A DNA stretch of 64,000 nucleotides from an uncultured Flavobacteriales bacterium (GTDB taxonomy: Bacteria > Bacteroidota > Bacteroidia > Flavobacteriales_G > Salibacteraceae): assembly GCA_943788725.1 (NCBI GenBank), contig CALSRJ010000003.1, positions 372,001 through 436,000 on the forward strand. The letters run 5' to 3'. How positions within the stretch are numbered: the first letter of the stretch is position 1; the number at the start of each line of letters is the position of its first letter. This document shows positions 1-64,000 of this stretch, piece after piece. Below the pieces are notes generated by a model. The model was given only the letters and a program-made list of their open reading frames with translations. It was not told the origin of the DNA and ran no database searches. A program made the position numbers and the translations under genes.

Positions 1-3000
1 CCGATATTCTTTCACGGATTCATTGTAATGAATGTATCCCGATGCAGGAAGCAACTCGGGGTGGTCTTCCTTTAGTTTCTTTGACAAGAAAGAAGAATAG
101 ATCGCTCCCGTATCTTGGTTCAAGACAATGGACGATGTAAGGATGTCGCCATCTGCATTGCTAATCGTTTTGTCAACCGGGATGTACAGATCGTCTGGGT
201 CAACTACCGACTTAAATTTGAACCAACTCAGAGGAATTGCCGAACTGCACTGATGCCGCAGTCTGGAATATCCATTGAATGTGAGTGATTTGTTGGCGGC
301 CTCCAATCTTACAGCTCCCCGGTACTCGAAATAAGGACTCAAGGTAAACCCTCGGGTACTGTCGATGTCTCCCTTTGCATAAGTCTGGAAACTACTGTCT
401 ACGCCTACCGAATTGAAACGGATTTGTTGACGGTCCCCGTTTAAGTCCTTGTAGTTGTATACGCCTGTTCCGAAGTAGTCTCTTCGCGCATAGATGTCGA
501 CGGTTGCGCTGTCGATCCGATGGTACTTGGTAATGGCATTCGCTACAACCTTGCAGTTGGTCAAGGTCTTCATTTTCGCCTTTTTCAAGATGGTAATCAG
601 TCCGCTGTCAGGATAGACTAATGCATCTGCTACTTTAATGAATTCAATTTCCTTAGCGTCGATGATTGAATTCTTGATGTCATACCGTGCTGCTGGAGAG
701 TAGAATTCCAATGAGTCTTGGTCAGGGTGAGTGGAAATAAACCGAGAACCTTCAAATTGCATGGCTCCAGCACTCGTAGCTTTCGAGGTTTTTCCACCAG
801 ACAGTTCGATGGCTTCTTGGTCCATGTACCAAGTAAATCGATCCATGTAGGCGATGTACTGGTTCGCTGGAAATTCCATTTTTGACGTTCCACCATTTGA
901 CACGAAGTCGCCTTTTCTCAAAGCGAAATCGACATCGGCGGTAACATCATTTGTCTTGAAGAAGAAACCTTCAAAGGCAGACACATCCGACTTGAGTCGG
1001 AAGTCGGCGGTATCACTGTGGAATCCGCTGAAGTTGAAATCAAATTTATTCGATTCCAATTCTGCTTTGTCAAACTCGAACAGGCCATTTCCAGTCAAGT
1101 CTTCTGGAGTCAAGTCGAGTCCCCCCGTCAATTCACTACCATCGTACATGATGAACGGAGATTTGGTCGACTCGCAATGCAAGAGGTCGTCGTAAGGTTG
1201 CCAGCGCTGCTTGATGTCCTTGCCCGTGGTGGGTGGGTACTCCACCGGTGACATTTGTTCTTCAATGACAAAGGATGTTGCTACGGTCTGCATTTCTTCA
1301 GGAAGGAAAAGGAAGTCTTTCGAACGCGTCGTACTCGCCAGGTATTTCAGTTTCCCCGAACCTTTTAGTCCGTCGTGACTCAGTTTGATGGTGTCATTGA
1401 ATTTGCCTTTTCCACGATATAGTTCGTAGCCGCCTGGCGGGGTGTTCCGGATGAAGCCTAGGGCGTAATCTTCTTGTACGGTCAAGGTCTCTTCAAACTC
1501 CGGGAAAATATCAGCACTGGCGAAGCGTCCTGGGAATGCGACACGTTCACTCCTGAAATTATCGAGACTGTCGAATATAAAGGGGTCGAGTTCAAAGTAG
1601 AAGTTCTCCCGGTTGTACGACTTACCCTGAATTCCAGACCGATCGTAGTAGGTGTATGAAAGGTCGTGACTGGTAAAGATGGGATACTCATCGAATTGCT
1701 GGATACCCGATTTATTTCCGGGGTCGTCAATTTCGAGGGTGCCATTTACATCTTCAATTACGGTGGTCACACGCGTGAGTTGCTCTCTTCCGGTCGCCGT
1801 TTTTTCACCCGTCGCAACGATCAATCGAGTGGAGTCGACGTTGGGCATTTCAAGCTTAAAGGAGTCGTAAGAGAATTTGAAGTTGCTTCCAAAGAATTCG
1901 AGGCGACCCGCCTTGATCACACCAGAGAAGTCGAAGTCGCGGTTCTTACTCATCGTAATGGTTCCATTCTGAGGAAATAAGACCACTTGGTGAGAATCGG
2001 ACAGTGTGATGTTGTCGATACCGTTGATTTTCAGTGTGAACACTTCATCGATCAAGTCCATGCTCGCATTGGCCATGGTTCCTATGTCTGATCGAACTTG
2101 TAATACGTCGTAATCGTCCAACTCAGACTTCGATGCCACGTAGTGATATAGACGCGGCTTGGAACGCACTTTCCCGGTTTCTGGGCTGTAATCTATGAAT
2201 CCGAGATTGGTGTATTCCAACAGCAGAACCTGTGCATCCGTAGGACTCAGCTGCAAGCATTGGGCTACCTCTTCCATAAAAATGGTTTCAGTACCCATCT
2301 TCGTAAAGCAACCTTTGAGTTGCACCATTGGATGCACCATCCGCAAGCCCATTAACTGATCGAAACGGTTGGAACGGAAGTAGTAATCGGATTCGAAGAA
2401 GGCACGGTTGTCTGAACTGTTCGGGATTGTAGTAAAATCGATCTTAGGTTGGTCGATTTTCCACTGGACAAGTTCCGCATAGAGGTCCATACGGTGATAG
2501 GTGTCAAAATAGGGCGCCTTTTGTAAGCCCTCATCTGCTCGGAAGAGGTTGACCATGCGCTCGTCTCGAAAGAATTTAAAGTCGAGTCCAGGGTGATTGA
2601 TCGAATCTTCGTGCAGTATGAATTTCACGGCTGCATCGGTAGACGTAATGCGGTCTTCCCTGATGCTGAAGCTGATGCTCTTCACTTCAAGGAAGGGCTT
2701 TTCGTTCAGGTAAAAAATCAAGAATGCTGGATCTTCACCAGAACCGCTAGCGATGAAGCGAGCACCCCTTTGGGAAAATCCACCTTCGTAGTCTACATTC
2801 TGTTCAATGTTCTTGATTTTTAGTCGACTACTATAAGATTGGAAGTAGGGGAAGGAGGCGTTGTCTTCGGTTACGTTTGCGCGCACCGCATCTTCTAATC
2901 GACCTAAGAGGGGGTCTGGAAAATAGTCGGTATTGTAAAAGGTGACGGAGTCCGCGTCAAATTTGGAGAACTTCATCAGGATCTCATAGTCGTTGATGAT

Positions 3001-3690
3001 TGCATAAACCTTGTTTGGGTCTAATCCTGCGCGTACCCACGTTACTAGGCCGTTCTTACCGATCCATTTTCCAGAAAGTGGGTAGTATTCACCAGAAGTT
3101 TTTTTGATTTCGATGTCAGAGTTCTTGGATTCGCATTTCAGCGCCAAGGAAGGGATGATCAATTTCGGTTCTCCATCTTCGATTTCGAATCGGAAGTGGG
3201 CATTGTCACTGATCCAATCAGTAGAGGCAGAGTGATAGATGACGTTATTCGTGTATAGGTTCTCACTGAACTCCATATAGTCTGCGAATTCTTTTCGCGC
3301 ACTTCGAGATCCCAAAACAGCATCTACCGTCGTGTGCCATTCATTAAAGGGCGGAGCTCCAGAATCGTTTTCCACTACAGCGATAACAGTAATGATGTAG
3401 TCCCGGATGTCTGGGATCACCTTCAGGCGTTCATCGAGGATTTTATTACAGGTCGTGAAGATGGTGCGCTTTTGATCGGGAGTGAAGGAATTGAGCTCCG
3501 TCCACATCTTGGTGAATTTGTCCATCAATTCTTTCTGATCCTTCTTGGCGTCACCGACGGCACGGTTGACCAGTTGCTCTTCCAGTTCCGTCAAGTATTC
3601 ACCTTGTCCACTAAACTCCTTGAACGATTGCCCAGCGGCATGCAAGGAGAGGAGAAGAAGGGGGAGGAGGAACGCGCTTAGGTATTTCAT
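1..3690 (-). CDS. Large secreted protein of unknown function (C-terminus outside window)
   Basis: The frame opens at the ATG at 3690 and stays open for 1230 codons to the left edge, so the C-terminus is missing. It begins with a clear signal peptide (MKYLSAFLLPLLLLSLHAAG, then Q), so the protein is exported. I recognise no catalytic domain. The visible part looks beta-rich and repetitive: units built around 'DGLKGSGKL' (near residue 775) and 'EDLTGNGLFEFDKAELES' (near residue 860) recur with different sequence, alternating with runs of acidic and aromatic residues. The start codon overlaps the prmA stop as ATGA, so it is translationally coupled to prmA and probably shares its transcript. A cell-surface or periplasmic role is likely. 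The repeated strand-turn pattern faintly recalls OstA/AsmA-like envelope proteins, but that is a guess. Confidence 0.85.
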   Translation of the reverse strand, partial: MKYLSAFLLPLLLLSLHAAGQSFKEFSGQGEYLTELEEQLVNRAVGDAKKDQKELMDKFTKMWTELNSFTPDQKRTIFTTCNKILDERLKVIPDIRDYIITVIAVVENDSGAPPFNEWHTTVDAVLGSRSARKEFADYMEFSENLYTNNVIYHSASTDWISDNAHFRFEIEDGEPKLIIPSLALKCESKNSDIEIKKTSGEYYPLSGKWIGKNGLVTWVRAGLDPNKVYAIINDYEILMKFSKFDADSVTFYNTDYFPDPLLGRLEDAVRANVTEDNASFPYFQSYSSRLKIKNIEQNVDYEGGFSQRGARFIASGSGEDPAFLIFYLNEKPFLEVKSISFSIREDRITSTDAAVKFILHEDSINHPGLDFKFFRDERMVNLFRADEGLQKAPYFDTYHRMDLYAELVQWKIDQPKIDFTTIPNSSDNRAFFESDYYFRSNRFDQLMGLRMVHPMVQLKGCFTKMGTETIFMEEVAQCLQLSPTDAQVLLLEYTNLGFIDYSPETGKVRSKPRLYHYVASKSELDDYDVLQVRSDIGTMANASMDLIDEVFTLKINGIDNITLSDSHQVVLFPQNGTITMSKNRDFDFSGVIKAGRLEFFGSNFKFSYDSFKLEMPNVDSTRLIVATGEKTATGREQLTRVTTVIEDVNGTLEIDDPGNKSGIQQFDEYPIFTSHDLSYTYYDRSGIQGKSYNRENFYFELDPFIFDSLDNFRSERVAFPGRFASADIFPEFEETLTVQEDYALGFIRNTPPGGYELYRGKGKFNDTIKLSHDGLKGSGKLKYLASTTRSKDFLFLPEEMQTVATSFVIEEQMSPVEYPPTTGKDIKQRWQPYDDLLHCESTKSPFIMYDGSELTGGLDLTPEDLTGNGLFEFDKAELESNKFDFNFSGFHSDTADFRLKSDVSAFEGFFFKTNDVTADVDFALRKGDFVSNGGTSKMEFPANQYIAYMDRFTWYMDQEAIELSGGKTSKATSAGAMQFEGSRFISTHPDQDSLEFYSPAARYDIKNSIIDAKEIEFIKVADALVYPDSGLITILKKAKMKTLTNCKVVANAITKYHRIDSATVDIYARRDYFGTGVYNYKDLNGDRQQIRFNSVGVDSSFQTYAKGDIDSTRGFTLSPYFEYRGAVRLEAANKSLTFNGYSRLRHQCSSAIPLSWFKFKSVVDPDDLYIPVDKTISNADGDILTSSIVLNQDTGAIYSSFLSKKLKEDHPELLPASGYIHYNESVKEYR

Positions 3691-4514
3691 AGTGACAATT
3701 GAGTGGCGAGCATGGTCCAACCGTCCCGAGACAATTCGTGCCTGATCACCAGACCTGCTTGTGCTAATTGGCGCTTGAGGTCTTCCGCGTCCTCATCCAA
3801 AAATCCCGCACAGAGAAGCCATCCATTGGAAGCGAGTTTCTGGCGGAAGGTGGGCAAAGATTCTTCGATCACGTTTCGGTTGATGTTGGCTAAGATAAGG
3901 TCAAACGTGTCGCCCACCAAAGAAGACAAGTCGCCGGTTAGTACCTCGAAGCTATTCACATCGTTGAGTCGTAGATTTTCCCGAGCGGCTTCAGCAGCAT
4001 TTGGGTCGATCTCAATGGCAACGCCGTGTGCACCCTTGTGGGAAGCATAAATGGCTAGGATACCACTTCCACAGCCAAAGTCTGCGATGTGTTTTTGAGA
4101 AAGTTCAATGTTGCGCATCGCGCGCAACATCATGTGGGTGGTGGGATGGTGGCCGGTACCGAACGACATGTTGGGGTCCAGCACAAGGTTGAGTTCCGCC
4201 TCGGGTTCAGGTGTATGAAAAGGAGCGTGGATGAAGATGGCATCGTCTACCCAAACCGGTTCGTAGGAAGATTCCCATACAGCGTTCCAGTTGGTGTGTT
4301 TAATCTGCGTAACCGCATGACTCGAAACCAACTCTGAATAGGCGTCGAGTACTTGCGTCACTTTTTCTTGAGCGTAATGATGTTCGGGAATGTATGCCTT
4401 GAGAACAGCTCCTTCGACAGCAAAACTCTCAAATCCCAATTCGGCCAATTCCGCCTCGAAAATGTCGGCGGTAGATTTGTCTACTAACGATATGGAAAGT
4501 TCGGTGTAGTCCAT
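3687..4514 (-). CDS. prmA: Ribosomal protein L11 methyltransferase
   Basis: This cytoplasmic SAM-dependent enzyme methylates lysines and the N-terminus of ribosomal protein L11. The 275-residue product has the family layout: an N-terminal substrate-recognition domain (about 1-115) followed by a Rossmann methyltransferase domain. Motif I is 'DFGCGSGILAIYASHKG', the acidic loop 'EIDPNAAEAARENLRLND' follows, and the 'LANINRNVI' segment matches the catalytic NPPY-like position of PrmA. The length is close to other PrmA proteins of this phylum. Its stop overlaps the start of the large secreted-protein gene by four bases. The small lipoprotein gene lies upstream on the same strand after a gap of about 90 bp. 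Confidence 0.95.
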   Translation of the reverse strand: MDYTELSISLVDKSTADIFEAELAELGFESFAVEGAVLKAYIPEHHYAQEKVTQVLDAYSELVSSHAVTQIKHTNWNAVWESSYEPVWVDDAIFIHAPFHTPEPEAELNLVLDPNMSFGTGHHPTTHMMLRAMRNIELSQKHIADFGCGSGILAIYASHKGAHGVAIEIDPNAAEAARENLRLNDVNSFEVLTGDLSSLVGDTFDLILANINRNVIEESLPTFRQKLASNGWLLCAGFLDEDAEDLKRQLAQAGLVIRHELSRDGWTMLATQLSL

Positions 4515-4605
4515 TTTTAGGGAGTAGGGAATAGGGAGAAGTTGGTGTTAGTTGGACTTCACAATGCAAGGAGACAGATGCCAGTCCCAAGAGCCATGGG
4601 CATTT

Positions 4606-4947
4606 TTACTTCTCCACGTACCAGCCGGCTGCAACAGCCGCTTGACGGTCGTCTTCGTGCACCTTGGCGCGCAGTACTCCTCCGCTGCCGCATTCGCATG
4701 CATTGCACACAGACTTTTCAATGTCGGTTCCTGCTTCTACTTTGAAGGCGCGAATGTCGCTCGAGTCTAGGTAGTCTTTCACCGCTTTGAACTTGGCGTC
4801 GTCGTCTTCAAAATCGATTCCCCAAGGGTCGGCGCAATAGGACTCTTCGTACAATACCCAAACGGAGTTGAATTGACGGGCGCAGCCAACACTCAGAAGT
4901 ACAGCGGCGGTGAGGGCGGTGAATAAAAGGTACTTGGTCGTTCGCAT
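4606..4947 (-). CDS. Small cysteine-rich lipoprotein, function unknown
   Basis: A 113-residue protein starts at the ATG at 4947. The N-terminus 'MRTTKYLLFTALTAAVLL' followed by the lipobox 'LSVGC' (Cys22) marks a lipoprotein. After cleavage only about 90 residues remain. They include a cysteine cluster, 'VCNACECGSG', that could bind a metal or form disulfides. The frame extends further upstream to 5034, but the added residues would spoil the signal peptide, so the shorter start is preferred. It lies upstream of prmA in the same direction. I do not recognise the family. A G-rich tract lies about 90 bp upstream of the start. Confidence 0.75.
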   Translation of the reverse strand: MRTTKYLLFTALTAAVLLSVGCARQFNSVWVLYEESYCADPWGIDFEDDDAKFKAVKDYLDSSDIRAFKVEAGTDIEKSVCNACECGSGGVLRAKVHEDDRQAAVAAGWYVEK

Positions 4948-5034
4948 GATGGTAATTTGAATATCGGTGTTACTCAAACGAATGAACGAAGAATTTAGCA
5001 AGGTTCGGAGCAGGGGTGAAAGAGTTTTGAGCAA

Positions 5035-5055
5035 GGGGGGTGGGGGGGGAGGTGG
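5035..5055. repeat. G-rich tract with G-quadruplex potential
   Basis: The plus strand carries a run of six G, a T, a run of eight G, an A, then GG-T-GG. Four G-runs in 21 bases could form a G-quadruplex on the plus strand, with a matching C-rich tract on the minus strand. It lies upstream of the small lipoprotein gene (start 4947) and could affect its expression, or could vary in length by slippage. No function is shown. Confidence 0.6.
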
Positions 5056-5097
5056 AACGATTGTTATGGCGGTAGCTAAGGACCCTCATTTTTGTAT

Positions 5098-5139
5098 TCC
5101 GAGCAGTGGATCGAACCCGGTTATGTCCGCTGGCGCGTC
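5098..5139. repeat. Dispersed repeat, copy A
   Basis: This 42-bp stretch aligns with copy B at 5568-5606. Shared blocks are TCCGAGC, CGAA(C/T)CCGG, ATGTCCGCT and GCGC(G/T)TC, with a 2-bp length difference. On the minus strand the middle reads like a tRNA T-loop (GGGTTCGATCC), but the flanking stem pairs poorly. It may be a decayed tRNA end or only a repeat that resembles one. Confidence 0.5.
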
Positions 5140-5189
5140 CATGCGTGTTTTTTCTTTTGCAAGCACTCGAGCTAGCTCGGCGCTTGGAA

Positions 5190-5228
5190 AAGAAAAAACC
5201 CGGTCTTCGCAATTGCGAAGCCGGGTTT
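5190..5228 (-). terminator. Rho-independent terminator of tRNA-Arg(TCG)
   Basis: On the minus strand AAACCCGGCTTCGCAATTGCGAAGACCGGG forms a strong stem with a short AATT-centred apex, followed by a T run. It begins about 10 bases after the 3' end of the tRNA. The apex CGCAATTGCG (5208-5217) recurs in the terminator of the second tRNA-Arg at the same distance from its tRNA. Confidence 0.85.
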
Positions 5229-5238
5229 GATCATCTAG

Positions 5239-5312
5239 TGACCCCGACAGGATTCAAACCTGTAACCCTCAGAGCCGAAATCTGATATTCTATTCAGTTG
5301 AACTACGGGGCC
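5239..5312 (-). tRNA. tRNA-Arg (anticodon TCG)
   Basis: The 74-nt gene folds as a normal cloverleaf: acceptor GGCCCCG/CGGGGTC, D arm GTTC/GAAT, anticodon stem TCAGA/TCTGA around the loop TTTCGGC (anticodon TCG, reading CGA and possibly CGG), and T arm ACAGG-TTTGAAT-CCTGT. The discriminator base is A and CCA is not encoded. A consensus promoter lies upstream and a terminator follows. It is closely related to the tRNA-Arg at 8642-8715. Confidence 0.95.
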
Positions 5313-5322
5313 AAATCGAATG

Positions 5323-5330
5323 CAAAACTA
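5323..5330 (-). promoter_or_regulatory. -7 promoter box of tRNA-Arg(TCG)
   Basis: The minus strand reads TAGTTTTG, a perfect match to the Bacteroidetes -7 consensus TAnnTTTG, ten bases before the mature tRNA 5' end. Confidence 0.7.
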
Positions 5331-5415
5331 CACAGCCTATTTTGAATACTAGCTTGGGAATTCTATTCAGCTCCGAAAAAGCAGAAATCTTTGATTGCAT
5401 TCTTTTTCGAGAGCC

Positions 5416-5444
5416 CCCGATGCTGCGCCGCGCGCAGCATCGGG
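5416..5444. repeat. Perfect 12-bp palindrome (REP-like hairpin)
   Basis: CCCGATGCTGCG and its exact reverse complement flank the 5-base loop CCGCG. There is no T run on either side, so it is not a typical terminator. It directly abuts the truncated tRNA fragment at 5445-5460, as if the palindrome replaced the rest of a tRNA gene. Confidence 0.8.
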
Positions 5445-5460
5445 ATTGAACTACGGGGCT
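5445..5460 (-). pseudogene. Truncated tRNA-Arg 5' fragment
   Basis: The minus strand reads AGCCCCGTAGTTCAAT. Fourteen consecutive bases (GCCCCGTAGTTCAA) are identical to nucleotides 2-15 of the tRNA-Arg(TCG) gene 130 bp away. The remainder of the tRNA is absent and the palindrome at 5416-5444 follows immediately. The upstream sequence, including a -7 box, is also preserved, so this is a relic of a duplicated tRNA gene rather than a chance match. Confidence 0.65.
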
Positions 5461-5476
5461 AATCTAAATTGGGCTG

Positions 5477-5484
5477 CAAAAATA
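5477..5484 (-). promoter_or_regulatory. -7 promoter box upstream of the truncated tRNA
   Basis: The minus strand reads TATTTTTG, matching TAnnTTTG, about 16 bases before the truncated tRNA fragment. This roughly equals the spacing at the intact gene, so the fragment and palindrome may still be transcribed. Confidence 0.5.
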
Positions 5485-5546
5485 GTAGGCATGTGTGAGA
5501 AGAAAGCATGTGGAATTTGAAATATATGGGAAGTGGTCTGGAAGGT

Positions 5547-5606
5547 TACTCCGTGATCCTTTCTTGTCCGAGCGGCGGCACGAATCCGGATGTCCGCTAG
5601 CGCTTC
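5547..5606. repeat. Dispersed repeat, copy B
   Basis: The right part (5568-5606) aligns with copy A. The left part (TTACTCCGTGATCCT...TTGTCCGAGC) aligns with copy C at 5700-5728. Copy B thus links the three copies into one family. Confidence 0.55.
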
Positions 5607-5699
5607 ATCCTTTATTTTGGTAGGCGATAAAGTGAGTCTATGACTTTGGGAAGTCGATCAGTTAATGTGCTAATGTACTGATGAGCTGATGAAACAGGA

Positions 5700-5728
5700 T
5701 TACTTCGTGATCCTGTTTGTCCGAGCAG
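5700..5728. repeat. Dispersed repeat, copy C (partial)
   Basis: TTACTTCGTGATCCT, a short spacer, then TTGTCCGAGCAG matches the left part of copy B with few changes. It ends 16 bp before the target duplication of the IS3-family element. Confidence 0.55.
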
Positions 5729-5773
5729 TTGTACGTCTTCAAAGATTTCGGACACAACGGGTTTAAAATTAAG

Positions 5774-6733
5774 TTAGATTTTGATCATTTCCAATCGATG
5801 ATTTCTTCGTCTTTTTTGCATTGATTTTCGTTTGATTCTTTTTCTTCTTTCCAAGATCTGATATTGCCTTCCCAGATAGACATCTTCAGGGGTGCAGTTT
5901 TGTAGTGATTCGTGGTATCTCTTGGTGTTGTAGTATTCGACGAACTCAGCCATACGATACTCTAACTCCTGAGGCAAATAGTAGTGCTCGAGCTTTACCA
6001 CATTTTTCATGGTTCTATGATACCGTTCGATTTTACCTTGTGTTTGAGGATGGAACGGTCTTCCTCGCACATGTTTTATTTCTTTTTCCCCAAGGAACTT
6101 TTTGAGATCATCGCTCACATAACAAGGCCCATTGTCAGAGAGTAGGGTTGGCCGTTGTTTTCGGATCAGACCTGCCTTCCGTAACGCCTGGTTGATAGTA
6201 CGCTCTACATCGTTCGTTCCCATTGAGTTACACAGCTCCCAGTGGACGATAAACCGGCTGAAGTCATCCAAAACAGTCGATAGGTAATACCATCCCCACC
6301 CCTGGATCTTCATGTAGGTGAAGTCGGTTTGCCCACTAGCCCGGGTGGTCTTATTGCTGAACTCCTTCTCAGCTGCCAGTAGAATATGTGCTGGAGAGGT
6401 GATCAGCCCCGCTCTTTTAAGGATGCGATAAACGCTGCTCTCTGAGATGAAGTGACCCGAGTGATCGGTCATGTGGGTAGCGATCTCGCGAGGCGAGAGA
6501 TGGGTCAGTTCAAGAGCAGTCTCAATCACCTTGGCTTTGTACTCATCAGGAATACGGTTCCAGTAACTCGCCCTGGTCTGCTTTTCCAGAGGCTCTTCAT
6601 TGAGGTACTTTTCATACCACCCATAGAAAGTGCTCCTGGCTATGCCAAGCTCCTGAAGGGTACGCTTGACCCCCAGTTCTGAACCATCCACCATACGGAT
6701 GATCTCCATCTTCTCTTCCGGACTGTATCGCAT
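5774..6733 (-). CDS. IS3-family transposase OrfB (DDE catalytic subunit)
   Basis: This 319-residue protein carries the catalytic domain of the element. An N-terminal helix-turn-helix-like region precedes an rve integrase core with the DDE triad: Asp in 'GQTDFTYM', Asp in 'LLSDNGPCY' and Glu in 'QGKIERYHR'. The C-terminus is very basic. It can start at its own ATG at 6733, but the active transposase is probably the OrfAB fusion of about 440 residues made by -1 frameshifting at the A8 run (6768-6775). After a -1 slip, reading continues without a stop through the intergenic bases into this frame. No truncation or missing catalytic residue is visible. Confidence 0.93.
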   Translation of the reverse strand: MRYSPEEKMEIIRMVDGSELGVKRTLQELGIARSTFYGWYEKYLNEEPLEKQTRASYWNRIPDEYKAKVIETALELTHLSPREIATHMTDHSGHFISESSVYRILKRAGLITSPAHILLAAEKEFSNKTTRASGQTDFTYMKIQGWGWYYLSTVLDDFSRFIVHWELCNSMGTNDVERTINQALRKAGLIRKQRPTLLSDNGPCYVSDDLKKFLGEKEIKHVRGRPFHPQTQGKIERYHRTMKNVVKLEHYYLPQELEYRMAEFVEYYNTKRYHESLQNCTPEDVYLGRQYQILERRKRIKRKSMQKRRRNHRLEMIKI

Positions 6734-6747
6734 ATACCTGTGAAAGT

Positions 6748-7095
6748 TTATTCGAGTCCAGTCAAGCTTTTTTTTAGCACCCGCTCTCGCAAGGTCAACT
6801 CTGCTACAACCTCCTTCAAGGCTGTATTCTCTTTGCGGAGACTATCGACCTCTTCGGTGTTGGCTTCCCGTAAGGTATCTCCTGACAAGCGTTGTTTACC
6901 AGCCTCTAAGAAGGTCTTACTCCACCGGTAGTACAACGCTTGAGCAATACCTTCTCTTCGACAGATCGCAGCAATGCTCTCCTCACCACGAAGACCTTCC
7001 AGCACGATAGCGATCTTCTCTTCGGATGAAAAGGTTCTGCGTGTTCTTCTTTTAATGTCCTTGATAATGGACTCGGACTTCTTCTTTGCTCCCAT
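6748..7095 (-). CDS. IS3-family OrfA (helix-turn-helix DNA-binding subunit)
   Basis: This 115-residue protein contains the IS3 OrfA helix-turn-helix ('EEKIAIVLEGLRGEESIAAI', then 'CRREGIAQALYYRWS') that recognises the terminal repeats. A leucine-zipper-like C-terminal coiled coil follows ('VDSLRKENTALKEVVAEL') and would mediate dimerisation. The last codons run through an A8 tract (minus strand CTA-AAA-AAA-AGC). A -1 slip there moves the ribosome from this frame into OrfB, as in other IS3-family elements. Without the slip, translation ends 14 bp before the OrfB ATG. Confidence 0.92.
   Translation of the reverse strand: MGAKKKSESIIKDIKRRTRRTFSSEEKIAIVLEGLRGEESIAAICRREGIAQALYYRWSKTFLEAGKQRLSGDTLREANTEEVDSLRKENTALKEVVAELTLRERVLKKSLTGLE
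6768..6775 (-). promoter_or_regulatory. A8 slippery site for programmed -1 frameshift
   Basis: Eight A on the minus strand, followed by G, lie near the end of orfA. Shifting back one base changes the reading to AAG-CTT-GAC-TGG-ACT-CGA and on without a stop into orfB, giving the OrfAB fusion. Classic IS3 elements use such A-rich slippery sites. Confidence 0.75.
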
Positions 7096-7176
7096 AACAA
7101 CTAAGTTTTAAAAGCTCTAGCTAAAAAGCTAAAACTATGATTAAGAATTTACTAAGTTGTGTCCGAATTGTGCTGA

Positions 7177-7314
7177 CGGGTTACAGTGAACAAGGATGTG
7201 AAGGATTTCAGGAAAGAGGTGAATGATAAGCTAGATCAGATTGACGAAAACTGATGTATGACAGGCATACGAAGATGATGACTGCGGTGTTAGTAGGGGA
7301 GTATATACGCGAAT
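7177..7314 (+). other. Two short open frames between the IS and the integrase, possible gene remnants
   Basis: A frame open from 7177, with a GTG at 7186, ends at 7254 and encodes the coiled-coil-like peptide 'VNKDVKDFRKEVNDKLDQID'-EN. A second frame, 'MYDRHTKMMTAVLVGEYIRE', starts by overlapping that stop and ends near 7316. Both are too short to assign. They may be remains of a gene of the original island that was lost by deletion. Treat them as leads, not as annotated genes. Confidence 0.25.
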
Positions 7315-7316
7315 GA

Positions 7317-8579
7317 TTAGGATGCGGTCCATTGGTTATACACGCCCATCTCTTGAGTAATCATCTCAGGATCAATATGCGCATACATCATCGTTTGCTT
7401 AACGCTTGTATGTCCGATCAACTTGGAACAGGCCAGTAAATTCTTTGTTGCTTGGTAGAACAGGGATCCAAATGTATGTCTGGCCGTGTGAGTGCTGATG
7501 CGTTTATGGATCTTGCACCTTGCTGCTATCTTCTTGAGCTCTCGATTCGTATATGGTTCTGAGAATACCTTAGGAAAGAGTGCTTCATCGAGTGGGTTTC
7601 TACTGATGAACTCATAAGCTAGATCGTTGAGGGGTATGAATACTTCAGTTCGATACTTGGTTGTCTTCGCCGGTGTGAACCTGAGTAAGTCGTGTGAAAT
7701 TTGTTTTTTACTCAAGGTGCCCCAATCGCCAAAGCGAATGCCTCCAAAATTGCAAGAAAACAGGAATTGGCGCAGGATGATTTGATGTGTGCTAGGGCAC
7801 TCCTCTGAACGGAAATAATTCAGCATCAGCTGAAGTTCTGGTCTGCTCAAGAATACCAGTCTGGAATTGAAGCTTCCCAAATTGATGCCCTCAAACGGAT
7901 CTTGAAATGAGATCCCTTTGCGCCGAGCAATGTTTGTGTATCGCTTGAAGTTCTTCAAGGTTGTGCGGATCGTGTCTGGCCTAAGCCTCATCTGATGCTC
8001 CATAAACCTTGAGAACTTTCGAGTGAATTCAGGATTGAGATCGCCAAAGGATATCTCCTTCTGAAATTTCTCCATCCGCTCAAAGGTGGTAAGGTGTTGG
8101 CGGTGTGTGCCTGGTTTTATGACCTTTTGTTCGAGGTCTTGACTTGCCTGGTGCTTAAAGAACATGAGAAAGTTGATCCGAGAGGAGAGGTCGAGCATTT
8201 CATCACGAAATGTGTTGGCGCTCAACGTCGCATCGCGCAGTCTATAGTTGATGTCCAGATTGATCGCCTTGGATCTCATGCCACTGATTACCCTATTCCA
8301 CTCAATGACCTCGCTGCTTCTGCCACGAATGCATTGATTCTTGGCGTCCCAAAGTTGAGATGTAATGCTTATACCTGTGTTGATTCTTACCTGCTTGCCA
8401 TGCACAAATGCTTGAAGGTAGATCGGTGAAAGGTTATCCTTCCGTCGATCATAATCTCTGCAGACGAATTTGATGGAGACACTTCCCTTGATTCTGTCAT
8501 CCATAATCTGGGAAGTATTTGGGAAGTAAGTTCGGGCATATTCCCGGAAATGGCTGAATTGCTGTTCCTGCTGTACCAT
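7317..8579 (-). CDS. Tyrosine recombinase (Bacteroidetes-type site-specific integrase)
   Basis: The protein (420 residues from the ATG at 8579; an ATG at 8591 is also possible) has an arm-type DNA-binding N-terminus, a SAM-like core-binding domain and the C-terminal phage-integrase catalytic domain. Catalytic residues are visible: Arg282 in 'GGIRFGDW', Lys305/308, His364-x-x-Arg367 in 'HTARH', His390 in 'IGH' and the nucleophile Tyr399 in 'MMYAH'. It should cut and rejoin DNA at short att sites. The gene begins almost at the T run of the tRNA-Arg(ACG) terminator and points away from the tRNA, the usual position of a tRNA-targeting integrase. No excisionase, relaxase or cargo genes accompany it, so it looks like an orphan of a reduced island. 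Confidence 0.9.
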   Translation of the reverse strand: MVQQEQQFSHFREYARTYFPNTSQIMDDRIKGSVSIKFVCRDYDRRKDNLSPIYLQAFVHGKQVRINTGISITSQLWDAKNQCIRGRSSEVIEWNRVISGMRSKAINLDINYRLRDATLSANTFRDEMLDLSSRINFLMFFKHQASQDLEQKVIKPGTHRQHLTTFERMEKFQKEISFGDLNPEFTRKFSRFMEHQMRLRPDTIRTTLKNFKRYTNIARRKGISFQDPFEGINLGSFNSRLVFLSRPELQLMLNYFRSEECPSTHQIILRQFLFSCNFGGIRFGDWGTLSKKQISHDLLRFTPAKTTKYRTEVFIPLNDLAYEFISRNPLDEALFPKVFSEPYTNRELKKIAARCKIHKRISTHTARHTFGSLFYQATKNLLACSKLIGHTSVKQTMMYAHIDPEMITQEMGVYNQWTAS

Positions 8580-8592
8580 AGTAATAGTCATT

Positions 8593-8632
8593 AAAAAAGG
8601 AGATACCGCGCGCAATTGCGTGATATCTCCTT
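8593..8632 (-). terminator. Terminator of tRNA-Arg(ACG)
   Basis: On the minus strand AAGGAGATA...TATCTCCTT forms a stem around CGCAATTGCG, followed by a T6 run. It ends just before the integrase start codons (8591, 8579), so integrase expression would need read-through or a promoter inside this structure. The apex equals that of the terminator at 5190-5228. Confidence 0.8.
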
Positions 8633-8641
8633 GTTGTTTTG

Positions 8642-8715
8642 TGACCTCGGCAGGATTCAAACCTGCAACCTCCACAGCCGTAATGTGGTGCACTATTCAG
8701 TTATGCTACGAGGCC
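8642..8715 (-). tRNA. tRNA-Arg (anticodon ACG)
   Basis: The 74-nt cloverleaf has acceptor GGCCTCG/CGAGGTC, D arm GCAT/GTGC, anticodon stem CCACA/TGTGG around the loop TTACGGC (anticodon ACG; A34 is normally modified to inosine to read CGU, CGC and CGA), and T arm GCAGG-TTTGAAT-CCTGC. The discriminator is A and CCA is not encoded. The 15-bp T-arm block CAGGATTCAAACCTG (plus strand 8651-8665) is identical to 5248-5262 in the other tRNA-Arg. Confidence 0.95.
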
Positions 8716-8726
8716 TTTTGGGGCGG

Positions 8727-8734
8727 CAAATATA
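8727..8734 (-). promoter_or_regulatory. -7 promoter box of tRNA-Arg(ACG)
   Basis: The minus strand reads TATATTTG, a perfect TAnnTTTG match, about a dozen bases before the tRNA 5' end. Confidence 0.7.
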
Positions 8735-8796
8735 ATTGTTATTCTTAAAATTAAAGCGAATGTTTGCTGTCTAATCCATCGCAAAGCGATCTTACC

Positions 8797-9819
8797 ATGC
8801 CGGCCAACAAATATGCCTTACTCCGATACCGCATCATCGATCGTCGGATTCGTAACCAGCAGCGTCCGTATCCTTCTAAGGAGGATCTTCGGTATGCTTG
8901 TGAGGAGGCGCTCTACGGGAGTGATGGCGAGCACATATCTATGTCTACCATCGACAAGGATATTTGGGCCATGCGCAACGAAGGGGAGTTGGGTTACTAT
9001 GCGCCAATTAAGTTTAGCAAAGAGCATGGTGGATACGCATATGAAGACCCAAACTATACGATTTCGGAGCTGCCGTTGAACGACGACGACCTGGATGCTA
9101 TCCAAACGGCGGCGCAGACGCTGTTTCAATTCAAGGACATACCTCTTTTTAAAGAGTTTGATGCGGCCATCGACAAGATCTTAGATCGGATGCGGATATC
9201 TTCCTTTGACGATAATAAATCGGAACACGACGTGCTCGAGTTCGAGCGCGGTGTTTCCGATCGGGGAAGTGCGCATTTGGGAGATTTGTTCAAAGCGGCG
9301 AAGCGTGACTTGACGGTCAAGTTGACCTATCGAAAGTTTGGAGCGGCAGAGGATCAACTGGTCAAATTGGATCCATACCTATTAAAGGAGTACGGTGGTC
9401 GATGGTATGTAATCGGATTTGAACATTCTCGGCAAGACATGCGGACCTATAGCTTGGATCGTGTTACGCAGGTCTATCCTTCTGAGTCTCGTTTTAAGCG
9501 CCTGGACTCTTTTGATACGCAATCCTTCTTTAAACATGCCATGGGTATCACGGTTACGGCTGAAGATCCCATTGAAGTGCGTCTGCGATTTTCGGCGCGA
9601 CTTACACCTTATATAATGTCTAGTCCAATCCATGCTTCTCAAACCATCATTGCGGAGCCATCAAATGGAGGGTGTGAAGTGAAGGTGCGGGTGCTTAAAA
9701 CGATCGAATTGCTGACCCTCTTGCTCGGCTATGGGGAGGATGTTGAAGTACTCTCTCCTGATTTTTTGAAAGAAGAGGTTAAATTGTCGTTAACAACATG
9801 TTTGAAAAAATACGATTAG
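8797..9819 (+). CDS. WYL-domain transcriptional regulator
   Basis: The protein (340 residues from the ATG at 8797) has an N-terminal winged helix-turn-helix region (about 1-95, including 'ISMSTIDKDIWAMRNEG'), a central WYL sensing domain ('GGRWYVIGFEH') and a C-terminal WCX-type extension. WYL proteins are DNA-binding regulators thought to sense nucleic acids or nucleotides. Some control defence or DNA-damage genes. Here the neighbours are a tRNA gene and dnaA rather than a defence operon, so a housekeeping regulator is more likely. A TTG start at 8764 would add 11 residues, but the ATG fits the domain start better. Confidence 0.85.
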   Translation: MPANKYALLRYRIIDRRIRNQQRPYPSKEDLRYACEEALYGSDGEHISMSTIDKDIWAMRNEGELGYYAPIKFSKEHGGYAYEDPNYTISELPLNDDDLDAIQTAAQTLFQFKDIPLFKEFDAAIDKILDRMRISSFDDNKSEHDVLEFERGVSDRGSAHLGDLFKAAKRDLTVKLTYRKFGAAEDQLVKLDPYLLKEYGGRWYVIGFEHSRQDMRTYSLDRVTQVYPSESRFKRLDSFDTQSFFKHAMGITVTAEDPIEVRLRFSARLTPYIMSSPIHASQTIIAEPSNGGCEVKVRVLKTIELLTLLLGYGEDVEVLSPDFLKEEVKLSLTTCLKKYD

Positions 9820-10145
9820 GGACGGTTGTCGGTATGCAAAATTGAGCTGCCAACGTGCAGTTCACAACATGGTGTTCATTTCTTTAACTTCAATTGAAAG
9901 GCGTCTAAGGGCTATCATTCAATCACTTATGAATAGTACGTTTTAGGGGTTGATACACGCAAGTTCTTAGATGTAAAACTTTTGACATAATCAAGACCTC
10001 GCCGGTTTTTTTATTCATTTTTTTTGGTCAATATTTGCTCAGTGAATCGCGGGGGAACCAACTCGCGGAATCGCCGACCTTAACATTTAGATAATAATCC
10101 GTTGCGAGACCCTGTCATCGCGACCCAAAAAAGCTTTTGCCCAAC
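9820..10145. other. Intergenic region upstream of dnaA
   Basis: These 326 bp contain no plausible gene. They include T-rich stretches (10008-10027) and a GC-rich patch with the direct repeat TCGCGG. I see no cluster of DnaA boxes and no perfect TAnnTTTG box, so neither oriC nor the dnaA promoter can be placed with confidence. Confidence 0.5.
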
Positions 10146-11576
10146 ATGAGTAAACCACACGATGAAGTTTGGGACCGCTGTCTGGAGGTTATCAGGGACA
10201 ACGTAAGCCTACAAAGCTTCAAGACATGGTTTGAACCGATCAAACCCGTCAAGATGCAGGATGATACGCTGACCATCCAGGTTCCAAGCCAATTTTTCTA
10301 TGAGTGGTTGGAAGAACATTACATCAGCTTACTTAAAAAGACGGTCCAAAAGGAACTGGGTTCCGAAGGACGCCTTGAGTACAGCATTGTAATGGAAAAC
10401 AACTACACCACTTCAAAGCCTTACACCGTTCGAATTCCGACCTCGAACATCAGTACTGTGAAGAATCCTTCTGTATCCATGCCACTGGACATCGGAAGCA
10501 AGACCATCAAGAATCCCTTCATCATTCCGGGACTCAAGAAGGTGGTGGTTGATTCGCAACTGAACCCGAATTATTCCTTTGAAAACTTTGTAGAAGGCGA
10601 TTGCAATCGCCTTGCACGCTCCGCTGGGTTTGCAGTAGCTCAAAAGCCAGGAGGAACCTCCTTCAACCCGCTTTTGATCTATGGCAATGTCGGTTTGGGT
10701 AAGACACACTTGGCACACGCCATTGGTATTGAAATCAAAAAGAACCACCCGAACAAGACCGTATTATATGTGTCGTCGGAGAAGTTCACGCACCAGTTTA
10801 TCGATGCGGTTCGCAATTCAAACACCAATGACTTTGTCCATTTCTACCAGATGATTGATGTGCTCATCATTGATGATGTGCAGTTCATGGCTGGTAAGGA
10901 GAAAACACAAGACGTATTCTTCACGGTATTCAACCACTTGCACCAAACAGGGAAGCAAATCGTTCTCACCAGCGATAAGCCACCCGTGGAAATGCAGGGC
11001 ATGGAGCAACGACTGTTGAGTCGCTTCAAGTGGGGATTGAGTGCAGACCTTCAGATCCCAGATCTCGAAGCGCGCATCGCCATCCTTGAAAAGAAGATGT
11101 ACATCGAAGGCATCGAGCTTCCGAAAGAAGTGATCGAATACCTAGCGTACAGCATCACGACCAACATTCGTGAATTGGAAGGGGCGTTGATCTCCTTGAT
11201 CGCGCAAGCCTCTCTGAACAAGAAGAACATCACGTTGGATCTCGCGAAGCAGATGATCGACAAGTTCGTCCGCAATACGGCGCGTGAAGTATCGATTGAC
11301 TACATCCAGAAAGTGGTTTGTGATTACTTCGATCTGCCCATCGAATTGATGAAGTCGAAAACGCGTAAGCGTGAAGTGGTGCAAGCTCGTCAGATCGCGA
11401 TGTACTTTGCCAAGCAAATGACCAAGGCCTCACTTGCGAGCATCGGTGCACATTGCGGAGGTAAAGACCACGCCACTGTATTGCACGCTTGTAAGACCGT
11501 GAATAACCTGATGGAAACCGATAAGAATTTCCGCAGCTATATCACAGACTTGGAGAAGAAGATGTCAATTCAGTAA
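10146..11576 (+). CDS. dnaA: Chromosomal replication initiator DnaA
   Basis: DnaA is the ATP-dependent initiator that binds DnaA boxes and opens oriC. The 476-residue protein shows domain I (about 1-90), a variable linker, the AAA+ domain III with Walker A 'GNVGLGKTHLA' (about 180-190) and Walker B 'VLIIDDVQF' (about 239-247), and domain IV with the DnaA signature 'GGKDHATVLHACKTV'. The ATG at 10146 is preferred to the upstream in-frame TTG at 10137. A terminator follows the stop. The phosphatase and methylase genes downstream run in the same direction. Confidence 0.98.
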   Translation: MSKPHDEVWDRCLEVIRDNVSLQSFKTWFEPIKPVKMQDDTLTIQVPSQFFYEWLEEHYISLLKKTVQKELGSEGRLEYSIVMENNYTTSKPYTVRIPTSNISTVKNPSVSMPLDIGSKTIKNPFIIPGLKKVVVDSQLNPNYSFENFVEGDCNRLARSAGFAVAQKPGGTSFNPLLIYGNVGLGKTHLAHAIGIEIKKNHPNKTVLYVSSEKFTHQFIDAVRNSNTNDFVHFYQMIDVLIIDDVQFMAGKEKTQDVFFTVFNHLHQTGKQIVLTSDKPPVEMQGMEQRLLSRFKWGLSADLQIPDLEARIAILEKKMYIEGIELPKEVIEYLAYSITTNIRELEGALISLIAQASLNKKNITLDLAKQMIDKFVRNTAREVSIDYIQKVVCDYFDLPIELMKSKTRKREVVQARQIAMYFAKQMTKASLASIGAHCGGKDHATVLHACKTVNNLMETDKNFRSYITDLEKKMSIQ

Positions 11577-11595
11577 GCTTTTAGGTTAAACTTTG

Positions 11596-11628
11596 AAACC
11601 CAATCCGAACTTCGTGATTGGGTTTTTT
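11596..11628 (+). terminator. Terminator downstream of dnaA
   Basis: AACCCAATC and GATTGGGTT form a stem around CGAACTTCGT, followed by a T run. It separates dnaA from the phosphatase gene. Confidence 0.8.
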
Positions 11629-11640
11629 GTTGGTACCCAG

Positions 11641-12096
11641 ATGGAAAACAAGAAAATACTCTTTGTATGCCTCGGCAATATATGCCGCTCGCCTATGGCA
11701 GAAGGCGTGTTTCGACAACGCGCCCACGACCTTAATCTCGACGTGAGCTTTGACTCAGCGGGTACTGGTGGTTGGCACGCCGGTGAAGCACCCGATAAGC
11801 GCATGCAAGAAACGGGGAAAGACCACGGCGTAGATATCAGCGACCTCCGAGCACGTCAGTTTTCGGTATCCGATTTCGATGCCTTTGATCTGATCTATGT
11901 CATGGATGACTCCAACCTAGAGAATGTGCTTAAACTGGCCCGCAACGCCCACGATCGTGGAAAGGTGAAAATGCTGCTCAATGAGCTGTATCCCGGTGAA
12001 GATATGTCCGTTCCCGACCCATACTTCGGAGGGCAACAAGGCTTTGAACACGTATTCGACCTCTTACAACGGTCCGCAGAAAAAGTGTTGGGTTGA
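11641..12096 (+). CDS. Low-molecular-weight protein-tyrosine phosphatase
   Basis: This 151-residue cytoplasmic phosphatase carries the signature P-loop near its N-terminus: Cys10 is the nucleophile and Arg16-Ser17 complete CX5RS ('VCLGNICRS'). The general-acid Asp lies in 'VPDPYFGG' near the C-terminus. The length is normal. The frame is open upstream into the dnaA terminator, so the ATG at 11641 is the realistic start. It is followed after one base by the methyltransferase gene, so the two are coupled. The physiological substrate is not evident; relatives act on tyrosine-phosphorylated proteins, for example in polysaccharide production. Confidence 0.93.
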   Translation: MENKKILFVCLGNICRSPMAEGVFRQRAHDLNLDVSFDSAGTGGWHAGEAPDKRMQETGKDHGVDISDLRARQFSVSDFDAFDLIYVMDDSNLENVLKLARNAHDRGKVKMLLNELYPGEDMSVPDPYFGGQQGFEHVFDLLQRSAEKVLG

Positions 12097-12097
12097 T

Positions 12098-12817
12098 ATG
12101 CAAAAGGGACGCCTGATATTGATTCCTTCCTGGCTCCACGAGGCCAACTCGCAATCGCAATTTCCGGGTGATACACTTGCTGTGACGCATGGACTTACCC
12201 ATTTCATTGTAGAACGTGCGAAGACGGCGCGCCACTTTCTGAAGAGCATTGCCTATCCGATTCCGTTTGATGATACGCAGATGATGGAGTTGGACAAGCA
12301 TGCCATAGACGATACCGATAGATTATTGCAATCGTGTATGGATGGACACGATACGGGACTCATTTCTGAAGCTGGTGTTCCTGGAGTAGCAGACCCTGGA
12401 GGCATGTTAGTGGATGCTGCCCACCGCAAAGGCATTCGCGTGGTTCCCATGATCGGTCCTTCCTCGATCTTGTTGGCCTTGATGGCTTCGGGCATGAACG
12501 GCCAGCGCTTCACCTTTCACGGCTACCTCGAGCGCGATGAACGGGATTTGACCGTTCAGCTCAAAGAGCTCGAGCAGGACTCGCGCAAAAATGATACTAC
12601 CCATATCTTCATCGAGACGCCTTACCGTAACGACAAAATGCTCACGGCGTTGATGCGGGTGCTCGCTCCTTCTACCCGCCTATGTGCGGCCATTGATCTC
12701 ACGGCGCCCGATCAGCAGGTTATCAACATGTCCATAGAAGAGTGGAAGCGATCCAAAAAATTAATAGGTAAGAAACCCGCGGTATTCCTGCTTTTTAGTG
12801 GAAAATTGTCGACCTGA
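12098..12817 (+). CDS. SAM-dependent methyltransferase, RsmI-like (tetrapyrrole-methylase fold)
   Basis: The 239-residue protein has the tetrapyrrole-methylase fold shared with RsmI, which 2'-O-methylates C1402 of 16S rRNA. The SAM-loop 'GLISEAGVPGVADPGG' corresponds to the RsmI 'GTPGISDPG' motif, and 'VVPMIGPSSILLALMASG' is the next conserved block. The N-terminus is shorter and different from classical RsmI, as in a second Bacteroidetes subgroup, so an rRNA target is likely but not certain. It starts one base after the phosphatase stop. Confidence 0.85.
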   Translation: MQKGRLILIPSWLHEANSQSQFPGDTLAVTHGLTHFIVERAKTARHFLKSIAYPIPFDDTQMMELDKHAIDDTDRLLQSCMDGHDTGLISEAGVPGVADPGGMLVDAAHRKGIRVVPMIGPSSILLALMASGMNGQRFTFHGYLERDERDLTVQLKELEQDSRKNDTTHIFIETPYRNDKMLTALMRVLAPSTRLCAAIDLTAPDQQVINMSIEEWKRSKKLIGKKPAVFLLFSGKLST

Positions 12818-12893
12818 TTTGACAACGTAAATACATTACGTTCTCGAGGGGGAGCTTTGGTTTCAGATTGATAAACCATTAAAATCTGAAGCC

Positions 12894-13598
12894 ATGAGTA
12901 CCAACGAACTGAACATCTTTCTCAACTCTTTCGACCGACCCACGCACGTCTCTGATGTGGCTTGGCAACAAGTAATCCAACAGGCCAAGCGCGTGTGGGA
13001 TGCCTACCTCAAGGGTGAGGATTGGAACGACGTCTTAGACATCACCTGCAAAGAATCCTACCTCATGCTCGTTTCGCATGAAGGCAAGTTGATCGTACAA
13101 GACGAATCGCTGCTGCGCTACGTGAAGAACGACCAGGTGAAGAGCTGGAGAAAGCACTTGGAAGAAGTCGCTTTCCGAGCCATCCGCGAGAAACAATTTA
13201 ACAAGGCCGACCGCTTTTTTACTAAGGCGCTGAAAGTGGACAATCAACATGCCATGAACTTCTATCGTCGCGCTTTGCTACGCATGAAGGCATTGCGTCA
13301 CAAGGAGGCATTGGAGGACCTTACCCGTGCCATCGAATTGAATGATAACGTCCCTGCGTTCTACCTGAAGCGATCGCACATCTTCCGCTTGTTGGATATG
13401 GATTACAAGGCCATGAGCGATATCAACAAAGCCATCAAGGTGGACCCTTCCCACTCTGAAGCCTATGATCTCAGGGGTAAGTTTCGTCTTTCTCTGGGTG
13501 ATCGTGCTGGGGCTCGATTGGACATTCTGAAGGCCAAAGAGCTGCGGGATCATGGAAAGGTAGGGGGTAGTGAGGTCTATACTTCAAAGGCTGCCTGA
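12894..13598 (+). CDS. TPR-repeat protein
   Basis: The 234-residue protein has a non-TPR N-terminus (about 1-90) and three to four tetratricopeptide repeats from about residue 92 ('AIREKQFNKADRFFTKALKV', then 'RRALLRMKALRHKEALEDL', 'KRSHIFRLLDMDYKAMSDI' and a final unit). TPRs are protein-interaction scaffolds. There is no signal peptide or membrane segment, so it is cytoplasmic. Flanking intergenic gaps suggest its own promoter, although no perfect -7 box was seen. The partner and function cannot be told from the sequence. Confidence 0.8.
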   Translation: MSTNELNIFLNSFDRPTHVSDVAWQQVIQQAKRVWDAYLKGEDWNDVLDITCKESYLMLVSHEGKLIVQDESLLRYVKNDQVKSWRKHLEEVAFRAIREKQFNKADRFFTKALKVDNQHAMNFYRRALLRMKALRHKEALEDLTRAIELNDNVPAFYLKRSHIFRLLDMDYKAMSDINKAIKVDPSHSEAYDLRGKFRLSLGDRAGARLDILKAKELRDHGKVGGSEVYTSKAA

Positions 13599-13723
13599 GA
13601 GCTTGGGTTCGCGATTATTCCAGAGCAAGGCGTGCAGCTTCTTGAGGGAGCCTTGCAGATGAAAGACTTCAATGGCATGCATTAATAGATCGGTACTAAC
13701 TGTGCTTGAACTATTTTAGAAGC

Positions 13724-15109
13724 GTGCTTTTCAGCTCCACCATATTTCTGATTTGGTTTCTTCCGATCTTTTTGATCGCTTACTTAGCGGTACCTAAAAG
13801 ATTCAAGAATGCGACCGCATTGCTTGGAAGTCTGGTGTTTTACGCCTGGGGTGCGCCCATCTTTTGCGGTGTGTTGATGGTGAGTGCTGGACTCGACTAC
13901 CTCATCTCGCTGCGCATTGGCAACGGCAAGGCCAGGGCGCTCTTGTTTGCGGGGGTAGCTGTGAACGTGGCGACCCTCTTCGTATTTAAATACTTCAATT
14001 TCTTCCTTGAGAACGCCCAGGTCGTTGCTTCATCCATCGGGTTTGCATTTCCGACTTATATGGAGATTGCCTTGCCGCTGGGTATATCGTTCTTTACCTT
14101 CCAAAAGATCAGCTACTTGGTAGACGTGTACCGCGGAGATGCGGAGAAGGCAGATTCTTATTGGGACTACCTGCTTTATGTAGCACTGTTTCCACAATTG
14201 ATTGCTGGACCAATTGTCCGGTTCAAGGAAATAGCCCATCAGATCAGGGACCGCTCAGAGAACGAGACGTGGGTGTTGAAATTGGCGGGATTCCAGCGTT
14301 TCTCGCTTGGTTTGGTAAAAAAGGTCTTGATCGCTGATGTATTGGGTCAATTGGCAGATCACGCCTTTGCGGCGGAAGAGTTGGGCATGCTCAAAGCCTT
14401 GGTGGGATTGCTCGGTTTCACCTTTCAGATCTATTTTGATTTCAGCGCCTACAGCGACATGGCCATCGGCTTGGGCTTGATGATGGGCTTTAAATTGCCT
14501 GAGAACTTTGATTGGCCCTATGCCGCCTTTGGATTCCGATCTTTTTGGCGGAAATGGCACATGACCTTGAGCGCTTGGATGCGCGACTACTTGTATTTTC
14601 CGTTGGGCGGCAACATGGATGGAATGGCGAAGACCATTCGCAACCTGTGGATTGTTTTCTTGCTTTCGGGCCTTTGGCACGGTGCGAGCTGGAATTTTGT
14701 GATCTGGGGCATTTGGCATGGCTTCTTTATCACCTTAGATAGGTATACGAACTTTTTTAAGCGCCACAATCCTTGGGTCGGCGGCCTCTTGACCTTTGCT
14801 TTGGTCATGTTGAGCTGGGTGTGGTTTCGAGCAGAAACCTTAGGTGACGCCTTGCACTACTTCGGAGAATTGCTGTCTTGGGATCGGATGACAGATTTTG
14901 AAGTTTCGACTCGTCAATGGTTTACCCTGGCCATTGCGATTTCCTTTGCGTTCTTGCCACCCACAATGCACAATGCTGCCCTGCATTACCACGGTGATGA
15001 TGGACGTCGTTTGATTGTCAAGACGGTTGTTTCCTTCCTCTTCATCCTCCTTTGCCTTGGACAGTTGGCCATAAGCGATGGGCAGCCGTTTATTTACTTC
15101 AGGTTCTAG
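13724..15109 (+). CDS. MBOAT-family membrane O-acyltransferase (AlgI-like)
   Basis: A polytopic inner-membrane protein of about 460 residues with the AlgI/DltB-type MBOAT signature: 'SFFTFQKISYLVDVYRG', 'PQLIAGPIVRF', 'SFWRKWHMTLSAWMRDYLY' and the catalytic histidine region 'LSGLWHGASWNFVIWGIWHG'. Such enzymes pass acetyl groups across the membrane to polysaccharides or other surface polymers. No SGNH-hydrolase partner (AlgX/AlgJ/DltD type) lies beside it, so the acceptor is unknown. The GTG at 13724 gives an N-terminus (M-LFSSTIFLIWFLP) that aligns best with relatives; a TTG at 13706 is possible. Confidence 0.92.
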   Translation: MLFSSTIFLIWFLPIFLIAYLAVPKRFKNATALLGSLVFYAWGAPIFCGVLMVSAGLDYLISLRIGNGKARALLFAGVAVNVATLFVFKYFNFFLENAQVVASSIGFAFPTYMEIALPLGISFFTFQKISYLVDVYRGDAEKADSYWDYLLYVALFPQLIAGPIVRFKEIAHQIRDRSENETWVLKLAGFQRFSLGLVKKVLIADVLGQLADHAFAAEELGMLKALVGLLGFTFQIYFDFSAYSDMAIGLGLMMGFKLPENFDWPYAAFGFRSFWRKWHMTLSAWMRDYLYFPLGGNMDGMAKTIRNLWIVFLLSGLWHGASWNFVIWGIWHGFFITLDRYTNFFKRHNPWVGGLLTFALVMLSWVWFRAETLGDALHYFGELLSWDRMTDFEVSTRQWFTLAIAISFAFLPPTMHNAALHYHGDDGRRLIVKTVVSFLFILLCLGQLAISDGQPFIYFRF

Positions 15110-15129
15110 GTGAGCTGAAACGCTTCTGC

Positions 15130-15137
15130 TACTTTTG
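15130..15137 (+). promoter_or_regulatory. -7 promoter box of ettA
   Basis: TACTTTTG matches TAnnTTTG and lies 21 bp before the ettA ATG. Confidence 0.6.
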
Positions 15138-15157
15138 GTCGTCCAAAAAATTGACCC

Positions 15158-16846
15158 ATGTCAGACGATAAAAAGATCATTTTTTCCCTTCAGGGTGTAA
15201 GCAAGATTTACCCTCCTCAAAAGCAAGTCCTCAAAAACATCTACCTCTCCTTTTTTTATGGAGCCAAGATCGGCATCATCGGTCTCAACGGTTCTGGTAA
15301 GTCTTCTTTGCTGAAGATCATTGCTGGAGTAGAAAAGGACTTTCAGGGCGACTTGAGTTTCAGTGATGGCTATACCGTTGGTTACCTGGAGCAGGAGCCG
15401 CAACTCGACGAATCGAAGACGGTCATGGAGATCGTGAAGGAAGGAGCTTCCGAAATCACGGGCTTGTTGGAAGAATACGAGAAGATCAACAACGATTTTG
15501 GTTTGCCTGAGGTGTACGAGGATGCCGATAAGATGGAGAAGCTCATGGCTCGGCAAGGCGTCTTGCAAGACAAGATCGACGCGGTGGGTGCATGGGAATT
15601 GGAATCGAAGCTAGAGCGTGCCATGGATGCATTGCGCACGCCAGAAGGTGATACGCCGATCAAGAACTTATCGGGAGGGGAGCGCAGGCGCGTGGCGCTT
15701 TGCCGTCTGTTGATCCAGCAACCGGATATCTTGCTCTTGGATGAGCCTACCAACCACTTGGATGCCGAATCGGTAGAATGGTTGGAGCATCACTTGCAGG
15801 AGTATGCAGGAACGGTAATCGCGATTACGCACGACCGGTACTTCTTGGACAACGTTGCCGGATGGATCCTAGAATTAGACCGTGGAGAAGGCATTCCGTG
15901 GAAGGGAAACTACAGCTCTTGGTTGGATCAGAAGTCGAAGCGCATGGCGCAGGAAGAGAAGACGGCCAGCAAGCGTAGAAAGACCCTCGAACGTGAATTG
16001 GAATGGGTACGCATGTCTCCAAAAGGAAGGCACTCCAAGAGCAAGGCGCGTTTGACGAACTACGACAAGATGCTCGGTGAGGAGCAAAAGACCAAGGAAG
16101 AAAACTTGGAAATCTATATTCCGCCGGGGCCACGCCTTGGCAACAATGTGATCGAGGCCATCGATGTGTCGAAGGGATTTGACGATCGCTTGTTGTATGA
16201 AGAGTTGAACTTTAAGCTACCACCTGCGGGCATCGTTGGGATCATCGGGCCAAACGGCGCGGGCAAGACCACGTTGTTTCGCATGATCATGGAGCAGCAG
16301 AAACCGGACAAGGGCGAATTCAAAGTCGGGGAAACCGTGAAGGTAGCTTACGTAGATCAGGCGCACGAAGACGTGGATGAGAGCAAGACTGTCTATGAGG
16401 TAATCTCAGGAGGCAATGAGCACATCGACCTCGGTGGACGCGAAATGAATGCACGTGCCTATGTTTCAAAATTCAACTTTGCCGGTAACGACCAAGGGAA
16501 GAAGGTAGCCGTGCTTTCGGGTGGAGAGCGCAATCGATTGCATTTGGCGATGACCTTGAAAGAAGGTGCAAACGTGCTGTTGCTCGATGAGCCTACAAAC
16601 GACTTGGACATCAATACGCTTCGTGCGTTGGAAGAGGCTTTGGACAATTTTGCCGGTTGCGCAGTGGTGATCAGTCACGACCGTTGGTTCCTCGATAGAA
16701 TCTGCACCCACATCCTCGCATTTGAAGGAGACAGCCAGGTCTATTATTTCGAAGGTGGCTACAGCGATTACGAAGAGAACCGTAAGAAGCGTTTGGGGGA
16801 TGAAGCTCCGAAGCGTATTCGGTATAAGAAGCTGGGGAAGGTTTAG
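15158..16846 (+). CDS. ettA: Energy-dependent translational throttle protein (ABC-F ATPase)
   Basis: This 562-residue ABC-F ATPase binds the ribosomal E site and links translation to energy status. It has two ABC domains in one chain: Walker A 'GLNGSGKSS' with signature 'LSGGERRRVALC' and Walker B 'ILLLDEPTNHLD', then Walker A 'GPNGAGKTT' with 'LSGGERNRLHLA' and 'VLLLDEPTNDLD'. The linker with the arm and P-site-tRNA interaction motif (basic stretch 'MSPKGRHSKSKARL') lies between them. There is no membrane segment. The length is typical of EttA. Confidence 0.95.
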   Translation: MSDDKKIIFSLQGVSKIYPPQKQVLKNIYLSFFYGAKIGIIGLNGSGKSSLLKIIAGVEKDFQGDLSFSDGYTVGYLEQEPQLDESKTVMEIVKEGASEITGLLEEYEKINNDFGLPEVYEDADKMEKLMARQGVLQDKIDAVGAWELESKLERAMDALRTPEGDTPIKNLSGGERRRVALCRLLIQQPDILLLDEPTNHLDAESVEWLEHHLQEYAGTVIAITHDRYFLDNVAGWILELDRGEGIPWKGNYSSWLDQKSKRMAQEEKTASKRRKTLERELEWVRMSPKGRHSKSKARLTNYDKMLGEEQKTKEENLEIYIPPGPRLGNNVIEAIDVSKGFDDRLLYEELNFKLPPAGIVGIIGPNGAGKTTLFRMIMEQQKPDKGEFKVGETVKVAYVDQAHEDVDESKTVYEVISGGNEHIDLGGREMNARAYVSKFNFAGNDQGKKVAVLSGGERNRLHLAMTLKEGANVLLLDEPTNDLDINTLRALEEALDNFAGCAVVISHDRWFLDRICTHILAFEGDSQVYYFEGGYSDYEENRKKRLGDEAPKRIRYKKLGKV

Positions 16847-16888
16847 GGTTGACTTCGACTTCAACCTCAACTGCAATTGTGACTTTTT

Positions 16889-16981
16889 GCGTTAGCGATA
16901 GCAGTGGCACCCCGCAGTCCGCGCCTTGGCGCGGGCGAGGAGTAGAGCGAATAGCGCGGTCCGCCAAAGGCGGGAACGCCC
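16889..16981 (-). repeat. Dispersed 90-bp repeat with two hairpins, copy 1
   Basis: On the minus strand it reads GGGCGTTCCC, a CCGCC/GGCGG hairpin, CGCTATTCGCTCTACTCC, a CGCGCC/GGCGCG hairpin, then TGCCACTGCTATCGCTAACGC. Copy 2 at 52112-52198 on the plus strand has the same order of blocks. The conserved arms with variable hairpins suggest a structured, mobile or RNA-encoding repeat. It sits between ettA and hisS. Confidence 0.75.
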
Positions 16982-17049
16982 AAAGCCTCCCACCATTCAC
17001 TAATCGTCTAATTATCTAATCATCTAATTCTCAAATCGCCCCATCATCC

Positions 17050-17057
17050 TACATTTG
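17050..17057 (+). promoter_or_regulatory. -7 promoter box immediately upstream of hisS
   Basis: TACATTTG is a perfect TAnnTTTG match ending only 5 bases before the hisS ATG (17063), so transcription may start at or next to the start codon. Confidence 0.6.
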
Positions 17058-17062
17058 CGGTC

Positions 17063-18433
17063 ATGGCCAACAAACCTTCGATACCGAAAGGAACACGCGA
17101 CTTTTTGCCCGAGCAGAGCTTGAAGCGTCAGTTCATCTTTGACACGGCGCGCCAGGTGTTTCAGAGCTACGGTTATGTGCCGATAGAAACGCCTGCGATG
17201 GAGAACCTCGATACCCTCTTGGGGAAGTACGGGGAGGAAGGCGATAAGCTCATTTATAAGATCCTGAACAACGGCGATTATTTGAGCAAGGCCAGCGATG
17301 AAAAAATTGAAGCAAGGGATTCTCAAGGCTTGAGCATGGAGATCAGCGACCGAGCCTTGCGCTATGATCTTACGGTGCCTTTTGCGCGCTTTGTGGTGCA
17401 GAACCAGAACGAGCTAAGCTTTCCATTTAAACGCTATCAGATCCAACCGGTATGGCGTGCGGACCGTCCTCAGAAGGGGCGCTACCGTGAGTTTTATCAG
17501 TGCGACGTTGATGTGATCGGTAGCAACAGCCTGCTCAACGAAGCGGAATTGCTTTGCATCATTGACGATGTCTTCAACCAACTTGGTCTTGGAGATGTCA
17601 CCATTCGCATCAACAACCGAAAGATTTTAAGTGGCATTGCAGAATCGGCCGGATTGAGCGGGTATTTCCAAGAGATGACCGTGGCCATCGATAAACTGGA
17701 TAAGATCGGTGTGGATGGGGTGAAGCAGGAGATGATCCGCAATGGACTGCCCGAAGCGGGGGTGAAGAAGGCGCTGAACTTGATCAAGCTGAAAGGTGAG
17801 CCTTTCGGTACCTTAAAGATGCTGGCCGGCGCGGTCACTGGTGCAGAGGAGGCATACAAAGGAATGGAGGAAGTGCGGTCGCTTTTAAGGGCCCTGCCTG
17901 AGGCAGTGCGTGAGAAAGTGGAACTCGACTTGACCTTGGCGCGTGGGCTGAATTATTACACAGGAGCAATCATTGAGGTTGGACATCCTGACTTTCCTTC
18001 TAGCATTTGTGGTGGGGGGCGTTACGATGACTTGACTGGAATATTTGGGTTGACGGGAATGAGCGGCGTAGGCGTAAGCTTGGGTGCTGATCGTATATAT
18101 GACCTGATGGAAGCGAAGGATTTGTTTCCGAAGAGTATCAAGGCTTCGAGCGAGGTGTTGTTTGTGAATTTCGGCGATGCCGAAGCCATGCAATGCTTAA
18201 AGCTTGCTGCTGATTTGCGCAGCGAGGGCATTTCTGCAGAGGTATATCCAGACGGCGCCAAGATGAAGAAGCAAATGAAGTACGCGGATGACAAAGGGGT
18301 TCGTGTGGTGATCATCGTCGGCGAGGAGGAGTTGAAAAACGGCATGACTGCGGTGAAGAACATGGCGACGGGCGATCAGGAATTGGTGGCGCAGAAAGAA
18401 TTGACTTCTTTTATCCTTCAAACCCTGCGTTGA
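17063..18433 (+). CDS. hisS: Histidine-tRNA ligase
   Basis: This 456-residue class II aminoacyl-tRNA synthetase charges tRNA-His in the cytoplasm. Recognisable blocks are 'PKGTRDFLPEQ' at the N-terminus, motif 2 with 'YQIQPVWRADRPQKGRYREF', the histidine-binding 'LDLTLARGLNYYTGAI', motif 3 'GGGRYDDL', and a C-terminal anticodon-binding domain. It overlaps the histidine ammonia-lyase gene by one base (TGATG), so synthesis of the enzyme that uses histidine and the one that destroys it is coupled. A -7 box lies unusually close to the ATG. Confidence 0.97.
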   Translation: MANKPSIPKGTRDFLPEQSLKRQFIFDTARQVFQSYGYVPIETPAMENLDTLLGKYGEEGDKLIYKILNNGDYLSKASDEKIEARDSQGLSMEISDRALRYDLTVPFARFVVQNQNELSFPFKRYQIQPVWRADRPQKGRYREFYQCDVDVIGSNSLLNEAELLCIIDDVFNQLGLGDVTIRINNRKILSGIAESAGLSGYFQEMTVAIDKLDKIGVDGVKQEMIRNGLPEAGVKKALNLIKLKGEPFGTLKMLAGAVTGAEEAYKGMEEVRSLLRALPEAVREKVELDLTLARGLNYYTGAIIEVGHPDFPSSICGGGRYDDLTGIFGLTGMSGVGVSLGADRIYDLMEAKDLFPKSIKASSEVLFVNFGDAEAMQCLKLAADLRSEGISAEVYPDGAKMKKQMKYADDKGVRVVIIVGEEELKNGMTAVKNMATGDQELVAQKELTSFILQTLR

Positions 18434-19899
18434 TGATCCAACTTGACCACCGCCATTATACGATCCAGGAGATCCGAGACATGGTTGCTTCAAAAGAAGA
18501 ACTGGAACTTTCGGACGCCCTCATCGAGCGGATCAAGCACGCACGTCAATTTTTAGAAGACTACATCGAACGGGCTGAAAAGCCGATTTACGGAATCAAC
18601 ACGGGCTTTGGAAGCTTGTGTGATACCGAAATTGAGAAGAAGGACCTCGGAACACTGCAGCGGAATTTAGTCATGTCTCACGCCTGTGGCGTTGGTGACA
18701 TAGTGGACCCGGAGATCGTGCGGTATATGATCGTGCTGAAGGTGCTCGGATTGTCGAAGGGACATTCTGGGGTGCGGCTACAGACCGTGGAAGGATTGCT
18801 CGATTTGTATAACCATGGGGTCATTCCTGTTGTCTATGAGCAAGGTTCATTGGGAGCGTCGGGAGACCTGTCGCCGTTGGCACATGTGTCACTCGCATTG
18901 CTTGGATTGGGTGAAGTGCATTACGGTGGGGAGATTGTTCCGGCGCACGAAGCATTGACGGCAGAGGGGTTGCCGATGTTGGATTTGGGTGCAAAGGAAG
19001 GTTTGGCCTTGTTGAATGGAACACAGTTCATGTCTGCCTATGCAACGTATATGCTTGGCCAGCTGGATGCACATATGGATAAATTGCACGCCATTGCGGC
19101 CCTTTCGCTTGACGCGTATGATGGGCGTATAGAGCCGTTTGATGATGCGGTGCATGCGGTGCGTCCACATCGAGGGCAGCGACGAGTTGCGGAGAAGATG
19201 CGCGAACTCCTTGCAGGGAGCGAGTGGGTCACTCAAGAGAAGAAGCACGTGCAGGATCCGTATTCCTTTCGGTGTATTCCTCAAGTGCATGGAGCGAGCT
19301 TAGATGCGATTGACTATGTGATGGGAGTGGTAGAGGTGGAGATCAATTCGGTGACGGACAATCCCACCTTGATACCGGACGAGGATAAGATCATTTCTGC
19401 TGGAAATTTTCACGGACAGCCTTTGGCGCTTGTCTTGGACCATTTGGCGATCGCCATGGCCGAGTTGGCGAGCATATCTGAGCGCAGAACCTATAAACTC
19501 ATCGGAGGTCAGCGGGGCCTTCCCGCCTATTTGGTTGCCAGTCCAGGATTAAACAGTGGTTTGATGATCGCACAGTATACAGCTGCGTCTATTGTTAGTC
19601 AAAACAAGCAATTGTGTACGCCATCATCGGTGGATACCATTGATTCATCTAACGGTCAGGAGGATCATGTTAGCATGGGGGCAAACGGAGCGACCAAGGC
19701 CCTGAGGGTGTATAAGAACCTTGTGAAGGTGAATGCGATTGAATTGCTTACCGCTGCTCAAGCGGCCGATTTTCGCGCTGGAAAATCATCCCCCGCTTTG
19801 GAGCAATTGCGGACGGATCTGAGGGAATACGTGCCTTTCATTGAAGATGATGTCGTCCTTAGTCAGTTGATCCACAAGGCCGTAGAATTTTTGGTGTAA
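18433..19899 (+). CDS. hutH: Histidine ammonia-lyase
   Basis: The enzyme converts L-histidine to trans-urocanate and ammonia, the first step of histidine degradation. The electrophilic MIO cofactor forms from Ala142-Ser143-Gly144 in 'GSLGASGDLSPLAH'. Other lyase blocks are 'YGINTGFGSLCD' and 'EINSVTDNPTL'. The 488-residue length fits HutH. The ATG at 18433 overlaps the hisS stop. No other hut genes (hutU, hutI, hutG) lie nearby, so the rest of the pathway must be elsewhere or absent. A tyrosine or phenylalanine ammonia-lyase cannot be fully excluded from sequence alone. Confidence 0.92.
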   Translation: MIQLDHRHYTIQEIRDMVASKEELELSDALIERIKHARQFLEDYIERAEKPIYGINTGFGSLCDTEIEKKDLGTLQRNLVMSHACGVGDIVDPEIVRYMIVLKVLGLSKGHSGVRLQTVEGLLDLYNHGVIPVVYEQGSLGASGDLSPLAHVSLALLGLGEVHYGGEIVPAHEALTAEGLPMLDLGAKEGLALLNGTQFMSAYATYMLGQLDAHMDKLHAIAALSLDAYDGRIEPFDDAVHAVRPHRGQRRVAEKMRELLAGSEWVTQEKKHVQDPYSFRCIPQVHGASLDAIDYVMGVVEVEINSVTDNPTLIPDEDKIISAGNFHGQPLALVLDHLAIAMAELASISERRTYKLIGGQRGLPAYLVASPGLNSGLMIAQYTAASIVSQNKQLCTPSSVDTIDSSNGQEDHVSMGANGATKALRVYKNLVKVNAIELLTAAQAADFRAGKSSPALEQLRTDLREYVPFIEDDVVLSQLIHKAVEFLV

Positions 19900-19942
19900 T
19901 ATATTTTTTCTTAAAAAGGTTTATAACATAAACTAATTTATA

Positions 19943-19950
19943 TATGTTTG
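19943..19950 (+). promoter_or_regulatory. -7 promoter box of the membrane protein/regulator operon
   Basis: TATGTTTG matches TAnnTTTG and lies 25 bp before the ATG at 19975, in an AT-rich stretch. Confidence 0.65.
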
Positions 19951-19974
19951 TACCATCAATCAAACAAATGAATT

Positions 19975-20547
19975 ATGACCACGCAAGATTCCATGACCAA
20001 TGAGCAGCGACTCACCTTGATCACAGATATGATCAACAAGGCTCGATTCAATTTCAGTCGCGGTAGTTTTTATTTCATCCTTTGGGGAGTGATCCTTTTT
20101 GGGGCGGCTGTATACGAATACTTGGCAGGTTCGGTATTTGATTTGTCTATGCCGTGGATAGGCTGGCCGATCGCCGGCATGCTTGGAGGGATTTTTAGTG
20201 CTCTGTACTCTCGCAAAGTATACAGCGATGGCCCGACCACCCATTTGGACAAGATCTATTCCTCGATTTGGATGGTCTACTTCGTCACCCTGATCATACT
20301 CATCGTGGCTTGGGTGTCTCATCGCATCAGCCCGGGTAGCTACATCATGATCGTCACTGGTTTTCCAACCTTCCTTACCGGGTACATCCTCAAGTTCAAA
20401 CCCCTCCAGTGGGGTGGGATTGTGTTTTGGGTGCTTGGCTTGTTGAGCCTTTACTTTATGAGTGAGTACAGCTCATTGATCTTCGCACTTTCAATGGTGT
20501 TGGGGTATGTGATTCCTGGGTTCATGATGAGATCTATGGAGTCGTGA
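19975..20547 (+). CDS. Multi-pass membrane protein of unknown function
   Basis: The 190-residue protein has a short soluble N-terminus (about 1-28) and five or so hydrophobic segments (for example 'FYFILWGVILFGAAVYEYLA', 'MVYFVTLIILIVAWV' and 'IVFWVLGLLSLYFM'). No catalytic motif is seen. The next gene, a winged-helix regulator, overlaps the stop codon (GTGA) and is almost certainly co-transcribed. In Bacteroidetes such membrane protein plus winged-helix pairs commonly behave as a small self-regulated unit, but the signal sensed is unknown. Confidence 0.8.
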   Translation: MTTQDSMTNEQRLTLITDMINKARFNFSRGSFYFILWGVILFGAAVYEYLAGSVFDLSMPWIGWPIAGMLGGIFSALYSRKVYSDGPTTHLDKIYSSIWMVYFVTLIILIVAWVSHRISPGSYIMIVTGFPTFLTGYILKFKPLQWGGIVFWVLGLLSLYFMSEYSSLIFALSMVLGYVIPGFMMRSMES

Positions 20548-20831
20548 GCTTCGGTACACTAGATCCATTATTGCATTCGCCTTTGCGCTTGGCGGTCATG
20601 TCCTTGTTGATGACCATAGACGAGGCCGAATTCACCTATCTAAAGGAAAAGACGGAGGCGACGGCGGGTAATCTCAGCGTGCAAATCACGAAGCTGGAAG
20701 AAGCAGGCTACATCCAGGTTGAAAAAGGGTACAAGGGAAAGCGTCCACTTACCACGTGTACTATTACCAAGAAGGGGCGAGCTGCGTTTGAAAACTATGT
20801 GAATACCTTGAAAGGATACATCAAGACATAG
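20544..20831 (+). CDS. Winged-helix transcriptional regulator
   Basis: A 95-residue single-domain regulator. The helix-turn-helix and wing are visible: 'LRLAVMSLLMTIDEAEFTYL', then 'TEATAGNLSVQITKLEEAGY' as the recognition region, then 'VEKGYKGKRPLTTCTITKKG' as the wing. It resembles the small MarR/ArsR-like winged-helix proteins of Bacteroidetes. It starts at a GTG that overlaps the stop of the membrane-protein gene, so the two are translationally coupled. It probably controls the promoter at 19943. Confidence 0.88.
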   Translation: MSFGTLDPLLHSPLRLAVMSLLMTIDEAEFTYLKEKTEATAGNLSVQITKLEEAGYIQVEKGYKGKRPLTTCTITKKGRAAFENYVNTLKGYIKT

Positions 20832-20850
20832 ATGCCTGTGATGGGCATCT
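20831..20850 (+). terminator. Weak terminator-like hairpin
   Basis: GATGCC and GGCATC pair around TGTGATG just after the regulator stop. Only a short broken T run follows, so termination may be partial and the thioesterase gene may be read from the same transcript. Confidence 0.4.
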
Positions 20851-20857
20851 TTGTTGT

Positions 20858-21274
20858 ATGAAAGTATTTGAGACAAAGCTGCGCGTGCGCTATGCTGAAA
20901 CCGATCGAATGGGTTACTGCTACTATGGGAATTTTGCTGCCTTCTTTGAAGTAGCGCGTGTAGAAGCGTTGCGGTCACTAGGATTTACCTACAAAGAATT
21001 GGAGGATGAGGGCGTGGTTCTCCCCGTGCTAGAGTATCAGATCAAGTATTTCAAACCTGCATACTACGATGAAGAACTGCGCATTGAAACCAAGATCGAA
21101 GCGGTGAAAGGAGCTCGGCTCTACTTCAGCTATACCACGTTCAATGAAGCCAATGAGGCCCTCAACAAGGCTACCACCACACTGGTGTTCGTGGACTACC
21201 AGACCAAGCGCCCGATGAATCCTCCGAAGGAATTGCTAGAGGTGTTGCGCCAAGCTGCTGACAACGTATCCTGA
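20858..21274 (+). CDS. Acyl-CoA thioesterase, hotdog fold (YbgC/4HBT family)
   Basis: The 138-residue single-domain hotdog protein carries the 4HBT active-site block 'RVRYAETDRMGYCYYGNF', in which the Asp after Glu-Thr is the catalytic residue, and the 'FFEVARVEALRSLGFTY' helix. It should hydrolyse acyl-CoA thioesters in the cytoplasm. Relatives sit with Tol-Pal or in phenylacetate and lipid metabolism, but the neighbourhood here does not specify the substrate. Confidence 0.9.
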   Translation: MKVFETKLRVRYAETDRMGYCYYGNFAAFFEVARVEALRSLGFTYKELEDEGVVLPVLEYQIKYFKPAYYDEELRIETKIEAVKGARLYFSYTTFNEANEALNKATTTLVFVDYQTKRPMNPPKELLEVLRQAADNVS

Positions 21275-21329
21275 ACATCTTCTGCAAAGGGCTTGCTTTT
21301 TCAATCGATCCTTTGAGGAGCTTTGTATC

Positions 21330-25164
<3,835 letters not shown>

Positions 25165-25228
25165 GGTATGAAATTGATACGTGAAGTTACGCATATAACT
25201 AAGTGATTGCGAAGGGTGGGGTTGGGAC

Positions 25229-25259
25229 AAAAAAAAGGCTGACCCTTAGGCCAGCCTCT
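25229..25259 (-). terminator. Terminator of the second T9SS gene
   Basis: On the minus strand GAGGCTGGCC-TAA-GGGTCAGCC forms a stem followed by T8, just after the stop at 25282. Confidence 0.85.
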
Positions 25260-25281
25260 CACAAAGTGTATTGTTAGCAGC

Positions 25282-26382
25282 TTACTGCTTAGAGAACTTC
25301 TTCACCTCCACGGCGCCGCTGGTCTCGTCAGCAGCCTGGATGATGTAAACGCCACTCTTCTCATCGTTGAGCTGGATGTTGGCGTCTTCGGTAAGGTTCA
25401 CGCTGCGAACGAGTCGTCCTTGCATGTCCATAACCGTAACTGCTGTTGCGTTTTCAACGCCTTCAACGCGCACTGCATCGATCATTGGAACCACCTTAAG
25501 CGTTGTTCCGTTGAGCTCTTCCGTACCTAAGGGCCAGTTAGAAGGGTGGAAAGGATCATAGCTGTCGATGATTGTGAATGACTCACACGTAACATCATTG
25601 GAATCTACATTGTCACCCACTTCATTGGCAATCACACAGAATGTGTACGTTCCTGAGTCTTGAGGCGTAGCAGGGATAATGCTTGCATTGTTAACAATGC
25701 GCGTGGTCATCTCACCTGGAGCAAGGTTACCGCTGAGTACACCAGCAACGTTTTGCGTATCGCCGTTCAATGCGAGTTGGTAGTTAACTGCATAAAAAGC
25801 AGGGAAGGTAATGCTGCTGTTGTTTTGAAGAATCAACACAACACTATCGATTGAAGGTACGGTGTTGGTCATGTTGTCCAGGTCAAAACCATCCAAGTTG
25901 GTTGGGTTTGCAATGGCCATTGACAAAGCTGCCCAATCGTTGTGTACGGCTGAAGAAACAATGTAGTCATCGCAATTGAGGTTGTTGTTAGGATTTGACT
26001 CCAGCGCAGTATTGGTGAAGTAAGCACCAGCGCAAATTTCGTAGTTCGGCGTGGAAGCTTCGAATGAATACCCAGCTGTTGTATAGAGGGTGATCTCAGC
26101 TCCAGCTGCGAAGTCGCCATTGAAAACAAGCGTATCAGGCTGAATGAAGTAATTTGAATTTACCTGTACCGCAATCCAGATTTCAGATCCAGTAGGAATT
26201 GCGTTACTACCGTTGTTCTTAATGGTAAAAAAGATCGGAGCTACCATGCTCGGAGGGATCTGGTTGCTGCTGTTGGCTGCCGTACCTACCTCAGAAATGG
26301 CGAGGTCGTAGGTCTGTGCGTTGCTGATACCAACGATCGAGCACATTACGATAAGTGAAAGGAGTCGAGTAAAATTTCTCAT
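25282..26382 (-). CDS. Secreted protein with T9SS C-terminal sorting domain (paralogue 2)
   Basis: The 366-residue protein has a signal peptide (MRNFTRLLSLIVMCSIVGIS, then NAQ) and ends with a sorting domain ('MDMQGRLVRSVNL...KSGVYIIQAA...VKKFSKQ'). The body contains CARDB/Ig-like strands with 'FTIKNNGSNAIPTGSEIWIA' and 'TYTFCVIANEVGDN'. It is the tandem paralogue of the gene at 24073-25164, but a terminator between them suggests separate transcripts. Few cysteines and many Asn/Thr fit an extracellular protein. Confidence 0.88.
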   Translation of the reverse strand: MRNFTRLLSLIVMCSIVGISNAQTYDLAISEVGTAANSSNQIPPSMVAPIFFTIKNNGSNAIPTGSEIWIAVQVNSNYFIQPDTLVFNGDFAAGAEITLYTTAGYSFEASTPNYEICAGAYFTNTALESNPNNNLNCDDYIVSSAVHNDWAALSMAIANPTNLDGFDLDNMTNTVPSIDSVVLILQNNSSITFPAFYAVNYQLALNGDTQNVAGVLSGNLAPGEMTTRIVNNASIIPATPQDSGTYTFCVIANEVGDNVDSNDVTCESFTIIDSYDPFHPSNWPLGTEELNGTTLKVVPMIDAVRVEGVENATAVTVMDMQGRLVRSVNLTEDANIQLNDEKSGVYIIQAADETSGAVEVKKFSKQ

Positions 26383-26480
26383 AGTTTGTTGATTTGATAA
26401 ACGTGCTTTTAAGACGCGGCGCGAAGTTAAAGGTTAGGGCTTGATCTATAAATATCTGTGGCGAAAAGTTTGGATTGACA

Positions 26481-27308
26481 CTAAAGCGGTGATCCGCACT
26501 GCCTGCAGAACTTTGAACCTTCTATATGACCGGTTAAACCACAATTGTTGCAATGCGTCTTCTTCAATTCTATGGATGTGCCTTGACTCCCTCTTACCAT
26601 TTCAACACCCACTATGCCGGTTGGAACTGCAATGATTCCATAACCCAGAATCATCAAAATCACGGAAAAGAACTGGCCCAAATCGGTATGTGGGTGAATG
26701 TCTCCAAAACCTACGGTGGTCATTGTTACTATGGCCCAATAAATACTTCGTGGAATACTTGTGAAACCATTCTCTCCGCCTTCGACGATGTACATGATTG
26801 TGCCCATGATTACGGCTACGTTCAATACTGCAAACAGGAATACACCAATTTTAGCGCGGCTGGCTTTCAATGAATTCCACAAGGCGTCCGCTTCATTCAT
26901 GAAACGAGCGATCTTCAGCACCCTGAAAACCCGCATAAGCCTGAAAATGCGAATGATCATGAGGTATTGGGAAGAAGTGATGACCAAAGCCAAGTAGGTA
27001 GGAAGGATAGAAAGCAGGTCAATTATCCCGTAAAAACTCAAGGCATAGCCCAAAGGCTTTCTGGCCGTCCAAAGACGCAAGCCGTACTCTATACTGAAAA
27101 CCAGGGTAAAGGCGTATTCAGCCCACATGAACCAAGGACCGTAAGCTTCTCGCAGGTCGGTAATGCTTTCCAACATGACCACCACGGTGCTCAAAACAAT
27201 CAGCCAAAGCAGGATGATATCAAAATTCTTTCCTGCAGGGGTTTCTGTCCCGAAGATGATGACGTAGAGCTTCTGGCGCAGTGGTTTGTTATCCGGCTCG
27301 GTCTGCAT
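26481..27308 (-). CDS. Voltage-gated K+ channel with C-terminal zinc ribbon
   Basis: The 275-residue protein is a six-helix cation channel. The S4-type voltage sensor 'IRIFRLMRVFRVLKIARFM' has regularly spaced arginines, and the pore loop 'TMTTVGFGD' is the K+ selectivity filter. A short C-terminal Cys4 zinc ribbon ('CNNCG'...'CRQCG') replaces the cytoplasmic domains of larger channels. It would conduct K+ across the inner membrane. The start overlaps the end of the DUF4159 gene by 20 bp on the same strand. Confidence 0.93.
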   Translation of the reverse strand: MQTEPDNKPLRQKLYVIIFGTETPAGKNFDIILLWLIVLSTVVVMLESITDLREAYGPWFMWAEYAFTLVFSIEYGLRLWTARKPLGYALSFYGIIDLLSILPTYLALVITSSQYLMIIRIFRLMRVFRVLKIARFMNEADALWNSLKASRAKIGVFLFAVLNVAVIMGTIMYIVEGGENGFTSIPRSIYWAIVTMTTVGFGDIHPHTDLGQFFSVILMILGYGIIAVPTGIVGVEMVRGSQGTSIELKKTHCNNCGLTGHIEGSKFCRQCGSPL

Positions 27309-27969
27309 CGTTTGTAAATACGTATTGAATAATATTTGCGCCCATTTGAAGCGCTTCCTGATGATTTTCGCGGGTGTCGTTGTGTATCCTTGGATCCTCC
27401 CAACCGTCGCCTAGGTCGCATTCAAATGTGTAGAGACAAACCAGTCGACCCTCGTAAATCAAACCAAATGCTTGGGGACGCATATCCTCGTGTTCGTGGA
27501 TTTTGGGCAGTCCTTTGGAGAATTCGAATCGCTGATGAAAGACCGGATGCGAAGCAGGTAATTCCATAAACTCAAGTTCCGGAAACACCTTTTTCATTTG
27601 AGGGCGGATGTAGGGGTCGATGCCGTAATTATCATCGATGTGCAGAAACCCACCAGAGATCAAATACTTCCGCAGGTTTTGAACCTCCTTATCTGAAAAA
27701 ATCACGTTGCCATGACCGGTAAGGTGTACAAATGGATAATTGAAAAGACTGCGATCTCCTACTTCCACCACTGCTTGTTCTGGGTCAATATTGGTCCCGA
27801 GTTCTGCGTTGCAGAATGCGACCAAGTTGGGCAATGACGTCTCGATGTTGGCATACCAATCGCCTCCTCCGCCGTATTTGAGCAGCCCAATGCGATAGCT
27901 GTACTGTCCTTGAGCAAGGGTCGCCAATGACGCCAAAAGGATGGTCAGGAGCAGAAGGGTTTGCTTCAT
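27289..27969 (-). CDS. DUF4159-family secreted protein
   Basis: The 226-residue protein has a signal peptide (MKQTLLLLTILLASLATLAQ) and the DUF4159 hallmarks: 'YSYRIGLLKYGGGGDWYANI', 'VHLTGHGNVIFSDKEVQNLR' and 'GGFLHIDDNYGIDPYIR'. The fold resembles glutamine-amidotransferase-like domains, but no activity is known. It lies between rsmE and the K+ channel on the same strand, 17 bp after rsmE. The longer in-frame start inside rsmE would destroy the signal peptide, so 27969 is chosen. Confidence 0.88.
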   Translation of the reverse strand: MKQTLLLLTILLASLATLAQGQYSYRIGLLKYGGGGDWYANIETSLPNLVAFCNAELGTNIDPEQAVVEVGDRSLFNYPFVHLTGHGNVIFSDKEVQNLRKYLISGGFLHIDDNYGIDPYIRPQMKKVFPELEFMELPASHPVFHQRFEFSKGLPKIHEHEDMRPQAFGLIYEGRLVCLYTFECDLGDGWEDPRIHNDTRENHQEALQMGANIIQYVFTNDADRAG

Positions 27970-27986
27970 GGTTCGAAAATAAGGTT

Positions 27987-28706
27987 TTAACCCCGCATCA
28001 ATGCAGCGGCAATGACCACTGTAATGGCGGCGGTTTCGGTTCTCAGGCGTTTTTGTCCGAGGTCTAGGCCATGACACCCAAGGGCATAAGCCTGGTTTAC
28101 TTCTTCTTGACTGAAGTCTCCTTCCGGACCGATAATGAGTTGCATTGCTTCTCCAGCAGGTACGGCAATCATGTCGCTTATCGGACGCCGCGCTATTGCA
28201 TCGTGACAGTGAGCTATCCAGGTGCTGGCTCCTGCATTTTGGATAAAGGCGTCAAATTGCAGGGGTTCTTCAATGATAGGAACCCATAGCTCCTTGCTCT
28301 GTTTTGCGGCGCTCAGAGCAATACGTTCGAGTCGATCTAGGCGCAACTTAGAACGTTCGGAGTGTTCAGAAAATATGGGTACGATGCGGTCTACACCTAC
28401 TTCGACCGCTTTTTCAATCACCCATTCAAAGCGAGCTATGTTTTTCGTGGGCGCAACGGCCAAGGTGAGGGAAGAGGCGGGTGCATCTGTGCGCATGACC
28501 TGTTGCAGGTTACTTACCTCAAAGCGTTTCTTAGAGGGGAGTGCCTTTCCTACATAAAGGCCACCTTTTCCATCGATAACATGAACTGGATCTCCCAATT
28601 GGATGCGCAGCACACGTGCGTGCTTTCCTTCTTCGCTATCGAGTTCTACGGTGTTACCCTCCGACGCAGAAGCAGCATAAAAGCGGGGTAAGTCCTGGAT
28701 ACTCAT
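27987..28706 (-). CDS. rsmE: 16S rRNA (uracil1498-N3)-methyltransferase
   Basis: This 239-residue SPOUT-class methyltransferase modifies U1498 of 16S rRNA. The N-terminal PUA-like domain ('HARVLRIQLGDPVHVIDGKG') and the C-terminal trefoil-knot SAM-binding region ('LIIGPEGDFSQEEVNQA', 'LGQKRLRTETAAI') are intact. The start matches the usual 'LPRFYA' N-terminus. A near-consensus -7 box (TACCTTCG, minus strand, 28712-28719) lies just upstream. Confidence 0.95.
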   Translation of the reverse strand: MSIQDLPRFYAASASEGNTVELDSEEGKHARVLRIQLGDPVHVIDGKGGLYVGKALPSKKRFEVSNLQQVMRTDAPASSLTLAVAPTKNIARFEWVIEKAVEVGVDRIVPIFSEHSERSKLRLDRLERIALSAAKQSKELWVPIIEEPLQFDAFIQNAGASTWIAHCHDAIARRPISDMIAVPAGEAMQLIIGPEGDFSQEEVNQAYALGCHGLDLGQKRLRTETAAITVVIAAALMRG

Positions 28707-28727
28707 AAACCGAAGGTAGTGCGGAAA

Positions 28728-28756
28728 TAAAAAAGCCCCGACGTGCGGGGCTTTAA
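28728..28756 (-). terminator. Terminator of pckA
   Basis: AAAGCCCCG and CGGGGCTTT pair around CACGT on the minus strand and are followed by T residues, 18 bp after the pckA stop. Confidence 0.88.
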
Positions 28757-28773
28757 TCTTTCAATGGTGTGCA

Positions 28774-30390
28774 TCAGACCGTCTCTGCAACCTTAGGTGC
28801 AGCTTCCATGATTTCATCGCTTGCATCAGCCGCAAATACTTTGAAATTCTTCACGAATGCGTTTGCCAAGGTGTTTGCTTTCTTATCATAAGAAGCTTGA
28901 TCCGCCCATGTATTGCGCGGATCCAAGATCTCCGCCGGCACATTTGGACAAGAGGTAGGCATATGCAAACCGAATACTTCGTGCTCTTTGTAGTCCACAT
29001 GGTTCAATTGGCCGGTCAATGCGGCAGTAATCATGGCGCGCGTGTATTTCAATTTAATGCGTGATCCAACGCCGTATTCGCCGCCGCTCCAACCAGTGTT
29101 GATCAACCAGATGTTTACGTTGTGCTTCTTCATTTTCTCACCCAACATCTCCGCGTACTTCGTCGGATGAAGTGGGAGGAATGGAGCTCCGAAGCATGCT
29201 GAGAACGTTGTTTGAGGCTCGGTTACTCCTTCTTCAGTTCCTGCAACTTTAGCTGTGTAGCCAGAAATGAAGTGATACATCGCTTGGCCCGGAGTCAGTT
29301 TAGAAACAGGAGGCAACACGCCGAACGCATCGGCTGTGAGGAAGAAAATGTTTTGTGGAATACCACCAGCAGAAGGCACTGCGATCCCTTCGATGTGGTG
29401 GATCGGATAGCTTACCCTGGTGTTTTCCGTTTTCGAACTGTTTTCGTAATCTACTCTGGTCGTTCCTTCAAACACTTCGATGTTCTCTAGGAGCGCACCA
29501 AACTTGATGGCTTTCCAGATCTCTGGTTCTTTCTCTTCTGTCAAGTCGATGCATTTCGCGTAGCAACCCCCTTCAAAGTTGAAGATGCCCTTTTCGGTCC
29601 AACCGTGCTCATCGTCTCCAATCAACGCGCGATTTGGATCTGCCGAAAGGGTGGTTTTACCCGTGCCAGACAGTCCGAAGAAAACGGCGGTATCACCCTC
29701 TTTTCCTGTGTTGGCCGAGCAGTGCATACTGAGTACCCCTTTGTCTTGTGGAAGCACGTAGTTGAGTACAGTGAAGATGCCTTTCTTGATCTCGCCGGTA
29801 TACCCAGAACCACCAATCAATGCGATTTTTCGCGTAAAGTCGAGGATGGAAAAATTGTGCTGACGCGTTCCGTCGATCTCCGGAACGCCATGGAAATTAG
29901 GTAGACATAAGACAGTCCATTCCGGTTCGAAGTTTTCGATCTCTTCGTCCGTCGGACGAATGAACATGTTGTTCGCAAAAATGCTGCTCCACGCGAATTC
30001 AGTGATCACGCGGATGTTCAATTTGTGTGCGGGGTCGGCGCAAGCGATGCAATCGCGTACATAGACATCTCTATTTTGAGCGTAGGCCTTCATGCGGTTC
30101 ATGAGGGGTTCGATGAGCGCAGGGTCAAAGGGGGTGTTGAAACTTCCTTCCCACCATACGGTGTTTTCCGTGATGGCGTCTTTTACGATGAACTTATCCT
30201 TTGGAGACCTTCCAGTGAACTCTCCAGTATCAATAGCCAAGGCACCTGATTCAGTGAGAAATCCCTCCCCTTGAAGGATCACATCTTCCACAAGCTCTGC
30301 GGGATCCAAATTCCAGTATGCATTACGTACGTTCCCTAAGCCGAAATCGGCAACTGAGGCATGTTTAGCCTTTCTTCCGTATTCGTTCAT
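28774..30390 (-). CDS. pckA: Phosphoenolpyruvate carboxykinase (ATP)
   Basis: The enzyme converts oxaloacetate and ATP to PEP, CO2 and ADP at the entry to gluconeogenesis. In Bacteroidetes it can also run in the CO2-fixing direction. The 538-residue protein has the family motifs 'TGEFTGRSPKDKFIV', the kinase-1a P-loop 'GLSGTGKTTLSADP', the metal site 'LIGDDEHGW' and the adenine-binding 'RVSYPIHHI'. The length is normal. It is transcribed alone. A pair of 20-bp direct repeats lies immediately upstream and may be a regulatory site. Confidence 0.97.
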   Translation of the reverse strand: MNEYGRKAKHASVADFGLGNVRNAYWNLDPAELVEDVILQGEGFLTESGALAIDTGEFTGRSPKDKFIVKDAITENTVWWEGSFNTPFDPALIEPLMNRMKAYAQNRDVYVRDCIACADPAHKLNIRVITEFAWSSIFANNMFIRPTDEEIENFEPEWTVLCLPNFHGVPEIDGTRQHNFSILDFTRKIALIGGSGYTGEIKKGIFTVLNYVLPQDKGVLSMHCSANTGKEGDTAVFFGLSGTGKTTLSADPNRALIGDDEHGWTEKGIFNFEGGCYAKCIDLTEEKEPEIWKAIKFGALLENIEVFEGTTRVDYENSSKTENTRVSYPIHHIEGIAVPSAGGIPQNIFFLTADAFGVLPPVSKLTPGQAMYHFISGYTAKVAGTEEGVTEPQTTFSACFGAPFLPLHPTKYAEMLGEKMKKHNVNIWLINTGWSGGEYGVGSRIKLKYTRAMITAALTGQLNHVDYKEHEVFGLHMPTSCPNVPAEILDPRNTWADQASYDKKANTLANAFVKNFKVFAADASDEIMEAAPKVAETV

Positions 30391-30421
30391 ATGTGTGATT
30401 TGTGATTAACTTAATATCTGT

Positions 30422-30461
30422 GTTAAGCATTTGTGAACTGCGTTAACCGTTTGTGAACTGC
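30422..30461 (-). promoter_or_regulatory. Two tandem 20-bp direct repeats upstream of pckA
   Basis: On the minus strand GCAGTTCACAAACGGTTAAC is followed at once by GCAGTTCACAAATGCTTAAC (18 of 20 identical). They lie 32-71 bp before the pckA ATG. Two helical turns per unit would place two protein dimers on the same DNA face, so this is a candidate operator for carbon-source control. No known regulator motif was recognised. Confidence 0.5.
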
Positions 30462-30521
30462 AAAGTTTGGCAATGATTTCGCGCCTAACCTTGATATTCC
30501 TCAGATTTTATACACAAAAAC

Positions 30522-30929
30522 TCACTTCTTTTTGTGAAGAATGAGTCGAACTGCATCGGCAAAGAGAAGACTCCAACCACCGATCAGGCATAATCCGCCG
30601 ATGGGTGTGATAGGGCCTAGCCACGAAATGTGCATGCCTAGCAACTCCTGGAGGTTGAGTAGGTAAATCGAAAAGGAGAAGAGTACAATGCCGATTCCGA
30701 ACAAGGTCGTGATCCATTTTTCGAAGTTGAGATGAAACGTGTGCCCTTTCATCGCGAGAATGATGAGGGCCAACGCATGGTACATCTGATAGCGTACGCC
30801 GGTATCGAAGGATTGCAATTGTTCTGGGGAGAGAAGTTCCTTCAGAGCATGGGCGCCAAAAGCACCGATGATCACCGCAGTGAGTGCGAAAAAGGAACCG
30901 AAAAGTAGGTGATAGGGCTTGACCTTCAT
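30522..30929 (-). CDS. DUF423-family inner-membrane protein
   Basis: The 135-residue protein has four hydrophobic helices and the DUF423/YgdD hallmarks 'GAFGAHALKELL', 'YQMYHALALI' and 'GPITPIGGLCLIGGW'. Its role is unknown. A TACCTTCG box (minus strand, 30947-30954), one base off the -7 consensus, lies just upstream. Confidence 0.9.
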   Translation of the reverse strand: MKVKPYHLLFGSFFALTAVIIGAFGAHALKELLSPEQLQSFDTGVRYQMYHALALIILAMKGHTFHLNFEKWITTLFGIGIVLFSFSIYLLNLQELLGMHISWLGPITPIGGLCLIGGWSLLFADAVRLILHKKK

Positions 30930-30989
30930 GTGCTTTCGATTAGGGGTGCGAAGGTAGCAACCATCCGTAAAAAGAGGATGACCTCAACT

Positions 30990-32678
30990 CTATCGAAACG
31001 TCACTCCCAAAGACTTCATCACCTCGCTGGAAGGAATGCCGAAGCCAATGCCTTCAACGCCGCCTCCGATGATCTTGGAAGTCACAATGCCAAGCACCTG
31101 CCCGTACATGTCAAACATTGGTCCCCCGCTGTTTCCGGGGCTGATGCCAGCATCTGTTTGGATCATCTTCCGTCCTTCGATCAAACGGATGCCAGATACT
31201 ACGCCGCGCGAAATGGACTGCGAGAGGTCTTCTTGTGCCGGAGTGCCTATCACGAGAATTTCATCGCCAAGGTCCGGCTGCACAGTGGTCATAGTCAAGT
31301 GCGGATATCCATCTCCAGGGACTTTTAATAGGGCGACATCAACATCGACGTCGATGCTGATCACCTCAGGAGTAAATGAGAACCCATTGGCGAATTTGAC
31401 TTTTAGGTCGTTGAAACCATCTACTACGTGTGCGTTGGTCATGATGTACCCATCTTCCGATATGAGGAATCCGCTGCCGTGTCCGGAATTGTTTAGGATC
31501 GTTACCACGGCATCCTTATGCTCCGCTGCAATCTCTGAAATGCTATATAGTTTCTCTCTGCTGTTCGATGACAATGCAACGCCACTGAAAGGGGCGTCTC
31601 CTTCGATTTGCTCTGCCGCAAACGTTGGTGCTGTGCCATCCTTTTTCATCAATGCTCTGAAGGATGGATCCATGCCTAGTTTGTATATGCTATGCCGCAA
31701 GGCTCGGTATACCGGTGTGGCTCCTCCATCTGATTGTGCGCTTCCATCAGATTTGATCGTGGTGAAGTATTCGATTTTCTTCGTCTTTGGATGCAGCACG
31801 CGCCAAGTAGTTTCCAATGCACAATCCGTGTGGTAAGATGAGAGCGTTTCCATGTAAATGTCGTAATCGAGTCGTTTGATCTCTGCTTCAATGATGTAAG
31901 ATTCACGGCCGGATTGAGGCATCTCCTCGTTGAGGTTTCTCAGCCCTGGAATATTCAGCCCAAGATCGTTCATGTCGTTGTTTGCTTGCACCTGCAGGTC
32001 TTCAAACGAAACATTCACGGATTGTTCCCAATGGATGTCAGAGAATACCGTTCCCCTCTTGTTGTGCATGCCTCCGATCTTCGTTCCTGGGTCGATCTTG
32101 ATGTTCACACGATCAACTTGTGTGGTGATTACTTCGGCTGGATTGAAAGGTTCGGGAAGTTTGAAGAGCTCGATATCGACTTCTTTGTCGATGCGATACA
32201 TGGCACCGGTCAAGGCATCAACGCCGAAAGGAAGAGCTGGCAAAAGGAAAGATAAACTGGCGGTCAAGAGACCAATGGTAAATTGGGGCTCTTTATATTC
32301 TTCCGTTTCAAGGGGGAATCCGTACGTATTATCAATAACCGTTTCTTTTTGAGATGCAAGCACAATTCCGGTTACCAGAGCAACGGGAAAAAGCGCCATA
32401 TTACCCCATACAAGCGGGTTGATCCGACGGGTGAAATCATACTCGACTTTCTCATAGCCTTCCATGTCAACTTCAAGCGTATGAGATTTTTTCCGAGAAA
32501 GCCTTACCATTTCGCCGCTTTGTGTTTCGATTTCATCGTCGATCAACAGCAACGCATCGGGCACGTTGGTGTTGATGCGCACGCCTTGCTTCGTTCCACT
32601 GACCAGGGTCGCACATGAAGTAAGTAGGAGAGAGGCTAAAAGGATAAAGGTGAACGGGACAATGAATGGTTGTCTCAT
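30990..32678 (-). CDS. Lipoprotein with C-terminal trypsin-like (HtrA-type) protease domain
   Basis: The 562-residue protein starts with a lipoprotein signal (lipobox 'LLTSC'). Residues about 25-75 resemble a PEGA-type beta domain ('GVRINTNVPDALLLIDDE'). Two hydrophobic segments follow ('MALFPVALVTGIVLA', 'FTIGLLTASLSFLLPALPFG'), then a region of unknown fold. The last 170 residues are a chymotrypsin-fold protease with His in 'TNAHVVDG' (about 418), Asp in 'DVDVALL' (about 449) and Ser in 'SPGNSGGPM' (about 515). No PDZ domain follows. It is probably an envelope-anchored quality-control or processing protease. The combination of a PEGA-like region, membrane hairpin and protease in one lipoprotein is unusual. 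Confidence 0.88.
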   Translation of the reverse strand: MRQPFIVPFTFILLASLLLTSCATLVSGTKQGVRINTNVPDALLLIDDEIETQSGEMVRLSRKKSHTLEVDMEGYEKVEYDFTRRINPLVWGNMALFPVALVTGIVLASQKETVIDNTYGFPLETEEYKEPQFTIGLLTASLSFLLPALPFGVDALTGAMYRIDKEVDIELFKLPEPFNPAEVITTQVDRVNIKIDPGTKIGGMHNKRGTVFSDIHWEQSVNVSFEDLQVQANNDMNDLGLNIPGLRNLNEEMPQSGRESYIIEAEIKRLDYDIYMETLSSYHTDCALETTWRVLHPKTKKIEYFTTIKSDGSAQSDGGATPVYRALRHSIYKLGMDPSFRALMKKDGTAPTFAAEQIEGDAPFSGVALSSNSREKLYSISEIAAEHKDAVVTILNNSGHGSGFLISEDGYIMTNAHVVDGFNDLKVKFANGFSFTPEVISIDVDVDVALLKVPGDGYPHLTMTTVQPDLGDEILVIGTPAQEDLSQSISRGVVSGIRLIEGRKMIQTDAGISPGNSGGPMFDMYGQVLGIVTSKIIGGGVEGIGFGIPSSEVMKSLGVTFR

Positions 32679-32775
32679 AAATGAATGTTTGTACGAAGAT
32701 GCTGAATACGATCCTTTTGAAGATGTGGATAAGTCAGTTTAGCTAGCTGGTCTACATCATTTACATTCGCTTTAA

Positions 32776-34134
32776 ATGACAAGTAAAATGCGAACCATCG
32801 TAGTATTTGGTGCTGGAATGAGCGCTTCTGTTTTGATCGACTACCTCCTTGAAAATGGGGAGAAAGAAGATTGGAAAGTCAGGGTTGGAGATCACAAGCT
32901 AGAAAATGCAACTGCGAAAGTGCGGGGACGCGTTCGAGGAGAAGCCTTTGCCTTTGACGTGAAGAATGAATTTCAGCGACTGAACGAAATTTCAGAAGCA
33001 GACCTTGTCATTTCCATGCTTCCGGCGCACATGCACGAAGACGTTGCGCGTCAATGCATAGCATTGCACACACCCATGGTTACAGCTTCTTATGTCTCTG
33101 AAAGGATGCAGAGCTTTGATGAGGAAGCGAAAGAAGCGGGGGTAGTGATCATGAATGAGATCGGCGTAGACCCGGGCATCGACCACATGAGTGCCATGCG
33201 CGTCATCGATCGCATCCATGCACAAGGCGGGAAAATGATCCAATTTGAAAGCTTTACGGGCGGACTTGTCGCTCCCGAATCAGACGATAATCCTTGGAAC
33301 TACAAGTTTGCCTGGAACCCACGCAACGTGGTGTTAGCAGGTTCAGGAGGAGCTGTGAAATTCAAGCAGGAAGGGCGCTACAAATACATTCCCTACCACC
33401 AACTCTTCCGGCGAACCGAAGTGATTGATATTCCTGAGTTTGGAAGGTTTGAAGGCTATGCGAATCGGGACTCTCTCAAATACCGCGAGGATTATGGATT
33501 GAAAGATATTCCTACGATTTTCCGCGGAACTTTCCGAAGACCTGGTTTTTGCCGTGCTTGGGACGTGTTCGTAAAGCTGGGCGCCACTGACGATTCCTAT
33601 GTGATCGAAGATTCAGAGAACATGACCTACCGTCAATTTTTGAATTCTTTTCTAGCCTACAATCCGGATGATTCTGTTGAACTCAAATTGATGCACTACC
33701 TCAAGATCGACCACGATAGTGAGGTTATGCATAAGCTGGAGTGGTTGGATCTATTCAAGGAGATTAAAATTGGCATTCCGCGTGCTACGCCCGCTCAGGT
33801 ATTGCAGCATATCCTCGAACGCAAATGGACCATGAAAGAGACGGACTTGGACATGATCGTCATGTATCACCTCTTTGGATATGAACTGGACGGTGAGCAC
33901 CATGCACTCGAATCGTACATGGCGATCAAAGGAGAAGATCGGGTGCGCACGGCAATGGCAAAGACAGTGGGCCTGCCAGTCGGAATCGCTGCGAAAATGA
34001 TTTTGAACGGTAAGATATCAACGCCCGGCATTCACATTCCCATCAACAAAGAGATCTATGAACCGGTACTGGAAGAATTGAAAGCCTACGGAATCGAGTT
34101 CGCAGAAAGGGAAGTTTCCTATAACGGCTATTGA
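32776..34134 (+). CDS. Saccharopine dehydrogenase-family oxidoreductase
   Basis: The 452-residue protein has an N-terminal Rossmann fold ('TIVVFGAGMSASVLIDYL') and the saccharopine reductase/LYS9-type blocks 'NEIGVDPGIDHMSAM' and 'SFTGGLVAPESDDNPW', so it is probably an NAD(P)-dependent enzyme acting on saccharopine or a similar amino-acid adduct. Lysine degradation through saccharopine is plausible, but no partner gene is adjacent. Its 3' end overlaps that of lptD by seven bases in convergent orientation. Confidence 0.88.
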   Translation: MTSKMRTIVVFGAGMSASVLIDYLLENGEKEDWKVRVGDHKLENATAKVRGRVRGEAFAFDVKNEFQRLNEISEADLVISMLPAHMHEDVARQCIALHTPMVTASYVSERMQSFDEEAKEAGVVIMNEIGVDPGIDHMSAMRVIDRIHAQGGKMIQFESFTGGLVAPESDDNPWNYKFAWNPRNVVLAGSGGAVKFKQEGRYKYIPYHQLFRRTEVIDIPEFGRFEGYANRDSLKYREDYGLKDIPTIFRGTFRRPGFCRAWDVFVKLGATDDSYVIEDSENMTYRQFLNSFLAYNPDDSVELKLMHYLKIDHDSEVMHKLEWLDLFKEIKIGIPRATPAQVLQHILERKWTMKETDLDMIVMYHLFGYELDGEHHALESYMAIKGEDRVRTAMAKTVGLPVGIAAKMILNGKISTPGIHIPINKEIYEPVLEELKAYGIEFAEREVSYNGY

Positions 34135-36734
34135 TCTCTGTCAGGACGATTGTACTCCCACTTGCGGGGAATCTTCAGTGCATCGAGCATGCCTGGTTTG
34201 ACGTTGATCTGAAAAGTGTAGCGCTCGCGAATTCCAAAAGGAACAACGCCTAGGCTGAACTCCCAACAATGTAAATCGCGGTAGATGTCGATCGACGTTT
34301 GCGTCACATCGAGCTTCGTGATGTCAATTCCAGTTCTGTATCCTATCTGCCAATTCCTCGTCAATTGAACTTGGCCTTGCATGTCGATGACCTGCTTTAG
34401 GCTTTCAGTCGTGCCGTTATTTGAATATTGAATGTTGTACCGCACGTTGATGTTCCAAGGCAAAGCATAGTCGATGAAATCGGTAAAGTATCCCACTGGA
34501 ACCGCACGGTCTTGCTCCTCTTTTCGTGGCAGTTGCCCGGCCTTCTTTTTGTTCTTTTTTGGCCGGATATCATAGGTAAACCGCACCACGGCACTTGTCC
34601 ATGTACCTACGCTGCCATTCTTGTCATATTGAAATTGATTTATGCGCGTTCCTTTTGCCGATCGGGCATAGGGGTCGAGCGTAGCGTTTGCATCAATGCT
34701 CAAGCCAGGTACTACTTTGGTTCGAAAGGCAACGCGCAGCGGATTCCATTTCAGGCTGTCCGCAGCCATAACGTACGATGTATTCAGATTGAATGCATCG
34801 ATCAATCGTAGCTTTTTCTCTTGCTTATCATCAGTACTATCGCTTCGATCTCGGACCTTTAATTCCAAGGTGTTGATAAGGTTGAAGGTTACCACACCAT
34901 TGCCTTGAGCGGCTGGTCGGTCTGAGAAGGCACCCTGATCAAAATAGCTGTACTGCTCCGTTCTGCCTAGGGTGTCTTTTTGGACTTCGTCGTAGTAGCC
35001 CCAGAATTCCTTGGTATAATCCGGTCGGTAGCTGATGGAAGCAGAAGGAGTGATTTGATGACGCATCGCTTTGATGATCTCATTTCGAAAAATGTACGTC
35101 CCGTAGATGTTGGTGTTCAAACTCGCCGAAGCCGAACCGTCATAAAACCCATCCAATCCATCTTGATAAAATGCGCGCAACTCAGCCGAATCAGCGTCCC
35201 ATTCTTTGCGCAAGGTTTTGCGATAGCCCACTAAGCGATGCGTGGTAGAAGGAGTGAGCGTGATGTATTTGAGAAGGGTAATGTTGGTGTTCATCGTGCT
35301 GTTCACCTTCACGCCGTTTTGCATGGATCGGAGCATGCGATTTTTATAATTGCTGAACACCGTATCCTCTCGGCCTTCTAGGCGATTGATGAGGTCAGCG
35401 CTTCCTTGAATACCGACCCCTTCAATTCCGGATTTTTTCATGAAACTATTCGAAGGACGAGGAGTATCTCCTTTAAAAGGATAGATCCGAGCCATGTTCA
35501 AACTGGCTTGCGGTGCCCGGATCGAAATGAATTGCCGCTGGGTGTTTTGACTGCTCGAAGCGGACATGATCAAGCTGAACGGTGAGTTTTGAAAAGACTT
35601 CGAATATTTTATACTCGAGTTCATCTGGCTTTTTAAGAAGTCTTCTTGAGAAGAATTGAAGTCGTTTCGATAGCCCTTGCTGGATCCCACATCCACCGAT
35701 GCGCTGAACGATGTTCCAGGGCGAGCCTTGCTGTCTTGAGAGTGGGACCACCGCACATTGAAGGTTCCAGTATTGCTGTAATCTGGATAGCCTTTTTCCG
35801 CGAACACCGTTCGATTATACCGCAGCGTATATCCCCCTCTGAATTTATATCGTTTTACGTAGTTGCTATTTATGCTAGCCGCATATCCGCCCCTGGTATA
35901 CACATCGCCGGTAAGTGAAAAGTCCATGATTTCGCCAACGCCAAAGTAGTAGCCACCGTTCATGATGCCAAAACCCTGGTTGCTCGTATTGGTCCAAGTA
36001 GGCAAGAGGATACCGTTTGCGCGTCGGTCAGTATTTGGAAAGAATCCAAATGGAAGCACCAAGGGCGTAGGAATATCAGCGATGGAAAGGTAAGCCGGCC
36101 CTGTGATGATCTTGTCTTTGGGGATGACTTTCAATTTGCTCGCGTGTATGTGGAAGTGAGGCTCGTCGTATTCGCATGTCGTGTATTTCCCATCTTGGAT
36201 GTAGATGACCTCTCCTGTATCGCGTTTCACGGTTTCGCCGTGCAAGTAACCACCGCTCTCCTGGGTCTTCACATGTTTACTCAAGCCACGTTTGGTCTTG
36301 AAGTTATAGCGCATCTCCCCGGCATCAAACAACTGGTCACCCTGAGCGAAGACGGGTTCTCCGATGATGATTCCGTTGCTGTCGGGTAATCCGGTAGCCC
36401 TAAGCTCGTTTTGCCTTAGCGAAATTTCGATGTACGCCGCTTTGAGCTCAATATCGCCGTAGGTGGCCACGGCGTTACCATAGAGGTACACCTTCTGGGC
36501 GTCCAAGTCCACTTCCATAGAGTCGTCGCTCTGATAGTTGACTTCGTATTCGAGACTCGATTGGCGCTTCGGTTTTCCTAGGGTCGAATCGCCCGCAGCG
36601 ACCAAACTGTCTAGATCACGTTGGTTCAAGCTCAAGGTGTCGGTGATGGACACAGTCGAATCGATGGTTTGCCCCTTGGTAACCTCTGTGATGAGGAGAA
36701 TGATAACGCACACGAAGAGGATGATTCGCTTCAA
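34128..36734 (-). CDS. lptD: LPS-assembly outer-membrane protein LptD (Bacteroidetes type)
   Basis: The 868-residue protein has a signal peptide (MKRIILFVCVIILLITEVT), an N-terminal OstA-like periplasmic domain ('VYLYGNAVATYGDIELKAAY', 'GEMRYNFKTKRG') and a long C-terminal beta-barrel ('PTPLVLPFGFFP', many aromatic-ended strands). LptD inserts lipopolysaccharide into the outer leaflet. It is divergent from the amidase-MCE operon and a -7 box (TAGATTTG) lies upstream. The LptA-like gene at 42395-43948 may be its periplasmic partner. Confidence 0.9.
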   Translation of the reverse strand: MKRIILFVCVIILLITEVTKGQTIDSTVSITDTLSLNQRDLDSLVAAGDSTLGKPKRQSSLEYEVNYQSDDSMEVDLDAQKVYLYGNAVATYGDIELKAAYIEISLRQNELRATGLPDSNGIIIGEPVFAQGDQLFDAGEMRYNFKTKRGLSKHVKTQESGGYLHGETVKRDTGEVIYIQDGKYTTCEYDEPHFHIHASKLKVIPKDKIITGPAYLSIADIPTPLVLPFGFFPNTDRRANGILLPTWTNTSNQGFGIMNGGYYFGVGEIMDFSLTGDVYTRGGYAASINSNYVKRYKFRGGYTLRYNRTVFAEKGYPDYSNTGTFNVRWSHSQDSKARPGTSFSASVDVGSSKGYRNDFNSSQEDFLKSQMNSSIKYSKSFQNSPFSLIMSASSSQNTQRQFISIRAPQASLNMARIYPFKGDTPRPSNSFMKKSGIEGVGIQGSADLINRLEGREDTVFSNYKNRMLRSMQNGVKVNSTMNTNITLLKYITLTPSTTHRLVGYRKTLRKEWDADSAELRAFYQDGLDGFYDGSASASLNTNIYGTYIFRNEIIKAMRHQITPSASISYRPDYTKEFWGYYDEVQKDTLGRTEQYSYFDQGAFSDRPAAQGNGVVTFNLINTLELKVRDRSDSTDDKQEKKLRLIDAFNLNTSYVMAADSLKWNPLRVAFRTKVVPGLSIDANATLDPYARSAKGTRINQFQYDKNGSVGTWTSAVVRFTYDIRPKKNKKKAGQLPRKEEQDRAVPVGYFTDFIDYALPWNINVRYNIQYSNNGTTESLKQVIDMQGQVQLTRNWQIGYRTGIDITKLDVTQTSIDIYRDLHCWEFSLGVVPFGIRERYTFQINVKPGMLDALKIPRKWEYNRPDRDQ

Positions 36735-36772
36735 GATTTGGGGGCTTGATCGAGGTTGAATTTTCGCGATTG

Positions 36773-36780
36773 CAAATCTA
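36773..36780 (-). promoter_or_regulatory. -7 promoter box of lptD
   Basis: The minus strand reads TAGATTTG, matching TAnnTTTG, 38 bp before the lptD ATG. Confidence 0.6.
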
Positions 36781-36925
36781 AACGCTTCCTAGGGCGAAAA
36801 TGGTCTCCTCTCATCTTCAAAAGTTGTTAATCCTAGGTTTCACAAGTGGAGGCTCCAATATCTCTATTAACATGAGCGGGTGAAATACTATCCGTACGCA
36901 CAAGGTTGCGGCATGAAGGGGCATC

Positions 36926-36933
36926 TACATTTG
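36926..36933 (+). promoter_or_regulatory. -7 promoter box of the amidase operon
   Basis: TACATTTG matches TAnnTTTG, 31 bp before the ATG at 36965. A TTG at 36906-36908 lies 17 bp upstream, in position for a -33 element. Confidence 0.65.
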
Positions 36934-36964
36934 TTATCGGCAAGGTTTCTGCCCTGTTGCGAAC

Positions 36965-38257
36965 ATGAACATCAACTACACGGATTTTAGATCACTTACG
37001 TATCGGCTGTCAGCGCTGGCGGCTGGGGTATTTGTGATCCTGGTTTTCACCTCATTTGTATCCAACCACAGGGGGCCAAAGATTGCCGAATTGGGGGTGC
37101 TGAAAGTGGTACTCGACGCTGGCCATGGTGGACACGACCCTGGAAACCTTGGAACGGGACGTTATAAGTCAACCGAAAAGGACATCGCGCTAGAGGTTGC
37201 GCTCCAAGTAGGAGAATACATAGAACGTGCATACGAGAATGTTGATGTAATCTATACTAGGAAAGATGACACTTTCGTCACACTGAAGGACCGCACTAAC
37301 ATTGCGAATAAAGCCCATGCTGACGTATTCCTTTCGGTCCATTGTAATTCAGCGGCGAATACGGATGCGCATGGTACGGAGACGTTTGTGATGAGCATGA
37401 CGAAGGTGCAGGCGAACCTTGAATTGGCTAAGCGTGAGAATTCATCTATCCTCTTGGAAGAAAATTATGAGCAGGTTTATGAGGGCTTCGACCCCAAGTC
37501 GCCTGAGTCTTTGATTGCGCGTTCCATTGCACAGTCTGTGTTTCTCGATCAAAGCCTTACCCTCAGTGCAAACATTCAGAACCAATACAGGGATCGGGTG
37601 AGTCGTCGCGATCGAGGTGTAAAGCAAGCTCCTTATTGGGTGATCAGCTTTACTACCATGCCGAGCGTGTTAACCGAATTGGGCTTCCTCACCAATAAGG
37701 CGGAGGAGGATTTTCTGAACAGCGAAAACGGCAAGGTCTATATGGCAAGCGCTATTTACCGAGCGTTCAAGCAATACAAAGCTGACGTAGAAGGGGTGGA
37801 GATCAGTACGCCAGATTTTGAAAAGGAATTGCCTACCGCAGAGGAAATCAAAGCGCAGACACAGCCGACCGCCCCGAAACCAGAAGCGCTGCCCAAGGAG
37901 GTAGCCGCAATGCCCGATGCTCAGAAGCAAGATGATAAAGCGTCTGTCGCAGAGACCGTCCCAGCTGTGCCGTCCAATGTTGAGCAGGTCCTCTACAAGA
38001 TTCAACTGATGGCTTCCTCCCAACCAATCGACCTTAAGCCGGAGAATTTCAATGGGTTAGAAAACGTAGAAAGTTATGCGGTCGACGGGCTGTACAAGTA
38101 CACCATTGGCGAAGTGACCGATTATAAAAAAGCTGTTTCTTTGCAACGTACCGTGCGGGAAAATGCCTACCCGAAAGCATTCATTACGGCTTTCTACAAA
38201 GGAGAACGGATAGGGATATCAAAGGCATTGGAAATATCGCGAGCGCTTAATCAATGA
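36965..38257 (+). CDS. N-acetylmuramoyl-L-alanine amidase (Amidase_3) with SPOR-like tail
   Basis: The enzyme cleaves the bond between MurNAc and the peptide stem of peptidoglycan, as in daughter-cell separation. The 430-residue protein has an N-terminal signal/anchor ('ALAAGVFVILVFTSFV'). The zinc-dependent catalytic domain (about 47-275) contains 'VVLDAGHGGHDPGN' (zinc His), 'FLSVHCNSA' and 'MPSVLTELGFLTN' (catalytic Glu). A Pro/Ala/Glu-rich linker leads to a C-terminal SPOR-like domain ('YKIQLMASSQPIDL', 'YKYTIGEVTDYKKA') that could bind denuded septal glycan. The MCE gene starts five bases after its stop. Confidence 0.93.
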   Translation: MNINYTDFRSLTYRLSALAAGVFVILVFTSFVSNHRGPKIAELGVLKVVLDAGHGGHDPGNLGTGRYKSTEKDIALEVALQVGEYIERAYENVDVIYTRKDDTFVTLKDRTNIANKAHADVFLSVHCNSAANTDAHGTETFVMSMTKVQANLELAKRENSSILLEENYEQVYEGFDPKSPESLIARSIAQSVFLDQSLTLSANIQNQYRDRVSRRDRGVKQAPYWVISFTTMPSVLTELGFLTNKAEEDFLNSENGKVYMASAIYRAFKQYKADVEGVEISTPDFEKELPTAEEIKAQTQPTAPKPEALPKEVAAMPDAQKQDDKASVAETVPAVPSNVEQVLYKIQLMASSQPIDLKPENFNGLENVESYAVDGLYKYTIGEVTDYKKAVSLQRTVRENAYPKAFITAFYKGERIGISKALEISRALNQ

Positions 38258-38261
38258 TGGT

Positions 38262-39278
38262 TTGAAGATTGGAAATGAAATAAAAGTAGGAGCCGTTATC
38301 ATCTTAGCGCTTGGCCTGCTGTATTTCGGAATCAACTACCTCAAAGGTTCAGACATCTTCACCAAGTCCCGGATGTACTTTGCGATCTACGACGATGTTG
38401 CTGACTTGAGTACCGATAACAAAGTGATCATTAACGGTTTCAAGATTGGCCGCGTTGTTGACATCCGACTGCTGTCTGAAGCGGATAACAAGATCTTGGT
38501 TCTCTTTGAAGTTTCAGAAAACAACCTAGCGATCCCGAAGGGCACCACCGCAAGGATCATTTCCACAGACTTGCTTGATTCCAAGGCAATTCGACTTGAA
38601 CTAGGCGAAGGGCCTGACATACATCTGAGTGGTGATACCTTGATATCTGGAACAGAAGAAGAGTTAAAGGCAGTTATCGAACAGCGGTTGGCGCCACTTC
38701 AAAGCAAGATCGAACGTGTGATTGATGATTCTCGGAAGATGATTGAGTCCACAAAGTTGTTGATCGACAATACAACCATTCAGGTCAAGAAAGCCGAAAC
38801 GAGCTTGGACATCATCAACAAGACAACGGCAGATATCGACAAGCTGGTGACTGAACAAAATGGCAATCTCACACGCGTGTTGGGCGATATAACCGCCATT
38901 GCTAGTAACATCAGAAGTAACAGCAAACAGATCAACACGATCATCCAAAACGTTGCTACGATCAGCGACTCACTTACCCGAGCCAACTATGCATCCGCCA
39001 TTCAGAATGCGAGCAATGCGCTCTCTCAATTGGATTCGTTGGTTACGATGATCAACTCTGGGCAGGGCTCCTTGGGTTTGCTGCTCAACGACGACAAACT
39101 TTACAACAACCTGGAGGAAGCGTCACTTGAAATGGATAAACTTGCGGAAGACTTGCGGGTGAATCCGGGACGTTATGTTCACTTCTCCGTATTCGGCAGA
39201 CGGGAGAAATCCGATGAGAAGCCGAAGAAGAAGGATAGAAAAGAGGACTCCCCCGAGGATCCCGCTCAGACCCCTTAA
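38262..39278 (+). CDS. MCE-family lipid-transport protein (MlaD-like)
   Basis: The 338-residue protein has one N-terminal transmembrane helix ('VGAVIILALGLLYFGINYL'), an MCE domain ('GFKIGRVVDIRLL...IPKGTTARIISTDLLDSKAI'), a long coiled-coil region (about 140-290) and a charged Lys/Pro-rich tail. MCE proteins form rings that move phospholipids between the membranes. It starts at a TTG (38262); upstream in-frame codons give no ATG. The amidase-MCE order beside lptD points to a shared envelope-maintenance role. The ATPase and permease partners are not in the window. Confidence 0.9.
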   Translation: MKIGNEIKVGAVIILALGLLYFGINYLKGSDIFTKSRMYFAIYDDVADLSTDNKVIINGFKIGRVVDIRLLSEADNKILVLFEVSENNLAIPKGTTARIISTDLLDSKAIRLELGEGPDIHLSGDTLISGTEEELKAVIEQRLAPLQSKIERVIDDSRKMIESTKLLIDNTTIQVKKAETSLDIINKTTADIDKLVTEQNGNLTRVLGDITAIASNIRSNSKQINTIIQNVATISDSLTRANYASAIQNASNALSQLDSLVTMINSGQGSLGLLLNDDKLYNNLEEASLEMDKLAEDLRVNPGRYVHFSVFGRREKSDEKPKKKDRKEDSPEDPAQTP

Positions 39279-39290
39279 GAAAGGCAACCT

Positions 39291-40646
39291 ATGATTTCAA
39301 GCATCATTTTCTCGGTACTTATTCTGACTACCGCAGTTATTTTCATTGTGCGCATTCGTCAGATCAACGCCAACATAAACCTTGGACGCGACATCGATCT
39401 ATCTGATCGACCTTCTGAACGTTGGAAGACCATGGCAAGAGTAGCCCTCGGACAAAGCAAGATGGTCGCGCGACCGTTTGCTGGCATCATGCACATTTTC
39501 ATCTACGTTGGTTTCATTTTGATCAATCTTGAAGTACTCGAGATCCTGATCGATGGAGTGTTTGGAACCCATCGCATTTTCTACCAATTCTTGGGGTCAG
39601 ATACTTACCACACCTTCATTGGCTTTTTTGAATTGCTTGCTTTTCTCGTACTTTTTGCCTGTGTGGCATTTTTGGTCCGCAGAAACGTCGGAAGGCTGAA
39701 GCGATTTTCGGGAACAGAAATGACGGCTTGGCCGAAGTCGGATGCCAACATCATCCTGATCGTTGAAAGCTTGCTTATGATTGCCGTGCTTACGATGAAT
39801 GCGGCAGACAGCGTGCTGTTTGCTTTGCCTGATGCAACGGTGATGACGGCGGGCTTATCTCATTATACCGGCATCGAGTTCGATGGTTGGTTTTGGTTTA
39901 GCGGATACCTGACGGGGATGCTTCCCAATGATCCAACCACCTTGTTTTATATCGAACGCGCTTGTTGGTGGTTTCACATCGTTGGCATTTTTGGATTCCT
40001 CATCTACATTCCTTACTCCAAGCATTTCCACATTTTCTTGGCGTTTCCAAATACCTATTATTCAAAGTTGGAGCCGGCAGGTGAGTTGACCAACCTCGAA
40101 AGCGTAAAGAAGGAAGTGGAGTTGATGATGGATCCGAACCAAGATCCATTTGCGGCCCCAGCTGCCGATGCAATACCAGCGGAACCCCAACGCTTCGGAG
40201 CAAAAGACGTAACCGACCTGAGTTGGAAGAACTTGATGGATGCCTATAGCTGCACAGAATGTGGTCGCTGCACCTCTGAGTGTCCAGCCAATCAAACAGG
40301 TAAATTACTGTCGCCTCGTAAGATCATGATGGATACGCGAGACAGGGCAGAGGAATTGGGAGCGCACAAAAGAAAGAACGGCGCTGAAGCTGACGACGGT
40401 AAGAGCTTGCTCGGCGATTACATCACCAAAGAAGAACTTTGGGCCTGCACCACTTGCAACGCTTGTACAGATGCGTGTCCAGTAAACATCAATCCGCTCA
40501 ACATCATCGTTGACCTACGTCGCTTCTTGGTGATGGAAGAGTCAGCAGCGCCGAATGAGCTGAATACCATGTTTACCAACATAGAAAACAACGGAGCGCC
40601 ATGGCAATTCGCGATGGCAGATCGAGCGAATTGGAGAGACGAGTAA
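39291..40646 (+). CDS. Membrane Fe-S oxidoreductase (HdrE/HdrC-like fusion)
   Basis: The 451-residue protein joins a membrane part of about five helices (residues 1-270, NarI/HdrE-like, with histidines such as 'IMHIFIYVGF' and 'WWFHIVGIFGF' as possible haem ligands) to a cytoplasmic ferredoxin part with two 4Fe-4S motifs: 'CTECGRCTSECP' and 'CTTCNACTDACP'. Together with the CCG-domain protein 470 bp downstream it forms a heterodisulfide-reductase-like electron-transfer module. Such modules are common in Bacteroidetes, but the electron donor and acceptor are unknown. The pair is interrupted by the four-helix-bundle gene. Confidence 0.9.
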   Translation: MISSIIFSVLILTTAVIFIVRIRQINANINLGRDIDLSDRPSERWKTMARVALGQSKMVARPFAGIMHIFIYVGFILINLEVLEILIDGVFGTHRIFYQFLGSDTYHTFIGFFELLAFLVLFACVAFLVRRNVGRLKRFSGTEMTAWPKSDANIILIVESLLMIAVLTMNAADSVLFALPDATVMTAGLSHYTGIEFDGWFWFSGYLTGMLPNDPTTLFYIERACWWFHIVGIFGFLIYIPYSKHFHIFLAFPNTYYSKLEPAGELTNLESVKKEVELMMDPNQDPFAAPAADAIPAEPQRFGAKDVTDLSWKNLMDAYSCTECGRCTSECPANQTGKLLSPRKIMMDTRDRAEELGAHKRKNGAEADDGKSLLGDYITKEELWACTTCNACTDACPVNINPLNIIVDLRRFLVMEESAAPNELNTMFTNIENNGAPWQFAMADRANWRDE

Positions 40647-40657
40647 ACCAGAAAATG

Positions 40658-40678
40658 GCAGTCCGCAGTGCGCAGTCA
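40658..40678 (+). repeat. Heptamer tandem repeat, left flank of the four-helix-bundle gene
   Basis: Three 7-base units GCAGTCC, GCAGTGC and GCAGTCA stand in tandem. The reverse complement of the same heptamer is repeated on the right side of the gene (41072-41105), so the gene is bracketed by inverted heptamer arrays. Confidence 0.75.
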
Positions 40679-40685
40679 AGAAAGT

Positions 40686-41051
40686 ATGAGTTTTAAGACA
40701 CTTTTGGCATATCAGAAAGGATTTGAACAGGCCATGTTGTGCTTTGAATTATCGAAATCATTTCCTCCAGAGGAGAAATTTGATCTTACGAGTCAAATCA
40801 GACGGTCTTCCAGAAGTGTATGCGCCCAAATAGCTGAGGAATATAGGAAGAAGAACTATCCGAAGTTTTTTGTAAGTAAACTCGTCGACGCCGATAGCGA
40901 GAATTCTGAAACAAGTCTCTGGCTTGACTTTGCTGAAGCTTGTGCTTACTTGAGTTCGGAACAACTAAAGAGAGTGGTAAATCTGAATGAAGAAGTAGGA
41001 AGACTTATAAAATATATGATCGATAATCCCAGCAAGTTCGGAGTTCGATAG
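40686..41051 (+). CDS. Four-helix-bundle protein (S23/23S rRNA-intervening-sequence family)
   Basis: The 121-residue, all-helical protein matches the family found in 23S rRNA intervening sequences and in DGR accessory proteins (bAvd). Hallmarks are 'LAYQKGFEQAMLCFELSKSF', 'QIRRSSRSVCAQIAEEY' and 'DADSENSETSLWLDFAEACA'. Basic residues suggest nucleic-acid binding, and relatives form pentamers. The ATG at 40686 is used; a GTG at 40668 lies inside the heptamer repeat. It sits between two genes of a redox operon and is flanked by inverted heptamer arrays, so it appears to have been inserted as a unit. No DGR reverse transcriptase or rRNA is nearby. Confidence 0.9.
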   Translation: MSFKTLLAYQKGFEQAMLCFELSKSFPPEEKFDLTSQIRRSSRSVCAQIAEEYRKKNYPKFFVSKLVDADSENSETSLWLDFAEACAYLSSEQLKRVVNLNEEVGRLIKYMIDNPSKFGVR

Positions 41052-41071
41052 AGCCAGATTGATCGAAAGGT

Positions 41072-41105
41072 CACTGCGCACTGCGCACTGTGTACTGCTG
41101 ACTAC
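41072..41105 (-). repeat. Heptamer tandem repeat, right flank of the four-helix-bundle gene
   Basis: After an initial C, the units ACTGCGC, ACTGCGC, ACTGTGT and ACTGCTG stand in tandem. Their reverse complement matches the units at 40658-40678. It ends 9 bp before the ATG of the CCG-domain gene. Confidence 0.75.
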
Positions 41106-41114
41106 TAAAAATAG

Positions 41115-41906
41115 ATGTCAGATACAATTCGTATAAAAACAATGGCCGAAATGGCCGCAGCAGGTGAATCCCCCGAGGTACTCTTTTGGGTAGGGTGCAT
41201 GGGGAGCTTTGATGATCGCGCCAAGAAGATCACGAAGGCATTTGCGAAATTGCTGAATCGGGCCAACGTAAAATTTGCGGTATTGGGTACCGAAGAGTCC
41301 TGTTCGGGTGACCCAGCCAAGCGATCGGGAAATGAGTTCTTGTTCCAGATGCAAGCATTTGCGAACATTCAGGTGCTGAATGCCTATGAGGTGAAGCGCA
41401 TAGTTACGGCGTGTCCGCATTGTTTCAATACGCTTAAAAACGAATATCCTGAGCTCGGTGGAAACTATGAAGTCATCCATCACACGCAATTCATCAATAC
41501 TTTGTTCAAGGAAGGAAGACTCACCGTAGAGGGAGGTTCTTTCAAAGGCAAGCGCATCACCTTCCACGATCCTTGCTACCTGGGTCGGGCGAACGATGTC
41601 TACGAAGCACCCAGAGAAGTGCTGCAGAAACTGGACGCGGAGCTGGTTGAAATGAAGCGATGCAAGCAACGCGGGCTTTGCTGTGGAGCAGGAGGAGCAC
41701 AAATGTTCAAGGAAGCCGAGAAGGGCGACAAAGAAGTGAACGTTGAGCGTACTGAAGATGTGATCGAGTCGAAGGCCGACATCGTCGCCGCAGGCTGCCC
41801 ATTTTGCAATACGATGATGACAGATGGCGTGAAGCACTTCAACAAAGAAGATGAAATCAGCGTAAAAGACATTGCAGAATTGATTGCCGAAGCAGCAGAC
41901 CTATGA
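41115..41906 (+). CDS. CCG-domain (cysteine-rich) Fe-S oxidoreductase, HdrB-like
   Basis: The 263-residue soluble protein has two cysteine-rich CCG domains of the HdrB/GlpC/LutA type: 'VLFWVGCMGSFDDRA' with 'CSGDPAKRSG' and 'TACPHCFNTLKNEYP', then 'TFHDPCYLGR', 'GLCCGAGGAQMF' and 'AAGCPFCNTMM'. These motifs bind non-cubane or 4Fe-4S clusters that handle thiols or quinone electrons. It should receive electrons from the Fe-S membrane protein at 39291-40646. The ATG lies just after the heptamer array. The following gene overlaps its stop by four bases. Confidence 0.92.
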   Translation: MSDTIRIKTMAEMAAAGESPEVLFWVGCMGSFDDRAKKITKAFAKLLNRANVKFAVLGTEESCSGDPAKRSGNEFLFQMQAFANIQVLNAYEVKRIVTACPHCFNTLKNEYPELGGNYEVIHHTQFINTLFKEGRLTVEGGSFKGKRITFHDPCYLGRANDVYEAPREVLQKLDAELVEMKRCKQRGLCCGAGGAQMFKEAEKGDKEVNVERTEDVIESKADIVAAGCPFCNTMMTDGVKHFNKEDEISVKDIAELIAEAADL

Positions 41907-42406
41907 TCGAAAGTCCACAGACCGTTACAGACCTAAGTTCATTATCAGATGGAGCTCGCGTATGGATATTCCAATCGTCCAAGCCATTGGTAGGGGATAT
42001 GCGCACCCAGATCAGTTCTTCAATGATTGCCTTTCTGAAAGATTGGGCTGCACACGGTAAAAACCTCTTCGCAGCCTTTGAAATTCGTTACGATCGATTC
42101 ATTGTTATAGGAGTTGATGAAGCCATGGCACAAGCTACAGGTTGCTCGATCGATAAACTCATTAAAACCATTCAGGCCATCGACTCGAGCTACGAGCTGG
42201 ATCTGTTGGAGCGCATGAAGGTTGCGTATCGAGAAGGCGAGGACATTCAGGAAGTAGACGTCAATACGTTTACCCAGATGCTGGCTGATGGTAGAGCTGA
42301 TGAATCGACGCGTGTATTTAACAATGTGGTGGAATCCATAAGCGAGTTAAAGACCGATTGGGAAACAACCGTTGCCCAGAGTTGGCACCGCAACCTATTG
42401 CCCTGA
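41903..42406 (+). CDS. Conserved small protein of unknown function
   Basis: The 167-residue cytoplasmic protein has no signal peptide or membrane helix. The sequence ('ARVWIFQSSKPLVGDM', 'FLKDWAAHGKNLFAAFEIRY', 'DRFIVIGVDEAMAQATGCSI') is of a type often labelled ABC-transporter ATPase in Bacteroidetes. However, no Walker A or signature motif is present, so that label is not supported. It overlaps the CCG-domain gene (ATGA), implying a link to the redox module. Its 3' end overlaps the convergent LptA-like gene by 12 bp. Confidence 0.8.
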   Translation: MIESPQTVTDLSSLSDGARVWIFQSSKPLVGDMRTQISSSMIAFLKDWAAHGKNLFAAFEIRYDRFIVIGVDEAMAQATGCSIDKLIKTIQAIDSSYELDLLERMKVAYREGEDIQEVDVNTFTQMLADGRADESTRVFNNVVESISELKTDWETTVAQSWHRNLLP

Positions 42407-43948
42407 TTTCTTCCTTCGCTTCTCAAACAAGTCGTGCGGCGAAATGGGTCGTTCACCAACCCGGTAGATAAATCCTTCCAATGTTATTCCTCCCGAAGGC
42501 ATTTCATCCGAAGGCGTAAGCTTGGCCACAGGCTTCTCAAAAAAAGTAATCTTCTCAATCTGGTTGCTGTCGATGCGGATGGTCATGTTCATGCACTCGG
42601 TCTTGTTGACGCCGATCAAGGTGCTGTCTTCTTCCCGTGGGTAGTAAACCGTTAATCCGTTTCCAAAGACATCCACTTTGTGTAGTTCTTGGTCTTTGAA
42701 AAAACCCACCATTCGACGGCCTTTGATCTGGTTGAATAAGACCTCGTCTTCCTTCGAGATGATGAAGGCATTTTCATGCATGAACATCTTATCAAGCACG
42801 CCATTCTTCATCGTCATGTGGATGCTGTCGGCCGTCAGTTGATTTTCATCAGACCAAAGAATAGGATCCTTGAACATATAAATGACGCTGTCTTTTGTGT
42901 GGTACATCAATGAATCGCAGGCGCCTTGCATATCGCTTTTGTAGAAGACGGTATTGTGATAGGTCTTTAGGATGCGTTTCCCAGAAGTATCAGGATAGGT
43001 GAATAAGGTATCTGCAGTGAGGAAAAAAGTATCCCCATCCATGTCTTGTTTCAAGAGCATATTGATGGTGACAAAACTTGTACTGTCTTTCTCTTCGTAC
43101 CGAGCGTATTCGCCGGTGACCTCAAATTTTTCATTGGTGTCGATCATGACAACATTGCATTTCGAGATACCGATCTTCTTTGCCTCATCGTATTCGATCG
43201 TATCGCCCATCATGATTTGCGACTCGGTTTCAATACGTGCATTGTCAATGAAGACAGCCTCATCTGCCAATTGGTCAAACCACCCAAATTCGCAATAGAT
43301 CTTCCGGTCTTCTGAAGTGATCGTTGTTGGTCCAAAGAACCAGGTCTTCTCGAGATCTGGCGCGTATTGCATCGTATCGGTTACAATGGTGTAATCGGGG
43401 TGCGTCATCACCACATTGCGCTTGTAATGGAATACTTTAGTCTTGCTGTAGTAGTAGCCAATGTCGCTGGTGAGGTGGATTTTTTCCTTTTTGCTATCGA
43501 TTTCGCCGCCGCCGTAGTAGTGGCCCATCTCGGTGTCTCTGTAATAGTCAAGAAAGTAGGTCGTGAGTAACGAAGCGCCATTGTCGATCCGCACCTTGCC
43601 TCTGATCTTGGCGATGCGCGTATTGCCGTCGTAAAAAAGGGAATCTCCGGATAGGTGCAAGGAATCGCCTTCTACAATCCGCACATGACCAAATGCATCT
43701 AGACTGTTGTCCTTTTCATACAAAAAGGCACTATCGCAATACATCATGGCATCTTGATGCCGTAACTGCACATCGCCTTTCAGCTTAGACGCACCCTTCG
43801 GTGTAGTCTTGTCAACGGTAAATCTATCGGCGTGGATCAGCTCAATCTCAGCGCGCTTCTTTTTGGCCTTTTCCGCTTTCTCTTGACCAAGGCCTACGAA
43901 AAAGCTGAGGCTTAAAACAAGCGTGATCGACAAGCGCACGCTCCGCAT
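42395..43948 (-). CDS. OstA/LptA-like periplasmic protein
   Basis: The 517-residue protein has a signal peptide (MRSVRLSITLVLSLSFFVGL) and repeated OstA-type beta-jellyroll units: 'LKGDVQLRHQDAMMYCDSAF', 'GHVRIVEGDSLHLSGDSLFY', 'IRGKVRIDNG' and 'NVVMTHPDYTIVTDTMQY'. This is the fold of the LPS-transport bridge LptA and the N-domain of LptD, so a role in carrying LPS across the periplasm is likely. It is longer than proteobacterial LptA, as usual in this phylum. It starts one base after the purA stop, so the two are co-transcribed. Confidence 0.88.
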   Translation of the reverse strand: MRSVRLSITLVLSLSFFVGLGQEKAEKAKKKRAEIELIHADRFTVDKTTPKGASKLKGDVQLRHQDAMMYCDSAFLYEKDNSLDAFGHVRIVEGDSLHLSGDSLFYDGNTRIAKIRGKVRIDNGASLLTTYFLDYYRDTEMGHYYGGGEIDSKKEKIHLTSDIGYYYSKTKVFHYKRNVVMTHPDYTIVTDTMQYAPDLEKTWFFGPTTITSEDRKIYCEFGWFDQLADEAVFIDNARIETESQIMMGDTIEYDEAKKIGISKCNVVMIDTNEKFEVTGEYARYEEKDSTSFVTINMLLKQDMDGDTFFLTADTLFTYPDTSGKRILKTYHNTVFYKSDMQGACDSLMYHTKDSVIYMFKDPILWSDENQLTADSIHMTMKNGVLDKMFMHENAFIISKEDEVLFNQIKGRRMVGFFKDQELHKVDVFGNGLTVYYPREEDSTLIGVNKTECMNMTIRIDSNQIEKITFFEKPVAKLTPSDEMPSGGITLEGFIYRVGERPISPHDLFEKRRKKSGQ

Positions 43949-43949
43949 A

Positions 43950-45703
<1,754 letters not shown>

Positions 45704-45711
45704 GAAGGGCG

Positions 45712-45719
45712 CAAAAGTA
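45712..45719 (-). promoter_or_regulatory. -7 promoter box of the fur gene
   Basis: The minus strand reads TACTTTTG, matching TAnnTTTG, only 8 bases before the fur ATG, so the transcript would have a very short or no leader. The box overlaps the spoT stop region. Confidence 0.55.
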
Positions 45720-47951
45720 TCAATTCGAGTCGGTTATAGTAGGCTCTGTGGCCTCTCCTTTTATACGACTTACGTTGGTGACACCGCCAATGTTCTTCAA
45801 CTTTCGCATGAGCTCTGTCAAGTGCGTAGTATCGTTCACATACACGCGTATGGTTCCTTCAAAAATACCGTCGTCAGTATCGAAAGATATGCTGCGCATA
45901 TTAACATGGTATTCGTTCGAGATCACTTTGGTCACTTCGCTGACCAATCCAACTTGGTCGATACCGGTGATGCGTATGGCGGCGAGGAAAGCAATCACCT
46001 CGCTGTTGGTCCACTTCGCCTTCATGATGCGATAGGCATAGTTAGACATCAACTGGATGGCGTTCGGACAGTTTTGTCGGTGAATCTTGATGCCATCGCT
46101 TACGGTGATGAATCCGAAGATGTTATCGCCGGGTATCGGATTACAGCAATGCGCCAGCTTGTAGTCCAAGTTTTCCATGCTGTCTCCGATCACCAGGTTG
46201 GTGTTCTTCGTATCGATCTTGGTGACGATCTCTTGAATCGTCGCAGACTTAGGTCGTTTAGACGGGCGGTACTTCAATTTTCCCTTCTCCTTTTTCAGGG
46301 CGGAAAGCCGGGAGAGATCTAGTTTCTCTTTTCCGATTTGGTAGAACAGTTCTTGGCTCGTGTTCAAGCGATAGAAGCTCTGGATCTTTTGAACGTTTGC
46401 CTCGCTATTGTCAAGCTTCAAGTTGCGCATTTTTCGCTCCAGAACCTCTCGACCGTCCAATGCAACGCGTTTGCGTTCCTCTTTGAGTAAACCTTTGATG
46501 TTGGACTTCGCTTTAGCAGTAACCACGAAGCGCAGCCAGTCTTCTTTCGGCTTTTGTTTGGCACTCGTGAGGACTTCCACCTGGTCGCCGCTCTTGAGTG
46601 GTGTGCTCAATGGAACCAACTTATGGTTCACCTTGGCGCCAATGCATTTGGCGCCTACTTGCGTGTGGATTTCAAATGCAAAGTCAAGGGCAGTAGCGCC
46701 GTGGGGAAGATTTTTGATTTCTCCTTTTGGCGTGAACACAAAAATCTCTTTGGAAAATAGGTTCAGCTTGAAATCATCGATAAAGTCAAGTGCGCTGGGA
46801 TTCGGATTCTGAAGGGTCTCACGTATACGTGAAATCCATTCGTCCAATGCGTGCTCACTCGCAGATTCTTTGTACTTCCAGTGTGCGGCATATCCCATTT
46901 CCGCAATCTCGTCCATGCGCCGCGTGCGGATCTGTACTTCCACCCACTTTCCGGTCGGACTCATTACCGTGGTGTGTAAAGATTCATACCCATTGCTCTT
47001 TGGTGTGCTGATCCAGTCGCGCAATCGGTCAGGATTAGGCTTGTAAAAATCGGTAACGATCGAATAGGCCTTCCAACAGTCAGATTTTTCTTGGTCCAAT
47101 TCTGACTCGATGATGATCCGGATTGCGAAGACGTCGTAGATCTCTTCCAAGGGAATGCTCTTTGAGAGCATCTTGTTATAAATACTGAAAATCGATTTTG
47201 TCCTGGATTTGATCTCGAAATCGAATCCAGCTTTTTCTAGCTGACGCTTGATCGGTAGAGTAATCTGATTGATAAATCGTGTACGGACGGCTTTCGATTT
47301 GGTCAGCGAAAGTTCAATTTCATTGTATAGCTCTGGCTCCTTGTATTTCAAGCAAAGGTCTTCCAACTCGCTCTTGATGTTGTACAGACCTAAGCGATGA
47401 GCGAGAGGAGCGTAGAGGTAAAGCGTCTCGGAGGTGATCTTTTGTTGCTTATCACCCCGCATTGAATCCAGCGTCCGGGTGTTGTGAAGACGATCAGCGA
47501 TCTTGATCAAAATGACACGCACGTCGTCCGACAGGGTCAGCAGCATCTTACGGAAGTTCTCCGCTTGAATGGAAACATTTTCTGAGAATTGAGCCCCTCG
47601 AATCTTCGTCAACCCATCGATGATCACTCTTACCCGTTCACCGAATAGGCTTTCAATATCATCGAGGGTAATTTCGGTATCCTCTACCACATCGTGCAGC
47701 AATGCACAAACAATAGAAGTGGTGCCGAGTCCAATTTCTTCGGATACGATGCGGGCTGCGGCAATGGGATGAAAGATATAGGCCTCCCCTGATTTCCGAC
47801 GGGTATCGCGGTGAGCCTCTACGGCGAGGTCAAATGCCTTGCGCACTAAGACCTTATCAACGTCCGAAGTCACGCGCACAGAATTCTTCAGCAGCGCCCG
47901 GTATTCGCGCGCAATCGCTTTGCGTTCAATTGCCAGTTCTTCTTCCGTCAT
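45720..47951 (-). CDS. Bifunctional (p)ppGpp synthetase/hydrolase (RelA/SpoT homologue)
   Basis: The 743-residue protein makes and degrades the alarmone (p)ppGpp. The HD hydrolase domain is intact ('YIFHPIAAARIV', 'CALLHDVVEDTEIT', 'IKIADRLHNTRTL'). The synthetase domain is present ('EIKSRTKSIFSIYNKM', 'DVFAIRIII', 'SNGYESLHTTV'), followed by TGS ('IFVFTPKGEIKNLPHGATAL'), a conserved-cysteine region ('HCCNPIPGDNIFGF') and a C-terminal ACT domain. Intact catalytic motifs in both halves support a bifunctional enzyme. It is upstream of fur on the same strand. Confidence 0.95.
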   Translation of the reverse strand: MTEEELAIERKAIAREYRALLKNSVRVTSDVDKVLVRKAFDLAVEAHRDTRRKSGEAYIFHPIAAARIVSEEIGLGTTSIVCALLHDVVEDTEITLDDIESLFGERVRVIIDGLTKIRGAQFSENVSIQAENFRKMLLTLSDDVRVILIKIADRLHNTRTLDSMRGDKQQKITSETLYLYAPLAHRLGLYNIKSELEDLCLKYKEPELYNEIELSLTKSKAVRTRFINQITLPIKRQLEKAGFDFEIKSRTKSIFSIYNKMLSKSIPLEEIYDVFAIRIIIESELDQEKSDCWKAYSIVTDFYKPNPDRLRDWISTPKSNGYESLHTTVMSPTGKWVEVQIRTRRMDEIAEMGYAAHWKYKESASEHALDEWISRIRETLQNPNPSALDFIDDFKLNLFSKEIFVFTPKGEIKNLPHGATALDFAFEIHTQVGAKCIGAKVNHKLVPLSTPLKSGDQVEVLTSAKQKPKEDWLRFVVTAKAKSNIKGLLKEERKRVALDGREVLERKMRNLKLDNSEANVQKIQSFYRLNTSQELFYQIGKEKLDLSRLSALKKEKGKLKYRPSKRPKSATIQEIVTKIDTKNTNLVIGDSMENLDYKLAHCCNPIPGDNIFGFITVSDGIKIHRQNCPNAIQLMSNYAYRIMKAKWTNSEVIAFLAAIRITGIDQVGLVSEVTKVISNEYHVNMRSISFDTDDGIFEGTIRVYVNDTTHLTELMRKLKNIGGVTNVSRIKGEATEPTITDSN

Positions 47952-48001
47952 GCGTCCTTCTTTGTCAGTGGGGCCAATGTTCAGGAATCACTTAAAGATA
48001 C

Positions 48002-49270
48002 TTATTTGGTAGGTAGCACCTTGGTGCTCACTTCTCCGAAGCCGATGCGGACGCCATCCTTTTCACAATAGCCACGCATGATGACCGTATCACCGTCTTG
48101 GATGAATTTGCGTTCAGAACCATCCTTCAACTTCAAAGGTTTTGTACCCCTCCAACTCAATTCCAACATCGAACCGTAACTCGACGGGGCTGGACCGCTG
48201 ATGGTTCCGGATGCGAGCAAGTCGCCGCCGTTGATATTGCAGCCGTTTACGGTATGGTGCGCGAGTTGCTGTACCATGTTCCAGTACATGTGCTTGTAGT
48301 TACTCTGGCTTACGATGGTTTCTTCTCCACCGTCAGGCTTAATGAGCACGTCTAATTTGATGTCGTAGTGGTGGTCTCCTGTGTATTCAAGGTAGGGAAG
48401 CACCTTAGGTTCTTGCTGAGGACCTTTCACCTTGAAAGGTTCCAGTGCGTCCATGGTTACCAACCAAGGCGAGATGGAAGACGCGAAATTCTTGGCCAAG
48501 AATGGACCGAGTGGAACGTATTCCCATGTTTGAATGTCTCTGGCACTCCAGTCGTTGAAGACGCACATTCCGAAAATGTAATCCTTGGCCTCAACCGTAG
48601 AAATACGCTCGCCCATTGGCTTGCCCGGATAGGTTACAAAGGCCATTTCTAATTCAAAGTCGAGCAGCTTCGATGGTCCATACACAGGTTCCTCAGAATC
48701 CTTTGGCTTCTGCTGGCCAGACGGACGGTGAATCGGCTGTCCGCTCAGGATGATAGAAGACGATCTGCCGTGGTATCCAACCGGGATGTGTTTCCAATTC
48801 GGAAGCAAAGCGTTATCCGGATCGCGAAACATTGTGCCGACGTTCCGTGCGTGGTCCTCGCTCGAATAAAAATCAGTGTAGTCGCCTACCTTCACCGGCA
48901 TGTGCATGTCGAGCTCGTCAATCTTAACCAAGAAGAGTTCTCGCTTTGTCTGACTCTTCAAGTCATCCGATTCGGTGCTGAGTAGGAAGGAAACACGCTC
49001 GCGCAATTGGCGGATCTTCTCATGCCCCAAGTTGAGCAATTCGTTCATGTGCGTGTTTTCAAAATGATGATGCGCGAACGTTTTAAGGTCAAGAAATCCA
49101 AAGTCGTAGAGCGCAGACAGATCGAGCGCGTATTCACCAATCGCTACCCCGACTTTCTTGGGTCCCCCGTTTTTGGACAGGATGCCAAAGGGCAGGTTTT
49201 GAATGGGGAAATCAGAGCCTTCGGGTATGTCTACCCAGCTTGCTCTTCTAGGATCATTGGATGGTAACAT
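48002..49270 (-). CDS. fahA: Fumarylacetoacetase
   Basis: FahA hydrolyses 4-fumarylacetoacetate to fumarate and acetoacetate, the last step of tyrosine and phenylalanine breakdown. The 422-residue protein has an N-terminal SH3-like part and the FAH catalytic core ('DYTDFYSSEDHARNVGTMFR', 'PVGYHGRSSSI', 'FELEMAFV', 'NDWSARDIQTWEY', 'GDLLASGTISGP'). The ATG at 49270 follows the glyA stop by two bases, so the two are coupled. A TTG four bases into glyA would add only two residues. Confidence 0.95.
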   Translation of the reverse strand: MLPSNDPRRASWVDIPEGSDFPIQNLPFGILSKNGGPKKVGVAIGEYALDLSALYDFGFLDLKTFAHHHFENTHMNELLNLGHEKIRQLRERVSFLLSTESDDLKSQTKRELFLVKIDELDMHMPVKVGDYTDFYSSEDHARNVGTMFRDPDNALLPNWKHIPVGYHGRSSSIILSGQPIHRPSGQQKPKDSEEPVYGPSKLLDFELEMAFVTYPGKPMGERISTVEAKDYIFGMCVFNDWSARDIQTWEYVPLGPFLAKNFASSISPWLVTMDALEPFKVKGPQQEPKVLPYLEYTGDHHYDIKLDVLIKPDGGEETIVSQSNYKHMYWNMVQQLAHHTVNGCNINGGDLLASGTISGPAPSSYGSMLELSWRGTKPLKLKDGSERKFIQDGDTVIMRGYCEKDGVRIGFGEVSTKVLPTK

Positions 49271-49272
49271 AA

Positions 49273-50556
49273 TCAATTCGTTTTGTGAGCGAAGAGTGGA
49301 TACTTGCTCATTTCTTCATTTACTTCAGTGCGAACAGCAGCTATGACGTCGGCATCTCCTTTGCTCGCAATCACTCGGTCAATCAGGTCAACAATCCACG
49401 GAATCTGTTGCTCTGTAAGACCACGCGTCGTCACGGCAGCAGTACCCACACGGATACCAGAAGTGACGAAGGGACTTTTGTCGTCAAAAGGTACCATATT
49501 CTTATTCACCGTAATGTCTGCAGCAACCAAGGCTGCTTCTGCTTCTTTACCAGTCACCTCCTTGTTTCGGAGGTCAATCAGCATCATGTGGTTGTCTGTT
49601 CCTCCAGAAATCACTTTGTAGCCTTTGCTAACAAAGGCTTCTGCCATCACCTTGGCGTTCTTTACCACCTGTAGGCAATAGTCCATGTACTCATCGGTAA
49701 GCGCTTCACCGTAAGCTACTGCCTTGGCAGCAATTACATGCTCCAGAGGCCCGCCTTGTGTGCCAGGAAAAACGCCACTGTCAAGGATGGCACTCATCTT
49801 CCGCACCACTCCTTTAGGCGTAGTCAATCCCCATGGGTTGTCAAAGTCTTTTCCCATCATGATCATTCCCCCGCGTGGCCCTCTCAAGGTCTTGTGCGTA
49901 GTGGTAGTCACAATATGGCAATGCGGCAACGGATCAGACAAAATGCCTTTGGCAATCAACCCAGATGGGTGAGAAATGTCAGCGAGCAACAAGGCACCAA
50001 CCGAATCGGCGATTTCCCGCAAGCGCACATAATTCCAATCGCGGCTGTAGGCAGAGGCTCCGCAAATGATCATCTTGGGCTTCACTTCCTTAGCCGTGAT
50101 GGCAACCTTGTCGTAATCGATCACTCCAGTAGCTTCTTCCACGCCGTAGAAATGGCTCTTATACAGCTTTCCACTGAAATTCACTGGACTTCCATGCGTC
50201 AGGTGTCCACCATGCGAAAGGTCAAATCCAAGGATAGCATCTCCTGCGTTTAAGCAAGCAAGAAACACCGCCGCGTTGGCCTGCGCACCACTGTGCGGCT
50301 GCACGTTGGCGTATTCGGCATTGAACAAGGCCTTCGCGCGATCAATCGCAATCTGCTCGGTTTGGTCCACTACTTCGCATCCGCCGTAATACCGCTTGCC
50401 AGGATAGCCTTCGGCGTACTTGTTCGTCATCACGGATCCCATCGCTTCCATTACCTGGTCGCTGACAAAATTTTCGGAGGCAATCAATTCGATGCCGTGT
50501 TCTTGTCGTTCTCGTTCTTCTTGAATGAGGTCAAATACCTGCTGATCACGCTTCAT
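49273..50556 (-). CDS. glyA: Serine hydroxymethyltransferase
   Basis: GlyA is a PLP enzyme interconverting serine and glycine while charging tetrahydrofolate with a one-carbon unit. The 427-residue protein shows '[10 protein letters not shown]', '[15 protein letters not shown]', '[11 protein letters not shown]' and the PLP-lysine site '[14 protein letters not shown]'. The '[11 protein letters not shown]' block is intact. The start at 50556 gives the usual N-terminus; a longer open frame upstream has no homology. A -7 box (TACATTTG) and a small hairpin lie upstream. Confidence 0.97.
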
Positions 50557-50601
50557 AAAGTGTAAATTAGTCCATTGTGATTTCCCGATTTCGGGAAGGG
50601 A

Positions 50602-50609
50602 CAAATGTA
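50602..50609 (-). promoter_or_regulatory. -7 promoter box of glyA
   Basis: The minus strand reads TACATTTG, matching TAnnTTTG, 45 bp before the glyA ATG. Between them lies the small palindrome CCCGA-TTT-CGGG-like element (50584-50595). Confidence 0.6.
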
Positions 50610-50619
50610 GTGAAACCCC

Positions 50620-51213
50620 ATGCAAAATAGCAGAAAACGGACCCTTCCTTCTTGGCTTTCTTGGCTGTTTGTAGTCATCTTTCTGGCGCATTTCTCTGCC
50701 ATCTTCATTCACCAATTTGGAAAGAACACCCTTCCAAGTCTCATCGTGGAAGTGGCAGACCGCTATGCATCTCCTTGGTTTTATCAGAATTATGAGATGT
50801 TTGCCCCCGAACCCCATACCCAGATCAATAAGTTCGTATACCGTGTAAAAAGCCACGGTGAATGGTCTACATGGAAGGATCCCGTTTATCCGCACTTGCA
50901 AGATCTTTGGTCGAATCGCTTCGGAAATGGTGGCGATATGTATCGCATCATCGGTGGTATTGCCGATAAACTGTATGAAGGACAGCACCTCATCGGGTTC
51001 TTAGAAGCGCCGACCCAAGCACAATGGTTTAGCTTGCCGGGCTTTCTGGTAGCCGAACGCTTTGTGTTGGGCCAATCTCCATTCGCTACTGATCCTTCCT
51101 TGGAGGTGTTTCAAGTCGGAGTGCTCACAGAAGTGCACCGCATGACGGAAGCAGGTGAATTGCGCGTCGTATACGTTTTCCAGGCTTACCCAGAAAAAGT
51201 CGTCGAGCAATGA
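50620..51213 (+). CDS. DUF5819-like membrane-anchored protein, SdpA-like partner
   Basis: The 197-residue protein has one N-terminal transmembrane segment ('[19 protein letters not shown]') and an extracytoplasmic domain with '[18 protein letters not shown]', resembling the tryptophan/phenylalanine-rich 'FF/FAP' motif of DUF5819 and SdpA proteins. It overlaps the next gene, an HTTM membrane protein, by four bases (ATGA). In Bacillus, SdpA and the HTTM protein SdpB mature the SdpC killing factor. A similar two-protein membrane machine is inferred here, but no toxin-precursor gene is visible beside it. The family name is recalled, not searched. Confidence 0.65.
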
Positions 51214-52097
51214 GGCGCTTGAACGATATATGGGTGCGTTGGCAGCGCCATTTGGATATGCTTCCCGTTTCAGAGCTCTTCATACGCGCCATCTACCTCA
51301 CCCTGATTTGGAGTACCATCAAGCTGCTGCTCATCGGCGACGTAGTCTGGGGCGAAGAATGGCTGCATGTACGCTACACACCTTTTGGAAACATCGATCG
51401 CTTTGCCATGATCCTGAACGAAGCAGTAGTGCGGCCCTACTACTTGTGGTTTGCGCTTCCCTTTCTCGCCTTGTTGATTGGTGGGGTGATTGGCCGGCAC
51501 AATGTCTTTACGCGCGCTGTGGTCTGGTACCTCTATGTTGCATTGCATTTTGGCAATGTTGAAATAAGTACCGGTGGCCATCATTTGTATCAGCAATTGC
51601 TCTTCTTCCACATCTTGTTTTTCAGGGTGAATGATCAAGAAGACGGCATGTGGGCTGCAGCAAGAAGGATGCTGCACCACCTCGGATTTTACGCCATTTG
51701 GATCAACATCGCGCTGCTCTACTTCGCGTCCGCTTATTGGAAGACGTTTGGTGAAATGTGGTTCAACGGACAGGCCATGCTCATGTCCATATCCTTCGAG
51801 CCGTACAGTTTTCCGGGCATCCTTGATTTGTTGCCCTCCAATACCTGGTACCTCCTTGTAGGTACTTACGCCGTGTTTGCTTACCAGCTCCTTTTTGCCG
51901 TGGTCATTTGGATCAAGCCTGTTCGCAAACCCTTTTTACTCTTTGGATTGCTCTTCCACCTGTCCATCGTATTCATTGTCGGGCTCGCCGATTTTGGACT
52001 GTTCATGATTGCGAGCTACAGCATCTTTCTCGCTCCTGCCGATGCCCGCAAGTTGATGGAGCGCTTATCTGTAGTCAGATTGAAGAGAAAGCAATAA
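51210..52097 (+). CDS. HTTM-domain multi-pass membrane protein, SdpB-like
   Basis: The 295-residue protein has about seven transmembrane helices and the HTTM (vitamin K-dependent carboxylase-like) signature: 'PVSELFIRAIYLTLIWS', 'ISTGGHHLYQQLLFFHILFF' with a double His, and 'YFASAYWKTFGEMWFNGQAM'. HTTM proteins include gamma-carboxylase and SdpB. The catalytic lysine and cofactor cannot be assigned from sequence alone. It is coupled to the DUF5819-like gene, and a dispersed repeat follows its stop. The pair is convergent with dapB. Confidence 0.8.
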   Translation: MRRLNDIWVRWQRHLDMLPVSELFIRAIYLTLIWSTIKLLLIGDVVWGEEWLHVRYTPFGNIDRFAMILNEAVVRPYYLWFALPFLALLIGGVIGRHNVFTRAVVWYLYVALHFGNVEISTGGHHLYQQLLFFHILFFRVNDQEDGMWAAARRMLHHLGFYAIWINIALLYFASAYWKTFGEMWFNGQAMLMSISFEPYSFPGILDLLPSNTWYLLVGTYAVFAYQLLFAVVIWIKPVRKPFLLFGLLFHLSIVFIVGLADFGLFMIASYSIFLAPADARKLMERLSVVRLKRKQ

Positions 52098-52111
52098 GCA
52101 GGTGGATTGGT

Positions 52112-52198
52112 GGGCGTGACCCCGCACTTTCAGTGCGCGGTCGGGCTATCCGCTCTAGTCTCGCTACCAGCGAGAGCTGCCGCTCCTATCCCTCACGC
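52112..52198 (+). repeat. Dispersed 90-bp repeat with two hairpins, copy 2
   Basis: It reads GGGCGTGACCCC, GCACT/AGTGC hairpin, GGTCGGGCTATCCGCTCTAG, CTCGCTA/AGCGAG hairpin, then TGCCGCTCCTATCCCTCACGC. The block order equals that of copy 1 at 16889-16981 on the other strand. It fills the gap between two convergent genes and ends 7 bp from the dapB stop. Similar repeats are, as far as I recall, widespread in Bacteroidetes genomes. Confidence 0.75.
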
Positions 52199-52205
52199 GT
52201 GGGGA

Positions 52206-52919
52206 TTACCCCAACATATCTTCCATGGTGAAGAATCCGCGCTGTCCTTGCAGAAATTCAGCCGCGAGCACTGCCCCCAAGGCAAAGCCTTTCCTCGACT
52301 TTGCGGCGTGTTTGATTTCTATCGTGTCGATGTCGCTTTCATAGCGCACCACATGGGTACCTTTTACATCCTCTTCGCGCAATGCTTCGATCTCAATCTC
52401 ATCGTTTGCAGGCTTGTCTTCTTTCAATTTCCATCCACTTAAGTCAGGAATCGCCTTGAGGATTTGATCCGCCGTCGTGATGGCGGTGCCACTTGGAGTG
52501 TCCTTTTTTTCCGTGTGATGCACTTCTTGAATAGTCACCGTGTAGTCCGGCTGGTCGTTCATCAATTCGGCTAAACGACGATTGATTTGCCAAAACAGGT
52601 TCACACCGACGCTGAAGTTGGATGCCCAGAAAAAGCTACCGTGGTATTTTTCTTGCCAGCGCTCTACTTTCTCCATGTGGTCGTACCAACCGGTGGTTCC
52701 GGTTACCAGTGAGAAACCATTTTCCATGCAGTACTTAAAATTCTCTAAGGCGGAGGCAGGGTTGGTGAATTCAATGCAAACGTCGGCGTCGTTCAATTGA
52801 TCCCAATCTTCATCAGGTGAAGAGGAGGTAAGCCGTGCTATGATGGTATGGCCCCGCTCAACAGCGATTTCTTCGATGGCAGCGCCCATTTTGCCATAAC
52901 CAATGATCCCAATGTTCAT
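52206..52919 (-). CDS. dapB: 4-hydroxy-tetrahydrodipicolinate reductase
   Basis: DapB reduces the cyclic intermediate of lysine and diaminopimelate synthesis with NAD(P)H. The 237-residue protein has the Rossmann 'IGIIGYGKMGAAIEEIA', 'VTGTTGWYDH', the catalytic 'EVHHTEKKDTPSGTAI' and the C-terminal 'SRKGFALGAVLAAEFL'. It is the last of the parA-parB-DUF5683-dapB series seen in this phylum. Confidence 0.96.
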   Translation of the reverse strand: MNIGIIGYGKMGAAIEEIAVERGHTIIARLTSSSPDEDWDQLNDADVCIEFTNPASALENFKYCMENGFSLVTGTTGWYDHMEKVERWQEKYHGSFFWASNFSVGVNLFWQINRRLAELMNDQPDYTVTIQEVHHTEKKDTPSGTAITTADQILKAIPDLSGWKLKEDKPANDEIEIEALREEDVKGTHVVRYESDIDTIEIKHAAKSRKGFALGAVLAAEFLQGQRGFFTMEDMLG

Positions 52920-52967
52920 GATCGTAGAATAGGTATTCGGTGTGATATTATCTCTGCAGAATTTCCA

Positions 52968-53558
52968 CTAAAATCGGAAATTCAAGGTTAATCCGCTCAT
53001 TATTTGTTGATTGGCGCCCCGTTGTAGCGTCGGTTGCCACTCCAAGCTCAGGTCATCGCCTACGTCAAAGGACGATAGATGCGCATCCACCGTAGCGTCA
53101 ATGATTTGCAGACCGTAGATGGCGAGGAAGCCAATGACAGCGTATTCCATGTTTTGACGGCTTTGATCAGAGGCAGCACGCAATTGAGAAGTGCTCACTC
53201 CTTGCACGGCGTAGTCAGAAGGCACGTAGTCAGGGTCGTCTTGATTCAATTCATTCAGGTAGGCATCTCGGTAATCAACGTAGTAGCGTCGGTTATCAAA
53301 ATACAAATAAACCGTCGTTGCCATGGCACCATACACGATCGGAAGCTTCCAATATTTTCGGTTGTAGATCTGTCCCGCACCGGGGAGCACCGCCGAATAC
53401 AAGGAGGCTTTTTTGGGATTGCGAACGTGTGTTTCTTTTTTGATGCTTTTCTCCTGCCTCTTTGACTCGGTGGAGTCCTTGCTTTGCGCAAGCAAGGAGC
53501 GCGTGCAAGCAATCATGGCCATTGCTAGTATGAGTGGATATATGTGCGCGGACCGCAT
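52968..53558 (-). CDS. DUF5683-family membrane protein
   Basis: The 196-residue protein has an N-terminal signal ('HIYPLILAMAMIACTRSLLA'), a Lys/Glu-rich spacer, then the DUF5683 core 'ASLYSAVLPGAGQIYNRKYW' and two further hydrophobic segments. It lies between parB and dapB as in many Bacteroidetes, but the function is unknown. The ATG at 53558 is preferred to one at 53582 because it gives a shorter lead into the signal. Confidence 0.88.
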   Translation of the reverse strand: MRSAHIYPLILAMAMIACTRSLLAQSKDSTESKRQEKSIKKETHVRNPKKASLYSAVLPGAGQIYNRKYWKLPIVYGAMATTVYLYFDNRRYYVDYRDAYLNELNQDDPDYVPSDYAVQGVSTSQLRAASDQSRQNMEYAVIGFLAIYGLQIIDATVDAHLSSFDVGDDLSLEWQPTLQRGANQQIMSGLTLNFRF

Positions 53559-53600
53559 ACGTCTCGTGCAAAGTAACGCCAATTCGGGCAGCGTATTCTG

Positions 53601-54506
53601 CTAATAATTGTAATTCTGGCCGGAGCTCTGGAGCAACTGGATCAAGCGATTCAGGTCGTGCTCGTTCACGAAGTCGATCACGATTTTACCATTTCCATTG
53701 GGAAGGAATTTCATATCTACCTTGGCATTCATCAGTTGACTGATGCTGTATTTGGCATCCCGGTAGTACTCCTTCTTCTGTTCGGCTTCCGTAGCATCTG
53801 GCTTAGGTCGCTTAGCCTTTCGTGCTAGGTTTTCAACGTCGCGTACGCTCAATACTTCATCGATGATCCGCTCGAAAATCTCAATCTGCTTGGCTTGATC
53901 GTCCACATTGATCAACGCCCTCGCGTGCCCCATGCTGATGACCCCTTTGGTCAAGGCCATCTGGATATCTACAGGCAGTTTGAGGAGTCGAAGGAAGTTG
54001 GTGATGTTTGATCTGCTCTTGCTGATCTTTTCACTGAGGCCTTCGTGGGTGAGTTCACACTCATCGATCAGGCGCTTGTAGCTGATGGCTACTTCAATCG
54101 GATTGAGGTCTTCGCGCTGAATGTTCTCCACCAACGCCAACTCTAGCATTGCTTGATCGTTCGCTACCCGAACATAGGCAGGAATGGAAACCAATCCCGC
54201 GAGTTGTGAGGCTCGAAAACGACGCTCACCGCTGATGAGTTGGTACTTGTCGTTGCCAACTTTCCGCACGGTCACAGGCTGAATAACACCGTGCAAACGG
54301 ATGCTCTCTGCAAGTTCTTCTAATGCATTGCTTTCAAACCGAGTACGTGGTTGGAATGGGTTCGCTTCGATTTGGGAAATGCTGATCTCCGTGGTGCTGC
54401 CTACGCTCGCACCTGAAATTCCAGCAGATTGCGTGATGTCTGTCTCTTCGTGCTCGAGGAGGGCGCTTAGTCCGCGGCCGAGAGCACTCTTCTTAGGATT
54501 CGCCAT
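53601..54506 (-). CDS. parB: Chromosome-partitioning protein ParB
   Basis: The 301-residue protein has the ParB/Srx CTP-binding fold with 'NPFQPRTRFESNALEELAES' and the GERRFRA motif ('LISGERRFRASQLAGL'), then 'LVENIQREDLNPIE' and the helix-turn-helix for parS binding ('EGLSEKISKSRSNITNFLRL'), and a C-terminal dimer domain. It spreads from parS and loads SMC. It overlaps parA by 14 bp. I found no clear parS (TGTTTCACGTGAAACA-like) in the window. Confidence 0.96.
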   Translation of the reverse strand: MANPKKSALGRGLSALLEHEETDITQSAGISGASVGSTTEISISQIEANPFQPRTRFESNALEELAESIRLHGVIQPVTVRKVGNDKYQLISGERRFRASQLAGLVSIPAYVRVANDQAMLELALVENIQREDLNPIEVAISYKRLIDECELTHEGLSEKISKSRSNITNFLRLLKLPVDIQMALTKGVISMGHARALINVDDQAKQIEIFERIIDEVLSVRDVENLARKAKRPKPDATEAEQKKEYYRDAKYSISQLMNAKVDMKFLPNGNGKIVIDFVNEHDLNRLIQLLQSSGQNYNY

Positions 54507-55311
54507 TGTATTCCTCCACTATTTTATCCTTCTCACTGATGCGTGTCATGTCGTTCTTCTGAAGGATTTCTCGGGCCAAATTTAGATAATTGACAGAGCC
54601 TGAGCTGGATGCGTCGTGTGAAATGATCGTTTCTCCGTGTGATGGGGCTTCGCCCAAGCGCGTGTTGCGGTGAATGATGGTATCAAACACCAATTGCTGA
54701 AAGTGCATTTTCACTTCCTCCACCACTTGATTGGCCAATCGAAGGCGCTGATCGTACATCGTCAACAACATGCCTTCGATATCCAGGTCTTGGTTCAATC
54801 GACTCTGGACGATCTTGATCGTGTTCAACAACTTGCCCAATCCTTCCAAGGCAAAGTATTCACATTGTACAGGCACAATCACGCTGTCTGCAGCGGTCAA
54901 GGCATTGACGGTGATGAGGCCGAGCGAAGGGGAACAGTCTACAATGATGAAGTCGTAGTCGTCCTTGATCTTGTTCAACGCCATACGCATCATGCGCTCC
55001 CGGTTCGGCAGGTTGATCATCTCAATCTCCGCACCGACCAAGTCAATGTGAGCAGGAAGGATATCCAAGTTAGGGCTCTGCGTATGCAATACAATGTCCT
55101 TGGGCTCTACCTGGTTGATGATGCATTCATAGATGCTCGTGCGCACATTGCGCGGATCAAAACCTACCCCTGAAGTAGCATTTGCTTGCGGATCGGCATC
55201 CACGATGAGGGTCTTCTTCTCGAGTACACCTAAGGCTGCCGCAAGGTTGATGCTGGTGGTGGTCTTACCGACGCCACCTTTCTGATTCGCGATTGCAATG
55301 ATCTTTCCCAT
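54493..55311 (-). CDS. parA: Chromosome-partitioning ATPase ParA (Soj)
   Basis: The 272-residue deviant Walker ATPase has 'ANQKGGVGKTTTSINLA' (Walker A with the signature lysine), 'LIVDADPQANATSG', 'FIIVDCSPSLGLITVNAL' and 'EYFALEGLGKL'. It binds DNA non-specifically and drives ParB-parS movement. It precedes parB with a 14-bp overlap and follows the UPF0173 hydrolase gene by three bases. Confidence 0.97.
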   Translation of the reverse strand: MGKIIAIANQKGGVGKTTTSINLAAALGVLEKKTLIVDADPQANATSGVGFDPRNVRTSIYECIINQVEPKDIVLHTQSPNLDILPAHIDLVGAEIEMINLPNRERMMRMALNKIKDDYDFIIVDCSPSLGLITVNALTAADSVIVPVQCEYFALEGLGKLLNTIKIVQSRLNQDLDIEGMLLTMYDQRLRLANQVVEEVKMHFQQLVFDTIIHRNTRLGEAPSHGETIISHDASSSGSVNYLNLAREILQKNDMTRISEKDKIVEEYNGES

Positions 55312-55314
55312 GTC

Positions 55315-55995
55315 TTACAGTTCTTTGGTTGCGCCAATTTCCATCAGCGTGAGGTTCTTACGGGTCTTGGCGAAAAGATCTTTCACTTCTTTGTGATCGA
55401 TCTGTATGTATCCAAACGTGTCGAAATGCATTCCGATAACGTTAGAGCAGTTCAAAAAGTCTGAAGCCTTGGTCGCGTCGACCGGCCCCATGGTAAAGTT
55501 ATCTCCGATTGGTAGTATCGCCCAATCGATGGCGTAGCGTTCGCCGAGTAGGCGCATTTCAGTATTCAATCCCGTATCGCCAGCGTAATAAATGACCTGG
55601 TTGTCTACCTCCAGCATCCATCCTCCTGGGTTTCCACCATACGTGCCATCAGGCATTACGCTGGAGTGCGAGGCGTACACATACTTGGCCCAGCCGAAGT
55701 TAAATTTCCAAGCACCGCCAATGTTCATGGGGTGGGTGTGCTTGATTCCTTTGCTTTCATACCAAGATACAATCTCAAAATTGCTGACCAAGGTGGCGTT
55801 TGTGCGTTTCAAAATCGACTCTGCATCGGCGATGTGGTCTTCATGGCCGTGAGACAACAACACGTAATCGCACTCGATGGAGTCTACATCGATGCCCTTC
55901 GCCAACTCATTCGGAGCAATGAACGGATCGAACAGAATTTTTGCCTTGGAGGTCTCCAAGAGAAAACAGGCATGTCCGAAGTAGGTAATGTTCAT
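55315..55995 (-). CDS. UPF0173-type metallo-beta-lactamase-fold hydrolase
   Basis: The 226-residue protein has the metal-binding HxHxDH motif in 'LLSHGHEDHIADAES', plus 'YASHSS', 'YYAGDTGLNTEM' and a late histidine ('GMHFDTFG'). It belongs to the UPF0173 metal-dependent hydrolases, whose substrate is unknown. The N-terminus 'MNITYFGHACFLLET' is standard; nine further upstream residues are open but unlikely. It heads a tight series with parA and parB. Confidence 0.9.
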   Translation of the reverse strand: MNITYFGHACFLLETSKAKILFDPFIAPNELAKGIDVDSIECDYVLLSHGHEDHIADAESILKRTNATLVSNFEIVSWYESKGIKHTHPMNIGGAWKFNFGWAKYVYASHSSVMPDGTYGGNPGGWMLEVDNQVIYYAGDTGLNTEMRLLGERYAIDWAILPIGDNFTMGPVDATKASDFLNCSNVIGMHFDTFGYIQIDHKEVKDLFAKTRKNLTLMEIGATKEL

Positions 55996-56106
55996 CAAGA
56001 AAGCTTTCTTTGCTGCACTCAAAGGTCTGTATAAATCTATTGAGAAATGGGCCCGGGAGCCTTGAGTTTATCCCGACTTTTTGAACAAAAATCTGTGAAC
56101 TAGACC

Positions 56107-56631
56107 GTGATCACGATCATTAGTGGAACCAATCGTCCTGAGAACGTTAGCCTGCGTGTGGCGGGCGCAATAATGGAGTTATTAACAAGCATGGACATCG
56201 AGGTGCAACTCCTTGACCTGCAAAAGCTGCCGCGCGACTTCGCCTTTCGCAACGACGTATTTGGCAATCCTGATCCCGGATTTACAGCCATCGCAGAACA
56301 GTTCATCGTCAACGCAGAGAAATTCATTTTCGTGGTGCCCGAATACAATGGAAGTTTCCCCGGAGTCTGTAAGACTTTCATTGATGCTGTATGGCCAGAG
56401 GCGTTTAAAGGGAAAAAAGCAGCTTTGGTTGGATTGTCATCCGGAAGGGCTGGTAACCTGCGCGGATTGGATCATTTGACAGGCATTTTACACTACCTCA
56501 ACATCGCCGTGCTTCCTTCTAAGGTCAACATCATGCACATCGAAGATCAATTGGGAGGGGAAGGTAACCTGACCGACGAGAAGACCTTGAGGCAACTGCA
56601 TCGCCTCAGCGAGGCGTTTGGAGCGTTTTAG
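56107..56631 (+). CDS. NADPH-dependent FMN reductase-like protein
   Basis: The 174-residue flavodoxin-fold protein starts at a GTG and shows 'MITIISGTNRPENVSLRVA' (FMN phosphate loop) and 'FVVPEYNGSFPGVCKTFIDA'. It probably reduces FMN or quinone-like substrates with NAD(P)H. It is transcribed alone, and its 3' end overlaps the convergent glycosyltransferase gene by four bases. Confidence 0.92.
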   Translation: MITIISGTNRPENVSLRVAGAIMELLTSMDIEVQLLDLQKLPRDFAFRNDVFGNPDPGFTAIAEQFIVNAEKFIFVVPEYNGSFPGVCKTFIDAVWPEAFKGKKAALVGLSSGRAGNLRGLDHLTGILHYLNIAVLPSKVNIMHIEDQLGGEGNLTDEKTLRQLHRLSEAFGAF

Positions 56632-57437
56632 TGTAATTTCAAACGAAGCGCGTCGTTCACGTGCCCTTCTTTCAAGTAGCTTTTGATCATGATCGTGCGC
56701 CACTTCCGGTGAAATGCTTTCGCTTGCTCAATGCTCACTTGGGGCCAAGATTTGATTTCCTTTTCCACGGCCGCGTATCCTTTTTCCAATCCGAGCAGAT
56801 CGCTCATGGCAGAACCCTTGCGTGCCCGGTATTCATAGACAACGTCTGATACGTGGGTGTACAAGCCTTTACCTGCAATCGATAGGAAAAACAAAAGGTC
56901 TTCAGCGTGGTGGATGGATGGGTTGAATTGATAGCGAACGCCTTCCTTCCTGCGGATCATCCAGGTGATGCCGATGAAGCATTTTCCACTGAGCGATAAG
57001 AGTTCTTCCAATACCCGGCCTTCGAATTCTGGTTGCTGGATCCCGATCTCATTTCCAATCGCGTCAATCCTGCGCACGACGCCATCTACAAAGTCGATTT
57101 CCGGGCGAGCTTCCATCACCTTAATACGCGAAGAAAGACTGTCTTTGGGCAAACGATCGTCAGCGTCTACGAAGCAGATGAACGCTCCACTAGCGGCTTC
57201 CAAACCTTCATTGCGCCCGCCGCTTACGCCTAGGTTTTCTTCCAGTTGAATCACCTTGACTTGTGCATGCTTTTGGATCTCTGACAAAATGTTCGCCGTA
57301 TCGTCCGTGCTTCCGTTGTCAACAATGATCCATTCCCATAGTGCATGTGTCTGCGCAAAAACAGAATCGGCCGTTTCCCTGAGGGTGGTAGCGCTGTTGT
57401 AGGCAGGGGTGATGATGGAGACCAGTGGTGCGTGCAT
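56628..57437 (-). CDS. Glycosyltransferase family 2
   Basis: The 269-residue GT-A enzyme transfers a sugar from a nucleotide-sugar donor. Motifs are 'VSIITPAYNSATTLRETADS', 'WEWIIVDNGSTDDTANIL', 'NLGVSGGRNEGLEAASGAFI', the metal-binding 'CFVDADDRL', and a downstream 'HHAEDLLFFLSI' acceptor/ED region. The acceptor is unknown. The ATG at 57437 is preferred to one at 57452 because the family starts at 'PLVSIITP'. It lies apart from polysaccharide genes. Confidence 0.9.
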   Translation of the reverse strand: MHAPLVSIITPAYNSATTLRETADSVFAQTHALWEWIIVDNGSTDDTANILSEIQKHAQVKVIQLEENLGVSGGRNEGLEAASGAFICFVDADDRLPKDSLSSRIKVMEARPEIDFVDGVVRRIDAIGNEIGIQQPEFEGRVLEELLSLSGKCFIGITWMIRRKEGVRYQFNPSIHHAEDLLFFLSIAGKGLYTHVSDVVYEYRARKGSAMSDLLGLEKGYAAVEKEIKSWPQVSIEQAKAFHRKWRTIMIKSYLKEGHVNDALRLKLH

Positions 57438-57480
57438 GGCAAGTTCTCTCAAAAATACGTCGGATGCGGTGAGCTTCTAC

Positions 57481-57513
57481 TAAAAAGAAAAAGCGCCCGA
57501 TTGCCCGGACGCT
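57481..57513 (-). terminator. Terminator of the ftsK-lolA operon
   Basis: On the minus strand AGCGTCCGGGCAATCGGGCGCT forms a stem followed by a T-rich run, 27 bp after the lolA stop. Confidence 0.85.
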
Positions 57514-57539
57514 CTTCTAAACTTAGGAAAGCCAAAGTT

Positions 57540-58226
57540 TTAGCGGAGATCAATGATGTCCTCAACGTCATCGCGGTCCTCGTTGAATTCAAAATCGCCA
57601 TCGGTCAGCGGAACATTGGCCTTGAAGTTTTTCAACCGATAGGTATACACATCTCCGTTCTTGTATTTGATTACCATGCTGATCAGTTCAAGCTTGGTTT
57701 TGTCAATGTTGACGATCACGGTGTGAAATGGCTTCTTTCCTGGATCCATGGGGAACATGCGAATGACGTCTGCCTCTTTCCCGTCCACGGTTTCTTTTCC
57801 TGCATATTGGTACTTGAATCCTTGCTTGTACATGTGAAATGCATTCGCAGGATTCATGATGTTCCCATCGTCTTCATCTTCTTCAGGCATTTCAGAAATC
57901 TGGAGTTCTCCCACGTCCTTCAAAAAGGTCCAGACAGATTCTCCGTCACTGACGATTTCCCTTCCTGCAATGTCCAGCTTGTATTTCTTCTGGCCTTTCA
58001 TCTGCACATTTCCAGTTTGCTTCTCATCGATGCCCGCTTCTTTGTTGACCATGACGTACTCGAAGTCGGCCGTAAAGGACTTGTACTCCTTTGCTTTGTT
58101 GCTTAGCGCATCCAGTATCTCTTGGGCCTTGGGGTCTTGAGGGGTTAATTCTTCCTCGGATCGTTGGGCGAATAGGGCAGTGGTCAACACCATCATTCCC
58201 ATCACCATCCATGTAATTCTCTTCAT
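57540..58226 (-). CDS. lolA: Outer-membrane lipoprotein carrier protein LolA
   Basis: The 228-residue periplasmic chaperone carries lipoproteins to the outer membrane. It has a signal peptide (MKRITWMVMGMMVLTTALFA) and the LolA half-barrel, with 'FTADFEYVMVNKEAGIDEKQ', 'GQKKYKLDIAGREIVSDGES' and 'VWTFLK'. An acidic stretch around residue 116-122 ('PEEDEDDGN') is typical of the Bacteroidetes subgroup. It starts one base after the ftsK stop and shares its terminator. Confidence 0.92.
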   Translation of the reverse strand: MKRITWMVMGMMVLTTALFAQRSEEELTPQDPKAQEILDALSNKAKEYKSFTADFEYVMVNKEAGIDEKQTGNVQMKGQKKYKLDIAGREIVSDGESVWTFLKDVGELQISEMPEEDEDDGNIMNPANAFHMYKQGFKYQYAGKETVDGKEADVIRMFPMDPGKKPFHTVIVNIDKTKLELISMVIKYKNGDVYTYRLKNFKANVPLTDGDFEFNEDRDDVEDIIDLR

Positions 58227-58227
58227 G

Positions 58228-60777
58228 TTATTCTGAATTGTTCTTCAGGTTATTCAAATGCTGTTCCAAACTCATCTCATCTGGAATTAAAACTTGTCGG
58301 GCCTTGCTTCCTTCAAACGGACCGATGATGCCAGCGGCTTCCAATTGGTCAACTATCCTGCCCGCACGATTGTACCCCAACTTCAGTTTTCGCTGCAGCA
58401 AAGATGCACTTCCTTGTTGGTGGATGACCACGACTTGAGCGGCGTCTTCAAAGAGATCGTCCCTGTCCATGTCGTCGTATGCGCCAGACCCACCTTCCGA
58501 TCCCTCAGGGACGTATTCGGGTAAATGGTGCGCATCTGGATAGCCTTGTTGATTCCCGATAAATTCGGTGATTGCCTCCACTTCTGGAGTGTCTACAAAA
58601 GCACATTGCAGACGAATCAGATCATTGCCGTTGCTGTAGAGCATGTCTCCACGACCGATCAGTTGTTCTGCTCCACCAGAATCTAAGATGGTTCGAGAGT
58701 CGATTTTGGAGGTTACGCGGAAAGCGATGCGACTCGGGAAGTTCGCTTTGATGGTTCCTGTAATGATGTTGACCGAAGGCCGTTGAGTGGCGATGATCAA
58801 ATGGATGCCAATGGCTCGAGCCAGCTGGGCTAGTCTTGCAATCGGAGTCTCAACTTCCTTCCCCGCCGTCATGATCAGGTCGGCAAATTCATCTACTACC
58901 AATACGATGTAGGGTAGGTAGCTGTGACCGTCGTTGGGATTCAATTTCCGCTTGACGAATTTGGCGTTGTACTCCTTGATGTTTCGGCACTGTGCATTCT
59001 TCAACAACTCGTAGCGATTGTCCATCTCTATGCAAAGTGAATTCAAGGTGTGAACCACTTTGCTGGTATCCGTAATGATCGCCTCTTCCTCGTCCGGAAG
59101 CTTTGCCAAGAAGTGACGCTCAATCTTGTTGAAGAGGGTCAATTCCACCTTCTTTGGGTCTACGAGCACGAACTTGACTTGGGCGGGATGCTTCTTGTAA
59201 AGCAGAGACGCCAGGATACAATTCAAACCCACCGATTTACCCTGACCGGTAGCTCCTGCCATCAACAAGTGAGGCATTTTAGCTAAGTCTACCACAAAGG
59301 TTTCGTTGGAGATGGTCTTGCCCAAGGCAATGGGAAGTTCCATCTTGGCGTGCTCAAATTTCTCCGACTTGATCACGGTGCGCATAGACACCACGTCGGG
59401 CGTCTGATTCGGCACCTCGATGCCAATGGTTCCTTTCCCAGGAATCGGAGCGATGATACGTATGCCCAAGGCCGATAGACTCAAAGCGATATCGTCTTCC
59501 AGGTTCTTGATCTTGGAAATCCGAACTCCAGCTTCAGGCACGATCTCGTACAAGGTCACCGTTGGCCCGATCGTAGCTTTGATTTTAGAAATGCCAATGT
59601 TGTAGTTATTGAGCGTGGTAACAATGTTGTTCTTGTTCCGCTCTAATTCGTCGCGTTCCACTTGGATGTTGCCATCACCGTGGTCTTCGAGCATGTCGAT
59701 GGTCGGATATTGATACCGACTTAGGTCGAGCAATGGGTCGTAGTCTGCTAAGGTTTGGTCAGGTTGTTTCTCTTCCTCACTCAATTCCTGGTCTCCCGTA
59801 GCTTCCTCCACGGCAAAGTCTACGTCGTCCGCAACTTCTTCTTCACGGGTATCTTCAGTTTCTGGCCTCTCGGCGCTCAAAGCGCGTTCATCCGCCGCCT
59901 GTTCTGGAGCAAGCTCCGGTTCTTCGTCTTGTTCAACCTCCATTTCCAAGGAAGGTTCTTCCTCTTCTTCGATGACTTTTTCTGTGGATTCCTCTTCGGA
60001 AGAATTGTCGTCGAGGTCTATTTCGTTGGGCACCTCTTCGACGGCATCATGGCTGTCCTCGGCATCGGTCGGTATTTCTGCTAGCGCAGCCTCGTCGTCT
60101 CCCTTGTTAAATCCAAAGGCCGAAATGATGTCGGTAAGGGATAAGTTGAGGAATACGATGGCGTAAACCAAAAGGGAGAAAAAAACGAGGGTAAATGCAC
60201 CTACTCTGCCGAAGAGTCCGCTCAACCATACGTTGGTGTTGTAGCCAAAAGCGCCACCGAGGAAAAGGAAGTCTTGGGTGAACAATGCGCCTAAGAAAAC
60301 GCTAATCCAAACGAGAAAGAAGGTGGAGTGGCCCACCGTTTTCCAAAAGGGGAGAAGTTCCACTTTGAAAAGGATGCGAAAGCCTACGAGGAAACTGATC
60401 AAGACAAAGGCAAAGGAGGAAACGCCAAAGCCGTTGTTGATGAGTTGGTGACTGAGCAGAGCACCAAAGGTACCCAGCCAATTCTCAGTACGGATCTCGG
60501 CATTCTGCCACAGGTTCCACCACGAAAGATCGAAGAGTTCATCTTGGTCGATGCGCCAAGTGAAGAGATAGGAAGTGAGCGCGAGCAGTAAAATCCCGCT
60601 CAAAAGAATGAAGAACAACCCCATTACATGTTGGGTGCGTTCATCGCTAAAGAAGCTGCGCAAGCCATCGAAGAAGCCGCCGGAAAGCTTAAGCCCTTTA
60701 CGTTCTTTCTTCTGCTTGTCCTTCTTTTTACTGCGGGACTCTTCTACTTTGGACTTGTAATGGTTGGAATAACTCAA
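58228..60777 (-). CDS. ftsK: DNA translocase FtsK
   Basis: The 849-residue protein pumps chromosome ends through the division septum. It has four to five N-terminal membrane helices (about 50-215), a highly acidic Glu-rich linker (about 235-350), the RecA-like motor with Walker A 'GATGQGKSVGLN' and Walker B 'LVVDEFADLIM', and a C-terminal gamma winged helix ('LKLGYNRAGRIVDQLEAAGI') for KOPS-like site reading. The start is a TTG at 60777. No better ATG lies upstream in frame, so the exact start is uncertain. Confidence 0.95.
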   Translation of the reverse strand: MSYSNHYKSKVEESRSKKKDKQKKERKGLKLSGGFFDGLRSFFSDERTQHVMGLFFILLSGILLLALTSYLFTWRIDQDELFDLSWWNLWQNAEIRTENWLGTFGALLSHQLINNGFGVSSFAFVLISFLVGFRILFKVELLPFWKTVGHSTFFLVWISVFLGALFTQDFLFLGGAFGYNTNVWLSGLFGRVGAFTLVFFSLLVYAIVFLNLSLTDIISAFGFNKGDDEAALAEIPTDAEDSHDAVEEVPNEIDLDDNSSEEESTEKVIEEEEEPSLEMEVEQDEEPELAPEQAADERALSAERPETEDTREEEVADDVDFAVEEATGDQELSEEEKQPDQTLADYDPLLDLSRYQYPTIDMLEDHGDGNIQVERDELERNKNNIVTTLNNYNIGISKIKATIGPTVTLYEIVPEAGVRISKIKNLEDDIALSLSALGIRIIAPIPGKGTIGIEVPNQTPDVVSMRTVIKSEKFEHAKMELPIALGKTISNETFVVDLAKMPHLLMAGATGQGKSVGLNCILASLLYKKHPAQVKFVLVDPKKVELTLFNKIERHFLAKLPDEEEAIITDTSKVVHTLNSLCIEMDNRYELLKNAQCRNIKEYNAKFVKRKLNPNDGHSYLPYIVLVVDEFADLIMTAGKEVETPIARLAQLARAIGIHLIIATQRPSVNIITGTIKANFPSRIAFRVTSKIDSRTILDSGGAEQLIGRGDMLYSNGNDLIRLQCAFVDTPEVEAITEFIGNQQGYPDAHHLPEYVPEGSEGGSGAYDDMDRDDLFEDAAQVVVIHQQGSASLLQRKLKLGYNRAGRIVDQLEAAGIIGPFEGSKARQVLIPDEMSLEQHLNNLKNNSE

Positions 60778-60796
60778 ATTCTTGGGCTTTACCGGA

Positions 60797-60804
60797 CAAA
60801 GTTA
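60797..60804 (-). promoter_or_regulatory. -7 promoter box of ftsK
   Basis: The minus strand reads TAACTTTG, matching TAnnTTTG, 19 bp before the ftsK start. Confidence 0.6.
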
Positions 60805-60874
60805 GGTGGGACACAGGGGGCTATAAGCCACGGACCTTAGAGTTATCAAATGATTTTTGAACAGACAATGCGCC

Positions 60875-61579
60875 TTATTCCATGAAGATCTTCATGTTCT
60901 TGACCACGAGATCATCGAATTCTTGACGGGTCAAAGGCTCATACTTTTCATCCACTTCAAAGGTGACGTCATCTACTGGTGATGGGATGATCTGGCGAGC
61001 AACCAAGTGCATGTTCATGCCGTAATTCTCAATGCGGTAATCCAGCAGTACGCCCTGGATTTCGTGGTAAGGCGTACACCAATTTGGATGTTGAATGTCA
61101 ATTTCATTGGTATAGGCAAATTCATAACTCTCGCCTTTGGCTGCCCCAAAATCGATGAGTACATGTTTGCACAAAGCAACTGCCAGGGTATCGGTTACCT
61201 CGAGCGCTTTGATTTGAAAAGGAGGGAGCACATCCGTCATCATTAGGGCACCTTGGTGATTCAGGGATAAGACATATCGGTCACTGAATAGCTTCACCAT
61301 GTTGTGCAGCTTCTTATTCTCACCGTCTGCAATCACAGACATTTCAACAATGCCTGCTCCGGTCCGTAAATCCGAGCGCCATTTGTTCCCCTTGAAGGTC
61401 ATTACCATCTCGTCTGGAAGCATTTCCAGCATGAGATTGTTCGAATCGAGCTCGGGGTAGTAGACGTCGTATAAGATCACACCTTCGGAAACGTGCTTTT
61501 CAAAAGCCGCGCCAGGGCCACAACCGTACACAAAAAGTGACAGACTCAGCCAACATGATATCCGAAATAGTGGTCTCAA
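60875..61579 (-). CDS. Lipoprotein of unknown function
   Basis: The 234-residue protein has a lipoprotein signal ending in 'LFVYGC' (Cys20). The mature part is beta-rich ('GVILYDVYYPELDSNNLMLE', 'MVMTFKGNKWRSDLRTGAGI', 'HLVARQIIPSPVDDVTFEVD') and recalls DUF4412- or GLPGLI-like periplasmic lipoproteins. No active site is seen. It is monocistronic between ftsK and the divergent arginase gene. Confidence 0.78.
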   Translation of the reverse strand: MRPLFRISCWLSLSLFVYGCGPGAAFEKHVSEGVILYDVYYPELDSNNLMLEMLPDEMVMTFKGNKWRSDLRTGAGIVEMSVIADGENKKLHNMVKLFSDRYVLSLNHQGALMMTDVLPPFQIKALEVTDTLAVALCKHVLIDFGAAKGESYEFAYTNEIDIQHPNWCTPYHEIQGVLLDYRIENYGMNMHLVARQIIPSPVDDVTFEVDEKYEPLTRQEFDDLVVKNMKIFME

Positions 61580-61665
61580 AGGATAGTTTAAAGAGCGTCA
61601 CAAAAATATACATGGGAATAGAACTCAAAAGCTTGTTGGACGTTTCGCGGATTAAATAACGAAAC

Positions 61666-61673
61666 TACCTTTG
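61666..61673 (+). promoter_or_regulatory. -7 promoter box of the arginase-argS operon
   Basis: TACCTTTG matches TAnnTTTG and ends 17 bp before the arginase ATG. Confidence 0.65.
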
Positions 61674-61690
61674 CAGCTTATTCGATTTTT

Positions 61691-62638
61691 ATGCTGAAAT
61701 ATCTCGTACAATGCTCGGAAATAGGGGCGGGAACGCGTGGCAGTAGCCTGGGACCGGATGCCATCATGCTGGCGTCATTAAATTCTGAAAGCGAATTATT
61801 TAATCGATACCCCTTCGAACAGATCCCTGATTTGAACGATTCCTTGTTCGAACCGACCTCTACGCCGAACGCTTTGCGCATAAAACAAATGCACGGGACT
61901 TGGTCTGCGCAGGCCGAATCGGTGATGCGAAACATGAAGCTTGGTAAGGTGCCCATCGTGATCTCTGGCGACCACGCTTCGGCAGGAGGTACCATCGCAG
62001 GAATAAAAATGGCGCATCCCAATAAGCGACTTGGCGTGGTTTGGATTGACGCGCACGCAGACTTACATTCTCCTTATACAACGCCATCCGGCAACATTCA
62101 TGGTATGCCTCTGGCGGCGAGCATCGGCGACGACAACCTAGATATGAAACGCAATGACCCCAATGACGAGACCGTAGATTTTTGGGAGCGCATGAAGGGA
62201 ATGGGTGGTATTTCACCCAAGATTTTGCCGCAGGATTTGATTTTTGTCGGTGTGCGTGATACCGAAAAAGAGGAGATCCACTTGTTGGAAAAGCACAACA
62301 TCATCAATTATGAAGTGGCGGAGGTCGACGATATGGGTATGCATAAAATCGGTAAAGAGATTTTGGAGGAGCTGAAGGATTGCGACATCGTCTACGTTTC
62401 GTTTGACGTGGACAGCATGGACCCAGATGAGGTCTCCTATGGAACGGGTACACCGGTTCCGAATGGCATCGCCCCCGAGCAAGCAAAGAATTTACTGAGC
62501 GTACTGCTCGCCGATCCTAAAGTGTGTTGCTTTGAAATGGTGGAAGTGAATCCACTGCTGGATAAGAAAGGAAATAAAATGGCCACTACCGCCCTCTCCA
62601 TCTTGGAGAAAGCCGTAGAAACAATGGAAAATCGATGA
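61691..62638 (+). CDS. Arginase (ureohydrolase family)
   Basis: The 315-residue protein is a manganese ureohydrolase: 'ISGDHASAGG', 'VVWIDAHADLHSPYTTPSGN' and 'VSFDVDSMDPDEV' provide the binuclear Mn ligands, and 'SGNIHGMPLA' lines the active site. 'VEVNPLLDKKG' near the end also matches arginases. It should hydrolyse arginine to ornithine and urea; agmatinase or formiminoglutamase activity is less likely. The gene overlaps argS by one to four bases, so arginine use and arginine destruction are co-expressed. Confidence 0.9.
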   Translation: MLKYLVQCSEIGAGTRGSSLGPDAIMLASLNSESELFNRYPFEQIPDLNDSLFEPTSTPNALRIKQMHGTWSAQAESVMRNMKLGKVPIVISGDHASAGGTIAGIKMAHPNKRLGVVWIDAHADLHSPYTTPSGNIHGMPLAASIGDDNLDMKRNDPNDETVDFWERMKGMGGISPKILPQDLIFVGVRDTEKEEIHLLEKHNIINYEVAEVDDMGMHKIGKEILEELKDCDIVYVSFDVDSMDPDEVSYGTGTPVPNGIAPEQAKNLLSVLLADPKVCCFEMVEVNPLLDKKGNKMATTALSILEKAVETMENR

Positions 62639-64000
62639 TGGACATCACCCAAAAGATTGCAATTGCAACAGCCGATATCCTGAAGGAGTCGTACGACCAC
62701 GTGGTAGAAACTCACGCTGTGCAGATAGACGCAACGCGAAAAGAGTTTGAAGGCGACTATACCGTGGTCATTTTTCCGTATTTGCGGGCTTTGAAGATGA
62801 AGCCGGAGGAAGCAGGCAATGCACTTGGCGATCAACTCTTAGCTGCAGTGCCGGAAATTGAGGCCTTCAACGTCATCAAAGGCTTCCTGAATCTTTCGCT
62901 CAGTGCGGCCTATTGGAGTGCGGCGCTTGCATCCATTTCCGCGGATGAGCATTGGTTGAAACGGGGCAAAAGTGGGGGCTTATCTTTGGTAGAATACAGC
63001 TCTCCTAATACCAATAAACCGCTTCACTTAGGGCACCTGCGCAACAATTTCCTTGGCCACTCGGTGAGCCTGATCAAGGAGTTTGCGGGCAACGAAGTAA
63101 TCAAAACACAAATCATCAATGATCGTGGCGTGCACATTTGTAAGAGCATGCTCGCTTGGAAGATGCACGGAAAAGGGGAGACGCCCACCTCTGCCGGTAT
63201 CAAGGGAGATAAATTGGTGGGCAAGTACTACGTCATGTACGATGAGCATCTGCGGGCACAGGTGAAGAAATTGGTGGTTGAAGGCCGGAGTGAAGAAGAA
63301 GCAAAGAAGGAGGCACCGCTTTCCAAAATGGTCCAAGACATGCTGCTAAAATGGGAGCAAGGGGATCCAGAAACCATTGCCCTCTGGAGGATGATGAATG
63401 GCTGGGTGTACGAAGGGTTTGATGCAACCTATGCGCGCATGGGTGTCAGCTTCGACAAGCTCAACCATGAGTCAGAGACCTACCTGAAAGGAAAAGACAT
63501 CGTGAAGGTCGGACTAGAAAAAGGGATCTTTTTCACGAAAGACGACGGTTCAGTTTGGGTGAATTTAGAAGCGGATGGACTCGATCAAAAGCTATTGCTC
63601 CGCGCTGATGGCACTACCGTGTATATGACCCAAGACATCGGCACGGCGGCTCAACGCCAGGAGGATTATCCCTCCCTTAAACAAATCATCTATACCGTTG
63701 GTGATGAGCAGGATTACCACTTCAAAGTGCTCTTCTTGATCCTCGAAAAATTGGGGTACGATTGGGCGCCTGCTTGTCGACACTTGAGCTACGGGATGGT
63801 AGACCTGCCTTCGGGTAAAATGAAGTCGCGCGAAGGAACCGTGGTAGACGCCGACGACCTAATGGCGGAGGTTGTAGAAGCTGCCAAGACCTCATCAGAG
63901 GAGAAGGGTAAGCTGGATGAGATGGAACAGGAGGAGCAAGGTCAGCTTTTCGAAATGCTCGGCATTGGCGCTTTGAAATTCTATTTACTGCGGGTTGACC
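62638..64000 (+). CDS. argS: Arginine-tRNA ligase (C-terminus outside window)
   Basis: The open frame runs off the right edge after 454 codons, so the DALR anticodon-binding C-terminus is only partly seen. The N-terminal Add1 domain, the HIGH motif in 'SPNTNKPLHLGHLRNN' and the KMSKS-equivalent 'SGKMKSREGTVV' identify ArgRS. It charges tRNA-Arg in the cytoplasm. The start is ATG 62638 (TGATG overlap) or ATG 62635, one codon longer. Two tRNA-Arg genes (TCG, ACG) lie elsewhere in the window. Confidence 0.95.
   Translation, partial: MDITQKIAIATADILKESYDHVVETHAVQIDATRKEFEGDYTVVIFPYLRALKMKPEEAGNALGDQLLAAVPEIEAFNVIKGFLNLSLSAAYWSAALASISADEHWLKRGKSGGLSLVEYSSPNTNKPLHLGHLRNNFLGHSVSLIKEFAGNEVIKTQIINDRGVHICKSMLAWKMHGKGETPTSAGIKGDKLVGKYYVMYDEHLRAQVKKLVVEGRSEEEAKKEAPLSKMVQDMLLKWEQGDPETIALWRMMNGWVYEGFDATYARMGVSFDKLNHESETYLKGKDIVKVGLEKGIFFTKDDGSVWVNLEADGLDQKLLLRADGTTVYMTQDIGTAAQRQEDYPSLKQIIYTVGDEQDYHFKVLFLILEKLGYDWAPACRHLSYGMVDLPSGKMKSREGTVVDADDLMAEVVEAAKTSSEEKGKLDEMEQEEQGQLFEMLGIGALKFYLLRVD

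What the first reader, a model, noticed from the sequence alone, without database searches (positions are those of the whole stretch)
40653..41110. Four-helix-bundle gene bracketed by inverted heptamer arrays inside a redox operon
The S23/bAvd-like gene sits between two genes of an Hdr-like module. It is bracketed by tandem 7-mers (GCAGTGC type) on the left and their reverse complement on the right. The arrangement looks like a discrete mobile cassette without a transposase of its own. Proteins of this family bind nucleic acids, and the arrays may be its recognition or transposition sites.
Basis: partly seen in the sequence, partly recalled or inferred. Interest (0 to 1): 0.6.

Follow-up and report, generated by a model that had tools for sequence, protein, structure and literature searches.

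The report
Operon cassette with paired five-repeat arms
A small four-helix-bundle gene sitting between two genes of a redox operon is one member of a widespread kind of genetic cassette in which the gene is bracketed by two mirror-image arrays of about five short repeats; the protein family forms rings of five, so the arrays may be its docking sites, which would give the long-unexplained seven-base repeats of many bacteria a partner.

Summary
The window gene (40686-41051) is an S23/IVP four-helix-bundle gene (PF05635, TIGR02436) with inverted 7-mer arrays at 40658-40676 and 41072-41103. Among 203 S23 loci, mostly Bacteroidota, the best flank period is 7 in 146, 8 in 39 and 6 in 7. Control windows gave period 7 in 10 of 115. 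All nine cyanobacterial plasmid S23 genes checked afterwards also carry such arrays. The unit differs from locus to locus but is shared, inverted, by both arms. Its period tracks the S23 clade, and one genome holds 6-, 7- and 8-mer cassettes. The copy number per arm peaks sharply at five, and solved relatives have five chains per entry. The cassette lies in the sense direction inside operons (154/186), often at beta-oxidation gene junctions, and is replaced by other arrays or nothing in relatives. S23 is under strong purifying selection (dN/dS 0.02-0.11). No reverse transcriptase is needed. Best reading: a promoterless selfish or passenger cassette whose pentameric protein reads one repeat per subunit. 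Binding, mobility mechanism and host benefit are inferred.

The parts
40658..40676 (+). left arm: three copies of GCAGTNN (AG cores 40660, 40667, 40674), 9 nt before the start codon
40686..41051 (+). S23/IVP-type four-helix-bundle gene, 121 aa, sense to the operon
   Evidence: PF05635 2.7e-25 and bAvd 7.8e-10; TIGR02436 1.9e-22; start supported by the G009 orthologue
41072..41103 (-). right arm, inverse of the left: NNACTGC units, five AG cores on the minus strand (plus-strand CT at 41074, 41081, 41088, 41095, 41102)
39291..40646 (+). upstream host gene: membrane protein with two 4Fe-4S motifs (HdrC/SdhB-like Fe-S domains)
41115..41906 (+). downstream host gene: CCG (cysteine-rich) domain protein, TfrB/LdhH/GlpC-like

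Best explanation
The feature is one copy of a widespread compact cassette: a promoterless S23 gene (about 0.35 kb) between two inverted arms, each in its typical form five tandem copies of a short unit (7 nt, in some clades 8 or 6) with a conserved core, mostly AG. Shown: the arms accompany S23 genes in several phyla, are inverted with fixed polarity, share a locus-specific unit, have a period that follows the S23 clade rather than the host, and peak at five copies. Also shown: the cassette sits in the sense direction inside operons, is polymorphic between species, and its protein is under strong purifying selection. Inferred: S23 is a ring of five, each subunit reading one repeat of single-stranded nucleic acid wound round the ring, so each arm is one pentamer docking site; the gene is expressed by operon read-through; the cassette persists as a selfish or passenger element that now and then moves or is replaced at operon junctions, leaving solo arrays. 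The enzyme that moves it is unknown and must come from the host.
For: Arms at S23 loci: best period 7 in 89, 8 in 25 and 6 in 7 of 129 loci, against 7 in 10 and 8 in 4 of 115 control windows; a further genome contigs set gave 7 in 60 and 8 in 16 of 80; 9 of 9 cyanobacterial plasmid S23 loci have period 7. Inversion: left against reverse-complemented right, median score 17 against 9 for mismatched pairs; 72% exceed the null 95th percentile, 16% in the direct orientation. Polarity: GC skew left +0.46, right -0.47. Five copies: 140 of 370 arms have exactly five core copies (4 in 74, 6 in 50; shuffles 2 of 370); AG alone: 103 arms with five, 40 with four, 23 with six; mode five in 200 of 200 non-redundant draws. 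Relatives 2GSC and 2RLD have five chains per entry. Period follows the S23 tree: 13 changes against 18 or more in 200 shuffles; G020 holds strong 6-, 7- and 8-mer cassettes. Arms evolve together: within-locus similarity beats between-locus in 147 of 167 same-site pairs. dN/dS 0.02-0.11 in 23 pairs. Operon sense: 154 of 186. Turnover at the same junction. Near-identical S23 at unrelated sites, e.g. L241/L248, L248/L252.
Against: No binding was measured. The pentamer rests on chain counts in two crystal entries. The window's own left arm has only three cores, and about a third of arms in the larger set are weak or not resolved. Most close S23 pairs lie at orthologous sites, so vertical inheritance dominates and movement is rare. 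Arrays without S23 are several times commoner than S23 genes, so the arrays may have a life, or a cause, of their own. Strong selection on S23 fits a host benefit as well as a selfish role. Many loci share ancestry, so raw counts overstate independence; the 167 same-site pairs in particular are overlapping.
Confidence: 0.5

Rival explanations
1. An IVS-like RNA element: the arms pair in the operon mRNA, RNase III cuts the hairpin and releases the cassette, so the host genes are unharmed; the arms are kept for base pairing alone.
For: S23 is the protein of the 23S rRNA intervening sequences, whose ends form a stem cut by RNase III (PMC4990558). The window cassette folds with paired arms, -131.5 kcal/mol, z = -2.3. 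Cassettes are sense-oriented in operons.
Against: Mismatches in the arms show no excess of sense-strand G-U (207 against 242 for the antisense). Pairing does not explain the fixed AG polarity, the tandem period or the mode at five copies. None of the sampled loci lies inside 23S rRNA.
Confidence: 0.2
2. A host-useful regulator that works like TRAP: the S23 ring binds the five-repeat arm in its own operon mRNA and switches a competing hairpin, tuning the downstream gene, above all in beta-oxidation operons.
For: Strong purifying selection; recurrent residence at the same junctions of fatty-acid and electron-transfer operons: thiolase neighbour in 24 of 129 unbiased loci, 3-hydroxyacyl-CoA dehydrogenase in 20; NAG cores at fixed spacing recall TRAP sites.
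Against: Presence is patchy even between close species. At the best site (FadJ-thiolase) the S23s are as little as 16% identical and 14 of 29 have their nearest relative elsewhere, as for repeated invasion. A TRAP-like site would not need an inverted second arm with the same copy number.
Confidence: 0.2
3. Passive association: 7-mer microsatellites arise by polymerase slippage in intergenic DNA, and S23 genes merely land in or survive near them.
For: Heptamer arrays without S23 are common: about 7 per 400 kb in S23-rich genomes. Earlier authors proposed slippage for 7-mers (reported in PMC4679880).
Against: Arms are inverted with fixed polarity, the period depends on the S23 clade within one genome, copies peak at five, and arms of one locus change together.
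Confidence: 0.05
4. A retroelement in the manner of diversity-generating retroelements, with S23 as the Avd-like partner of a host reverse transcriptase.
For: Profile similarity to bAvd (7.8e-10) and weakly to DivGenRetAVD for some relatives.
Against: The window's genome has four S23 genes and no RVT_1 match; only 59 of 148 genomes have one while 116 have S23, so at least 57 S23-bearing genomes have no detectable reverse transcriptase. The S23 protein misses the Avd equivalog cut-off.
Confidence: 0.03

Closest known systems
23S rRNA intervening sequences (IVS) with an S23 ORF, e.g. Coxiella, Leptospira
   Same: same protein family; small element; ORF between complementary ends; suspected to be selfish (PMC4990558)
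   Different: IVS lie in 23S rRNA helices and have a plain stem; these lie at mRNA operon junctions and have tandem arms with a clade-dependent period and a five-copy mode
Heptanucleotide arrays: cyanobacterial STRRs, Xanthomonas GGGAATC and Nostoc GGGGATT repeats (PMC4692102), Beggiatoaceae TAACTGA (PMC4679880)
   Same: 7-nt intergenic arrays, often of four or so units; 70 convergent (inverted) pairs in X. campestris, whose genome encodes the S23 protein of 2GSC
   Different: no link to S23 genes was found in those papers; here the arrays are tied to a gene, to its clade and to a copy number
REP/BIME sequences with RAYT transposases
   Same: cognate protein, many solo repeats, inverted pairs
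   Different: RAYT is an HUH nuclease; S23 has no transposase-family match, and the arrays are tandem units rather than palindromes
DGR accessory protein Avd (bAvd)
   Same: related four-helix-bundle fold family
   Different: no reverse transcriptase, template or variable repeat; not needed
TRAP (trp RNA-binding attenuation protein)
   Same: inferred logic: ring protein, one NAG-type unit per subunit, fixed spacing
   Different: unrelated protein; 11-mer ring; single RNA site, no inverted second arm

Membership tests
S23/IVP four-helix-bundle family (PF05635, TIGR02436) | profile match above the curated cut-off | tested here: met
   89.1 bits against 33.8; 79.6 against 24
S23/IVP four-helix-bundle family (PF05635, TIGR02436) | homopentamer | not testable with these tools
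   relatives 2GSC and 2RLD have five chains per entry; the window protein itself was not tested
23S rRNA IVS | inserted in the 23S rRNA gene | tested here: not met
   window neighbours are protein genes; blastn of the own 23S locus found no S23 locus inside 23S (one 76-nt hit in L080 lies in the spacer part of the query)
23S rRNA IVS | ORF enclosed by complementary ends | tested here: met
23S rRNA IVS | excision by RNase III | not testable with these tools
   needs RNA data
Diversity-generating retroelement (Avd) | reverse transcriptase nearby or in the genome | tested here: not met
   no RVT_1 in the own genome
Diversity-generating retroelement (Avd) | Avd equivalog score | tested here: not met
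   no NF033474 match for the window protein; 30.1 and 22.2 bits against a cut-off of 80 for relatives
Insertion sequence / MITE | transposase in the element | tested here: not met
   only the S23 ORF lies between the arms
Insertion sequence / MITE | target-site duplication at exact boundaries | tested here: inconclusive
   empty and filled sites were aligned, but spacers are too diverged and hold other arrays
REP/RAYT | Y1 transposase needed in genomes that carry the element | tested here: not met
   S23-rich G078 (9 copies) and G133 (5) have no PF01797 match
Heptanucleotide STRR arrays | tandem degenerate 7-mers in intergenic DNA | tested here: met

The most novel reading that the evidence does not exclude
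S23 genes and five-unit inverted arms form a new class of cognate protein-repeat element: a homopentameric ring that reads one 6-, 7- or 8-nt unit per subunit, with the unit co-evolving with the protein, and with the many solo heptamer arrays of bacterial genomes (cyanobacterial STRRs, Xanthomonas GGGAATC and others) being docking sites or relics of such elements.
Probability: 0.4. Interest if true: 0.9.

Novelty: new variant of a known kind. Interest (0 to 1): 0.8.

Why it matters
S23/IVP genes are very common (116 of 148 sampled Bacteroidota genomes, up to 16 copies), and their function is, as far as I know, undescribed outside rRNA. Heptanucleotide arrays have been known for decades without a partner. 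If each arm is a pentamer docking site, both puzzles share one answer, and it is testable with one purified protein and one oligonucleotide. It would also show a selfish or regulatory element that recurrently colonises the junctions of beta-oxidation and respiratory operons. I found no paper that links the two, but the library holds only open-access PMC papers and no preprints.

Tried and rejected
GCAGTGC as a family-wide signal: rejected; the unit is locus-specific. Reverse-transcriptase dependence: rejected. Y1 transposase dependence: S23-rich genomes without it exist. RNA-pairing selection through G-U asymmetry: no signal. Generic slippage: contradicted by clade-dependent period within one genome. 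Large groups of loci with homologous flanks were first suspected to be 23S rRNA IVS; Rfam found no rRNA and the flanks proved to be protein genes, mostly of beta-oxidation. A PADLOC scan gave no defence match. Exact insertion boundaries could not be fixed because vacated sites hold other arrays. A first alignment was too diverse for the search for related loci. Pseudomonadota, and so the Xanthomonas S23 locus, could not be reached: 'of' takes only genome handles.

Full report
What is in the window. Between an Fe-S membrane protein (39291-40646) and a CCG-domain protein (41115-41906) lies a 121-aa gene on the same strand (40686-41051) that belongs to the S23/IVP four-helix-bundle family (PF05635 89 bits, TIGR02436 80 bits). 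It is bracketed by GCAGTCCGCAGTGCGCAGT on the left and by the inverse on the right. The right arm holds five cores at exact 7-nt spacing, the left three; no other place in the 64 kb has a dinucleotide repeated five or more times at period 7.

The family rule. The genome has four S23 genes, each with its own flanking repeat: GCAGTNN here, CTAGGNN (L002), GGGATTN on one side (L003), and a weak one (L001). I collected S23 genes with flanks from the family and phylum, from named genome contigs and from plasmids. In 129 loci from whole genomes the best flank period from 4 to 12 is 7 in 89, 8 in 25 and 6 in 7; in 115 control windows of the same loci it is 7 in 10 and 8 in 4, and scores are much lower. 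In 80 further loci it is 7 in 60 and 8 in 16. Nine cyanobacterial plasmid loci, looked at after the rule was formed, all have strong period 7. The arms are inverted: left against reverse-complemented right scores a median of 17 against 9 for mismatched pairs, and 72% of loci exceed the null 95th percentile, against 16% in direct orientation. The polarity is fixed: left arms are G over C, right arms the reverse.

Five copies. The number of consecutive copies of the best core dinucleotide per arm peaks at exactly five: 140 of 370 arms, against 74 with four and 50 with six; dinucleotide shuffles peak at two to three and reach five in 2 of 370. Counting AG alone, with no free choice, gives 103 arms with five, 40 with four and 23 with six, and almost nothing of this on the opposite strand (4 arms with five). 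In 200 random draws of loci under 55% identical the mode was five every time. The two solved relatives, 2GSC (XCC0516) and 2RLD, have five chains per entry. That the ring reads one unit per subunit is my inference. From general knowledge of ring sizes, 30-40 nt of single strand would fit round a ring of about 6 nm, whereas double-stranded DNA could not bend that far.

Protein and repeat go together. On the S23 tree the period changes 13 times, against 18 or more in 200 shuffles. Nearest-neighbour agreement is well above shuffles when relatives of up to 60-70% identity are allowed, and is lost below 50%, so period is conserved within clades but not deeply. One genome, G020, holds strong 6-, 7- and 8-mer cassettes at once, which excludes a host-wide slippage size. 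At orthologous sites the two arms of one locus resemble each other more than they resemble the arms of the other species in 147 of 167 pairs (pairs overlap, so this is descriptive). Arm mismatches show no excess of sense-strand G-U pairs (207 against 242), so RNA pairing is not clearly what is selected; recognition of both arms, or homogenisation at the DNA level, fits better.

Where the cassettes sit. In 154 of 186 loci both neighbours are co-directional with S23. More than half of the loci (109 of 203) fall in shared junctions, above all FadJ-like dehydrogenase | thiolase (29 loci), thiolase | acyl-CoA dehydrogenase (12) and 3-hydroxyacyl-CoA dehydrogenase | thiolase (7), also DinB | DnaE, where the own-genome copy L002 sits. 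In the 129 loci not chosen by similarity to one query, 24 have a thiolase neighbour and 20 a 3-hydroxyacyl-CoA dehydrogenase neighbour. At the FadJ-thiolase junction the S23s are 16-85% identical, and 14 of 29 have their nearest relative at another site, as expected from repeated invasion.

Turnover. At the window junction the near relative G008 (CCG protein 97% identical) has no S23 but a short hairpin of another 7-mer; G015 has five CAATAGG units; G009 has an orthologous S23 with GYAGTNN arms; other relatives have a bare 10-30 nt spacer. In another genus the FadJ-thiolase site is filled in two species, holds other arrays in three and is bare in one. Solo arrays outnumber S23 genes in S23-rich genomes and are rarer in genomes without S23 (8 against 1 in about 0.4 Mb each; p about 0.045, weak). 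GCAGT arrays occur in only four of 13 genomes of the genus, and CTAGG arrays in two. G008 has many GCAGT arrays though the S23 gene at this site is missing.

Function of the protein. dN/dS of 0.02-0.11 in 23 pairs shows strong purifying selection. This says that the protein is used, not by whom. No reverse transcriptase is found in the own genome or in at least 57 of 116 S23-bearing genomes, and no Y1 transposase in some S23-rich genomes.

How it compares. The nearest known kind is the 23S rRNA intervening sequence, which has the same protein and complementary ends and is cut by RNase III (PMC4990558). The defining location in 23S rRNA is not met here, so I do not file it as an IVS, though it may work in a related way. 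The Xanthomonas GGGAATC and Nostoc GGGGATT arrays (PMC4692102) look like the same arrays: mostly four units, 70 convergent pairs in X. campestris, and both lineages carry S23 genes; the find in that paper's main text shows no mention of S23. No paper found in the library links the two.

Limits. Taxon labels of metagenome-assembled genomes may be wrong: the 'Limnohabitans' locus L243 has flanks 76-78% identical to a Flavobacterium locus over about 1 kb. Loci are related by descent, so counts are not independent. Binding, excision and movement are untested. The association itself I hold at about 0.97; the pentamer-docking mechanism with a selfish or passenger cassette at about 0.5.

Noticed in passing
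L008 1593-2645; L011-L015; own genome C1:81675, C3:724835, C3:741118, C3:741355, C3:752004: An IS110-like transposase gene (seen in L008; L008 and L011 share long identical sequence) lies directly beside GCAGT arrays, and similar end sequences recur at several other GCAGT arrays, as if this insertion sequence targets the heptamer arrays.
   Followed up: partly
L136, L125, L243 and 26 other loci: S23 cassettes of different lineages recur at the FadJ | thiolase junction and at other beta-oxidation junctions across Bacteroidota.
   Followed up: partly
window 17000-17038 and 5663-5692: Two 8-mer tandem arrays of about four units (CTAATNNT type and TAATGTGC type) without an S23 gene detected nearby; possible solo arrays.
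   Followed up: no
L351 1455-1533; L350 1440-2352: Compound arrays: different 7-mers follow each other in the same 7-nt register (e.g. GGAATTA, GGTACAA, GGAGCTA), as if successive events extended one array.
   Followed up: no
L358 (Pseudanabaena galeata plasmid): An S23 cassette with long arms of more than ten copies sits between cas6 and cas4 of a CRISPR-Cas locus.
   Followed up: no
L243: A contig labelled Limnohabitans (a betaproteobacterial MAG) carries Flavobacterium-like DNA on both sides of its S23 gene: probable contamination of the MAG.
   Followed up: no
G005 contig C55, L060 and L084; L086; L088: Clusters of two or three S23 genes within a few kb, some with in-frame stops.
   Followed up: no
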